DNA of 53,407 nt from Secundilactobacillus hailunensis (lineage in GTDB: Bacteria > Bacillota > Bacilli > Lactobacillales > Lactobacillaceae). A program made the position numbers and the translations under genes. Position 1 is the stretch's first letter; each line of letters opens with the position of its first letter. A model generated the notes under the pieces. That model was not told the DNA's origin. It saw nothing but the letters and a program-made list of their open reading frames with translations, and ran no database searches. The stretch is from positions 1 through 53,407 of the forward strand of contig NZ_BJDO01000013.1 of assembly GCF_005405185.1 (NCBI RefSeq), given 5' to 3'. This document shows, one piece after another, positions 1 to 53,407 of the stretch.

Positions 1-84
1 CGTATTTTTTTGGAACGCGGCTGGTTCAAACCATTGTCCAAAAAACTGCCAACTAAAAAAGCACCTAGACCAATTGAGGTCTAA
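1..84 (+). CDS. 3' end of an unidentified protein (partial)
   Basis: Frame 1 is open from the first base to a TAA at 82-84 and gives a 27-residue tail that is rich in Lys and Pro near its end. The only support that it is a real gene end is the strong factor-independent terminator about 50 bases downstream on the same strand; a second frame is also open over this stretch. I do not recognise the family. It is not the C-terminus of elongation factor Ts, which normally precedes pyrH in lactobacilli. Confidence 0.4.
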   Translation, partial: RIFLERGWFKPLSKKLPTKKAPRPIEV

Positions 85-133
85 GTACTCCTATAAATCT
101 AAATCAACTCTACTTGACGAAGTGCCACTTTTA

Positions 134-166
134 AAAAGGGTGTACGTGAAACGTACACCTTTTTTT
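134..166 (+). terminator. Factor-independent terminator
   Basis: A perfect 9-bp stem (GGTGTACGT / ACGTACACC, 139-147 and 151-159) with a GAA loop is followed by seven T residues. It separates the gene ending at 84 from the pyrH transcription unit. Confidence 0.9.
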
Positions 167-191
167 ATGCAATTTAACCGGGTTACGACTG

Positions 192-218
192 TTGGTCGAT
201 ACTGGTTTATGATAGAAT
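192..218 (+). promoter_or_regulatory. Possible promoter upstream of the pyrH leader
   Basis: TTGGTC (192-197) and TAGAAT (213-218) are separated by 15 bases; an overlapping TATGAT lies at 208-213. Spacing is short, so the assignment is weak, but some promoter is needed between the terminator ending at 166 and pyrH. Confidence 0.35.
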
Positions 219-243
219 TACACAAGGAAACTAAAAAGAAAAA

Positions 244-1310
<1,067 letters not shown>

Positions 1311-1312
1311 GT

Positions 1313-1870
1313 ATGGCAAACCCAATTATTGACGAAGCAAAAGTTAAGATGCAAAAGGCAGAAAAGGCGTTAAACCGTGAGTTCGGTACAATTCGTGCCG
1401 GCCGTGCAAATGCCAGTCTGTTGAGTCGGGTAACGGTTCAGTATTATGGTGTCGAGACACCCATTAATCAGGTGGCTGCAATTACCGTGCCAGAACCACG
1501 GGTCATTTTAGTTACCCCATTTGACAAGTCTGCTTTGGAAGACGTGCAAAAGGGCATTATGGAATCAGACCTGGGGATTACCCCAGCTAACGACGGTTCC
1601 GCACTGCGGTTGGTTGTTCCTCAACTGACTGAAGAACGCCGTAAGGAATTGGCTAAACAGGTTAAGGCGGTTGCTGAAGAAGGCAAAGTGGCTGTTCGTA
1701 GTATCCGGCGTGATGCAATGAACGACTTGAAAAAGGGTCATAAGAACGGTGATTTCACTGATGATCAAATTCATGATCTGGAAAAACAAGTTCAAAATGA
1801 AACTGATGCGGCAGTTAAACAAATCGATAAGCAGACCGATGACAAGGAACAGGAAATTATTACTGGCTAG
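1313..1870 (+). CDS. frr: Ribosome recycling factor
   Basis: Splits post-termination ribosomes together with EF-G. The 185-residue length and the conserved segments are typical: the [13 protein letters not shown] helix near residues 25-37, the VPEPR turn near 61-65, and a C-terminal charged helix with [10 protein letters not shown]. The start lies two bases after the pyrH stop, with GGGG of the pyrH end serving as ribosome site, so the two are translationally coupled. It is the second gene of the conserved pyrH-frr pair. Confidence 0.98.
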
Positions 1871-1894
1871 TCATTGAACGAAAGGAACTTACAC

Positions 1895-2305
1895 ATGGCA
1901 AATGACGATGAAACAGTTGAAATTACGCCCGGCACACCACAGTTTGCCAAAATGGTTTTCAAACTGAATGATGCTGTCACCGATGACAACTTAGCGGTTT
2001 TAAATTATAACGGTAATGAGCTGACTCAAATTCAAGATGGTGTTTACGCGCAACCTGCTTTTGTGAATGACAACTTTAACCTCTTCTTTGTGATCACGCA
2101 GTTGATTGAAGAAGATTGGATCATTGCCTTTTCAAAAGCCACGATTGAAAACGATTCTGAAATTACGGATCTGAGTGAACCGATTCCAACCGGTGAAGGG
2201 TTGAACAAGCTTGGTGAAGTTAGCCCAGATGATGCTAATAATTTGTTGCAGTATTTTAATACGTTATCTGACGCTAATCGTGGTGAATGGCGTTTACTTC
2301 AGTAG
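1895..2305 (+). CDS. Small acidic protein of unknown function
   Basis: A 136-residue soluble acidic protein with no signal peptide or membrane segment; I do not recognise a family. The ATG at 1895 is preferred over the TTG at 1874 because AAAGGAA lies at a good distance upstream of the ATG. It starts about 25 bases after frr and ends before a strong terminator, so it is the last gene of the pyrH transcript. The sequence has a central hydrophobic stretch (NLFFVITQLIEEDWIIAF) and an acidic N-terminus. Base composition resembles its neighbours, so it is a native small gene rather than an obvious import. Confidence 0.85.
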   Translation: MANDDETVEITPGTPQFAKMVFKLNDAVTDDNLAVLNYNGNELTQIQDGVYAQPAFVNDNFNLFFVITQLIEEDWIIAFSKATIENDSEITDLSEPIPTGEGLNKLGEVSPDDANNLLQYFNTLSDANRGEWRLLQ

Positions 2306-2338
2306 CTTATTTAAATTCTGTTAAATAATCGCTTAAAG

Positions 2339-2370
2339 CAGAGTTGGGATAGTCGACAACTCTGTTTTTT
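2339..2370 (+). terminator. Terminator of the pyrH-frr transcript
   Basis: CAGAGTTG (2339-2346) pairs with CAACTCTG (2357-2364), followed by a run of T. It separates pyrH-frr and the small gene from uppS. Confidence 0.88.
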
Positions 2371-2410
2371 GGTATGATTAGTTTTTGAAAGCTAATTTGG
2401 AGGTGCCATC

Positions 2411-3184
2411 TTGTTTTCTTGGCTTAATAATAATCAATCAGGGGAACCTGAAAAAATAGAATTAGATCCGAATAACATTCCAGCGCATGTGGCCATCATT
2501 ATGGACGGCAACGGTCGCTGGGCCCAAAAACGGCATTTACCACGGGTTGCCGGCCATAAGCAAGGGATGGAGACCGTTAAGACCATCACGAAAGCGGCCA
2601 GTGATCTGGGCATTAAAGTGCTGACACTCTATGCGTTTTCAACTGAAAATTGGAAGCGGCCAACGGATGAAGTGAATTATCTGATGAAGTTGCCTGTCGA
2701 CTTCTTTGATACCTTCGTGCCAGAATTGATTAGTAATAATGTCCGGGTCAACGTTATGGGCTATACGGATCAGTTACCAAAAAAGACCCAAAAAGCAGTT
2801 GCGGATGCAATCGAAGATACTAAAGATTGTGATGGCATGGTCTTGAACTTTGCGTTAAACTACGGTAGCCGTGCGGAAATTACTACTGCCGTGCAGGAAA
2901 TCGCGCAATCAGTGCAGCAGGGTCAGCTGAAGCCAGAAGATATTTCGGCAGACACAATCAGTTCACACCTGATGACGGCACCATTGGGACAGTATCAAGA
3001 CCCAGATGTGGTCATTAGAACGTCAGGCGAGGAGCGGATCTCTAACTTCTTGCTGTGGCAGATTGCTTACTCGGAATTTGTTTTCATGGCGCCGCACTGG
3101 CCTGAATTCACAGCGGAATTATTAACGGAGGCAGTTTATGAGTATCAGCATCGTAAACGCCGCTTTGGCGGGTTAACGAAATAA
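2411..3184 (+). CDS. uppS: Isoprenyl transferase (undecaprenyl diphosphate synthase)
   Basis: cis-Prenyltransferase that makes the C55 lipid carrier for peptidoglycan and teichoic acid. It has the signature MDGNGRWAQ with the catalytic Asp at residue 32, the segment [10 protein letters not shown], and the diphosphate-binding [15 protein letters not shown] near 199-213; 257 residues is typical. The start is TTG at 2411, fixed by GGAGG at 2399-2403 seven bases upstream; no ATG fits. It is followed by cdsA (24-base gap) in an envelope lipid cluster with rseP. Confidence 0.97.
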
Positions 3185-3208
3185 CTGAGGTAAAAAAGGA
3201 GTTTTTAA

Positions 3209-3997
3209 ATGAGACAACGGGTTATTACGGCGGTGATCGCCTTAATTATCTTCATTCCAATAATCATTGCTGGGGGCGTCTGGGTCGATATTGCGGCTGC
3301 CGTTCTTGGCTTGATCGCACTTTCTGAAATTTTAGTCATGAGAAAAAAGTTGATCATTTCGTGGGAGGCGGTTTTATCAGCACTGGTTTTGTTGCTGATC
3401 GTCCTGCCCGATTTCTGGCACGATTTTTTGCCGGGACACTTGAATGTGACCTTCGTGACCTATGGTTTGGTCGTGTTACTCTTAATGTACACTGTTTTTT
3501 CCAAGAACCGGTTTTCGTTCGATGACGCAGCGGTTTTAACACTGGGGGCAATCTATATCGGCGTTGGGTTCCACTACTTTATCGTGGCTGATCAAACGAG
3601 TCTGACCACCATTTTCTTTGCGCTCTTTACCGTTTGGATCACCGATAGTGGGGCTTATATGATTGGCCGTAAACTCGGCCGGCACAAGTTAGCACCGCAT
3701 ATCAGTCCTAATAAGACCTGGGAAGGGTCAATTGGCGGGACAGTAGTGGCAACCATTATTGTGGCGATCTACGTTTATTTCTATCCCCAAGGCGACTATA
3801 GTTGGTTAGTCACGGTATTATTCACAATCGTGCTGTCGATTATCGGTCAGATTGGTGACTTAGTGGAATCAGCATTAAAACGTTACTATGGTGTCAAGGA
3901 TTCTGGTAAGATTTTGCCTGGTCATGGCGGTATCTTAGACCGCTTTGACAGTCTCTTGCTGGTATTGCCAGCCTTACATTTGCTGGGCTTTATGTAA
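3209..3997 (+). CDS. cdsA: Phosphatidate cytidylyltransferase
   Basis: Integral membrane enzyme making CDP-diacylglycerol from phosphatidate and CTP. The 262-residue protein is mostly hydrophobic with about seven to eight predicted membrane segments. The family signature near the C-terminus is present: GDLVESALKRYYGVKDSG followed by PGHGGILDRFDS. AAAAAGGAG precedes the ATG. It lies between uppS and rseP, as in many Firmicutes. Confidence 0.96.
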   Translation: MRQRVITAVIALIIFIPIIIAGGVWVDIAAAVLGLIALSEILVMRKKLIISWEAVLSALVLLLIVLPDFWHDFLPGHLNVTFVTYGLVVLLLMYTVFSKNRFSFDDAAVLTLGAIYIGVGFHYFIVADQTSLTTIFFALFTVWITDSGAYMIGRKLGRHKLAPHISPNKTWEGSIGGTVVATIIVAIYVYFYPQGDYSWLVTVLFTIVLSIIGQIGDLVESALKRYYGVKDSGKILPGHGGILDRFDSLLLVLPALHLLGFM

Positions 3998-4035
3998 ATT
4001 AGCAAATCGAGTTTATTACGAAAGGATCGACGTCT

Positions 4036-5310
4036 GTGATTACGACCATTATTACTTTCATCATCGTGTTCGGCCTGATTGTTTTTATTCACGAGTTTGG
4101 TCACTTTTATTTTGCCAAACGGGCGGGGATCCTCGTACGTGAATTTTCAATCGGAATGGGACCTAAACTGTTTAATTACCGGACGACCGATACCACCTAC
4201 ACGATTCGGCTATTGCCAGTGGGTGGCTACGTTCGCATGGCCGGTGCTGAAGACGATGAAGATGAGTTAAAACCGGGGACACCTGTCAGCCTGTACGTGG
4301 GTGATAATGATCAGGTGACCCGGATCAATACAAGTAAAAAATCTACGTTATTTAACGGTATCCCCATGGCAGTCACAGCTACTGATCTGGAAGATGAACT
4401 CTGGATCGAGGGCTATGAAAACGGCGATGAGAGTGAAGTTAAACGGTACAACGTGGCCCACAACGCAACGATTATCGAAACGGATGGCACGGAAGTCAGA
4501 ATTGCACCGCGGGATGTTCAGTTCCAATCAGCTAGCTTAGGGCATCGTTTGATGACCAACTTTGCTGGACCGATGAATAACTTTTTCTTGGCGATCATCG
4601 TTTATACGATTTTGACGTTTGTCGCTGGCGGTGTGACCAATAACAGTAACCGGGTCAGCCCAACCACGTCAGACGTGACGGTGGCCCGCTCTGCTGGGAT
4701 CAAGAATGGTGACTACATTACCGCTGTCAATGGTAAAAAAGTCAACAGCTGGGATCAAATTGCCATCCAGATTCAGGGTCGGGCTCATAAGCAGACCACT
4801 TTTAAGGTTGAGCGCGGTAAACAGGCTAAGACCATTCAAATGGTGCCGGCCGCTTCCAAGGTCAACAACAAGACGGTTGGTGCGATTGGAATTACCCAGT
4901 ATCGTAATCACGATGTTGGCGCCATGCTGCTCTCCGGCTTTACGCAGACTTGGCAGATGACCATCCGGCTGTTAGCCGCCATTTGGTCGATGATCTCTGG
5001 GCACTTTAGTCTGAATGATCTAGGGGGGCCAGTGGCAATTTTTGCCACGACTTCCACGGCGGCCTCCGAAGGGATACTGGGCATTTTAAGCTTCCTAGCG
5101 TTTTTGTCGCTTAATTTAGGAATTGTGAACTTATTGCCGATCCCGGCACTTGATGGTGGTAAAATATTAATTAACGTGATTGAGGGTATTCGACGCAAAC
5201 CGCTCTCAGAAAACGTTGAAACAGCGATTACCCTAGTAGGGGTAGCCTTCTTAGTTGTTTTGATGTTACTGGTGACGTGGAATGATATCGAACGCTATTT
5301 CATTAAATAA
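4036..5310 (+). CDS. rseP: RIP metalloprotease (site-2 protease family)
   Basis: Membrane zinc protease that cleaves substrates within the bilayer, for example anti-sigma factors and peptide pheromone or signal remnants. The zinc site HEFGH is at residues 19-23 in the first membrane segment and the third ligand is in LPIPALDGG (Asp 373). A PDZ-like domain lies between about residues 205 and 285 (KNGDYITAVNGKKVNSW). The length of 424 residues is normal. The start is GTG at 4036 with AAAGGA upstream. It sits between cdsA and proS in the conserved order. Confidence 0.95.
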   Translation: MITTIITFIIVFGLIVFIHEFGHFYFAKRAGILVREFSIGMGPKLFNYRTTDTTYTIRLLPVGGYVRMAGAEDDEDELKPGTPVSLYVGDNDQVTRINTSKKSTLFNGIPMAVTATDLEDELWIEGYENGDESEVKRYNVAHNATIIETDGTEVRIAPRDVQFQSASLGHRLMTNFAGPMNNFFLAIIVYTILTFVAGGVTNNSNRVSPTTSDVTVARSAGIKNGDYITAVNGKKVNSWDQIAIQIQGRAHKQTTFKVERGKQAKTIQMVPAASKVNNKTVGAIGITQYRNHDVGAMLLSGFTQTWQMTIRLLAAIWSMISGHFSLNDLGGPVAIFATTSTAASEGILGILSFLAFLSLNLGIVNLLPIPALDGGKILINVIEGIRRKPLSENVETAITLVGVAFLVVLMLLVTWNDIERYFIK

Positions 5311-5329
5311 AACCAATATAAACGGTTAA

Positions 5330-7090
<1,761 letters not shown>

Positions 7091-7100
7091 AAATTTGTGT

Positions 7101-7155
7101 GGGACGGGCTCGAGAAATCAAAACAATTTTTGTTTTGTCTCGGGTCCGTTTTTAC
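7101..7155 (+). terminator. Terminator after proS
   Basis: A long imperfect stem around CAAAACA (7128-7134) / TGTTTTG (7141 region), extended by GGGCTCGAGA against TCTCGGGTCC, is followed by five T residues. Confidence 0.75.
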
Positions 7156-7199
7156 GTTAAAATAACGGCACTAAGCAAAAATAAAGGGGGCAGTTTGGT

Positions 7200-10100
7200 G
7201 TGGCCTTAGATCATCAGGCATTATTTGAAAAATTATTACAGCAACTCCAATTATCAGATTTAGCTGACCAACCATTCTTTAAAGGGGCAGCACTGGAAAA
7301 ACTGACGGTGCACGAGAAGTCCAAACGCTGGCATTTTAATTTTAACTTACCAACGATTTTACCCTTCGAGGCGTTTACAACGTTTTCCGGGCAACTTGAA
7401 AAGGCGTTTCAATCAATCGCTAAGGTGGACTTTGAGATTCATACCGAGCAGACTGATCTTGATAACCGGCTGATCGGAGACTATTGGAACTGGGTCGTGC
7501 AGCACAGTGGGGTAACCTCACCGCTGCTGCAGGAACTTTGTCGCGATCAAGTCCCCAAGGTTCAAGACGACCGGGTGATCTTCATGGCTGAAAATGAAGT
7601 GGTGAAGAACTTTTTGGTTGGCCAAGCATTAGGACCAATCGAAAATCAATATGAAGCTGTGGGTTTTCCTAAATTTGCAATCCATACGATGGTTGACGAA
7701 TCAGCTTCACAGGCGAAGATTCAGGAATTTAAACAGCAAAAGGCCCAGTCGGATGCGCAGCTGGCCCAAAAAGCAGTGGCTGCTATCAAAGTGGCTAACG
7801 AGAAACGGGAAAAACAGGGGGTCGCACCCGCTAGTGGACCAACTGTGATTGGCCGCAAAATCAAGGCGGATGATGAGCCCGTCCAGCTTTCAACGATTGA
7901 AGATGAAGAAAAATCAGTCACGGTTCAAGGCTACGTCTTTAATAAGGAAGTCCGAGATCTGCGTTCTGGCCGGAAATTGATGATTTTGGAGATTACCGAT
8001 TACTCCTCCTCAATTGCGGTGAAGAAATTCTCCCGTGATGAAAGTGATGAAGCCCAGTTTGAAGGTTTAAACGAGGGTGACTGGATCAAAGTTCGTGGCA
8101 GTGTCCAAGAAGATAATTTTATGCGCGATCTGGTGTTAAACGCCTATGACATTAACCGAGTTACGGTGCCGGCCCGTCAGGATAAAGCCCCTGAAGGTGA
8201 GAAGCGCGTTGAACTCCACCTGCACACGAATATGAGTACCATGGATGCCACCAATTCAATTTCTGATTTTATTAAAACGGCTAAACGGTGGGGCCATAAA
8301 GCAATTGCCATTACCGATCACGCTGGGGTACAGGGATTTCCCGAAGCGTACCGGACGGCTTCTAAAAACGACATCAAGATGATCTACGGGGTGGAAGCTA
8401 ACCTCGTTGATGATGGGGTGCCAATTGGGTATAACAATGAGCACCGGGCACTGGAAGGCGCAACGTACGTGGTCTTCGATACTGAAACCACGGGGCTGTC
8501 GGCCATTTATGATCGGGTGATCGAACTCTCCGCTGTGAAAATGCAGGGGAAAGAAGTCATCGATCAATTCGAGGAGTTCATTGACCCTGGATTCCATTTG
8601 TCGGATCAAACCACTAATTTGACTAGTATTACCGATGATATGGTCCACGGATCAAAGTCGGAAAAAGAAGTCTTCGAACTCTTCAGAAAATTCTACGGCG
8701 ATGCTATTATTGTTGGGCATAACGTCACGTTTGACATTGCTTTTATGAATGCCGGCTATCAGCGGTATGATTTGCCAGAAATCACCAACCCTATCATTGA
8801 TACGTTAACGTTGGCACGATTCTTGTATCCCAACATGAAGGGATACCGTCTGAACACGTTGGCTAAAAAGTTCCACGTCTCACTGGAACACCATCACCGG
8901 GCGATTTATGATGCGGAATCCACTGGTCATTTGAACTATCTTTTCTTAAAGGATGCAGAAGATCGCTACCACATTCAATACCATGATCAGTTAAACGATC
9001 ACATGAGTGAAAACGACGCGTATAAACACGCACGGCCGTCTCACGCCATTGTTTTGGCGCAGACCCAGGCTGGCCTGAAGAACATGTTCAAGCTCGTCTC
9101 CATGTCTAACGTGGATTACTTTTACCGGGTACCGCGGATGCCAAGAAGCCAGATTGAGAAACTGCGCGATGGTTTACTGATCGGCTCCGCCTGCAGTTCT
9201 GGTGAAGTCTTTACCGCGATGATGCAAAAGGGTTATGCCGAAGCCCGCGATAAAGCTAAATTTTACGATTACCTTGAGGTTCAGCCGTTGGCCGCTTATA
9301 AGCCATTGATCGAGTCTGGACTGATTCAGAACAAAAAAAACCTGGAAGAGATTTTGACGAACATGGTCAAACTGGGTGAAGAATTAGGCAAGCCAGTGTG
9401 TGTCACCGGGGATGCCCACTATCTCAATCCAGAAGACGCGATTTACCGGAAGATCTTAATTAATTCGCAAGGTGGGGCTAACCCACTAAACCGGCAGGAA
9501 TTACCTGACGCGCATTTTCGAACCACTGATGAGCTGTTGGACGATTACAGTTTCTTGGGCGAAGAAAAAGCCAAAGAAATTGTGGTGACGAATACCAACG
9601 CCATCGCGGATGAGATTGATGACGTTCATCCGTTGAAAGATAAGCTGTACACGCCACGGATGGAAGGCGCGGAAGATGAAATTCGCGAACGGACAATGAA
9701 TACGGCACACGCCTTTTATGGTGATCCGCTGCCAGAACTCGTTCAGCACCGGCTTGACCGGGAACTAAAGAGTATCATCGGTAACGGGTTCGCCGTGATC
9801 TATCTGATTGCTCAACGGCTGGTAGCCAAAAGTAACAAGGACGGCTACTTAGTTGGTTCCCGTGGGTCAGTGGGGTCCAGCCTGGTGGCGACTATGACCG
9901 GGATCACCGAAGTTAATCCGCTGCCGCCGCATTACCGCTGCCCTAACTGTCAATATTCGAAGTTTTATACCAAGGGTGAATACAGTTCTGGGTATGATCT
10001 ACCGGAAAAGAAGTGTCCTAAATGCGGCACTTTGATGATTGGCGACGGCCACAACATTCCGTTTGAAACCTTCTTAGGGTTTACTGGGAATAAGGTGCCT

Positions 10101-11528
10101 GATATTGACCTGAACTTCTCTGGGGATTATCAACCAATTGCCCATAACTATACGAAGGTCTTGTTCGGTGAAAAGAACGTTTACCGGGCTGGGACGATCG
10201 GTACGGTGGCTGATAAGACGGCTTACGGCTACGTGAAGGCGTATGAGCGGGATAAGGAAAAGCACTTCCGCAACGCTGAAATCGACCGGTTAGCCAAGGG
10301 CGCTACCGGGGTCAAACGGACCACTGGACAACATCCGGCTGGTATCATCGTTGTGCCAGATTACATGGACATCTATGATTTCACGCCGATCCAATACCCA
10401 GCCGATGACCAAAACGCGGCTTGGCAAACGACCCACTTTGATTTCCATTCGATCCATGATAATATTTTGAAAATTGATATTTTAGGGCATGATGATCCCA
10501 CCATGATCCGGACGTTGCAAGATTTAAGCGGAATCGATCCCAAGTCGATCCCAATGGATGATCCGGGTGTTATGGCACTGTTTTCCGGTACCGATTCACT
10601 GCACGTCACACCAGAACAGATTCAATCCAAGACCGGGACGCTTGGTGTGCCGGAATTTGGGACGCGTTTCGTCCGGGGAATGCTAGAAGAAACCCACCCG
10701 AAAAACTACTCAGAACTGTTACAAATTTCTGGACTGTCTCACGGGACCGATGTGTGGTTAGGTAACGCGGAAGAATTGATCAAAAACGGAACTGCTACGA
10801 TTGCCAACGTCATTGGGTGTCGTGATAACATCATGACCGACTTGATCAACTGGGGCATGGATTCTGAAACCTCCTTCCAAGTGATGGAGTCGGTTCGTCA
10901 CGGTCGCGGGATCCCCGATGAATGGCAGCAAAAGATGCGTGAATCTGAAGTCCCAGACTGGTACATTGATTCCTGCCTGAAGATTAAGTACATGTTCCCA
11001 CGGGCCCATGCGGCGGCTTACATTTTAATGGCGCTGCGGGTGGCTTACTTTAAGGTATATTTCCCACTGGTATACTACGCAGCTTACTTCTCAGTGCGTG
11101 CGGATGACTTTGACGTCGTGGCCATGGCCCGTGGCAAGGAATCCGTTAAGGCTAAGATGAAAGAGATCAATGATGAGGGCATGGATGCTTCTACCAAAGA
11201 CAAGAACCTGCTCACCGTGATGGAGTTAGCCAACGAAATGCTGGAACGGGGCTTTAAGTTTAAGATGATTGACATTGATAAATCGGCTGCCAGTGAGTGG
11301 CTGATCGATGGCGACACCCTGATTGCACCGTTCAATTCGGCACCTGGATTAGGGCTGAACGTGGCTAAGCAGATCGTGGCTGCCCGTGAAGACAAGCCGT
11401 TCCTATCGAAGGAAGATCTGGCTAAACGCGGGAAAGTTTCCAAGACGCTGATCGAATTCATGACCGATAATGGGGTTTTGGACGGATTACCAGATGAGAA
11501 TCAACTGAGTCTGTTCGATATGATGTAG
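7200..11528 (+). CDS. polC: DNA polymerase III subunit alpha, Gram-positive PolC type
   Basis: Replicative polymerase of low-GC Gram-positive bacteria with built-in proofreading. At 1442 residues it has the full PolC layout: an OB-fold N-terminal region, the PHP domain ([13 protein letters not shown] from about residue 338) split by the DnaQ-like exonuclease (DTETTGLS at about 427, [10 protein letters not shown] further on), a zinc finger with two CxxC pairs (about 913 and 938), and the polymerase palm with [12 protein letters not shown] (about 966). The start is GTG at 7200 with GGGGG upstream. The gene stands alone between two regulatory gaps. Confidence 0.98.
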
Positions 11529-11568
11529 TCAAAACAAGGCACAGTGGGCATAGCAGCGCGCTTTTGGT

Positions 11569-11597
11569 TTGCTATTATGCCAAGCTTGTGCTATCAT
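11569..11597 (+). promoter_or_regulatory. Promoter of the rimP-nusA-infB operon
   Basis: TTGCTA (11569-11574) and TATCAT (11592-11597) with exactly 17 bases between. It would start transcription near 11604, leaving a leader of about 75 bases before rimP. Confidence 0.7.
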
Positions 11598-11620
11598 ACA
11601 ACTTGTAGATATTTCGGAAA

Positions 11621-11648
11621 GGAGTGAGCAGCGATGCTCGCTCTTTTT
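11621..11648 (+). terminator. Leader hairpin with T-tract, possible attenuator of the nusA operon
   Basis: GAGTGAGCA (11622-11630) pairs with TGCTCGCTC (one G-T pair) across a GCGA loop and is followed by TTTTTAT. It lies between the operon promoter and the rimP start, so it looks like a leader terminator. NusA is itself a termination factor encoded in the operon, which makes feedback attenuation plausible; that is inference. Confidence 0.6.
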
Positions 11649-11677
11649 ATTGGAAAAATGGTATTGGAGGTAACAGA

Positions 11678-12151
11678 TTGGAGAACGTCGTAGACATTGT
11701 TTCGGCTCTGGCAAAGCCGATTGTAGAGACGCATCATTTTGAACTGGTGGACGTGGAATTTGTTCACGAAGGCAAAAGCTGGTACTTACGGCTCTATATC
11801 GACAAACCGGGTGGCATTACGATCGATGAATGTGCATTAGTGAGTGATGAGTTAAGTGAAAAACTGGATGATATCGATCCCGATCCAATTCCCCAAGCGT
11901 ATTTCTTGGAGGTATCCTCTCCGGGTGCTGAACGGCCGCTGAAAAAAGAAGCTGACTATGAACGGGCGGTCGATCATTACGTTCACGTTTCGCTCTATCA
12001 GAAAATGAACGGTGAAAAGGCATTTGAAGGAACACTGACCGCTGTTAATGCCGATGAATTAGGTTTAAAAATCAACCTAAAGGGCCGAATGAAAGACCTG
12101 GTCATTCCAAGAAAAAACGTTGCCAAAGCAAGATTAGCAATTAAGTTTTAA
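11678..12151 (+). CDS. rimP: Ribosome maturation factor RimP
   Basis: Assists 30S subunit assembly. The 157-residue protein shows the family pattern: the [30 protein letters not shown]-type N-terminal domain (conserved [12 protein letters not shown]) and [12 protein letters not shown], followed by an SH3-like C-terminal domain. The start is TTG at 11678, placed by GGAGG at 11666-11670 seven bases upstream; a longer reading from GTG 11624 would begin inside the leader hairpin and is rejected. First gene of the classical rimP-nusA-ylxR-ylxQ-infB-rbfA operon. Confidence 0.95.
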
Positions 12152-12173
12152 CAGCTAAAGGAGACTATACGTA

Positions 12174-13421
12174 ATGAGTAAAGAACTAGTAGGTGCCCTT
12201 GACACACTAGAAAAAGAAAAGGGTATCAAAAAAGAAATTGTGATCGATGCACTTGAAGCGGCATTGACCTCTGCTTATAAGCGGAACTACGGCCAAGCCC
12301 AAAACGTGGAAGTGGACTTCGACCAAAAAAAGGGTGACGTACACGTTTACGCGGTTAAGAAAGTCGTTGATCAAGTGTATGACTCCCGGTTGGAAGTGAG
12401 TCTAGACGATGCGCTACAAGTCAGCCGCGGTTATGAATTAGGCGATGATATCAAGTTTGAAGTGACACCGAAGAACTTCGGTCGTATTGCTGCTCAGACT
12501 GCTAAGCAGGTTATCATGCAACGGGTCCACGAAGCCGAACGGTCACTGGTCTTTGACCAGTACAGCCAGTATGAAAACGAAATTATTACTGGTGAAGTTG
12601 AACGTCAGGATAACCGCTTTGTTTATGTTAATCTAGGTGACGTAGAAGCCGTTATGAGCCGTCAAGACCAGATGCCTAACGAAACTTATCGGATGCACGA
12701 TCGAATCAAAGTGTACGTGACGCGTGTTGAGAACGCCGCTAAAGGGCCACAAGTGTTCGTTAGCCGGACGGATTCGGGACTGCTGAAGCGGTTATTTGAA
12801 GAAGAAATTCCGGAAATCTACGATGGTACCGTTGAAATTATGTCGATTGCCCGTGAAGCGGGTGATCGGGCTAAAGTGGCGGTACGTTCAAATAACCCCG
12901 ATGTTGACCCAGTGGGAACCAGTGTTGGTCCCCGTGGACAACGGGTTCAAGCCATCGTTTCAGAACTTGATGGCGAGAACATGGACATTGTTGAATGGAC
13001 GGATGACGAAGCGAAGTTCATTGCTAACGCTTTGAATCCAGCCGAAGTGATCGACGTAGTCTTTGATGAGAACAACGAACGGGCATGTACCGTGATCGTG
13101 CCAGATTATCAATTATCATTAGCCATTGGTAAGCGGGGTCAAAATGCCCGTTTAGCTGCCAAGCTGACCGGCTATAAGATCGACATTAAGTCTGAAACTG
13201 AGGCTGAGACGATCTTTAAGGATAAGGACCAGCCTGCTGACAGCGATGATACTGATAGCGACGATACCGATTCTGAGGCACCGCAAGAAGCACCATCAAC
13301 GCAATCAGCCGACGATGAGACTGCGACGACTGACACTGATACTGACGCAGCTGATAACACGACTGAGTCAGAACCTGAAGATACCCCAGAAAATTCTGAG
13401 GATGACGGGACTGAAGACTAA
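12174..13421 (+). CDS. nusA: Transcription termination/antitermination factor NusA
   Basis: RNA polymerase-bound factor acting in pausing, termination and rRNA antitermination. It has the N-terminal RNAP-binding domain (1-125), the S1 domain (about 135-200) and two KH domains (about 230-345, with GPRGQRVQAI and AIGKRGQNARLA). The last ~65 residues form a low-complexity tail of Asp, Glu, Ser and Thr that is unlike the short ends of many homologues. AAAGGAG precedes the ATG. Second gene of its operon. Confidence 0.97.
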   Translation: MSKELVGALDTLEKEKGIKKEIVIDALEAALTSAYKRNYGQAQNVEVDFDQKKGDVHVYAVKKVVDQVYDSRLEVSLDDALQVSRGYELGDDIKFEVTPKNFGRIAAQTAKQVIMQRVHEAERSLVFDQYSQYENEIITGEVERQDNRFVYVNLGDVEAVMSRQDQMPNETYRMHDRIKVYVTRVENAAKGPQVFVSRTDSGLLKRLFEEEIPEIYDGTVEIMSIAREAGDRAKVAVRSNNPDVDPVGTSVGPRGQRVQAIVSELDGENMDIVEWTDDEAKFIANALNPAEVIDVVFDENNERACTVIVPDYQLSLAIGKRGQNARLAAKLTGYKIDIKSETEAETIFKDKDQPADSDDTDSDDTDSEAPQEAPSTQSADDETATTDTDTDAADNTTESEPEDTPENSEDDGTED

Positions 13422-13435
13422 GGAGGTCAGCGTAC

Positions 13436-13738
13436 ATGAAGAAACGTAAGGTACCAATGAGAAAAGACATTGTGACCGGTGAAATGGCGCCGAAAAAAGA
13501 CTTGGTCCGAATTGTCCGTGACAAGGATAACAATGTGTCTGTTGACCCAACGGGGAAGAAATCAGGCCGTGGCGCCTACATTTCATTGAACGTTGCGATT
13601 GCTAAACGGGCACAAAAGGAACGGACTTTTGACCAAGTCTTTGAGACCAAAGTCGATGCGAAATTTTACGATGACCTAGTGGACTACGTGGACCACCAGC
13701 AAGCCCGTCGTAAACTTTTTGAAGATGGAAAAGCCTAA
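13436..13738 (+). CDS. ylxR: YlxR-family RNA-binding protein
   Basis: A 100-residue basic protein of the YlxR (DUF448) family, reported in Bacillus subtilis to bind RNase P RNA and modulate it. The family core is clear: RKVPMRKDIVTGEMAPKKDL near the N-terminus and GRGAYIS in the middle. AAGGAGG precedes the ATG. Its 3' end overlaps the next gene by 14 bases, a sign of translational coupling. Confidence 0.93.
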   Translation: MKKRKVPMRKDIVTGEMAPKKDLVRIVRDKDNNVSVDPTGKKSGRGAYISLNVAIAKRAQKERTFDQVFETKVDAKFYDDLVDYVDHQQARRKLFEDGKA

Positions 13739-14039
13739 CCGCTTTTTACAGCTTTTAGGACTCGTTCGCCGGGCTAATCAGTTAGTCACAGGTGAAGGAT
13801 TTGTCTTAAAAGCGATTCGGAACCAGAGCATCTCAGTGGTGATACTTGCCAGTGATGCCGGTCCCAGCAGCATGAAAAAGTTAAGTGATAAGGCCACGTT
13901 TTACCACGTTGACTTAATTACCGCATTTACAAAGGAACAGCTTAGCCAAGCGACTGGTATGAACCGGTCAGCTTACGGCGTAAAAGATCCTGGATTTGCT
14001 AGAAAGTTAATTGAACTAGTTAATACCAAAGGAGAGTGA
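13725..14039 (+). CDS. ylxQ: L7Ae-type K-turn binding protein YlxQ
   Basis: A 104-residue member of the L7Ae/L30e/S12e/Gadd45 family, whose proteins bind K-turn RNA. The fold pattern is visible: [22 protein letters not shown], then [12 protein letters not shown] and a C-terminal [15 protein letters not shown]. The ATG at 13725 lies inside ylxR, so translation is probably coupled. Located between ylxR and infB, as in other Firmicutes. Confidence 0.92.
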
Positions 14040-14043
14040 AGAT

Positions 14044-16572
14044 ATGGGAAAAAAGCGAATTTACGAATTAGCTAAAGAACTCAACGTCTCAAGTAAAGCC
14101 ATTCTCGACAAAGCTCAAGAAAAAGGTTTTGACGTTAAAAATCATATGTCATCATTAGGCAGTAACGAGGAACGACAATTGCGAGAAAACTTCTCAAATA
14201 AAAATAAAACCACAACTAATAAGCATCAATCAAGTCAGGCTAAGCCAGCACACGCTGCACAGGCAGCTAAACCGGCCCAAAACCGTGACCAGCATCACAC
14301 CACGAGTAACAATAATCAGACTACGCACAGTCGTAGTAGCCAGGCTAGCAATACTGGTGCACATAATCGGACACAGTCCAGCAATGGCAACCGCTCAAAC
14401 GGGCAAAACCATTCAACGAACAGTCGCAACCAGTCGACGAACCATAGTAATAACCAATCGACTAACCGCAGCCAGTCCAGCAACCATAGCCAGTCCAATA
14501 ACCGCAACCAATCAACGAACCACAGTCAATCAGCTAATCATGGCCAGTCCAACAATAACCGGTCACAATCAAGCAATAATAACCGTAGCCAATCCAATAA
14601 CCATTCAAACGGTAACGGCAGTAACAATAACCGCGGTGGCGGTCGTTTTGGGGGCAGTTTAAACAGCGGTAACGGCCGTAATAGCCGGAACAATCGTAAT
14701 AACCGCAACAACAATCGTCGTCGTAACAACAATAACAAGAAGTACAAGCGAAACCAGCGGATCAAAGAAACCAACCATCCAAAGGGTGCGCCAGAACGTA
14801 AGAACAAGGCGCTGCCAGAAACTTTGATCTATCAAGTAGGGATGAACTCTCAAGAAATTGGGAAACTTCTTCACCGTGAGCCAGCTGAGATCGTTAAGAA
14901 GTTATTCATGTTAGGCGTTATGGTTAACCAAAACCAGTCATTGGATAAGGATACCATCGAAGTCTTGGCTTCCGAATATGGGATCGATGCTAAGGAAAAG
15001 GTCGAAGTTGATGTTGCTGATATTGATAAGACCTTCCAAGAAGAATCGAACAATACTGACCATCTTGAAACCCGGCCACCAGTTGTTACCATCATGGGTC
15101 ACGTTGACCATGGTAAGACAACGCTGCTGGATCATTTGCGTCATTCTCACATTACTGCCGGTGAAGCCGGTGGGATCACGCAAGCTATTGGTGCTTATCA
15201 AGTGAAGCACCAAGGTAAGACCATTACCTTCCTGGATACCCCAGGACACGCGGCCTTCACTGAAATGCGGGCCCGTGGTGCTGATATTACCGATATTACG
15301 GTCTTAGTGGTTGCTGCCGATGATGGTGTCATGCCGCAAACGGTTGAAGCCATCAACCATGCCAAAGCTGCTAAGACACCGATTATCGTGGCGGTCAACA
15401 AGATCGATAAGCCAGGTGCAAATCCAAACCACGTCATGGAACAATTGACCGAATATGGTCTGATTCCAGAAGACTGGGGCGGTGAAACGATCTTCGTTCA
15501 GATTTCAGCTAAGTTCGGTAAGAACATTGATGAATTGCTGAACATGATCTTGCTGCAAGCTGAAGTGATGGAATTGAAGGCTAATCCACAGCAACACGCT
15601 GCTGGTTCAGTCATCGAAGCCAAGTTGGATCCAGGCAAGGGCTCTGTAGCTACGCTCTTGATCCAACAAGGAACCATGCACGTTGGTGATCCAATCGTGG
15701 TTGGGAATACCTTTGGTAAAGTTCGGACAATGGAAAATGAAAATGGTAAAGAAATTAGAAAAGCCTTACCATCGACACCAGTTGAAATTACTGGTTTAAG
15801 TGATGTGCCAGAAGCCGGGGATCGTTTCGTCGTCTTTGATGATGAAAAGACTGCTCGTGCCGCTGGTGAAGAACGGGCTAAGAATGCCTTAATGGAAGAA
15901 CGTCGCTCGAAGAATACGGTCACCTTGGATAACCTCTTTGATACCATGAAAGAGGGAGAGATGAAGGAAATCGACCTGATCATCAAGGCTGACGTGCAAG
16001 GTTCTGTTCAAGCATTAGCTAACAGTTTGAACAAGATCGAAGTTGAAGGCGTGCGGGTCAATATTATCCATACTGCCGTTGGTGCGATCAACGAAAGTGA
16101 TGTAACGTTGGCTGAAGCAAGTAACGCCATTATCATTGGGTTTAACGTACGGCCTACACCACAGGCCAAAGCCCAAGCTGACTCTGATAACGTGGATATT
16201 CGCTTGCATCGGGTTATCTATAACGCTATTGATGAAATCGAACACGCCATGAAGGGTAAGCTTGAACCAACCTACAAAGAAGAAGTCATCGGTGAAATTG
16301 AAGTTCGTGAGATCTTCAAGGCTTCTAAAATTGGGACGATTGCCGGTGGTATGGTGACTGACGGTCACATTACCAGCGACAGCGATGTCCGTTTGATCCG
16401 TGACTCAGTGGTCGTTTATGAAGGTAAATTAGGTAGTTTGAAGCGGTTTAAAGATGACGTTAAAGACGTTAAACAGGGCCATGAATTAGGCTTGACCATT
16501 GAGAATTACAACGACATTAAAGTCGGCGACGTTGTTGAAGCTTACATTATGAAGGAAGTTCCAATCGAATAA
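14044..16572 (+). CDS. infB: Translation initiation factor IF-2
   Basis: GTPase that delivers initiator tRNA to the 30S subunit. It has the N-terminal IF2_N helix bundle (1-50), a second IF2_N (about 267-318), the G domain with [14 protein letters not shown] (about 352), DTPGH and NKID, and the C-terminal domains. Residues about 55-245 form an extreme low-complexity linker dominated by Asn, Ser, Gln, His and Arg with repeats of NHS/NRSQS-type units and an [17 protein letters not shown] block. Such linkers vary among species, but this composition is striking. AAAGGAG precedes the ATG. Confidence 0.97.
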
Positions 16573-16594
16573 AGAGCTAACGAGGTGTTAGAAT

Positions 16595-16954
16595 ATGGCA
16601 CATTATCGTCTAGGACGGCTAGAACAAGAAATTCAGCGAGAAGTTAACGATATCTTACTGAAACGGGTTCGCGATCCGCGAGTACAGGGCATCACCGTAA
16701 CTGGTGTTGTTGCCACAGGTGATTATCAGCAGGCGACGATCTATTACAGTATCCTGTCTGATAAGGCTTCTGATGGTGAAAAAGCTGCTCAGGGATTGAC
16801 TAAAGCCACTGGATTGATCCGTAGTGAATTAAGTTCTCGCTTGAATATTTTCAAGGTGCCGGAACTGACATTCGAACGTGATGAATCCGTCCAGTATGGG
16901 AGTCACATCGATGAATTGCTCAATAAGCTTCATCGTGACGACGCTAATCTGTAA
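16595..16954 (+). CDS. rbfA: Ribosome-binding factor A
   Basis: Binds the immature 30S subunit and helps processing of the 16S rRNA 5' end. The 119-residue protein has the conserved [18 protein letters not shown] start and [14 protein letters not shown], and the segment [19 protein letters not shown]. The start at 16595 has GAGGTG upstream. Last gene of the nusA operon, followed by a terminator. Confidence 0.96.
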
Positions 16955-16956
16955 TT

Positions 16957-16998
16957 GAAAAAAGTCGCCTGCAGAAAGTTCTGCGGACGACTTTTTTC
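16957..16998 (+). terminator. Terminator of the nusA-infB operon
   Basis: AAAAAAGTCG and CGACTTTTTT bracket an inner TGCAGAA/TTCTGCG stem, giving a long hairpin ending in six T. Confidence 0.88.
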
Positions 16999-17007
16999 GT
17001 GTCGTTA

Positions 17008-17029
17008 TCACGTACTCACGTGATATAAT
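17008..17029 (+). promoter_or_regulatory. truB promoter with perfect palindrome
   Basis: TGATATAAT (17021-17029) is an extended -10 element (TGN before TATAAT at 17024-17029); there is no good -35. The palindrome TCACGT-ACTC-ACGTGA occupies 17008-17023, directly against the -10, where a repressor could block polymerase. No regulator is recognised for this site. Confidence 0.65.
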
Positions 17030-17069
17030 GGCAAAGTTAGACAGTTTATACGAAATGGAGTGGTCATAT

Positions 17070-17969
17070 ATGGATGGCATTATTCCACTATATAAAGAAC
17101 GGGGCATGACGAGTCATGACTGCGTTAATCACGTACGTAAAATTATTCATATGAAAAAAGTTGGCCATTCAGGAACCTTAGATCCTAATGTGGATGGTGT
17201 GTTGCCAATCTGTGTGGGCAGTGCCACTAAGGTAGTCGATTATTTGATGACCCATAAAAAGGTTTATCGGGGCAGCGTGACGCTAGGCTTTGCCACCGAA
17301 ACGGAAGATTTAGACGGATCAGAAATCAAGCGCGTGACCATGACTAAACCGGTGGCTGATGCGCAGATCGATGCCGTTATGGTCGGAATGATTGGTGAAC
17401 TGGAACAAGTACCGCCAATGTATTCAGCTGTTAAAGTGAACGGCCGAAAACTGTACGATTATGCGCGAGCGGGGCAAACGGTTAAGCGGCCTGTTCGAAC
17501 GATTACAATTCTGGACTTTAAACGGACCAGTGACAGTCAGTTTGACGCGCAGACCGGCACCCAGCGCTTTGATTTTGAAGTGGCTTGCACTAAGGGGACG
17601 TATGTCCGGACGTTAGCCGTTCAAATTGGGACTGAATTGGGCCTGCCGGCAGTCATGTCCGCCTTGACCCGCGTTGAAAGCGGTGGTTTTACCATTGACG
17701 AAACCGTTTCGTTAGCAACGCTCAGGGAACAAACTGCCAAGGGGACAGCGGATTTTCTGTATCCCATCGACCGGGTATTGACCCAGTATCCCACCATTGA
17801 GATTTCCGATGAAATCTGGTCCGTTGTGCAGCATGGTGTTTGGCTGCTGCCCGATGAAGTCGATACGGATGCACCAATCATTTCACTCAAGTATCAGGGG
17901 CAGATCAAGTGTCTATATCAACGGGTAGAAGACCGGTATAAGCCGTTAAAAATGTTTAGTATTAAGTAG
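17070..17969 (+). CDS. truB: tRNA pseudouridine(55) synthase
   Basis: Makes the universal pseudouridine 55 in the T-arm of tRNAs. The catalytic motif GTLDPNVDGVLP contains the nucleophile Asp 38; YSAVKVNGRKLYDYARAG follows near 125. The 299-residue length fits. ATG 17070 is chosen because GGAG lies at 17057-17060; the upstream ATG at 17028 overlaps the -10 box and cannot be the start. It heads a two-gene unit with ribF (17-base gap). Confidence 0.96.
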   Translation: MDGIIPLYKERGMTSHDCVNHVRKIIHMKKVGHSGTLDPNVDGVLPICVGSATKVVDYLMTHKKVYRGSVTLGFATETEDLDGSEIKRVTMTKPVADAQIDAVMVGMIGELEQVPPMYSAVKVNGRKLYDYARAGQTVKRPVRTITILDFKRTSDSQFDAQTGTQRFDFEVACTKGTYVRTLAVQIGTELGLPAVMSALTRVESGGFTIDETVSLATLREQTAKGTADFLYPIDRVLTQYPTIEISDEIWSVVQHGVWLLPDEVDTDAPIISLKYQGQIKCLYQRVEDRYKPLKMFSIK

Positions 17970-17986
17970 AAAGTTGGGGCAATAAT

Positions 17987-18952
17987 ATGCGAGTCATTCA
18001 GATTCATCATCCATTAACAGCGGCCAAAGTTATTGATCGACCGGTGGTTTTGGCGATGGGCTTCTTCGATGGGGTGCATCGCGGCCATCAGGCGGTGATC
18101 AACCGAGCTCGCACCATTGCGGATGAACGGGGGTTAGCACTCGCCGTTTTGACCTATGATCATCATCCGGCATTGGTTTATCAAAAATTAACACCGGAAC
18201 GCAACCGTTATTTAACGGTCAATGCACGTAAAATGGCACTTTTTGAACAGTTAGGCGTGGACATTGTTTATCAAATCAATTTTGCCAGCCAGTTTGCAGC
18301 GCAGACACCGCAAGAATTTGTCGATCAGTATCTGATCGGTTTTCACGCTGCGGTGGTAGTTGCAGGGTATGACCATACCTACGGACCAAAAGATGTGGCG
18401 ACGATGGACAAATTACCAGAATATGCCCAGAATCGCTTTGAGATCGTGGTCGTTGGTGAAAAAGAACTGCAATCGAAAAAAATCGGTTCATCACGAATCC
18501 GCCATAATTTAGATCAGGGCGATCTTAAGACGGTCAATGACCTGTTAGGCTACCGGTACCAAACTACGGGAACCGTCATGCATGGTGAAGCCAGAGGACG
18601 CACACTGGGCTTTCCAACTGCCAATGTCAGCCATGATGCGCAGTACTGGTTACCAGGAATCGGCGTCTACGTGACCCGGGTCAAAGTCAACGGCAAATGG
18701 TATCAAGCCATGACGTCGATTGGCCGTAACGTGACGTTTGGCGAAGGGCGTCCGGTGACCGTTGAAGCTTATTTATTAGATTTTAAGCAAGCCATTTACG
18801 GTGAGATTGTGACCGTTGAGTGGGATTACCGATTACGCGGCGAAATTAAGTTTGATTCAGTTGCGGGACTGATTAAGCAGTTAAATCAGGATGCTCAGGA
18901 TACCAAAGCTTATTTTGAGGCTCATCCGATCACCAAATTAGCACTCGAATGA
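17987..18952 (+). CDS. ribF: Bifunctional riboflavin kinase / FAD synthetase
   Basis: Converts riboflavin to FMN and FAD. The N-terminal nucleotidyltransferase domain shows MGFFDGVHRGHQAVI (about 21-35) and GYDHTYGPK, and the C-terminal flavokinase domain shows RTLGFPTANV (about 204-213) and the VEAYLLDF region. 321 residues is the usual size. It follows truB closely, an arrangement conserved in Firmicutes. Confidence 0.96.
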   Translation: MRVIQIHHPLTAAKVIDRPVVLAMGFFDGVHRGHQAVINRARTIADERGLALAVLTYDHHPALVYQKLTPERNRYLTVNARKMALFEQLGVDIVYQINFASQFAAQTPQEFVDQYLIGFHAAVVVAGYDHTYGPKDVATMDKLPEYAQNRFEIVVVGEKELQSKKIGSSRIRHNLDQGDLKTVNDLLGYRYQTTGTVMHGEARGRTLGFPTANVSHDAQYWLPGIGVYVTRVKVNGKWYQAMTSIGRNVTFGEGRPVTVEAYLLDFKQAIYGEIVTVEWDYRLRGEIKFDSVAGLIKQLNQDAQDTKAYFEAHPITKLALE

Positions 18953-18981
18953 ATTAATTGCTAAAAATGTTAGCTGAATAC

Positions 18982-19010
18982 TTGACTTAAAAAACAGTGT
19001 TTGATACATT
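18982..19010 (+). promoter_or_regulatory. hrcA operon promoter
   Basis: TTGACT (18982-18987) and TACATT (19005-19010), 17-base spacer; directly upstream of the CIRCE operator, as expected of a vegetative promoter repressed by HrcA. Confidence 0.8.
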
Positions 19011-19021
19011 ATATATGTGTC

Positions 19022-19048
19022 TTAGCACTTGTACTATGGGAGTGCTAA
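19022..19048 (+). promoter_or_regulatory. CIRCE operator (HrcA binding site)
   Basis: TTAGCACTT (19022-19030), 9-base spacer, GAGTGCTAA (19040-19048). This differs at one base from the consensus TTAGCACTC-N9-GAGTGCTAA. It covers the early transcribed region of hrcA and marks autoregulated class I heat-shock control. Confidence 0.95.
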
Positions 19049-19057
19049 AAAGAGGTG

Positions 19058-20101
19058 ATGATCACGTTAACGGACAGACAGAATATGATTTTAAAAGCAA
19101 TTGTTCGCGATTATACGAGCAGTGGCGTTCCTGTGGGTTCGAAGGCGCTAGCAGCACAGTTACCGATGCACGTCAGTTCGGCGACGGTGCGTAACGAGAT
19201 GGCCGCTCTAGAAGAGCTGGGTTTGATTGCGAAGACCCATTCTTCGTCCGGCCGGATCCCTTCCGTGAAGGGCTATCGTTATTACGTGGATCATTTGGTT
19301 CAGCCGGATCCAATCAAAGCCAACGACATTGATATCATTAAGTCTTCACTTGAAGGTCAATTTCTTAAAATTGACGAAATTATTGAAACATCGGCAAAAA
19401 TTTTATCGAATTTAACGTCATATACCGCCTTTTCACTGAAACCGGAGCATAAGCAAAGCCGGTTAAGCGGTTTTCGGTTAGTTCCGTTGGGGAAGCGGCA
19501 GGTGATGGCCGTGCTGGTGACGGACAACGGCGATGTTGAATCACAAACGTTCAATATCACGTCTAAAATCACTAGTGACCAGCTTGAAGCGGTGGTACGT
19601 CTGATTAACGACCAGTTAGTCGGCAAACCGTTAGACGAGGTGTTAACCGCACTGAAGTCGGATATCCCAATGCAGGTTGCCCATTATTTGCAGCAGCCTG
19701 AAGGGTTCTTGAAGATCTTTGGCGATGTGCTGACCAAGGCCGCTCAGGAGCGGTTCTACGTTGGCGGTCGGCTGAATCTATTGAACTTTTCCGACAGTAA
19801 TGACGTGGATGAATTAAAGTCGTTGTATACCTTAATGGATCACAGTGATGATATGGCCGATGTTTTAGGCCAGCCCACTGATCACATTCAAGTGAAGATC
19901 GGCAGTGAAATGACTAACGATATCTTAAAGGATTACAGTTTGATCACTGCCACCTATGATGCGGGGAACCATGGTACCGGCGTTATTGCCCTGCTGGGGC
20001 CGACGCGGATGCCGTACTCGCGGATGATTGGTTTAGTTGGCGCTTTTCGGCAAGAGCTAGCGCAGCGACTCATCGATTATTATCGATATTTTGATCAGTA
20101 G
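19058..20101 (+). CDS. hrcA: Heat-inducible transcription repressor HrcA
   Basis: Repressor that binds CIRCE and is kept active by GroEL. The winged-helix N-terminus (LTDRQNMILKAIVRDYTSSG...VSSATVRNEMAALEELGLI) and the PSVKGYRYYVDHL segment are typical; 347 residues is the family length. The start is uncertain. Alignment with homologues that begin MLTxRQ puts the first residue at the ACG codon 19064, which is also eight bases after GAGG (19052-19055). ATG 19058 and GTG 19055 sit almost on the ribosome site. First gene of hrcA-grpE-dnaK. Confidence 0.95.
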   Translation: MITLTDRQNMILKAIVRDYTSSGVPVGSKALAAQLPMHVSSATVRNEMAALEELGLIAKTHSSSGRIPSVKGYRYYVDHLVQPDPIKANDIDIIKSSLEGQFLKIDEIIETSAKILSNLTSYTAFSLKPEHKQSRLSGFRLVPLGKRQVMAVLVTDNGDVESQTFNITSKITSDQLEAVVRLINDQLVGKPLDEVLTALKSDIPMQVAHYLQQPEGFLKIFGDVLTKAAQERFYVGGRLNLLNFSDSNDVDELKSLYTLMDHSDDMADVLGQPTDHIQVKIGSEMTNDILKDYSLITATYDAGNHGTGVIALLGPTRMPYSRMIGLVGAFRQELAQRLIDYYRYFDQ

Positions 20102-20116
20102 TAAAGGGGTGTTATA

Positions 20117-20755
20117 GTGGCTGAAGATAAAGCAGACCAAGCAGCAAATAAAAAGGCGGATAAGCAAAAAGACACCAAAAAATCCGCTGCAAAAAACGCA
20201 CAGGTAGACGACCAGCAATCTTCAGCTGACGCAAGCAAGTCAGCTGATCAATCAGCCTCAACGGGTAAGAAGAAGTCCGTAGATGACGCTTTGACAAAAG
20301 CGCTCGCACAAGTTGGCAGCTTGCAAAAGCAGTTAGACAAGGCTTCTGATCAATATCTGCGAGCTGAAGCTGAGATTCAAAATATTCAGACGCGCAATAA
20401 AAAAGACCAGGCTGCGTTGATCAAGTATGATGGCCAGCAATTGGCACATGATATTTTACCGGCACTGGATAATTTGGAACGCGCTTTGAGTACGCCGGTT
20501 GAAGGCGAACAGGCCGAGTCGTTGAAAAAGGGAATTGAAATGGTTCAAAAGCACTTGATGGATGCCTTAACCAGCAATGGCGTGACTGAAATCAAGGCTG
20601 AAGGCGAAAAGTTCGATCCGAATATTCACCAAGCTGTTCAAACGGTAGCGGCAGAATCTGATGATCAAAAAGACCATGTTACTAAGGTCCTGCAAAAAGG
20701 TTACCGTTTGAAAGACCGAATTTTACGTCCAGCGATGGTAATGGTTGCACAATAA
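20117..20755 (+). CDS. grpE: Nucleotide exchange factor GrpE
   Basis: DnaK co-chaperone that releases ADP. The 212-residue protein begins with a ~70-residue Lys/Asp/Ala/Ser/Gln-rich disordered region, followed by the long coiled coil (LRAEAEIQNIQTR) and the beta-rich head with FDPNIHQAVQ and GYRLKDRILRPAMV. The start is GTG at 20117 with AAAGGGG upstream. It lies between hrcA and dnaK. Confidence 0.96.
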   Translation: MAEDKADQAANKKADKQKDTKKSAAKNAQVDDQQSSADASKSADQSASTGKKKSVDDALTKALAQVGSLQKQLDKASDQYLRAEAEIQNIQTRNKKDQAALIKYDGQQLAHDILPALDNLERALSTPVEGEQAESLKKGIEMVQKHLMDALTSNGVTEIKAEGEKFDPNIHQAVQTVAAESDDQKDHVTKVLQKGYRLKDRILRPAMVMVAQ

Positions 20756-20800
20756 CGTAATCAATTTGAATCTAATTTAAATAAAGAGGGTAAATTATTC

Positions 20801-22693
20801 ATGGCAAGTAATAAAATTATTGGTATTGACTTAGGTACTACGAACTCAGCGGTGGCTGTTCTGGAAGGTAACGAACCAAAGATCATTCCTAATCCAGAAG
20901 GTGGCCGTACGACGCCATCAGTTGTCGCTTTTAAAGATGGTAAACCATCCGTTGGTGCTGTGGCTAAGCGTCAAGCGATCACTAATCCCAACACGGTTTC
21001 TTCAATCAAGAGCCACATGGGTGAAAAGGGCTACAAAGTTACCATTGAAGGCAAGGATTACACCCCAGAACAAATTTCTGCAGACATTTTGCAGTACATT
21101 AAAGAATTTGCTGAAGATTACATTGGCGATAAGGTCACTCAAGCGGTAATCACCGTTCCTGCTTACTTCAACGATTCTCAGCGTCAAGCAACTAAGGATG
21201 CTGGTAAAATTGCTGGCTTAGACGTTAAGCGGATCATCAACGAACCAACCGCCTCTTCATTAGCCTATGGTCTTGATAAGAAGGATGCTGATGAAAAGAT
21301 CTTGGTCTATGACCTTGGTGGTGGGACCTTTGATGTTTCCGTCCTTGACTTAGGCGATGGCGTGTTCGATGTTCTTTCTACTAACGGGGATACTCACCTT
21401 GGTGGTGATGATTTCGATAAGCGCATCATGGATTGGTTGATCGACCAGTTTAAAGCCGATAACGGGATTGATCTTTCTAAGGATAAGATGGCGATGCAAC
21501 GGCTGAAGGAAGCTGCTGAAAAAGCTAAGAAGGACTTATCTGGTGTGACTGAATCATCAATCAGCTTGCCATTTATTTCTGCCGGCGACAATGGTCCGCT
21601 TCACTTGGAGACCACGTTGACTCGTGCTAAGTTCAACGAATTAACTTCTGACTTAGTTGAAAAGACCCGTGTCCCAGTTGAAAACGCCTTAAAGGATGCT
21701 AAATTATCAGCTGATGATATTAACGTTGTCATCTTAAACGGTGGTTCAACTCGAATCCCAGCCGTTCAAGAAGCTGTTAAGAAGTGGACTGGCAAGGAAC
21801 CTAGCCACTCAATCAACCCTGACGAAGCCGTTGCTTTAGGGGCTGCCGTTCAAGGTGGTGTCTTAACTGGTGATGTTAAGGACGTTGTTTTGCTGGATGT
21901 TACCCCACTTTCACTTGGTATTGAAACCATGGGCGGTGTCTTCACTAAGCTGATCGATCGTAACACCACGATTCCAACTAGCAAGTCACAAGTCTTCAGT
22001 ACCGCTGCCGATAACCAACCAGCCGTTGATATTCACGTGCTGCAAGGTGAACGACCAATGGCTGCTGACAACAAGACTTTGGGTAATTTCCAATTAGCAG
22101 ACATTCCAGCTGCACCTCGTGGGGTTCCTCAGATCGAAGTTACTTTTGATATTGACCGTAACGGTATCGTTAACGTTTCAGCCAAGGATAAGGGAACTAA
22201 TAAGGAACAAAAGATTACCATCAAGAGTTCCGGCGGTCTGTCAGACGAAGAAGTCGACAAGATGATGAAGGAAGCCCAAGAAAACGAAGAGGCCGACAAG
22301 AAGCGTAAGGAAGAAGCCGACTTAAAGAACGAAGTTGACCAATTGCTCTTCACTGTTGACAAGACCTTGGACGAAGTTAAGGGCAAAGTCTCAGACGACG
22401 AGATCAAGAAGGCTAAGGACGCACGTGATGCCCTTAAGAAGGCCCAAGAAGACAACAACGTTGAAGAGATGAAGACTAAGAAGGACGACTTGAACAAGAT
22501 CGTTCAAGACCTTTCAGTTAAACTTTATCAACAAACTAAAGATCAAAAGGGTGCCGATGGTGCTAAGGCTGATGCCGGCGCTGGTGCTGACGGTGCTAAG
22601 TCCGATGATCAATCTGGTAAGACAGATGATAAGGGCGACGGTAAGACCTTTGACGGTGACTTCTCAGAAGTTAATGATAAAGACAAAAAGTAA
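20801..22693 (+). CDS. dnaK: Chaperone protein DnaK (Hsp70)
   Basis: ATP-driven chaperone. Nucleotide-binding domain signatures are present: [17 protein letters not shown] (5-21), [10 protein letters not shown] and [13 protein letters not shown]. The substrate domain begins after [17 protein letters not shown], and the C-terminus is a Gly/Ala/Asp-rich tail ending with acidic residues. 630 residues is normal for Firmicutes, and as usual for the group the nucleotide-binding domain is the short form. AGAGGG precedes the ATG. Confidence 0.98.
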
Positions 22694-22716
22694 TGATTAA
22701 CTAGATAGCAGACAGG

Positions 22717-22754
22717 AAGTCAAGGCTCAAACGCGGGCTTTGGCTTTTTGTTTT
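22717..22754 (+). terminator. Terminator after dnaK
   Basis: AAGTCAAGGCTC (22717-22728) pairs with GGGCTTTGGCTT (22735-22746) using G-T pairs and is followed by a T-rich run. It separates dnaK from dnaJ, so dnaJ is probably partly independent. Confidence 0.75.
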
Positions 22755-22771
22755 AATGGAATTATGCTATT

Positions 22772-22874
22772 CTATTTGAGTGAACGATTATTGGTTCAAA
22801 TGATCATTTAAATGAAAAACGGTCATTTCAAATAGGCCAAGTACACTGTCGTGAGTCTTGATGATTTAGACAGT
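22772..22874 (+). promoter_or_regulatory. Nested inverted repeats in the dnaK-dnaJ gap
   Basis: CTATTTGA (22772-22779) is complementary to TCAAATAG (22828-22835) and encloses the perfect 12-base palindrome TCATTTAAATGA (22804-22815). A second pair, ACTGTC (22845-22850) and GACAGT (22869-22874), follows. No CIRCE is present. A weak promoter candidate is TTGAGT (22777-22782) with AATGAT (22800-22805). The function is unknown; it may be a dnaJ leader or operator. Confidence 0.5.
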
Positions 22875-22908
22875 CGACGCACGCAATGCTTACTTTTAGG
22901 AGGTTAAC

Positions 22909-24075
22909 ATGGCTGGTAAAGATTATTATGAAGTGCTTGGGGTCTCAAAAGATGCGTCCCAAGCTGAGATTAAAAAGGCCTACCGCCAATTATCGAAGAA
23001 GTACCATCCCGATATTAACAAGGCGCCTGGTGCTGAAGAGAAATTCAAAGAGATCACTGAGGCCTATGAGGTCTTAAGTGACGAACAAAAACGGTCGAAT
23101 TACGATCAATACGGCTCAGCTGATGGCCCTCAAGGCTTTGGTGGCGCTGGTGCTGGCGGAGCCGGTGGTGGCTTCGGTGGCTTTGGTGATGCTGGCGGTA
23201 GTTTCGGCGGTGGCGGTTTCGAAGACATTTTCAGCCAATTCTTTGGCGGTGGTGGCGGCGGTGGCCGTCGCAACCCGAATGCACCGCAACCGGGACGTGA
23301 TCTGCAGTATGAAATGACACTGAAGTTTGAAGAAGCGATCTTTGGTAAGAAGACCAAGATCAAGTATAATCGTCAAGCACAATGTCATACCTGTCACGGT
23401 AGTGGTGCCAAGCCGGGTACCAGTCCAGAAACGTGTCACAACTGTGGCGGTTCTGGTTACGTGACTACGGAAACCAATACGCCATTGGGCCGGATGCGCA
23501 GTCAACAGCCTTGCCCAGTTTGTCATGGTACTGGTAAAGAAATTAAGGAAAAGTGCCCAACCTGTGGCGGCTCTGGTCACGAGGAAGAGCGGCATGAAGT
23601 TGAAGTCAACATCCCAGCTGGGGTGGATGACGGTCAGCAAATGCGGCTGCAAAACCAAGGTGAAGCCGGTGAAAACGGTGGCCCTTATGGTGACTTGTTT
23701 ATTCTGTTTAGCGTCAAGCCAAGTAAGGTCTACACCCGTGATGGTGCCGATATTTACTTGGATAAAGACATTAGCTTTACGCAGGCGGCATTGGGTGACG
23801 AAATTAACGTTCAAACGGTTCACGGTGACGTTAAGCTGAAGATTCCGGCTGGAACGCAAACTGGTTCAGTCTTCCGTTTGAAGGGTAAAGGCGCACCGCG
23901 TCTGCGTGGTAACGGTACTGGTGACGAGCGTGTCACCGTCAAGATTGCCACACCAAAGAACCTGAATAAAGCGCAAAAAGTGGCATTGAAAGCATATGCC
24001 GAAGCCAGCGGTGAGAAAGTTGGCAACGGTAAAGGTCATTTTTTTGACAAGATGAAAGATGCATTTGATAATTAG
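22909..24075 (+). CDS. dnaJ: Chaperone protein DnaJ (Hsp40)
   Basis: Stimulates DnaK ATPase and delivers clients. The J domain has HPD at 33-35; a long Gly/Phe-rich linker (about 70-125) includes a run of seven Gly. Four CxxCxGxG zinc motifs lie between about 156 and 230, followed by the substrate-binding C-terminal domains. The 388-residue length is typical. AGGAGG is well placed before the ATG. Confidence 0.98.
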
Positions 24076-24113
24076 TTCAGCGGAGTGATGACCACTTGCT
24101 CTAACGGACGAAC

Positions 24114-24156
24114 AAAAAAGCCGCATGGTCGATCATTGACCACGCGACTTTTTGGT
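24114..24156 (+). terminator. Terminator after dnaJ
   Basis: AAAAAAGCCGC and GCGACTTTTT flank an inner GGTC/GACC stem around ATCATT; a T run follows. Confidence 0.85.
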
Positions 24157-24206
24157 GTTTCCAGGCGAAATTCCACCAGCCGTAATAGGTGGTTACCCCC
24201 GGTTTC

Positions 24207-24215
24207 TGTTATAAT
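24207..24215 (+). promoter_or_regulatory. Extended -10 promoter of lepA
   Basis: TGTTATAAT: TATAAT at 24210-24215 preceded by TGN. No convincing -35 is present, which is normal for extended -10 promoters. Confidence 0.65.
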
Positions 24216-24253
24216 GATTAATATGTTTGAATTTAAAAGGTAGGAGAATGCAA

Positions 24254-26092
24254 ATGGATCTTGAACAAATGAAGGCGCACCAACGAGACATCCGGAATTT
24301 TTCAATTGTCGCTCATATCGATCACGGGAAGTCGACTTTAGCTGACCGCATTTTGGAAATGACGGATACCGTTGCTAAGCGCGATATGCAAGACCAAATC
24401 TTGGATAATATGGACCTGGAACGGGAACGCGGTATTACAATCAAGTTGAACGCGGTTGAATTAACGTATGACGCCAAAGATGGCCATACCTACGAGTTTC
24501 ATCTGATTGACACCCCCGGACACGTAGATTTTTCGTACGAAGTTTCACGGAGCCTAGCTGCCTGTGAAGGCGCGGTGTTAGTCGTTGATGCTGCTCAGGG
24601 GGTCGAAGCACAGACTCTGGCCAACGTTTATTTGGCGATTGACGATAATCTGGAAATTCTGCCAGTGATCAATAAAATCGATCTGCCATCGGCTGAACCC
24701 GAAAAAGTTCGCAAAGAAATTGAAGATGTGATTGGCATTGATGCTTCGGACGCGGTCATGGCCAGTGCGAAAAAGGGAATCGGGATTGAAGATCTGCTGG
24801 AACAGATCGTGCACAAGATTCCGGCACCGGATGGTGATCTGGAAGCTCCGCTGCGAGCGTTAGTCTTTGATTCAATTTACGATGATTACCGCGGGGTCGT
24901 TTTGAGTGTTCGCTTATTTGAAGGCACCGTTAAACCCGGTGATAAAATCAAATTGATGAACTCCGGTTCGGAATACGAAGTGACTGAAGTTGGGGTGAAC
25001 TCACCGAAGCCACTGAAACGTGATCAGCTGATTGCCGGTGAAGTTGGTTATATTACCGCTAGCATCAAAGATATCACGGATACCCGAGTGGGTGATACTG
25101 TTACCAGTGCAGCCAATCCAGCAGATAAGCCGTTACCTGGTTACCGGGAAATGGAGCCTATGGTCTATGCGGGGCTCTACCCAACCGATAATGCCAAGTA
25201 CCAAGATCTGCGTGAAGCACTGGAAAAATTAAAGCTCAATGATGCCGCTCTGGAATTTGAACCCGAATCTTCACAGGCGCTGGGATTTGGTTTTCGCTGT
25301 GGATTCTTAGGGATGCTGCATATGGATGTGGTTCAAGAACGGCTGGAACGGGAATTTAACCTCCAGCTCATTACGACAGCCCCATCCGTGACGTATCGGG
25401 CTAATCTAACTGACGGTACGGTCAAGGAAGTGGAAAACCCGTCTGAGATGCCAGATACTGCAGCGGTTAAAACGATTGAAGAGCCCTTTGTTAAAGCCAC
25501 AATTATGACGCCTAACGACTATGTTGGCCCAGTCATGGAACTGTGCCAGCATAAGCGTGGGGAGTTCGTGACGATGGAGTATTTGGACGATTACCGGGTT
25601 AATGTCGTCTATAAGATGCCACTGTCCGAAATCATCTTTGATTTTTTTGATAAATTGAAGTCTTCCACCAAAGGTTATGCATCGTTAGATTACGAATTAG
25701 ACGGTTACCGTGAAAGTGACTTAGTTAAGATCGATATTTTGCTCAATGGTGATAAGGTCGATGCGTTGAGTTTCATTTCTCACCGTCAGTTCGCTGAGAA
25801 GCGTGGCCGTGATATTGCCACTAAGTTAAAGAAAATCATTCCTCGGCAAAACTTTGAAATTCCGATTCAAGCAGCGATTGGTGCTAAGATCATTGCTCGG
25901 ACAACGATTAAGGCCTACCGTAAGGACGTTACTGCCCGGATTCATACCGGCGACCCTGATCGGCGTGCCAAGTTGCTGGAAAAGCAAAAGCGTGGGAAGG
26001 AACGCATGAAGTCTGTGGGAACAGTGGATATTCCGCAAGAAGCGTTCATGGCGGTCTTGCAAACGGATGAGGACGAAAAAGGCGGTAAATAG
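24254..26092 (+). CDS. lepA: Elongation factor 4 (LepA)
   Basis: Ribosome-associated translational GTPase, thought to assist under stress or in initiation/assembly. The G-domain motifs are [13 protein letters not shown] (about 20-32), DTPGHVDF and NKIDLP; the LepA-specific C-terminal domain follows ([25 protein letters not shown]). ATG 24254 is set by GGAG at 24243-24246; earlier in-frame codons overlap the ribosome site. Length 612 is normal. It stands alone after dnaJ. Confidence 0.97.
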
Positions 26093-26270
26093 ACATTCTT
26101 ATGGGAATGCTACTATTGTTTCTTGTTTCAAGTAACGTGCGAATGAAGACTAAATGGGAAGCTAAGTTGTTTTTCAATGTAAGTAAGGCTGCATTGGGAG
26201 AGTAACTGGCTTTCTATTTTTTTACATATTGAAGTTGTCTCCTGACTATAATAATTGGAAGTCTTTTTAG

Positions 26271-26299
26271 TTGTGTATTAAGTTGTCATTTGGTATACT
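26271..26299 (+). promoter_or_regulatory. Promoter of the 26340 gene
   Basis: TTGTGT (26271-26276), 17 bases, then TGG-TATACT (-10 at 26294-26299, extended). A second TATAAT lies at 26247-26252. The stretch 26093-26270 has nothing else that I can identify. Confidence 0.65.
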
Positions 26300-26339
26300 C
26301 CAATTATTCAAGCCGTTGCCAACTATGAAAGGATTACAA

Positions 26340-26672
26340 ATGATCTATTATATGACAATCAGCGCTTCATTTGAGAAAACTCGTAAACGCAAAATGAGAA
26401 AGAATCGTAAAGACCAATTTGAAATCATGATACTCGAAGTAGAACCAGATAACCCATTTGCGCCGAAAAATTTATTCCATTCAAAAGTCAGATACGTGCC
26501 AAGTCGGATTTACGAAAGTATTCCAATTAGGAACGTAATTGAAGATGAAAGAACATGGAATGTTAACGAGACGACCGTTTTTCGACAGACTATTTTTTCG
26601 ATAAACAGTCGGGAACAGGCCGATGAAATCATTGAAATGTTCCGTCAAGAATATCAAAGTAAAGCCTCGTAA
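26340..26672 (+). CDS. Small basic protein of unknown function
   Basis: A 110-residue soluble protein, strongly basic near the start (KTRKRKMRKNRK), with no membrane segment and no family that I recognise. AAAGGA (26328-26333) six bases upstream fixes ATG 26340; a longer reading from TTG 26271 would start in the -35 box. It has its own promoter and ends at a strong shared terminator, so it is a single-gene unit. Its sequence is more AT-rich than the neighbours (many AAA, AAT and ATT codons), which may point to later acquisition. Confidence 0.75.
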   Translation: MIYYMTISASFEKTRKRKMRKNRKDQFEIMILEVEPDNPFAPKNLFHSKVRYVPSRIYESIPIRNVIEDERTWNVNETTVFRQTIFSINSREQADEIIEMFRQEYQSKAS

Positions 26673-26718
26673 AATCTTCCGTTGTAACTTGTAAACGGAC
26701 ACCATTCACTACAAAAAT

Positions 26719-26754
26719 AAAGCAGCTAGGCCGATACTGGTCTAGCTGCTTTAT
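26719..26754. terminator. Shared bidirectional terminator
   Basis: A perfect 11-bp stem AAAGCAGCTAG (26719-26729) / CTAGCTGCTTT (26742-26752), with A-rich and T-rich flanks on both sides, serves the converging genes ending at 26672 and 26789. Confidence 0.88.
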
Positions 26755-26788
26755 ACTAAAATGTAAACAGAGTTGATTTTGTTAAAGA

Positions 26789-28024
26789 CTAAGGTTGGGC
26801 GTATTCATTACCACGTAGCGCTTCGGTTGCGCCAGCAGCTTTGGCCTGGGCCTTCGTTTCTTTCGTATAATTCTGCGGATTCGTGACGCGCGTATAGTAT
26901 TTATTAGATTTAGACACGTAAACGTGGCCAGCTGGTGCCACGTGCCACTTGCCTGACGTTGTTGCTTGTGAATGTGTCGTTGAATCTTGATAGCCTTGAT
27001 TAGAACTAGTCGTGCTATGGTGCTGGTAAGGTGTCGCTTGCGAACGATGATAAGGTTTGGCGTTATTGGCACCCGTATTGTAGTTAATTTTGATGCCTTC
27101 CGCGTCGTTGATAACGGCAATTTCAGTATTAATGGTGCCATCAGAAGATTTAATATCAACCAGTGAACCACGAGGAATACTTTCGTTGCCCTTATAAATT
27201 GGTGTGGTCTGATAGTCGACTGTTTGATGGGTATCAGGGTGATCGGACCAGTAATTTTCAACGGTTTCTTCCCCGTAGCGCATACCACCGTCCTGATCAG
27301 CACCGACGTTTTGGGGCCGCGTACCAGTGGTAAAATTATTGACAGAAGTATATGATTTGGCTCCTAAAAGACTATCACCAATGGAATGGCTGCGGTTCCA
27401 TAAATACCCATGATAGGTCCGGCCGGTAGCTGCGTACGAAATAGCGACGATGGGGTTATTACTTGGCCAGGCATAGGGCTCTAAAGGATCGCCTTGACGG
27501 CCACCTCGTGAAGAAGCGTATTCCTGATAGGTGAGTTTGGCACGGGCAGCAGCTGGGCGTTGTTCAGCGTCAGCCGTGAAACGTGGGCTGCTGGTCCCCA
27601 GAGATTTAAAACCAGTGAGGTGAGCTTTGCCAACGTGCCAATAATAGTTGCCAGTGGGGCCGGCGGATTCTTTATCCGTATAGCTGACTAGTTTATTCAA
27701 GACGCTAGTATGGTCTTGATGATTCGACTGAGAGCTCTTTTTGGTTGAACTCGGTTTGGCACGGCGAGTTGTTTTTGTGTGCGAACGATGCGAACTAGCT
27801 GATGAGCTGGAATCTTTCAGTTCGGCTTTACTACTGGATTGATCACTGGCGGATTTAGTTGCTGAATGATTACCAGAAGTGCCCCCGATTACGAAGGCTA
27901 GAACTAATAAGATGATGGCGCTCCAACCGGTTCGTTTAGTGGGCAGGTGTTTAAAACGCCGACTGCCCCAATAGCCAAATAAAATAATGCTGATAAGCAG
28001 CAAGATCATGCCAAGCGAAGACAT
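26789..28024 (-). CDS. Membrane-anchored DNA/RNA non-specific endonuclease
   Basis: A 411-residue exported nuclease of the streptococcal DNase/EndA type (beta-beta-alpha metal fold). Two membrane segments lie at about 3-20 and 33-48, then a Ser/Thr/Lys-rich linker (50-108). The catalytic region has RTYHGYLWNRSHSIGDSLLG with NRSH at 210-213 in place of DRGH, and TGTRPQNVGADQDGGMRYGE at about 234-253 with the metal-binding Asn. A Ser/His-rich extension (320-411) follows. The nuclease is expected outside the membrane, degrading extracellular DNA for nutrition or handling it during uptake. Start: GGAGGG on the minus strand before ATG 28024. It is transcribed alone. Confidence 0.88.
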   Translation of the reverse strand: MSSLGMILLLISIILFGYWGSRRFKHLPTKRTGWSAIILLVLAFVIGGTSGNHSATKSASDQSSSKAELKDSSSSASSHRSHTKTTRRAKPSSTKKSSQSNHQDHTSVLNKLVSYTDKESAGPTGNYYWHVGKAHLTGFKSLGTSSPRFTADAEQRPAAARAKLTYQEYASSRGGRQGDPLEPYAWPSNNPIVAISYAATGRTYHGYLWNRSHSIGDSLLGAKSYTSVNNFTTGTRPQNVGADQDGGMRYGEETVENYWSDHPDTHQTVDYQTTPIYKGNESIPRGSLVDIKSSDGTINTEIAVINDAEGIKINYNTGANNAKPYHRSQATPYQHHSTTSSNQGYQDSTTHSQATTSGKWHVAPAGHVYVSKSNKYYTRVTNPQNYTKETKAQAKAAGATEALRGNEYAQP

Positions 28025-28083
28025 GGATGAATCCCTCCTTATACAAAATATAAAATGAATAAGCGATCATTGATGCTTACTCC

Positions 28084-28113
28084 AATATAGCAAGTCCAAC
28101 AAGGCTTTGGCAA
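28084..28113 (-). promoter_or_regulatory. Promoter of the endonuclease gene
   Basis: On the minus strand, TTGCCA (28113-28108), 18 bases, TATATT (28089-28084). Confidence 0.65.
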
Positions 28114-28285
28114 TATAAACCGATATCATTTTAGATATTGTCCGGAAAAGGGCGACTGTTTGGCACAAGTGTTTAACTAATTAGGCTTATTAACTGAACT
28201 GATTGAATGACGAAACTCAGAAAACAGCAGATCAGGTCAATTTGTTTTATAATGAAGCTGGATTTAAAAGAGAGGTGGGTTACTA

Positions 28286-28609
28286 ATGGCACCAATTAAA
28301 CCGATTCAAGACACAGACTATGCAGCAGAGACCCGTCATGGATTAGTACTGGTTGATTTTCGTTCGGATTGGTGTCCGCCATGCACCGCCGTTGATCGGG
28401 TGCTGACCCATCTCGCAACCGCGACTGAATTAGCTAAAAGGGTGAAATTCACGTCTATCACCGTTAATCGACAGCCACTGATTGCTGAAGCGTTAGGTGT
28501 TCAAAGTACCCCAACGGTAATTCTGAAGAAAGATGGTCAGATCGTGGATGCAGTGATCGGTGCCCGTTCGGTAACAGCTTTTGAGGCATTGATCAGGAAA
28601 CACTTATAA
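28286..28609 (+). CDS. Thioredoxin-like protein
   Basis: A 107-residue cytosolic thioredoxin fold protein with SDWCPPCTAVD (Cys 30 and Cys 33) and the cis-Pro segment QSTPTVILKKDGQ. The active site is CPPC rather than the classical CGPC, so its redox potential and partners may differ from the main thioredoxin. GAGAGGTG precedes the ATG and TATAAT lies at 28248-28253. It is a single-gene unit ended by a strong hairpin. Confidence 0.9.
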   Translation: MAPIKPIQDTDYAAETRHGLVLVDFRSDWCPPCTAVDRVLTHLATATELAKRVKFTSITVNRQPLIAEALGVQSTPTVILKKDGQIVDAVIGARSVTAFEALIRKHL

Positions 28610-28625
28610 TTAAGCAGACTAAAAA

Positions 28626-28667
28626 AATAGAAGCTAATTCTTCAAAGTGAAGAGTTAGCTTCTATTG
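28626..28667. terminator. Shared bidirectional terminator
   Basis: AATAGAAGCTAA (28626-28637) and TTAGCTTCTATT (28655-28666) pair perfectly and enclose a CTTC/GAAG extension; A and T runs lie on the two sides. It serves the genes ending at 28609 and 28680. Confidence 0.9.
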
Positions 28668-28679
28668 ATATATTACGGG

Positions 28680-28874
28680 TCAATGTTTTAGTCGCGGTAA
28701 AATTTGTTTTTGAATAAATTTTAATAATTGCTGATATTCATCTTTATTTTTGGGTGTTGGTAATTGTGAAAAATCAAAGTCCGGCTGGTTTAGATCTCGG
28801 TTGAGTGCCGCGATAAAATCATGTCGGGAAAGGTACTTAGTGTCACCCTTGCCACCAATGGAGAAAATATTCAT
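28680..28874 (-). CDS. Small protein of unknown function downstream of degV
   Basis: A 64-residue polypeptide, beginning with FSIGGKGDTKYLSRHDFIAA and ending with basic residues; I do not recognise a family. AAAGAAGG lies seven bases upstream of the start, and the start is only 14 bases past the degV stop, so it is the second gene of a degV transcript. Confidence 0.75.
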   Translation of the reverse strand: MNIFSIGGKGDTKYLSRHDFIAALNRDLNQPDFDFSQLPTPKNKDEYQQLLKFIQKQILPRLKH

Positions 28875-28888
28875 CCGCTGACCTTCTT

Positions 28889-29764
28889 TCAGTTAGATTC
28901 TGGCCACTGTTCCCAATCATAATCCCAGAGCAGTGCCATGGTACCAGCGCCAACGTGGACGCCGAGTACGGGACCAATTTCACTATGGGCAATTTTAATT
29001 TTGGGGAAGCTTTTTTCTAGATCGGCAGACCACTCTTCTTGCAGCTGCTGGTTGTTTGCATCGACGATGGTTAGACGTAGTGGGTAGTCAGCTTGATCAT
29101 AGGCGGTCTGCAATTTTTGCTTAATTCGCTGATAGGCGCGTCGCATCGTGCGTTCCTTTTCAATGGCGACAATCTGGGCTTGATCATTGAACGTTAAAAT
29201 GGGTTTGATCCGTAATAAACTGCCAACAATACTGGAAGCGTTCGATAAACGTCCCGTTCGGACTAGGCGAGAGAGGTCATCGACCACGAAGTAGACTTCA
29301 ATTGTGTCTCGTAAATGGGTCAGGGCACGCATGATCTCCTCTGGTGAACGGCCAGCTTCAACGAGCTTGGCAGCTAACATTACTAGATCAGCCTCACCAG
29401 CCGATGCAATGCGGGAATCAAAGGGGTAGACCTTGATGTTTTTGACGTTGGGTAAATAATTGACGAGGTTACTGTAAAAAGTAGTGATTCCCGAAGACAG
29501 GTGGATACTGATGGCAGCATCATAACCTTCAGCAGCTAACTGATCGTACATATTCTGCATCTGGCCTAAGGTGACCTGCGTCGTCGTTGGCATCTGCGGG
29601 TCGGTTTTTAAGCGCTGGTAGAATTCACTTGTTGTGATTTCAACGTTATCCAAATAAGTCTGCTGACCAAAGATAACGGTAATCGGGACCACGTGAATGT
29701 TGTGATCCGTTACCTGTTTCGGGGTTAAATAACTGGCTGAGTCAGTTACAACAGCAATTTTCAT
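28889..29764 (-). CDS. DegV-family fatty acid-binding protein
   Basis: A 291-residue member of the DegV family, fatty-acid-binding proteins that in Gram-positives can act as FakB partners of the fatty acid kinase FakA; whether this one does is not known. The N-terminus MKIAVVTDSASYL and the SSGITTFYSNL and PFDSRIASAGEADLV segments are typical. AAAGGAG nine bases upstream fixes the start at 29764; an upstream in-frame extension has no ribosome site. Promoter TTGCTA/TATGCT lies just upstream. Confidence 0.93.
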   Translation of the reverse strand: MKIAVVTDSASYLTPKQVTDHNIHVVPITVIFGQQTYLDNVEITTSEFYQRLKTDPQMPTTTQVTLGQMQNMYDQLAAEGYDAAISIHLSSGITTFYSNLVNYLPNVKNIKVYPFDSRIASAGEADLVMLAAKLVEAGRSPEEIMRALTHLRDTIEVYFVVDDLSRLVRTGRLSNASSIVGSLLRIKPILTFNDQAQIVAIEKERTMRRAYQRIKQKLQTAYDQADYPLRLTIVDANNQQLQEEWSADLEKSFPKIKIAHSEIGPVLGVHVGAGTMALLWDYDWEQWPESN

Positions 29765-29801
29765 TGGTTCGGGCTCCTTTAAAATAATTAAATCGCCTAT
29801 G

Positions 29802-29830
29802 AGCATATCAAAGGCGTGCCAAGTTAGCAA
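29802..29830 (-). promoter_or_regulatory. Promoter of the degV unit
   Basis: On the minus strand, TTGCTA (29830-29825), 17 bases, TATGCT (29807-29802). Confidence 0.6.
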
Positions 29831-29855
29831 TCATATCCAGTAGGATTTAAAAAAA

Positions 29856-30767
29856 TTATAACCGATGGTGCATCTTGAAAACCAATAATAGCCAGATGAT
29901 CAAGCCCACGGAGAGACCGATCACCATGATCCAGGCGCTGTTAAAGTGTTCAAACGGTAGCTTGACGTTCATGCCGAAGAACCCGGTAACAATGGTTGGA
30001 ACAGCCATCGTCAGAGACCAGATCGTCAAAAACTTCATCGTATCATTTAAGTTGTTATTAATAATACTGTCAAAGGTATCGGTGATACGGTTGACCACCT
30101 GTTCTTCATTTTGAATCATATGTAAAACTTGGTCGGATTCAATGGAAACGTCTTCCAGCATGTCGTTTTCATCGCTAGAGTTATTAACGCCAAAATAAGT
30201 CCGCGGAATTCGCGTGAACAGGTCGTTATTGGATTCAACACCGCTATTGAAGAAGGTGAGGGTCTGGCCCAAATAAGACAGGGCGACCAAGTTGGAATTC
30301 TTAGCATCCTTATTGAGCATCTTATCAAGTTGATTTCGCTGCTTAGTTACAAATTTGACGATTGGGATGTAACTGTCGATTAGGTCAAACATTGATTCCA
30401 AAATAAACGCCGAGGCCGAAGTCGTTTCAGTATCTTGGGCCGTTTTTTGGAAGGCTTCACTGACAAAACTTAAGTGGCTTTCATTAAAAGTAAAGAGCAC
30501 GCCCTGATGAATTAAAAAGCCCACTGGCCGGGTGATGTAGCGCGGTGCTTGGGTGTTTTTTAGTTGGTACGGGACTAGGACGATCATCAGTTGCTGATTG
30601 TTGGCCGGATCGTAAACGTAATTGGCAGTTTCATCCTTATCAGTGACGTAAGTAATGATGTCGTCTGTGATACCGTAATCAGCCATTAGTGTTTGTCCTT
30701 CAGCTTCGGTTAAGGCGGTGGTTTCAACCCAGTCAAAGCCGTTTAAATGTTTGGTTGATTTAATCAT
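29856..30767 (-). CDS. CorA-family divalent cation transporter
   Basis: A 303-residue magnesium/cobalt transport protein of the CorA superfamily. A large cytoplasmic N-terminal domain is followed by two membrane helices at the C-terminus; the ion-selective GMN motif is at 265-267 at the end of the first helix (TIVTGFFGMN). AAGGGAG precedes ATG 30767. It is upstream of degV on the same strand but degV has its own promoter. Confidence 0.93.
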   Translation of the reverse strand: MIKSTKHLNGFDWVETTALTEAEGQTLMADYGITDDIITYVTDKDETANYVYDPANNQQLMIVLVPYQLKNTQAPRYITRPVGFLIHQGVLFTFNESHLSFVSEAFQKTAQDTETTSASAFILESMFDLIDSYIPIVKFVTKQRNQLDKMLNKDAKNSNLVALSYLGQTLTFFNSGVESNNDLFTRIPRTYFGVNNSSDENDMLEDVSIESDQVLHMIQNEEQVVNRITDTFDSIINNNLNDTMKFLTIWSLTMAVPTIVTGFFGMNVKLPFEHFNSAWIMVIGLSVGLIIWLLLVFKMHHRL

Positions 30768-30815
30768 AAATAAACTCCCTTTTTAAATTTTTAATTTAAA
30801 AGTGGTCATGCCTCA

Positions 30816-30843
30816 AGAATACTATTTCTAGGGGGAAAAGCAA
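30816..30843 (-). promoter_or_regulatory. Promoter of the corA-like gene
   Basis: On the minus strand, TTGCTT (30843-30838), 16 bases, TATTCT (30821-30816). Confidence 0.55.
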
Positions 30844-30909
30844 GCACTAAGGGAGGGTGGATCACGCTAAATTAGGACTGGTAATTAGTGGAAATTAGGT
30901 GTTGTTTGG

Positions 30910-30954
30910 TTGACTTTTTTATAAAAATCCAGTAGTATGTTCTTTTTAAAGAAC
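30910..30954 (+). promoter_or_regulatory. Promoter with palindrome upstream of the 31054 gene
   Basis: TTGACT (30910-30915), 17 bases, TAGTAT (30933-30938), immediately followed by the palindrome GTTCTTT-TT-AAAGAAC (30939-30954) around the expected transcription start. The palindrome could be an operator. A second -10-like pair TATGAT occurs at 30990-31000. Confidence 0.65.
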
Positions 30955-31053
30955 GGAATAACCCCGTCTTCTGTTGCTTGCAGGTTAAATATGATATGAT
31001 ATATCCAATAGTAAGTTAGTGGGTTATAGAAAAATCATTGGGAGGTGATTACC

Positions 31054-31377
31054 GTGTTAAATCTAACAAAACAGTACTTAAAGAGCCGACATTATCAGTA
31101 TGAAAAATCATACATTCGGCCACTGATGACTCCTGAAAGTGTCTACGTCTTTAAATTTGGTCGGGAGGCGTTGAATAATCGGGTAATCATCCGGTACAGT
31201 CATACGTGGACTGGTCGTCGCAAGATCAACGAAATCGATCTGCGATTGCACAAACAAAAACATCCACGAATCTTCCAAAGTGAAAAAGATTTATTAGACT
31301 ATCTTGAATCGCGGTTGCCGCAACGAGAGGAAGAAGAAAAAGAACATCAGACTACTGATGAGGAGAACGCTAAGTAA
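31054..31377 (+). CDS. Small basic protein of unknown function upstream of prmA
   Basis: A 107-residue soluble protein with a basic, Tyr/Arg-rich body (YLKSRHYQYEKSYIRPL, RRKINEIDLRLHKQKHPR) and an acidic Glu-rich end. I do not recognise the family. GTG 31054 is set by GGAGG (31041-31045) eight bases upstream. A terminator overlaps its stop codon, so it is a single-gene unit with its own promoter. Confidence 0.8.
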   Translation: MLNLTKQYLKSRHYQYEKSYIRPLMTPESVYVFKFGREALNNRVIIRYSHTWTGRRKINEIDLRLHKQKHPRIFQSEKDLLDYLESRLPQREEEEKEHQTTDEENAK

Positions 31378-31395
31378 CTTTGGCGTTCTTTTTTT
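31363..31395 (+). terminator. Terminator overlapping the end of the 31054 gene
   Basis: AGAACGC (31364-31370) pairs with GCGTTCT (31383-31389) followed by seven T; the left arm is coding sequence. Confidence 0.85.
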
Positions 31396-31433
31396 GGAAA
31401 TTTATTTTTTGAGGAATACGGAGGGCGACAAGT

Positions 31434-32393
31434 ATGAATTGGATCGCAGTGACAGTAACAACGACTAATGAAGCAGTGGAAGCCGTTAGTAATATTTTAA
31501 TGGAACACGGGGCTTCTGGTGTGCAGATCGATGATGAAAAGGATTATGAGCAGCTTAGTCAGGTTGACTGGGGGAAAAAGGGCGAGATCTTAAACGTGGA
31601 TGAAATTCCCCACGTAAAAAGCGGGGCGAAAATCACCGCTTATTTTCCGGCCACGATTTATGTGCCGGAGATCATTCCCGCAATTAAGCGCCAAGTTGAG
31701 GGATTAAAAGCCTTTGGTTTAGCCGTTGCACCGGCAGAAGTGACTACGGCTAAAGTTGACGAAAAAAACTGGGCAACCGAGTGGCAAAAATACTACCATC
31801 CGATACAGGTCACCCGTTTTTTGACCGTGGTCCCGAGCTGGGAGGATTATCAACCGAAAACTAAGGACGAACGGATCATCAGATTGGATCCCGGAATGGC
31901 CTTTGGTACGGGGACTCATCCAACGACTAAGTTATCCATGCAAGCTTTGGAGCTCGTCATTCATGGTGGTGAGTCAATGATCGACGTGGGGACCGGTTCT
32001 GGGGTGCTGAGTATTACGGCTAAGCAGTTAGGGGCCGGCGATATTCGCGCTTATGATCTGGATCAGGTAGCCGTGGATTCCGCTAAGAAGAATTTGGCGC
32101 TAAACCCCATTGCCGCGGATGTTAAGATTGCTGCCAATGATTTACTAAAGGGGATTCACGGTAAAGCTGATATCATTGTTGCTAACATTTTACCGGATGT
32201 GATCATTCCCCTGATTCCGCAGGCCTGGGACTTGCTGCCAGTACACGGCTATTTCATCACCTCAGGGATCATTACAGAAAAAGTGGATCAGATTCTTGAT
32301 GTCCAGCGCAAGCAGGGCTTTAAAATTTTGCAAACACTCAATATGGGTGATTGGTATGCTGTCATCGCGCAAAGACCGGGGGCGGATGATTAG
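31434..32393 (+). CDS. prmA: Ribosomal protein L11 methyltransferase
   Basis: SAM-dependent methyltransferase acting on ribosomal protein L11. The 319-residue protein has a small N-terminal substrate domain and a Rossmann catalytic domain with motif [11 protein letters not shown] (about 183-193) and the NPPY-like [14 protein letters not shown] precedes the ATG. Its stop is immediately followed by the rsmE start (no gap), a conserved pair. Confidence 0.96.
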
Positions 32394-33128
32394 ATGCAAC
32401 GGTATTTTGTGAAGCCCACTTTAAAAACGGGCAGTCAATTTGAGTTAGACAGTAATGTTTCTAAACATTGGCTGCAGGTCATGCGGGGCGTACCAGGGGA
32501 TCAGGCTGAGTTTGTTGACGGAACAGAAACGCTTTATTTGGGTCAATTGAATGAAGACCATTCGGTAACGGTGGTTAAGCCTTTGGCAAACCACGTTGAA
32601 TTACCAATCAAAGTCACTATTTTGTCCGGACTTCCAAAACAGGAAAAAGCCGAATGGATCGTCCAAAAAGCCACTGAAATGGGAGCTGATACGATCTGCT
32701 TCTTTGGTGCCGACTGGTCGGTGGCCAAGTGGCAGCCCAATAAACTGAGTAAAAAATTAACACGGCTGCAAAAGATTGCCCAGGGCGCCGCTGAACAGGC
32801 TCACCGGACGCACATTCCAACGGTGCGTTACTTTAACACTTTGAAGCAAGCCATCACGGAACTTAAATTTGACCATCTGCTGGTGGCCTATGAAGAGGCT
32901 GCCAAACAGGGCGAACAGGCGCAGTTAGTCAAATTACTTAGTCAAACTAAAACTGGTGAACAGCTCACGGCGGTCTTCGGTCCTGAAGGTGGTGTTTCAC
33001 CGGCTGAAATGCAGTTTCTAGAACAAAACCAGGCTACAGTTGCTGGTCTTGGACCCCGAATCTTACGGACGGAAACGGCCCCATTATACTTTTTGGCGGC
33101 GGTTTCGACGATGCTAGAATTACAGTGA
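32394..33128 (+). CDS. rsmE: 16S rRNA m3U1498 methyltransferase
   Basis: SPOUT-family enzyme methylating U1498 of 16S rRNA. A PUA-like N-terminal domain is followed by the knotted SAM-binding C-terminus with FGPEGGVSPAE and LGPRILRTETAPL. 244 residues is the usual size. ATG 32394 directly follows the prmA stop; GGGGGCGG in the prmA end is the ribosome site. Confidence 0.96.
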   Translation: MQRYFVKPTLKTGSQFELDSNVSKHWLQVMRGVPGDQAEFVDGTETLYLGQLNEDHSVTVVKPLANHVELPIKVTILSGLPKQEKAEWIVQKATEMGADTICFFGADWSVAKWQPNKLSKKLTRLQKIAQGAAEQAHRTHIPTVRYFNTLKQAITELKFDHLLVAYEEAAKQGEQAQLVKLLSQTKTGEQLTAVFGPEGGVSPAEMQFLEQNQATVAGLGPRILRTETAPLYFLAAVSTMLELQ

Positions 33129-33204
33129 TTGAATGCTATCCATACGAGTAAAATAATGCTAAAATGTAAACCATTCATGAAATAAGAGAGTGAAGCAAGT
33201 AAAT

Positions 33205-33531
33205 ATGACAATTTTGAAACGAATCGGCTGGCCTTATTGGGCACTCAGCATAGTATTGGGCGTGATCTTACCCACCTTGTTAAACAATATTTCAATTGGT
33301 GATCTCTGGCGTTCCGGTGTGATCTACGGTGTAATTTACACCGTTACTGCTGGTTTGATTGGTCATTTTATTAAGCGTCGTGGTGACAGCTGGTGGCTGT
33401 TATTTGTTTTACCCGTATTATTTGCGTTAGGAATTTTCATATCTGGGCCGAAATACGCCATCTATTTTGCCCCGGTGTATCTATGTATTAGTTATTTAGC
33501 TTATGGCCTGAGCGCCATGGAGGGGATGTGA
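33205..33531 (+). CDS. Small four-helix membrane protein of unknown function
   Basis: A 108-residue hydrophobic protein with about four membrane segments (about 9-25, 35-55, 65-80 and 87-102) separated by short basic loops (IKRRGDSW). No family is recognised. ATG 33205 is preferred; GTG 33190 is an alternative and the ribosome site (AGAGAG) is poor. It ends five bases before rel and its last codons carry the rel ribosome site, so the two may be cotranscribed. Confidence 0.8.
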   Translation: MTILKRIGWPYWALSIVLGVILPTLLNNISIGDLWRSGVIYGVIYTVTAGLIGHFIKRRGDSWWLLFVLPVLFALGIFISGPKYAIYFAPVYLCISYLAYGLSAMEGM

Positions 33532-33535
33532 TTGG

Positions 33536-35773
33536 ATGTCTAGAGATCAAACTTGGACAGCGCAGGGCGTGATTGACGCCGTATCAGCTTATATGAATAA
33601 GGACCATGTTGCAATTGTCAAACGAGCTTATAAATTCGCTGCAGTTGCGCACAAGGATCAGGTTCGTCAGTCGGGTGAACCCTACATTATGCATCCCATT
33701 CAGGTCGCCGGAATTTTGGCTAATCTGAAGATGGATCCAACCACCATTGCATCTGGTTTTCTTCACGATGTTGTTGAGGATACGGGTGTTACCCTCGATG
33801 ACGTGCGGGAGCTCTTTGGCGACGATATTGCGATGATCGTGGATGGCGTCACTAAGCTGGGTAAAATTAAGTATAAATCTAATAAGCAGCGGCTGGCAGA
33901 AAATCACCGGAAGCTGCTGTTGGCGATGTCTAAGGACATTCGGGTCATGATCGTTAAGTTAGCTGACCGGCTGCATAATATGCGGACCCTGCAGCATTTA
34001 CGACCAGATAAACAGCGTCGAATCGCTAATGAAACGTTGGAAATTTATGCACCGTTAGCTGACCGGTTAGGGATCAGTGCGATTAAGTGGGAATTGGAAG
34101 ACATTTCGTTACGTTACCTGAATCCGCAGCAATATTACCGCATCGTCCACCTCATGAATTCGCGTCGTGATCAACGGGAAAGCTACATTGCTGAAGCAAT
34201 TCAAGATATTAAGCATGCTATTGGCGATTTGCACATTGATCCGGAAATTTATGGCCGGCCAAAGCACATCTATTCGATCTATCGCAAAATGCGTGATCAG
34301 CACAAGCAATTTAGCCAGATTTATGATCTATTGGCAATTCGGGTGATCGTTGATAACATTCGTGACTGTTACGCGGTTTTAGGAGCCATTCATACAAAGT
34401 GGAAGCCAATGCCAGGCCGGTTTAAGGACTATATTGCCATGCCTAAGGCCAACATGTATCAATCTTTACATACGACGGTGATCGGGCCAGAAGGACGGCC
34501 GCTGGAAGTCCAGATTCGGACTAAGGAAATGCACCGGGTGGCTGAATTTGGGGTGGCGGCTCACTGGGCCTACAAAGAAGGTAAAACGGATAAGGTTGAA
34601 GCAACCAATACCGGCAACAAGTTAAACTGGTTCAAACAGATCATTGAACTGCAGGAAGACACTGATGACGCTGCCGACTTTATGGACAGTGTTAAAGGTG
34701 AACTATTTGGTGACCACGTGTATGCCTTTACGCCTAAGGGTGATGTTTTGGAACTGCCGAAGGGTGCCGGACCATTGGATATGGCTTATCAGATCCATAC
34801 TGAAGTTGGTAACCATACCACCGGTGCCACGGTGAACGGCAAGATCGTGCCATTGGATTACGAAGTTAAAAATGGTGATATTGTCGATATTAAAACGTCC
34901 TCTAATTCGGCTGGTCCCAACCGTGACTGGCTCAAGCTGGTCTCAACACGGCGGGCGCGCAATAAGATCAAGCAGTTCTTCCGTCAAAAAGACCGGGAAA
35001 AGAACGTTGAATCTGGTCGGCAGATCATCGAACAGCAGCTGCGCGACTTTAAGTTCGATCCTAAGGAACTGATGACGAAGGACAAGCTGCAAAAAGTGGT
35101 CGACAAGATGCACTATTCACACATTGACGACCTGTTTGCCGCCGTGGGTTTTGGCGACCTGCAGCCAGTGGGTGTTGCTAACCGCTTAACTGAAGATGTG
35201 CGACATCAACGTGAAGAACAGCGGCAGCGGCAAGAAGAACATGAATTGCTGGAAGAACATCAGACCATCGATAATACGGAATCGGAGTCTAGTTCGTACC
35301 GCAAGCGTAAGCTCAAACCGTCTGAAGGGGTCGTCATTGAAGGTGTCGATAACCTGCTGGTCCGTTTAAGCCATTGCTGTGCCCCAGTTCCCGGTGATAA
35401 GATTATTGGGTACATTACTAAGGGTCGTGGCGTTTCAGTTCACCGTGCAGATTGCCCCAACGTGGCGCATGCTGAAGCTAATGGTGAGCGAATCGTAGAA
35501 GTATACTGGGATAACCCTAATGAAACCACGTCAATGTATAATGCTGATCTGGAGATTCAGGGTTATAACCGCGATGGTCTGCTCAACGATGTTTTGCGGA
35601 TCGTTAATGGCACCACTAAGCAATTAAACGTGGTTAACGGCCGGGTCGATCATAATAAGATGGTCACCATTTCCATTTCGCTGGGTATCAGAAATGCCGA
35701 ACAACTGGAACGGTTAATGGATAACCTGAAGAACGTCCAGGATGTCTATGTGGTTAAGCGGCCGTTTAGATAA
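33536..35773 (+). CDS. rel: Bifunctional (p)ppGpp synthetase/hydrolase
   Basis: Long RSH enzyme controlling the stringent response. The HD hydrolase domain is intact (His 53, His 77-Asp 78, and ED 81-82 in FLHDVVEDT), so it can degrade (p)ppGpp. The synthetase domain follows (KHIYSIYRKMRDQ, then YDLLAIRVIV), then TGS, helical, Cys-containing (SHCCAPVPGDKIIGYITKG) and ACT domains. At 745 residues it has full length. GGAGGGG lies upstream of ATG 33536. Confidence 0.97.
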   Translation: MSRDQTWTAQGVIDAVSAYMNKDHVAIVKRAYKFAAVAHKDQVRQSGEPYIMHPIQVAGILANLKMDPTTIASGFLHDVVEDTGVTLDDVRELFGDDIAMIVDGVTKLGKIKYKSNKQRLAENHRKLLLAMSKDIRVMIVKLADRLHNMRTLQHLRPDKQRRIANETLEIYAPLADRLGISAIKWELEDISLRYLNPQQYYRIVHLMNSRRDQRESYIAEAIQDIKHAIGDLHIDPEIYGRPKHIYSIYRKMRDQHKQFSQIYDLLAIRVIVDNIRDCYAVLGAIHTKWKPMPGRFKDYIAMPKANMYQSLHTTVIGPEGRPLEVQIRTKEMHRVAEFGVAAHWAYKEGKTDKVEATNTGNKLNWFKQIIELQEDTDDAADFMDSVKGELFGDHVYAFTPKGDVLELPKGAGPLDMAYQIHTEVGNHTTGATVNGKIVPLDYEVKNGDIVDIKTSSNSAGPNRDWLKLVSTRRARNKIKQFFRQKDREKNVESGRQIIEQQLRDFKFDPKELMTKDKLQKVVDKMHYSHIDDLFAAVGFGDLQPVGVANRLTEDVRHQREEQRQRQEEHELLEEHQTIDNTESESSSYRKRKLKPSEGVVIEGVDNLLVRLSHCCAPVPGDKIIGYITKGRGVSVHRADCPNVAHAEANGERIVEVYWDNPNETTSMYNADLEIQGYNRDGLLNDVLRIVNGTTKQLNVVNGRVDHNKMVTISISLGIRNAEQLERLMDNLKNVQDVYVVKRPFR

Positions 35774-35788
35774 AATGATAAAATTAAA

Positions 35789-35817
35789 AAAACGACACGG
35801 TCAGCCGTGTCGTTTTG
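35789..35817 (+). terminator. Terminator between rel and dtd
   Basis: AAAACGACACGG (35789-35800) pairs perfectly with CCGTGTCGTTTT (35805-35816) across TCAG. Confidence 0.85.
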
Positions 35818-35839
35818 ATATTTATGAGGAGGATTCATC

Positions 35840-36286
35840 GTGCGAATCGTATTACAACGGGTAACGTCAGCTCAGGTCGCCATTGACGACCAAGTAGTTG
35901 GTAAAATTAAACAGGGTTATTTGGTCTTATTTGGGGCTTCCGATAGCGATGGCGAAGACGAATTGGACTATTACGTGCATAAGATTGCCAAGCTGCGGGT
36001 CTTTTCAGATGACGCCGGCAAAATGAACCTGTCGATTCAAGATGTAGGGGGCGCCATTTTATCCGTTTCACAATTTACCCTCTACGCCGATACGAAAAAG
36101 GGTAACCGGCCAAGCTTTACGAAAGCTGGGGCACCAGACCATGCTAAAGAGATCTATGACCGCTTTAACCAAAAATTACGCAATGCTGGCATTCAAGTTG
36201 AAACTGGTGAATTTGGTGCTGATATGCAAGTCAGTCTGGTCAACGATGGTCCCGTGACTATTCTGTTTGACAGCGCGGATCTATAA
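35840..36286 (+). CDS. dtd: D-aminoacyl-tRNA deacylase
   Basis: Hydrolyses D-amino acids from mischarged tRNAs and protects translation. The 148-residue protein has the two family motifs, SQFTLYAD and KGNRPSF, and a C-terminal [11 protein letters not shown]. The start is GTG at 35840 with GAGGAGG upstream. dtd commonly follows rel in Firmicutes; here a terminator lies between them. Confidence 0.96.
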
Positions 36287-36296
36287 GGAGATTGTA

Positions 36297-36941
36297 ATGA
36301 AATATCAATCGTTTTTCTGGGATTTTGATGGCACTATTTTTGACACTTATCCCATCATGGTGCAAGCCTTCATGACCGCGCTGACTAGACAGCAGGTTTC
36401 TGAACTTGAGTTAGATGAACAGGAAATTTATGAAGTGATGCGCCAGCACTCATTTGGCACCGCGAAGCAACAGTTCAGCGCAGAATTTAGTATCGATGCC
36501 GAGCGATTAGAACACGATTACCGTCAAATTGAAAGTCAGCACATTGCACAGGCGCGACCGTTTGCCGGTATGCTGGACTTACTGCAGCAATTAAGCGAAG
36601 CAGGTGGGCAACATTACCTGCTGACGCATCGTAACCGCAGCGCTAATCAACTATTAGAAACGGCTGACATTAAAAGACTGTTCGCTGATGAAGTCACCAG
36701 TGAACAGCCCTTTCCTAGGAAGCCTAATCCAGCTTCCCTGAATGCTTTAATTGAACGAAACGGTGTGAAGCGGCCAGAAGCCATTATGATTGGCGACCGA
36801 ACGTTAGACATTGATGCGGGTCATAATGCCGGAATTGCCGGCGCTTTGTTTGACCCCGGCCGGTTGATCGATTTTCGTTCCAGCCACCCTGAAATCAACG
36901 TGACTAACGTGGGTGAACTGAAAGCGGTCTTACTTCAGTAA
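36297..36941 (+). CDS. HAD-superfamily phosphatase
   Basis: A 214-residue haloacid dehalogenase-like hydrolase. The nucleophile motif WDFDGTIFDTYP has Asp 9 and Asp 11; the helical cap follows, then LLTHRNRS (motif II Thr) and GDRTLDIDAG (motif IV acidic residues). It resembles the phosphoglycolate phosphatase / YjjG-like subgroup, but the substrate cannot be told. ATG 36297 is set by AAGGAG; a longer reading would run into dtd. It follows dtd by ten bases. Confidence 0.93.
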   Translation: MKYQSFFWDFDGTIFDTYPIMVQAFMTALTRQQVSELELDEQEIYEVMRQHSFGTAKQQFSAEFSIDAERLEHDYRQIESQHIAQARPFAGMLDLLQQLSEAGGQHYLLTHRNRSANQLLETADIKRLFADEVTSEQPFPRKPNPASLNALIERNGVKRPEAIMIGDRTLDIDAGHNAGIAGALFDPGRLIDFRSSHPEINVTNVGELKAVLLQ

Positions 36942-36945
36942 TGTT

Positions 36946-37779
36946 TCAGTAATTACTGAGAATGCGATCAACGGAGCCACCGTAGGATTCACCGAATAAA
37001 TTGAGGTGTGCCATCAGGTAGTAAAGTTGATACCACGGCAGCCGTTCTTGAAAGCCCGGCTGAATGGGGTAGGTGTCGTTGTAACCTTGGTAAAATTGGT
37101 CATCAAAACCACCAAATACCGTGGTCATAGCGAGATCAAATTCCCGTTCGCCGTACAAAACGTCTGGATCAATCAAGGCCGGTTTCCCATCAGCGGTAAA
37201 CATCACGTTGCCAAACCACAGATCACCGTGCAGTAAACTGGGCACGCTGTCGTGATGCTGAAAATAATCTAAGATAATCTGGCAGAGCCGTGTAAGATGG
37301 TCCTGCCTTTTTTGATTCCACAGCCCGTGCTGGTCAGCTCGTTTAGCCAGAACTTCTAGCCGTTGATGGACGTAGAAGTCACCCCAATTAGTCTGCCAGG
37401 TATTGATTTTGGGCAACTTGCCGTCAACGTCATGGTCGAAGCCAAACCGGTCGTTGTGCAGCTGATGCACGTGAGCGACCAGTTTACCGAGATCATACTG
37501 ACTGCCTTGACCGCTTTCTAGCCAGGATAGGATCAGGTAGGCGTCACCGCTAATTTGACCAGAAGCGATGACTTGGGGCACTAAGGCCGCCTGTGCTAAT
37601 AGTTTGAGACCTTCGATTTCGTGCTGATAAAAGACTTGTTCACGATTGGGCTGCACCAGCAAGAAATAGGTCGTGTCGGCCGTTTCCAGTCGATAGGCTT
37701 GATTAATGTCACCACCTGAAACGGGAACCACTCGTTTGATGGCGTCGATTGGCAGCTGCTTGAGCCATTCATTATCCAT
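36946..37779 (-). CDS. Fructosamine kinase-like / aminoglycoside phosphotransferase-fold kinase
   Basis: A 277-residue kinase of the fructosamine-3-kinase family, thought to phosphorylate glycated amines for repair. Seen: SGGDINQAYRLET near the start (ATP-binding), and the catalytic HGDLWFGNVMF with LIDPDVLYGEREFDLAMT. ATG 37779 is used; AAAGG is 12 bases upstream, and TTG 37791 lies too close to that site. It follows the amidase by 23 bases on the minus strand. It converges with the HAD gene with only four bases between. Confidence 0.92.
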   Translation of the reverse strand: MDNEWLKQLPIDAIKRVVPVSGGDINQAYRLETADTTYFLLVQPNREQVFYQHEIEGLKLLAQAALVPQVIASGQISGDAYLILSWLESGQGSQYDLGKLVAHVHQLHNDRFGFDHDVDGKLPKINTWQTNWGDFYVHQRLEVLAKRADQHGLWNQKRQDHLTRLCQIILDYFQHHDSVPSLLHGDLWFGNVMFTADGKPALIDPDVLYGEREFDLAMTTVFGGFDDQFYQGYNDTYPIQPGFQERLPWYQLYYLMAHLNLFGESYGGSVDRILSNY

Positions 37780-37802
37780 GTATTTAACCAACCTTTCTGA
37801 AC

Positions 37803-38651
37803 TTATTTATTTTCAAAGTAGGCGGCTAGACCATTGGTGACATCCTTAGCCACCTTATTTTGATAGGCCGGGTCTTCAATTGATTTGAAGTCCTTGGCGT
37901 TATTGATATAGCCCATCTCTAATAGTAACGCAGGTCGCAAGTTGTCGCGAATTACTTCAAAGTTGCCAACATCGACCCCCTTATTAGTTAGCGGCAAGCC
38001 CGTGAGATGCTGATTAATGGTATGCGCTAACTTTAAGGAGGTATTGGCATGGTAATAGTAGGTCGTGAAGCCGGACCCCAAGTTATTTTCAGGGCTGGAG
38101 TCATAATGAAAACTAATAAAAGCATCCGCGTGGTTGTCGGTTGCCATTTCTGGCCGGGCTCCCAAAGAGACGGTTTGATTGCCGGTACGCGTCATAATGA
38201 CGTGAGCGCCGCGGGCAGTTAATTGATTACGGACTTTTTTGGCTAATTGCAGCGTATAGGTCTTTTCATCGTGATGCTGGTCAATGGACAGGGCACCGGA
38301 ATCACTGCCGCCATGACCGGGATCCAAAACGATTGTGGCTTCGGACAAATTAGTGGCTGTTTTGATTTTTGACGACTGATTGATCAGCCAGCTGGCGACC
38401 CAGCCGAAATAGTGATCATCGTAGCGGACTTTATACCAGTTATCCGTTTTCTGAACGATGTAAACGGCCTGCCCCTTTTTCAAAATAGCTTTAGTTTGAT
38501 AGTTAATATTGGGACCGGTGCGCACATTAATGTTTGCGATGGGGGTCGTTAAGCGGTCTTGACGAACGGTTTGAAAGACAGCAATGCCTAAGGTCAGCAC
38601 GATTGCAATTGAAATGACGATCTGCTGCCAGTGTTGTTTCACGTAGTTCAA
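37803..38651 (-). CDS. N-acetylmuramoyl-L-alanine amidase with SH3b domain
   Basis: A 282-residue exported cell wall hydrolase (Amidase_3). A signal-anchor segment lies at about 11-28, a bacterial SH3 domain at about 38-92 (INVRTGPNINY), and the zinc amidase at 107-280 with DPGHGG (His 113), Glu 129, FHYDSS (His 182) and the catalytic ALLLEMGYINN (Glu 245). All metal and catalytic residues are present. TTG 38651 is the start, with GAGG eight bases upstream. Upstream partner of the fructosamine kinase-like gene and divergent from the T-box leader. Confidence 0.93.
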   Translation of the reverse strand: MNYVKQHWQQIVISIAIVLTLGIAVFQTVRQDRLTTPIANINVRTGPNINYQTKAILKKGQAVYIVQKTDNWYKVRYDDHYFGWVASWLINQSSKIKTATNLSEATIVLDPGHGGSDSGALSIDQHHDEKTYTLQLAKKVRNQLTARGAHVIMTRTGNQTVSLGARPEMATDNHADAFISFHYDSSPENNLGSGFTTYYYHANTSLKLAHTINQHLTGLPLTNKGVDVGNFEVIRDNLRPALLLEMGYINNAKDFKSIEDPAYQNKVAKDVTNGLAAYFENK

Positions 38652-38735
38652 ATTGATTTCCTCGATTAGTTTTTGAAATAATTATAATTATAGATTATTT
38701 TGCTACAAAGATACAGCCTGCAAATGAAAACGTCC

Positions 38736-38764
38736 TTGACTTTTTGCGGGCAACTGAGTAGTCT
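38736..38764 (+). promoter_or_regulatory. Promoter of the hisS-aspS leader
   Basis: TTGACT (38736-38741), 17 bases, TAGTCT (38759-38764). Transcription would start near 38771, just before the T-box stem I. Confidence 0.7.
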
Positions 38765-38770
38765 TATTGG

Positions 38771-38984
38771 TAGTTAAATAAATGAAACGCCGATGAAAAA
38801 GATCAGTAAATGACCCGTGACTTTCAGAAAGTATCTGGTTGATGAAAAGATACAGCAGACGGGAAGTTGAAGACACTTTTGAGGTGGGTAAGCAATTATC
38901 CGTGTCCAACGTTATGGATGAGTAAATTTAAGGTGGTACCGTGCGAAGCACCCTTGTGAAAACAAGGGTGCTTTTTATTTTTTT
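38771..38984 (+). promoter_or_regulatory. T-box leader controlling hisS-aspS, overlapping Asp/His specifier
   Basis: The leader shows all T-box parts: stem I with GATGAAAAAGATCAGTA (38792-38808), the specifier loop GAAGACACTTTT (38869-38880) opposite it, the T-box sequence AAGGTGGTACCGTG (38930-38943), and a terminator stem AGCACCCTTG (38947-38956) / CAAGGGTGCT (38963-38972) with a T run. In the register used by other T-boxes (GAA, codon, purine, lower helix CTTTT) the codon is GAC (38872-38874), Asp. CAC (38874-38876), His, overlaps it by one base. The downstream genes are hisS and aspS. Confidence 0.93.
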
Positions 38985-39019
38985 ACGCCACGACATCAAA
39001 AATCAGAAAGGGAGATACT

Positions 39020-40306
39020 ATGCGTTATCAGCGACCAAAAGGCACTGCGGACATTCTTCCCGGTGAGAGTCAGCACTGGCAGTATGTTGAGGCAGTGGCG
39101 CGACAAGTATTCAGTAAGTACCGGTTCGAAGAGATTCGCACACCGTTATTTGAAAATTTTGAAGTGTTCTCGAGAACTTCTGGCGACACTTCAGACATTG
39201 TTACTAAGGAAATGTATGATTTTAAGGATAAGGGCGACCGTCACATCAGTTTACGGCCAGAGGGGACCGCTGGTGTTGTGCGGGCCTTTGTGGAGAACAA
39301 ACTGTATGGTCCAGAAGTTCAAAAGCCCTTTAAGACTTACTATATCGGGCCGATGTACCGTTATGAACGGCCACAGTCAGGCCGTCAGCGGGAATTCCAT
39401 CAAATGGGGATCGAAGCGTTCGGTTCCGATGAGCCAGCTCTAGATGTTGAGGTCATTGCGGTGGGGATGGATCTGTTTAAGCATTTCGGTATCTCTAACC
39501 TCCGTTTGGCGATCAACACACTAGGCGATAAGGAGACTCGAGATAATTACCGGCAGGCGCTGATCGACTATCTGGAACCGCACTACGATGAACTGAGTGA
39601 AGATTCTCAGATTCGCTTGCACAAGAATCCGCTACGGGTACTGGATAGTAAGGATAAAAAGGATAAGCAGTTCGTGGCGGATGCGCCATCGATCCTAGAT
39701 TATCTGACACCTGAAGCTAAGGCTCATTTTGACCAAGTAAAGAGCTTGCTGTCAGCTATCGGTATTGACTACGTGGTCGATTCAACCATGGTGCGAGGTC
39801 TGGACTACTACAACCACACCATTTTTGAAATCATGGTTGATTCAAAGGCGTTAGGTCATGGCTACACCACGGTGTGTGCCGGTGGTCGTTACAACGGCTT
39901 GGTCGAAGAATTGGGCGGCCCGGAAGTTTCCGGTGTTGGGTTTGGCCTAGGTATGGAACGCTTGATCTTATTGATGGAAGCTGAAGGGGTCAAGTTCCCT
40001 GAAGAACATCATTTGGACGCCTATGTCGTGGGCATTGGTGATGAAGCCAACGCACCAACGTTAAAGGTGGTTCAAGCGCTGCGTCAGCAGGAATATTCAG
40101 CTGACCGCGATTACTTAGCTCGTAAACCCAAGGCGCAGTTCAAAACGGCTGACCGCTTAAGTGCTGCTTACACGCTGACTCTGGGTGAAAAAGAGTTAAC
40201 GACCAATACGATTCACGTTAAGAATATGAACTCTGGTAATGAAGTTTCAGCACCGTTAGACGATGTGATGACCGATTTCGCCAGTGTCATTAAAAATATT
40301 GATTAA
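39020..40306 (+). CDS. hisS: Histidyl-tRNA synthetase
   Basis: Class II synthetase charging tRNA-His. The 428-residue protein has motif 2 ([19 protein letters not shown]), the HisRS signature [11 protein letters not shown] near 264-275 and motif 3 GFGLGMERL, followed by the C-terminal anticodon domain. AAAGGGAG precedes the ATG. It is the first gene after the T-box leader and is followed by aspS after 12 bases. Confidence 0.97.
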
Positions 40307-40318
40307 AGGGAGAGTAAG

Positions 40319-42112
40319 ATGAAGCGAACAACATATGCCGGTCTGGTGGACGAAAAATATCTTGATCAAGATGTCGTCCTCAAGGGCTGGGTTCAAAAGC
40401 GCCGTGATTTAGGCGGTTTAATATTTATCGATCTACGCGATCGCGAAGGCATCGTTCAACTGGTCTTCAGTGAGGAATTTGATAAGGATGCATTAGCCGT
40501 TGCTGACCAGCTGCGGAACGAATACGTCATTGAAATTAAGGGTCACGTGGTACCACGGGCCGAACACGAAGTTAACGAGAAGATGCGTACCGGTAAGATC
40601 GAAGTGCGGGTATCTGAAATCAACTTGTTAAACAAGGCTAAAAACCCGCCATTTTATATTCAAGATGGTATTAACGTTTCTGACGATCTGCGGTTGAAGT
40701 ACCGTTATCTGGATCTGCGTCGGCCAGAAATGCAACGTGGTCTCTTAATTCGTAACCGGATCACCCAATCAGTTCACAGTTACTTTGATTCTCAGGGCTT
40801 CATCGATATTGAAACGCCTGATTTGACTAAGTCAACGCCAGAAGGTGCCCGGGACTATCTGGTGCCTTCACGGGTCTATCCGGGTCATTTCTACGCTTTG
40901 CCACAATCACCACAACTGTTTAAGCAGTTGCTGATGGGTGCCGGCTTTGACCGTTACTACCAAATCGCCCGTTGCTTCCGTGACGAAGATCTGCGTGGTG
41001 ACCGTCAGCCAGAATTTACCCAAATCGATATGGAAACCTCCTTCTTGGATGCTGAAGAGATTCAAGATCTGACTGAAGGTCTGATTGCTAAAGTCATGAA
41101 GGAAACCTTAAACATTGACGTTAAGTTACCGTTCAAACGGATGGACTGGGATGAATCGATGGCTCGCTTTGGGACTGACCAGCCAGATGTCCGTTATGGC
41201 ATGGAATTAAAAGACTTAGGCGACTTAGTGAATAATCTCGGCTTTAACGTCTTTAACAAAGTGCTTGATGACGGTGGCCAAGTTAAGGCAATCGCCGTTC
41301 CTGGCGGTGCTGATAAGTACTCCAGAAAAGACATCGACAAGTTCGTGGAGCATATCGAACGCTTCGGTGCTAAGGGCTTACCTTGGTTGAAGGTCACTGA
41401 AGACAACTTTACCGGCCCAATTGCTAAGTTCTTCAAGGACAACGCTGAACTGTACAAAGCCATTACGGAACGGACCGGCGCTAAGCCTGGTGATCTCCTG
41501 TTATTCGCCAGTGATTCCAGCCGAGTGGTTGCCCAAACTTTGGACTACCTGCGGCGGACAATTGCCAAGGAACTTGGTTTGATCGATGAGTCGAAGTTTG
41601 CCTTCCTGTGGATCGTGAACTGGCCACTATTCGATTACGATGTGGACTTAAAGCGCTGGGTTCCAGCCCATCACCCATTCACCATGCCAAAAGCCGGTGA
41701 CGAACATTACTTGGACGAAGGCGAAGATCCGCATAAAGCCTACGCGCAAAGTTATGACATCATCTTAAACGGTCTGGAATTAGGTGGCGGTTCGATCCGG
41801 ATCCACACCCGTGACCTGCAAATGAAGATGTTCAAAGCCCTCGGATTCACCAAAGAACGGGCCGAAAAGCAGTTTGGTTATCTCCTAACCGCTTTGGATT
41901 ACGGCTTTCCGCCTCATGGTGGTCTGGCAATCGGCTTGGATCGGTTTGCCCGCTTGTTAGCTAAGCGCGGTAACATCCGAGACGTCATCGCCTTCCCTAA
42001 GAACTCTAAGGCTGTTGAACCATTAACATCTGCACCAACCACGGTTTCAGACAAGCAATTGCAAGATTTAAGCCTGTTTGTAACCAAGGATGACGATAAA
42101 AAAGATAAATAA
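40319..42112 (+). CDS. aspS: Aspartyl-tRNA synthetase
   Basis: Class IIb synthetase of bacterial type (597 residues). N-terminal OB anticodon-binding domain (1-105), class II core with [20 protein letters not shown] (motif 2), the bacterial GAD insertion (about 285-420), and motif 3 [13 protein letters not shown]. The ribosome site AAAGGGAG is like that of hisS. Cotranscribed with hisS under the T-box. Confidence 0.97.
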
Positions 42113-42131
42113 GTTATAAAGAGTGCTAGAC

Positions 42132-42178
42132 AAAAAGCATGGTTCTCAGTCAAAAATGGCTGAGAACCATGCTTTTTT
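42132..42178. terminator. Terminator of hisS-aspS, also facing the MFS gene
   Basis: AAAAAGCATGGTTCTCAG (42132-42149) pairs with CTGAGAACCATGCTTTTT from 42160, perfect over 18 bp. Confidence 0.93.
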
Positions 42179-42217
42179 GATGACCATATATTTATTGTAG
42201 ATAATTGATTTTAAAAA

Positions 42218-43540
42218 CTACTTGATGATTTTATCATCCGTTTCAGGTCCCCAAATGAAGATGACAGCGGCCGCAATAATGGCAATTACTGCAATGCCGT
42301 AGAAGAGAAACACGGTTGAAAAATGGGTGATTACAATGGTGACGACTGAGGGCATCAAAACGTTTAATAGCTTGGAAACACCGTTGGCAATACCGGCGCC
42401 ACGGAAGCGGTGACTGGTTTCAAACAATTCGTTGGTGTAGATGCTGACCACGGTTGCCATTAGAATATAGAGGGTTACTGTCAGCAAAAAACCGTTTAGT
42501 AAGATACCCACCGTAGTGGTCTCATAGGCATAAGCAAACCCTAGAATAGCGACGGCAATAAAGGCGCTGCCAATTAATTTTTTCCGGCCAGTCTGGTCTA
42601 CTAGCAGGGCACCAATGGCACAGCCAATTGGGGCACCCAGCATCATGATGGCAGAAAAGCCGATGGAACTGACAATATTAATGCCGCGTTTCAGCAGTAA
42701 CGTTGGCACCCAAGTGGAGAAGGTATACTGGCAAAGCAGGGTGGCACTGACAGCAACAATTGCAATAAACAAGCCTTTGGCAAAGCTAATGTGGATGACA
42801 GATTTATTTTTATCTTCTAACTCACCATCATCGTAAAGCCCGCGGGTCGTGAGCTGTTTAATAATGGCGTTAGCCTCTTGAGTCCGGCCCTTAGTCAATA
42901 GCCAGCGGGGTGATTCAGGAAAATGACGACGGGCAAACCACAGGATCATGGCCAAAATCCCTAACAGCAGAAACATTGACCGCCAGCCGAATTTCGGAAT
43001 CACGAAGGTGGCAATCAGTAAGGTGATCGGTGCACCGGTGTTGGCGATGATCGCGGTTAATCCGGACCAGTGACCGCGACGTTTAACTGGCGCAAACTCA
43101 TTGACAACGGCATAACTGGTGACAATTTCGGCACCCAGACCAGTGGCAGCAAACAGCCGGCAGATGATCAGTGTGATCATATTCGGTGCAAAGGCGGCTA
43201 AGAGGGTAAACGCGCCAAATAGCAACAAATTATACTGATAAGATTTTTTGCGGCCATAAAAGTCGCCAATATACCCGGAAATTAACGATCCGAGGAACAG
43301 TCCTAAAAAGCCGCTGGATAAGAAGAGTGAACCCTGTGTAACGGTGGCAAAATGGGATGCAACCATGGCGCCATTGATGGCACTGGCCACGTAAACGTCA
43401 GCAGCGTCCAGCATGATGCCAGCGCCGGCTAATCCAAATACTTTGTAGAACAAAGGCGTTTCGCGAGCGGAATTAAGCTGTGTTTCGAGGTTAAGTGAAC
43501 TTGAACTGATGCTATGAGAAGTAACGGTATTAGAAGCCAT
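42218..43540 (-). CDS. MFS transporter (sugar/metabolite transporter subfamily)
   Basis: A 440-residue 12-helix permease. The loop 2-3 motif (GDFYGRKKS) and the PESPRWLLTKGR segment before the central loop are typical of the sugar porter / aromatic acid:H+ symporter side of the MFS. The substrate is unknown. ATG 43540 is chosen by AGGAGG upstream; the earlier reading from 43603 lacks a ribosome site. The gene lies alone downstream of a T-box leader, so its expression should follow charging of one tRNA; that suggests transport of an amino acid or related compound. Confidence 0.93.
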   Translation of the reverse strand: MASNTVTSHSISSSSLNLETQLNSARETPLFYKVFGLAGAGIMLDAADVYVASAINGAMVASHFATVTQGSLFLSSGFLGLFLGSLISGYIGDFYGRKKSYQYNLLLFGAFTLLAAFAPNMITLIICRLFAATGLGAEIVTSYAVVNEFAPVKRRGHWSGLTAIIANTGAPITLLIATFVIPKFGWRSMFLLLGILAMILWFARRHFPESPRWLLTKGRTQEANAIIKQLTTRGLYDDGELEDKNKSVIHISFAKGLFIAIVAVSATLLCQYTFSTWVPTLLLKRGINIVSSIGFSAIMMLGAPIGCAIGALLVDQTGRKKLIGSAFIAVAILGFAYAYETTTVGILLNGFLLTVTLYILMATVVSIYTNELFETSHRFRGAGIANGVSKLLNVLMPSVVTIVITHFSTVFLFYGIAVIAIIAAAVIFIWGPETDDKIIK

Positions 43541-43675
43541 ATGTATTCCTCCTAAAGATAGATGAATGATGTGTTTTTGTACCTGTGTATGGGCTAAGGG
43601 CACGAATGGATGCGCTGATGAATACTAGATACTGCGATTTGGCGAATAAAAATTCCCCCTTATCTGAAATAAATG

Positions 43676-43962
43676 TAAAATAAAACGTCCTTCGAAAAAA
43701 TTCGAAGGGCGCAATAGTATGCACGGTACCACCTTGATTTGTTGTCCATAAGACAACCTCAGCGGATCTAACAATGCTTAAATCCGTCGGCCAGATAATG
43801 GTGGTCACCACGAAATCCCAATAAACAATTATGGCTCAAAGCCTACTTTTAGTTCTAGATGCCATCCGTTTGCAGCCACTACGGACTCTCTAAGCACATC
43901 GAAGGAACTTACTCTGCTTATTCACTCTGTTTATCATTGATTTTTAATTATTCTTTAATTTA
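43676..43962 (-). promoter_or_regulatory. T-box leader of the MFS transporter, apparent Val (GTA) specifier
   Basis: On the minus strand: the stem I segment CAGAGTAAGTTCC (AGTA at 43913-43910), AGAGAG (43891-43886), and the specifier side AAAGTAGGCTTTGAG with GTA at 43846-43844. The antiterminator core is AAGGTGGTACCGTGC (43735-43721). The terminator is a CGCCCTTCGAA / TTCGAAGGACG hairpin (43711-43686) with a T-rich tail. Aligning the specifier side with the hisS leader base by base places GTA where GAC sits, followed by a purine. The UGGU bulge would pair with discriminator A73, which Val tRNAs have. Confidence 0.85.
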
Positions 43963-43967
43963 GTTGT

Positions 43968-43996
43968 ATGCTAACTCATAACTTGAACCTTGTAAA
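43968..43996 (-). promoter_or_regulatory. Promoter of the MFS T-box leader
   Basis: On the minus strand, TTTACA (43996-43991), 17 bases, TAGCAT (43973-43968). Confidence 0.65.
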
Positions 43997-44058
43997 GAGA
44001 CTAGCTAAAATCAATTTTAGTTATGCAGTCTTGATTGACGGTACAGACAGCGGTTTGC

Positions 44059-44087
44059 TTGTTTCATGAGCTGAAATACCCTATACT
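44059..44087 (+). promoter_or_regulatory. Promoter of msrA
   Basis: TTGTTT (44059-44064), 17 bases, TATACT (44082-44087). Confidence 0.65.
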
Positions 44088-44125
44088 GATCACTATTCAA
44101 TTTAATCAATTTAGGGGTGAACGAA

Positions 44126-44665
44126 ATGAGTAAAAAACGAGAAACAGCAATTTTTGCAGGTGGGTGCTTCTGGTGCATGGTCAAGCCCTTCGATACACAG
44201 CCAGGTATTGAGAAGGTGGTCTCTGGCTATACTGGTGGGCACGTGGCTAATCCGACTTACGAGCAGGTCAGCAGCCACACTACCGGCCATACCGAAGCGG
44301 TTAAAATTACCTTTGATCCAGAAATCATGTCTTATGAAAGATTAGTTCAGATCTATTGGCAGCAGACCGACCCAACGGATGCTATGGGCCAGTTTCAAGA
44401 CCGTGGCGACAACTACCGACCAGTCATTTTTGTGAAGGACGAGACCCAGCGTAAAATTGCAGAAAAGTCTCGTCAGGCTTTGATCGATAGTGGTAAATTC
44501 GATGCCCCAATCGTCACTCAGATTGAAGACGCTAAGCCATTTTATGAAGCTGAAGAAGAACATCAAGATTTCTATCGCAAGCAGCCAGCACGAATGGCCA
44601 TGCAGGAAGCCGGTGGGCGTGAAAAGTTCGTTAACGAACACTGGCAGGATTCGAAAACCAAGTAA
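44126..44665 (+). CDS. msrA: Peptide methionine sulfoxide reductase A
   Basis: Reduces the S form of methionine sulfoxide in oxidised proteins. The GGCFWCM motif has the catalytic Cys 14 and a second Cys 17, with HTTGHTEAV and the [11 protein letters not shown] segment downstream. 179 residues is normal for MsrA alone; no MsrB is fused. ATG 44126 is preferred over GTG 44117 because AGGGG is eight bases upstream of the ATG. Confidence 0.96.
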
Positions 44666-44757
44666 AGTTCGCTTTAGAATCTGGAAATAATGCTGTGCAG
44701 CCCGATGAGGTATGCTAGGATATTGGTAGTAACCTAACAGGATAGAGAGGGTTTGTT

Positions 44758-45633
44758 ATGGATGATGTACAGCGTTTAGTTAAACGCCATCAATCAATTG
44801 GAAAAATTTCGACTGCTTTTATATACGGTATTTTAGTGTCTATCGCCATGAATTTCTTTTGGACGCCAGGACACATTTATTCTTCTGGTATCACTGGGTT
44901 AGCCCAAATTGTGACGACCCTGACTGAACGGCACTTGACCTTTGTGATTTCAACTGCTTTAGGACTGTTTTTGCTGAACATCCCACTGTTTATCTTGGCG
45001 TGGCGGGCAATCGGTCATAATTTTACGGTTTATACGGTTATTGCGGTTTTTCTTGCCAGTTTAATGATCAAGATGCTGCATCCCGTTCATTTGACGACTG
45101 ACCCCATCATCTGTGCGCTGTTTGGTGGGGCGGTCAACGGGTTTGGAACCGGCTTGGCCCTTAAAAGCGGTATTTCAACCGGGGGCTTAGACATCTTGGG
45201 AATCGTGATTCGCCGCAAGACTGGCCGCTCGATTGGCTCCATTAACATTGCGTTTAATTCGCTGATCATTTTGGCTGCCGGTTTTCTGTACGGCTGGCCA
45301 CACGCGTTTTATTCCGCCATTGGGTTAGTGGTTAACGCCCGGGTCATGGATATGACTTATACGCGCCAGCAATTGATGCAGGTGATGATCATTACTGACC
45401 GGCCGAAAACGGTGATTGATTCGATTCAAAACCATATTCGACGGGGGATTACCATTGTGCATGATGCGGAAGGTGCCTATCACCATGATACGAAGACGAT
45501 CCTCTTCACTGTTATTTCGCGTTATGAAATGTCGGACTTAGAGGAAGCCATGAATGAAGCTGATTCAAGTGCCTTCACCAGTGTTTCAGAAATTTACAAG
45601 ATTTTGGGCCATTTTTATGAGCCTAGATTATGA
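44758..45633 (+). CDS. YitT-family membrane protein
   Basis: A 291-residue protein with five to six N-terminal membrane segments (DUF161-type repeats, GISTGGLDILGIVIRRKTG) and a C-terminal soluble DUF2179 domain (about 210-285). Family function is unsettled. AGAGGG precedes the ATG. It is a single-gene unit ended by a hairpin. Confidence 0.92.
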   Translation: MDDVQRLVKRHQSIGKISTAFIYGILVSIAMNFFWTPGHIYSSGITGLAQIVTTLTERHLTFVISTALGLFLLNIPLFILAWRAIGHNFTVYTVIAVFLASLMIKMLHPVHLTTDPIICALFGGAVNGFGTGLALKSGISTGGLDILGIVIRRKTGRSIGSINIAFNSLIILAAGFLYGWPHAFYSAIGLVVNARVMDMTYTRQQLMQVMIITDRPKTVIDSIQNHIRRGITIVHDAEGAYHHDTKTILFTVISRYEMSDLEEAMNEADSSAFTSVSEIYKILGHFYEPRL

Positions 45634-45640
45634 CAATTTT

Positions 45641-45684
45641 ATCGCTATGTTCTTGATATCAAGGGCATGGCGATTTTATATTTT
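45641..45684 (+). terminator. Terminator after the YitT gene
   Basis: ATCGCTATG and CATGGCGAT flank an inner CTTGATATCAAG palindrome; TTTTATATTTT follows. Confidence 0.8.
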
Positions 45685-45732
45685 GGTAAATTCTTAAATT
45701 CTGATAAAAGCCAGTTACTTAAAATTTGAATG

Positions 45733-45798
45733 TGGTATAATGCCAAGGTGTGCGTTACGGCACCCGTTGCTGGGAGACGTAACACAGGAGAAAAATAG
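45733..45798 (+). promoter_or_regulatory. Promoter and leader hairpin of the teichoic acid genes
   Basis: TGG-TATAAT (-10 at 45736-45741, extended) is followed by a short leader in which GTTACG and CGTAAC (ending just before the CACAGGAG ribosome-like site) can pair. No good -35 is seen. Confidence 0.6.
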
Positions 45799-45813
45799 AA
45801 TTGGTGGTCTGCT

Positions 45814-46968
45814 GTGAAAGTAATTTATATTTGGCTGGTCCGGTTGATATCTGCGCTGAACTTTTTTAGGCGAAGCAAGGTTCATTCAGTTATTTACCTG
45901 ATGAGTTTCGGCAATAATTTGAAGTTTATACTAGCGCTGGCTGATAAATTACCTGACAATCAGCGACTGGTCGTTTTTTACCGGCCAGATGTTGAAGTCG
46001 AGGCAACCCAGTTAGCTGCTTATGGCATCAAAGTTATTCCATTTCGGGATAATCTGCATTTTGTGTTTACTGGAATCCCGTTGATCATGACGGCTAGGCT
46101 GATCTTTTGCGACAACTACTACGCCTTTTTAGGCGGCCTGCTGCATCCGCGGCACGCCAAGATTGTTCAGCTCTGGCATGCCAATGGTGCAATTAAGCGC
46201 TTCGGCTGGGGCGACCCAACCACGAGTCAGCGTTCTAAAGAAGATCAGCGCCGTTTCCAACGGGTCTATGATCAGTTCGATGATTACGTGGTGGCTTCAG
46301 ATGCCATGGGCAACGTTTTTCAGGATAGCTATCGCGTCCCACGTTCACGGATGCAGTTACTGGGTTATCCGCGGTCTGACCGGTTCTTTTCTGCTAAATG
46401 GCAGGTCGGGGCGCGTGCGCGTATTGATCGTTTAGCGCCGGGGTTAGCCAAGCATCGGGTGATCTTATACGCACCAACGTATCGAGACTCGATGACCTTT
46501 GAGCTGACGCCAGAACTAAAAGAAGCACTGGTGGCTGATCCAAATGCCGTGGTGGTGGTCAAGCTCCATCCCTTGCTGCAAAAGTACGAACAGCGGCTTA
46601 GTCAGTCAACGACGCATCAGGTGCGCTTTTATCCGCAGCTGTCAACAACGGATCTGCTGATGGTGACGGAGACTTTAATTACCGATTATTCGTCGATTGC
46701 GTTTGATTACAGCTTGCTGCCACACGCGCATAGTCTGCTGTTTTATATGTCTGATTTAGAAGAGTACCAGCAAAATCCTGGTATTCAACCCCACTTTTTA
46801 AAGTGGCTGCCATCAGCACCCTTAAAGACACCGGCAGAACTGCGAACGGCAATTGTCGCTGACCGGCAAACGGATTTTACCAAGTTTAATCGTCATTGGA
46901 ATACTTACAATGATGGTCATGCGACGCAACGGGTCGTGGAATATTACTGCCGTTATTTGGAAAAATAG
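45814..46968 (+). CDS. CDP-glycerol glycerophosphotransferase family protein (TagB-like)
   Basis: A 384-residue peripheral membrane enzyme of the CDP-glycerol:poly(glycerophosphate) transferase family, which adds glycerol phosphate during wall teichoic acid synthesis. Seen: QLWHANGAIKRFGW (about 120-133), the catalytic His regions and ITDYSSIAFDYSLL near 289-302. Length suggests a primase (TagB-like), which adds the first unit, rather than a polymerase. GTG 45814 follows GGTGG; a clearer GGAG lies further up but serves no in-frame start. First of three related genes. Confidence 0.88.
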   Translation: MKVIYIWLVRLISALNFFRRSKVHSVIYLMSFGNNLKFILALADKLPDNQRLVVFYRPDVEVEATQLAAYGIKVIPFRDNLHFVFTGIPLIMTARLIFCDNYYAFLGGLLHPRHAKIVQLWHANGAIKRFGWGDPTTSQRSKEDQRRFQRVYDQFDDYVVASDAMGNVFQDSYRVPRSRMQLLGYPRSDRFFSAKWQVGARARIDRLAPGLAKHRVILYAPTYRDSMTFELTPELKEALVADPNAVVVVKLHPLLQKYEQRLSQSTTHQVRFYPQLSTTDLLMVTETLITDYSSIAFDYSLLPHAHSLLFYMSDLEEYQQNPGIQPHFLKWLPSAPLKTPAELRTAIVADRQTDFTKFNRHWNTYNDGHATQRVVEYYCRYLEK

Positions 46969-46991
46969 GCGGCGTAAAGGAGTGTTAACCT

Positions 46992-47798
46992 TTGAAAGAG
47001 GTCGGAACTTTATTCAAGGAACAATTTAATAGTTTAGGGATTATCTTTAGAATTTCAAAATATCAAGATCGTGCCGATTATCAAAGTCACTATCTGGGGT
47101 TAATTTGGGAATATCTATATCCCTTAATTCAAATCTGTATTTACTGGTTAGTGTTCGGTGTTGGCCTGAAACATGGGGCAAGCAGCGGTATTGATTACCT
47201 GCCTTGGATGGTGATTGGAATCACGCCATGGTTCTTCATGAACCGGGCAACTTTGGATGCTTCTAAGAGTATCTATCAACAAGTGGGAATGGTTTCTAAG
47301 ATGAAATTCCCCGTTTCAGCTTTACCGTCGATTAAAATTGTTTCCAATTTAAGTTCATTTTGGACGATGTTAGTGGTTTCTGTGATGGTTGGTTTGATTT
47401 ACGGGATTCGCCCCAATATTTACTGGCTTGAGTCAGTTTATTATTTCTTCTGTATGATCATGTTCCTGATTGCCTTTGGTATTTTTAACTCGGCAGTGTC
47501 AGTGCTTGTGCGGGATTATCACATCTTGCTCCAATCAGTGATGCGGATGTTATTCTACATTTCTGGTGTACTGTTTAACTTTGAGACTGGTGGCTTTCCA
47601 CCAGCTGTCATTCGGCTCTTGCAATTGAACCCATTCTTCTACGTGGTTTCCGGCTTCCGGGAATCAATGCTGGGTCAAGGCTGGTTCTGGCAACGACCAA
47701 CGTTAACCATTGAATTTTGGCTGATCGTGCTGTTCTTCTTACTAGTCGGTTCACATTTGCATTACAAGTTCCGTTCACGTTTCGTTGATTTAATTTAG
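46992..47798 (+). CDS. tagG: ABC transporter permease, TagG-like (teichoic acid export)
   Basis: A 268-residue ABC-2 type permease with six membrane segments, resembling the TagG subunit that exports wall teichoic acid across the membrane. Its RADYQSHYLGLIWEYLYPLIQ and the conserved GTL-type loops fit. The start is TTG 46992 after AAAGGAG. The ATPase partner (TagH) is not adjacent; it must be elsewhere. It lies between the two glycerophosphotransferase genes. Confidence 0.88.
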   Translation: MKEVGTLFKEQFNSLGIIFRISKYQDRADYQSHYLGLIWEYLYPLIQICIYWLVFGVGLKHGASSGIDYLPWMVIGITPWFFMNRATLDASKSIYQQVGMVSKMKFPVSALPSIKIVSNLSSFWTMLVVSVMVGLIYGIRPNIYWLESVYYFFCMIMFLIAFGIFNSAVSVLVRDYHILLQSVMRMLFYISGVLFNFETGGFPPAVIRLLQLNPFFYVVSGFRESMLGQGWFWQRPTLTIEFWLIVLFFLLVGSHLHYKFRSRFVDLI

Positions 47799-47821
47799 TC
47801 AATTAATAAGGAGGAATTACG

Positions 47822-49048
47822 GTGAAAACGACTGGACTGGTCAACCAAGTCATAAAAGGTCTAAAAATCGTGATTCGCAATGGGCTCATCGTTTTAAACG
47901 ATGGGTTTCTTTGTATCCCGGTAAAAAAAGATCTGCTGGTGTTTGAGAGTTTTAATGGTAACGATATTAATGACAATCCGGCAGCCATTTACCGGCAGCT
48001 GGTTCACGACCGCCCCGAGCTGAAAGCCACGGCTTATTTTGGGGTTAAACCACGGCGGTATCACGAGTTGCACGCGCAGTACCCAGACATCAAGCTAGTC
48101 AAACGTTTTTCATTCAAATGGGTGTGGCTGATGGCCCACGCTGGGTTTTGGGTGTTCAATTCACGCTTACCAAACTGGTGGCATAAAAATAAAGGGACAA
48201 CTTATATTCAGACCTGGCACGGCACACCGCTGAAACATTTAGGCGTTGATATTGAACACGTGGCGATTCCGGGAACCAAAACCGCCGATTACTATCAGCA
48301 ATTTATCCGGGAAGCGGCTCGTTGGGATTACTTGATTGCACCCAATGACTATTCGAAGCAGATTTTCCGTTCGGCATTTCAATTTCACAATCAGTTTTTA
48401 GACATAGGATATCCCAGAAATGACGTTCTCTATCATCAAAATCAGCCGGCCGTGATCCGGCAACTGAAGCAACGACTGGTTGGCGATCCGGATACAACAG
48501 TGATTACGTACGCGCCGACTTGGCGAGATGATGATGCCATTAAAACCGGTCAGTATCATTTTGAACTGCCATTTAAGCTGCAACGCTTTTTTGAACAGGT
48601 GGATGATCAGACCATCTTGGTTTTAAGACCGCACTATTTAGTGAAGGATCATATTGATATCCGGGAGTTTGAAGACCGAGTCAAGATCATTGCCGATGAG
48701 GACATTGCTAATTTGTACCTCATCTCCGATCTCATGATCACCGACTATTCGTCAGTCATGTTTGATTTTGCTAACCTGAACCGGCCAATGCTTTTCTATG
48801 CCTATGATCTCGAGCATTACCGCGATCAGTTGCGGGGCTTTTATTTTGACTATCAAGCTGAGATTCCGGGACCGTTAGCCACTACTGAGGATGCCTTTGA
48901 TGATTATTTGAGCCAGTTTGCAACTCAGGGGGCGTTTGCCGGTTATCGTTCGCAATTAGCTGGTTTTAACCAAAAATATTGCGATTGGGAAGACGGTTCA
49001 GCCTCAGAAAAAGTCGTTAAGGTTATCCTAGGGGGAATTCAAAAATGA
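47822..49048 (+). CDS. CDP-glycerol glycerophosphotransferase family protein (TagF/TarF-like)
   Basis: A 408-residue second member of the family. It has [14 protein letters not shown] (about 137-150), YAPTWRDDD and [24 protein letters not shown] near the C-terminus, the polymerase-side signature. It lacks the long N-terminal extension of full TagF polymerases, so it could be a TarF-type single-addition enzyme or a polymerase with a compact form. GTG 47822 follows AAGGAGG. Its stop overlaps the nfo start by four bases. Confidence 0.87.
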
Positions 49049-49974
49049 CATTTTTAATTGGTTCGCACGTCAGCATGAAGGGCAAAGAGATGCTGTTAGG
49101 GTCAGCTAAAGAAGCTGCTTCCTATGGTGAAAATGTGTTTATGGTTTACACGGGCGCACCGCAAAACACACGCCGTAAACCAATCGATAAACTTAATATT
49201 GAGGCTGGTCACGACTTTATGCAGACTCATGGGTTACGCCAGATCGTGGTCCACGCGCCGTACGTGGTCAATCTGGGTAATACCATTAAACCCGAAAACT
49301 ACCCCTTTGCGGTCCAATTTCTGCGTGAAGAAGTGAACCGGGCTGAAGCGATTGGCGCCACTCAGATCGTGTTGCATCCTGGCGCCCACGTTGGCGCGGG
49401 ACCCGAAGCGGCCATTGCTCAAATTGCCAAGGGCTTAAATGAAATTATTACCCCGGAGCAAACCGTCAAAATTGCGCTGGAAACCATGGCTGGTAAGGGG
49501 ACTGAAGTGGGGATTACCTTTGAACAGCTGGCGTCGATTATCGACCAAGTTACCGATAACGATAAACTATCGGTCTGCTTTGATACCTGCCATACCAGCG
49601 ATGCGGGTTACGCCATTAAAGATGATTTTGATGGTGTGTTAAAGCAGTTCGATGACGTAATCGGTCTTGATCGGCTGCAAGTTATTCATTTGAATGATTC
49701 CAAAAACCCGCAAGGCAGCCATAAAGACCGCCATGAATTGCTGGGTAACGGCACGATTGGTTTTGAGGCCTTAAATGCCATTGCTCATCATCCTAGTTTG
49801 GTCAACGTGCCTAAAGTGATGGAAACGCCGTGGGTGGCCATTGATAAGAAGCATAAACTGGCGCCTTATGGGTATGAAATTGAAATGCTGAAACGCCAAA
49901 CGTTTAATCCTAATCTGGAAGCAGACGTTTTAGCGCAAAAACCGTTTGATACGAGTTTGGAATCAGATAATTAA
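49045..49974 (+). CDS. nfo: Deoxyribonuclease IV (AP endonuclease)
   Basis: Zinc-dependent AP endonuclease of the Nfo family for base excision repair. The 309-residue protein has [10 protein letters not shown] near the start, [41 protein letters not shown] and MEATPW-like METPW. The ATGA overlap with the preceding glycerophosphotransferase indicates cotranscription with the teichoic acid genes, an odd functional mix. A bidirectional terminator follows. Confidence 0.97.
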
Positions 49975-49980
49975 TTGTAA

Positions 49981-50025
49981 AAAATAGCGCCAGTAGAAAT
50001 CATTTTTCTACTGGCGCTATTTTTA
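49981..50025. terminator. Shared bidirectional terminator
   Basis: AAAATAGCGCCAGTAGAAA pairs perfectly with its complement ending near 50022; A and T runs lie on the two sides. It serves nfo and the gene ending at 50023. Confidence 0.92.
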
Positions 50026-50868
50026 ATTCGTCGTAAATAAGTCTTGATATTCAGGGTGTTTTTCAAGAAACTTTTGGGCGTATGAACAATCCGGAATAAT
50101 CGTTAAGTGATAAATTTGTGCAAAGCGGATAACGCGCAGCATTAACCGTTTAGCAATGCCTTGACCCCGTAGCTGCTCACTGACCTGGGTGTTGGTGACC
50201 ATGATCCGTTTATTTTGCTGGTCGTGAAAAATGATTTCGGCCAGTGTACTGCCATTTTCACCGTTGATGTAAAAGCGGCCGGGTTCGTATTTAATGGCTA
50301 GGGCGTTCAGCTCATCAGCAGGCTGCGGATCAAACTTGGCTTGTAAGTCAACAAAGGCGTTAACCGCCGTCTGCAAAAATGAGAGCGTATCTAAGTTGGT
50401 CATCAGATTTTGGTCATTAAACAAATGGTTGACATGTCCCAGATAAACTTCGGGGCGTTGAACGGGGAATACGTTTAACGTGACCAGTACTTGGCGGACT
50501 TGCTGGTTAGCACCAAAGCCGCCAGTGGCTTCAGGCGAACTGGAAACGACTAAGGCGATTTGATGTTTCCAATGATTACGTCGCTTGGAACCAACGTCAA
50601 AGGCATTCTTAAGGGCACCGGTCATCCCACGATTGTATTCTGGGGTGACGATGATCAACCCATCGACGTCATCTAACTGCTGCCGGAAAGTTTGCCAAGC
50701 AGGAACGGTATCGTCTTCATCGAGATCAGCGTTGTACAATGGTAACTGACCAATATCAATAAAAACGGGCGTCAGCTGAACGGGTAATAAATTTGCTAGA
50801 ACGTTAGCGACCTTTTGAGAATAGGCGGCTTGACGTAAGCTGCCCACAATAATTCCAATCTGAGTCAA
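50023..50868 (-). CDS. NADPH-dependent FMN reductase fused to a GNAT acetyltransferase
   Basis: A 281-residue fusion. Residues 1-175 are flavodoxin-like (IGIIVGSLRQAAYSQK at the start, TPEYNRGMTGALKNAFD near 78-94) and bind FMN. Residues from about 185 form a small GNAT domain (NGSTLAEIIF, then EQLRGQGIAKRLMLRVIRFA, the CoA-binding loop). TTG 50868 is the best start: AAGGAG is seven bases upstream, whereas GTG 50877 overlaps it. Both domains are intact. Confidence 0.88.
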   Translation of the reverse strand: MTQIGIIVGSLRQAAYSQKVANVLANLLPVQLTPVFIDIGQLPLYNADLDEDDTVPAWQTFRQQLDDVDGLIIVTPEYNRGMTGALKNAFDVGSKRRNHWKHQIALVVSSSPEATGGFGANQQVRQVLVTLNVFPVQRPEVYLGHVNHLFNDQNLMTNLDTLSFLQTAVNAFVDLQAKFDPQPADELNALAIKYEPGRFYINGENGSTLAEIIFHDQQNKRIMVTNTQVSEQLRGQGIAKRLMLRVIRFAQIYHLTIIPDCSYAQKFLEKHPEYQDLFTTN

Positions 50869-50983
50869 ATGAACCACTCCTTTGTTTAAACCAGTGAGTG
50901 AAAGTCAACTTGAGCCTTGCTAAACAGTATCCCATAATAGTGTGTCTCAGAAATAGGTGGTGCTAAATGTATTGCCAATCGGG

Positions 50984-51823
50984 TCAGTCTTTGATAGTAT
51001 CGATTTCGGCCGGTTCCAGGTTTTGATTTTCAAGAATCAAGGTCGCCGTTTCTTCAATTGATTTATTAGAGACATTGATGACTAAACAGCCGATCTTTTT
51101 GTAGATCTTATCGGCGTATTTTAATTCGGCCTTGATCTTTTCAGTATCCGAATAGGCACTTTCGGCGGGCAACCCATATGAAAGCATCCGTTGCTGGCGA
51201 ATTCGTCTTAACACTTTGGGACTATTGGTCAAACCAATGATTTTAGCGGGATCGACCTGCCATAATTCATCTGGTAACTGCGACTTAGGTGATAGTGGTA
51301 GATTAGCAACTTTGATACCACGATTGGCTAAAAAGAGGGATAGCGGCGTCTTGGAAGTTCGTGAGACACCCAGAATCACAATGTCTGCTTTCTGCAAACC
51401 AGTGGGATCCTTTCCATCATCGTAAGCCACGGCAAATTCCATGGCACCGATGCGGTCAAAGTAAGTATCGGTTAAACTGTGGTTGATGCTTGGAATCGAG
51501 GCGGGTTCAACCCCAGTGCGGTTAGTGAGCGCCTTCATAGCGGGCTGAATGCAGTCAAAAGACTGCAGGTGGTTTTCCTCAGCAAAGCTTCTCACCTGTT
51601 CGCTTAATGAATGCGTGACTAGCGTATAGTAAACGACCGCATCTTTTTTTGCAGCCATTTTTAAAATGCCGCTGAGGATCGCTTCCGTTTGAATAAAGGG
51701 AAAGCGCTGGTACTTCACTTTCAGATCAGGAAATTGCGCGACTGCGGTCTGGGCAACGGTCAGTGCCGTTTCACCAGATGAATCGGAAATAATAAAGATG
51801 TCGATATCAGAATTTTCAGCCAT
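50984..51823 (-). CDS. PPDK/PEP synthase regulatory protein (DUF299 family)
   Basis: A 279-residue bifunctional Ser/Thr kinase/phosphorylase of the DUF299 family that inactivates and reactivates pyruvate phosphate dikinase or PEP synthase. FIISDSSGETALTVAQ is the start signature and GVSRTSKTPLSLFLANRG (about 149-166) the P-loop-like motif. ATG 51823 is favoured over 51826 by the distance from GGGGG. No substrate enzyme is in the window. It is divergent from rpsU. Confidence 0.93.
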   Translation of the reverse strand: MAENSDIDIFIISDSSGETALTVAQTAVAQFPDLKVKYQRFPFIQTEAILSGILKMAAKKDAVVYYTLVTHSLSEQVRSFAEENHLQSFDCIQPAMKALTNRTGVEPASIPSINHSLTDTYFDRIGAMEFAVAYDDGKDPTGLQKADIVILGVSRTSKTPLSLFLANRGIKVANLPLSPKSQLPDELWQVDPAKIIGLTNSPKVLRRIRQQRMLSYGLPAESAYSDTEKIKAELKYADKIYKKIGCLVINVSNKSIEETATLILENQNLEPAEIDTIKD

Positions 51824-51921
51824 CATAAAGCCCCCGTTATTTAATAGTTAGTCTAATTTTAGCACAGGCGGAAACAAAGCGATGATATTTGAATTTTCTG
51901 GTTAAAACTTAATTGAAATGA

Positions 51922-51950
51922 TTGACGTGACGCGATTAGGTAGGTATAAT
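51922..51950 (+). promoter_or_regulatory. Strong promoter of rpsU
   Basis: TTGACG (51922-51927), 17 bases, TATAAT (51945-51950). Confidence 0.85.
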
Positions 51951-51979
51951 TAAAAGGAACTATTGAGGAGGGCAATTTT

Positions 51980-52069
51980 TTGTTGCTCATTTTCAATCGG
52001 TTACTACTAGAGCTCGGAGGGAGGGATTTACATGACAAAGACAGTCGTTCGCAAAAACGAGTCTCTTGA
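51980..52069 (+). CDS. Candidate upstream ORF overlapping the rpsU start
   Basis: A 29-codon ORF from TTG 51980 to TGA 52067-52069, with GAGGAGGG (51965-51972) seven bases upstream, as strong as the rpsU site itself. Its product would be hydrophobic and then basic ([16 protein letters not shown]). It reads through the rpsU ribosome site (GGAGGGAGG) and start codon at 52032 in another frame. It could couple or limit rpsU translation, or be chance. No homology can be claimed. Confidence 0.4.
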
Positions 52070-52217
52070 CGATGCTCTTCGGCGCTTCAAACGAACCGTT
52101 TCCAAAAGCGGTACTTTACAAGAATACCGTAAACGTGAGTTTTATGAAAAGCCAAGCGTTAAAAAGAAATTAAAATCAGAAGCAGCAAGAAAACGTAAGA
52201 ACAAGAAGCGTTTCTAG
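52032..52217 (+). CDS. rpsU: 30S ribosomal protein S21
   Basis: A 61-residue highly basic protein with the S21 core [21 protein letters not shown] and a Lys/Arg-rich end. It helps the 30S subunit bind mRNA near the anti-Shine-Dalgarno. GGAGGGAGGG precedes the ATG. It has a strong promoter and a terminator of its own. Confidence 0.98.
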
Positions 52218-52226
52218 TTGCATCGA

Positions 52227-52256
52227 AGACTCCTGGCTACCAGGAGTCTTTTTTTG
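52227..52256 (+). terminator. Terminator after rpsU
   Basis: AGACTCCTGG (52227-52236) and CCAGGAGTCT (52240-52249), loop CTA, seven T. Confidence 0.93.
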
Positions 52257-52296
52257 TTTTAATGGCATAATCACGGTTCTATCAAGATATACTGAA

Positions 52297-52325
52297 TTGC
52301 CTATGCCACTAATAACGAATATAAT
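52297..52325 (+). promoter_or_regulatory. Promoter of yqeY with a long leader
   Basis: TTGCCT (52297-52302), 17 bases, TATAAT (52320-52325). The leader of about 165 bases before the gene has several short complementary segments (for example GCTAG/CTAG at 52343-52347 and about 52406-52409) but no recognised riboswitch. Confidence 0.7.
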
Positions 52326-52497
52326 AAAGATGATAGCGAGTAGCTAGGTTATCAAAGTTCGGCGCGGAACGCACCTTAGTAAATTACCGTAAATTAGCGG
52401 TGTTTCTAGAAGCTTGTTGCCCAAGTAACGAGCAGTTCACGAGAATTGGCGCACTTTAGAGGTGAACCAATTAATGAAAATTAGGAGGTTTTTGTAC

Positions 52498-52944
52498 ATG
52501 TCATTATCAGACACGCTCACAGAAGATTTAAAAACGGCCATGAAGGCTCGCGATAAGGTTGCTTTAAACGTTATTCGGATGATCAAGACATCCCTAACCA
52601 ACGAACGTATCAAGTTGGGTCATGATCTAAACGATGACGAACAGTTGACGGTCCTTTCCCGTGAACTGAAGCAACGAAAAGAATCCCGCCAAGAATTTGC
52701 CGACGCCGGCCGTCAGGATCTTGTTGATGGTTTGGATGCTGAAATTAAATTGGTTGAGAAATACGCACCCAAGCAGTTGAGTGAAGATGAGATTAAAAAA
52801 ATCGTGACTGATACTGTCAGCGAAGTTGGTGCCAGTTCAATGGCTGACTTTGGTAAGGTGATGGGGGCAGTCATGCCTAAGCTTAAGGGTAAAGCAGATG
52901 GCAACATTGTTAACAAGACTGTCAAGTCACTATTAAGCAAGTAA
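52498..52944 (+). CDS. yqeY: GatB/YqeY domain protein
   Basis: A 148-residue YqeY protein, related to the tail of GatB of the amidotransferase complex. [23 protein letters not shown] at the start and [17 protein letters not shown] near the end are typical. The role is presumed to be tRNA-related. ATG 52498 is fixed by AGGAGG; the upstream ATG 52474 and 52462 lack ribosome sites. It follows rpsU in the conserved order but has its own promoter. Confidence 0.95.
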
Positions 52945-52955
52945 AGATTGACATT

Positions 52956-53002
52956 AAAGGCACTGTCTAATTGCGTATCAGCAGTTAGACAGTGCCTTTT
53001 TG
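52956..53002 (+). terminator. Terminator after yqeY
   Basis: AAAGGCACTGTCTAA (52956-52970) pairs perfectly with TTAGACAGTGCCTTT (52985-52999); T run follows. Confidence 0.92.
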
Positions 53003-53023
53003 ATTACTTGGAAGGTGTTGGGG

Positions 53024-53178
53024 CTAGTATGCCTGGGCGTGCAGACTAGCCATTAATAGCTGGATACCATTTTTTAAATCTGCTGGGTAAGTTAATTCCG
53101 TTGGTGCGTGGCTGATGCCGCCTTCACTAGGCACAAAAAGCATTGTAGTGGGGGTAACTTGGTTCATCACATAACTAT
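53024..53178 (-). pseudogene. 3' remnant of an M20-family metallohydrolase
   Basis: On the minus strand, about 51 codons ending at TAG 53026-53024 encode a tail matching M20 amidohydrolases/hydantoinase-type peptidases (TPTTMLFVPSEGGISHAPTE followed by LTYPADLKNG). The open frame continues a little past 53179 only through IS end sequence and meets a TAA near 53249. The homology-bearing part stops where the ISL3-like inverted repeat starts. The 5' part of the gene should lie on the far side of the IS, outside the window. Confidence 0.75.
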
Positions 53179-53407
53179 GGGTCTTTGTCAAACGGTGTTG
53201 ATTAACGACTTGATTATATTTAGAGCTTTCTCTTCGGAGGAAGCTCTTTGTTGCTTACGGGATTTGAGTGGTCGAGATCGGAAATATCGGGACTTTGTAC
53301 CCTTTAAATGGATTTTGGGTACACTAAATAACCCTTTGTTCTAGGGGCATTCGCAATAGGGACTAAGCAGCGATTTGGAAGATTCGGATAAACATGTTTT
53401 CTTGGTT
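53179..53407. mobile_element. End of an ISL3-family-like insertion sequence (partial)
   Basis: GGGTCTTTGTCAAACGGTGT from 53179 resembles the ISL3-family terminal inverted repeat, as remembered (GGCTCTTTGTCAAAT-type). It is followed by AT-rich sequence and a hairpin at 53222-53251. No transposase is readable in the remaining bases, so this is the non-coding end; an ATG at 53394 lies too near the window edge to judge. The element continues outside the window. Confidence 0.65.
53222..53255 (+). terminator. Hairpin inside the IS end
   Basis: AGAGCTTTCTC and GAGGAAGCTCT flank a TTCG loop, followed by TTTGTT. On the + strand it reads like a terminator and could block transcription entering the element. 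Confidence 0.65.

Follow-up and report, generated by a model that had tools for sequence, protein, structure and literature searches.

A T-box leader with a GAC specifier and an overlapping CAC triplet upstream of hisS-aspS in Secundilactobacillus hailunensis

We analysed a window of 53,407 nucleotides from Secundilactobacillus hailunensis (contig NZ_BJDO01000013.1, positions 1 to 53,407), the genome of which comprises 2.7 Mb in 154 contigs. On the forward strand of the window, hisS (39020-40306) encodes a histidyl-tRNA synthetase of 428 amino acids (TIGR00442, 510 bits; NCBIfam cut-off 287) that is 100% identical to the HisRS of Secundilactobacillus silagei (locus L176), and is followed by aspS (40319-42112), which encodes an aspartyl-tRNA synthetase of 597 amino acids (TIGR00459, 757 bits; NCBIfam cut-off 374). 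Upstream of the two genes, a cmscan with the T-box model RF00230 placed a T-box leader, from Stem I to the antiterminator, at 38784-38958 on the same strand (78.1 bits, E 2.6e-17, model positions 1-219), and the whole-genome search with RF00230 placed it at the same site. The T-box that the initial annotation had proposed in front of hisS-aspS was thereby recovered, with both genes over their NCBIfam cut-offs and the leader under the curated (gathering) cut-off of RF00230, which is 93 bits. Because of this score, a gathering-level scan of the window lists no T-box. Among the 40 T-box matches listed in the genome, 29 lie below the Rfam cut-off and 11 above it, so that annotation by cut-off would miss 29.

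The leader carries the hallmarks of a class I T-box, namely an AGTA loop in Stem I, a GAC specifier, a UGGU bulge and a terminator, all on the forward strand. Below the specifier loop, the 5' strand of the lower helix (AAAG, 38798-38801) pairs with its 3' strand (CTTT, 38876-38879; RF00230 alignment and structural call), and the homologous helix covaries in hisS leaders. The 5' side of the specifier loop reads ATCAGTA (38802-38808, with the AGTA motif at 38805-38808; RF00230 alignment), and its 3' side reads GAA-GAC-A (38869-38875), as placed by the RF00230 alignment, the structural call and the covariance model R2 (L071, 59.4 bits). Within GAAGACACTTTTGAGG, which begins at 38869, GAA occupies 38869-38871, GAC 38872-38874, A 38875 and C 38876, and the string GACAC spans 38872-38876. 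The RF00230 alignment puts GAC in loop columns ahead of the lower helix and C 38876 in a paired column. The specifier codon in the canonical register is GAC (Asp, 38872-38874), and an overlapping CAC (His, 38874-38876) appears two bases on, its last base being the C of the covarying pair that closes the helix. Both registers agree with the initial annotation, and specifier extraction from the Rfam covariance search placed GAC in the specifier loop and not elsewhere. The UGGU of the antiterminator bulge, the partner of the tRNA 3' end, lies at 38934-38937 within AAGGTGGTACC, which begins at 38930, and an intrinsic terminator hairpin of 13 pairs followed by a T run is found at 38945-38974 (one site, against a mean of 0.1 in shuffles). 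As read from the sequence, AAGG at 38930-38933 is able to face CCTT in the 5' arm of the terminator, a predicted competition. Folding of the leader beat 200 of 200 shuffles (z -3.0). The RNA upstream of hisS-aspS is a real T-box, and an ordinary one of a known kind.

For comparison with relatives, 225 hisS leaders were examined after one duplicate had been dropped. They came from a named set of 80 genomes (the best 80 of 313 relatives), an order sample (90 loci, 148 genomes), a class sample (27 further loci, 61 genomes) and a sample of family f11, which is probably Bacillaceae (28 further loci, 41 genomes); the samples may overlap in species, and the window's own species is counted twice, as L071 and L176. 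Specifiers were called in 204 leaders, 9 were not called and 12 were without a T-box motif. A plain pairing-score caller misread many leaders, at first L071 and L176 among them, which R2 reads as GAC-A-C, so the counts rest on R2, which made 182 of the calls, and on a motif rule able to find GAC or AAC only, which made 22, including doubtful calls for L201, L203 and L254. The 11 Lactiplantibacillus and the MAG L164 are absent from the R2 matches and were called by motif and by eye. Left out of the GAC and AAC counts were three R2 matches with other letters, namely those of L201 and L202 and the second one of L103, together with four further R2 matches that had no T-box motif behind them. At the loci with a called specifier, aspS stands behind hisS on the same strand in 203 of 204, with gaps of at most 796 bases. 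No T-box motif was found upstream of hisS at L177, L181, L182, L186, L191, L192, L204, L205, L231-L233 and L241; 10 of these 12 loci also have no aspS behind hisS within the fetched stretch, which for some covers only 900 bases.

GAC is conserved in the sampled Lactobacillaceae. A T-box was present in 79 of the 80 named genomes (the exception being L177), and all 79 were called GAC, 63 by R2 and 16 by the motif rule, in line with the view of the initial annotation that Asp is the likelier reading. A comparison of GACAC across lactobacilli had also been suggested there; the string was recovered in 64 of the 79, but the remaining 15 have GACGC, in which CAC is missing, so the two codons are not both kept among relatives. 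The GACGC leaders are those of all 11 Lactiplantibacillus sampled, three Levilactobacillus (L123, L129, L135) and the uncultured MAG L164, and the remaining Levilactobacillus sampled have GACAC.

These calls bear on the explanation that the leader senses histidine only, with CAC as the working register and GAC accidental, which we consider very improbable. hisS is the first gene of the operon, the hisS-aspS leader of MRSA is termed a histidine T-box in an excerpt of PMC7927825, and an excerpt of PMC2494555 states that T-boxes before tRNA ligase genes always have a specifier matching the ligase; a figure legend in the latter assigns a colour to a ligase encoded by the second gene of an operon whose T-box has another specificity, hisS-aspS being unnamed in that excerpt. 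However, a His-only sensor runs against the canonical register, CAC is lacking in 15 of the 79 named relatives and GAC was called in every one of the 79. Moreover, CAC occupies the canonical position in two His T-boxes of the window genome. One of them (L005, specifier region GAAACACC) precedes a hisZ-like gene, whose product, with 255 bits, falls slightly short of the 272-bit cut-off of TIGR00443 (hisZ), and the other (L007, specifier region GAATCACA) precedes an ABC transporter permease gene. Both share the T-box class and a CAC with the hisS-aspS leader, but they carry CAC in the canonical register and UGGA in the bulge, whereas the hisS-aspS leader has UGGU.

A second specifier role for CAC was the main proposal of the initial annotation. 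According to this explanation, tRNA-Asp would read GAC, tRNA-His would read CAC in the +2 register with the closing G-C pair opened, and the leader would answer a shortage of either; if the shifted reading were true, two amino acids would be coupled through a single leader. In its favour are the agreement of the two codons with the two genes of the operon and the frequency of GACAC, which with 114 of 160 is the most common string among the GAC leaders; the idea is also in print. Excerpts of PMC5313534 present GACAC as typical of the T-boxes before hisS-aspS, which they take, with reference to Gutierrez-Preciado 2009, to read mainly Asp; an excerpt of PMC4342826 cites the same review for the suggestion that two alternative structures allow both tRNAs to be sensed. 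The initial annotation was therefore right to suspect that related cases had been described. As far as these excerpts go, the hisS-aspS T-boxes of bacilli and lactobacilli have the same operon, the same GACAC and the same Asp-versus-His question, with the species alone differing, and hisS2-aspS of L. parabuchneri is a direct parallel to the leader of the window. A precedent is the two-codon T-box of acetobutylicum in an excerpt of PMC4052509, which likewise has two overlapping codons at one specifier loop; both tRNAs are reported to be bound there in vitro and in vivo, whereas the window leader is known from its sequence and its CAC uses a helix base. Among other excerpts, PMC7778990 describes a procedure in which the specifier was first sought 2-4 bases from the bulge end and the discriminator was unused for His, and PMC2965389 covers hisS T-boxes with the codon unnamed. 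The dual-codon idea is thus an already published hypothesis, which our comparison weakens as far as sequences can speak to it. What is added here are the counts over relatives and the covariation of the helix, part of which may be in the 2009 review.

The covariation concerns the last base of CAC. Stem I was aligned for 42 hisS leaders chosen out of 128 confident calls, and the closing pair (alignment columns 17 and 109, the latter being base 5 of the string) was GC in 31, AU in 7, UA in 1 and other in 3. The four-pair helix had 96.4% standard pairs, against at most 61.9% for slid versions, and showed 39 two-sided changes where shuffles gave 10.7; because the caller used to select the 42 leaders rewards this pairing, the 96.4% is inflated, an effect that bears less on the variety of the pairs. 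RNAalifold recovered the same lower helix unaided. In the alignment to R2, which is itself a structure-fitted model, the closing pair of 140 GAC leaders was G-C in 105, A-T in 13, T-A in 5, G-T in 1 and C-G in 1, and was mismatched in 15 (A-C 9, A-G 3, A-A 2, C-A 1); in 42 AAC leaders aligned in the same structure-fitted way, it was G-C in 35, A-C in 4, and G-A, A-G and A-T in 1 each. Judged by this covariation, the last base of CAC has a structural role, as part of a covarying helix and not of the loop, which argues against its use by tRNA-His.

The T-boxes of the window genome show how readily the same triplet arises. Of its 40 T-boxes, many of which could not be called, 15 were accepted as having C-ending specifiers; L008, L014 and L030 were read by eye, and L029 was given its second-best structural call, ATC, because its downstream gene resembles that behind the ATC leader L010. 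The 15 consist of the two canonical His leaders (L005, L007), the hisS-aspS leader and 12 others, in which the +2 triplet was CAC in four (L003, L010, L029, L037), CAU in three (L008, L014, L030) and neither in five (L002, L006, L011, L023, L025). The strings with CAC are TTCAC before pheS (L003; TIGR00468, over cut-off), GGCAC before a gene that matches glyQ over its first 33 residues (L037; TIGR00388, E 5.3e-12, a fragment and hence below cut-off) and ATCAC in two Ile leaders. By the logic of the initial annotation, the Gly and Phe leaders would also count as His-sensing. The GACAC string by itself is not beyond expectation among the C-ending specifiers of this genome, and the overlapping CAC looks largely like a by-product of T-box construction, because after a C-ending codon come the usual A and then the helix-closing C. 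This is a general trap, in that a C-ending T-box specifier often seems to overlap a His codon.

Loss of CAC among the relatives points in the same direction. Over all samples, the +2 triplet of the 160 GAC leaders was CAC in 114, CAU in 14 and neither in 32 (GACGC 15, GACAA 6, GACCC 4, GACAG 4, and one each of GACCA, GACCG and GACGA), and the 44 AAC leaders comprised AACAC (37), AACGC (2), AACAT, AACAG and AACAA (1 each) and a doubtful AACGG and AACCT. CAC was lost while GAC was kept in the two named genera, including 11 of 11 Lactiplantibacillus, and in further genera. CAC or CAU was not kept more often in AAC leaders (38 of 44) than in GAC leaders (128 of 160), the retention being alike (Fisher p 0.39, relatedness ignored). 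With a covarying helix base, the same triplet in Phe, Gly and Ile T-boxes of one genome and this loss, the claim of CAC as a second specifier is left unsupported.

The bulge is less decisive. The host tRNA-Asp has the anticodon GTC and G73, which by wobble fits UGGU, and tRNA-His, in the window genome as well as in genome G204 of family f11, has C73 and a G ahead of the acceptor stem. The discriminators that the initial annotation had assumed are thus those of the host, and its argument that UGGU suits tRNA-Asp stands, but the corollary that UGGU disfavours tRNA-His is weaker than stated. Taking hisZ-like T-boxes as a yardstick for His (30 loci fetched of 48 matches in 151 genomes, 29 with a T-box), we found the last base of UGGN to be A in 17, U in 7, G in 4 and C in 1, with CAC located as expected in 27 of the 29, including 7 of 7 with UGGU (L365 and L382 were ambiguous). 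By these counts, a His specificity can go with UGGA and is not precluded by UGGU.

In the hisS-aspS leaders, the same base was U in 150, C in 8 and A in 1 of those with GAC, one being misread as G (L268), and A in 31, U in 7 and C in 6 of those with AAC. All hisS-aspS leaders with UGGA come from family f11, which makes this change close to a single event. The 28 leaders of the f11 sample comprise AACAC (25), AACAG (1), AACAT (1) and GACAC (1, L271), with UGGA in 28 of 28. Since 27 of the 28 have lost GAC, Asp is not the reading in those 27, and CAC is mostly kept. Nearly all the f11 leaders (L244, L252, L260, L261, L269-L296) have AACAC, for which the canonical reading would be Asn, fitting neither gene. 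Their AACAC keeps a His reading possible in that family, and the loss of GAC with retention of CAC and with UGGA, the commonest hisZ-like form (17 of 29), counts in favour of a sensor of both tRNAs. Even so, for the leader of the window we regard sensing of both as unlikely, though worth keeping in view. It is also quite unlikely that an ancestral two-register NACAC lost one reading in some lineages (GACGC in Lactiplantibacillus, AACAC with UGGA in f11) and that the GACAC species use both. No mention of GACGC or AACAC was found in the literature searched, which comprised excerpts and excluded Gutierrez-Preciado 2009, Vitreschak 2008 and Saad 2013, and we claim no novelty for these variants.

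Sensing of Asn by the AAC leaders, with AspRS also charging tRNA-Asn, was considered and dropped as an explanation of AAC, as 18 of 22 AAC genomes have AsnRS, although an AspRS might charge both tRNAs beside an AsnRS. AsnRS (TIGR00457) was over cut-off in 44 of 50 genomes, being missing from 4 of the 22 with an AAC leader (G068, G036, G172, G230) and from 2 of the 28 others (G228, G195), and GatB was over cut-off in 48 of the 50. Pattern scans for canonical His and AAC T-boxes gave mostly chance matches, the reversed control being about as frequent, and were drawn on only for a few known hisS leaders. For two leaders of the GC-rich family f32 (L251, L259), the call was AACGC together with UGGC, a combination that fits neither Asp nor His; their helix is all G/C and the register uncertain.

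Taken together, the leader of the window is probably a transcriptional (class I) T-box that senses uncharged tRNA-Asp, with CAC as a by-product of a C-ending codon, the following A and the helix C. GAC at 38872-38874 would pair with the GUC anticodon of tRNA-Asp, the 3' end of this tRNA (G73-CCA) would pair with UGGU, and the antiterminator would form in place of the terminator. hisS and aspS would then be transcribed together, with HisRS presumably carried along with the Asp signal. Published work has assigned the specifier string to Asp as well as to His, and the present explanation largely favours one of the two. If the switch were Asp-only, His starvation alone would not raise HisRS, a consequence that counts against the Asp-only reading.

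A second T-box lies in the window on the reverse strand (43702-43933, 79.2 bits). It precedes an MFS-type transporter gene (42218-43603, reverse strand; best NCBIfam match TIGR00895, below cut-off), and its specifier loop AAAAGTAG presents GTA (Val) in the canonical register.
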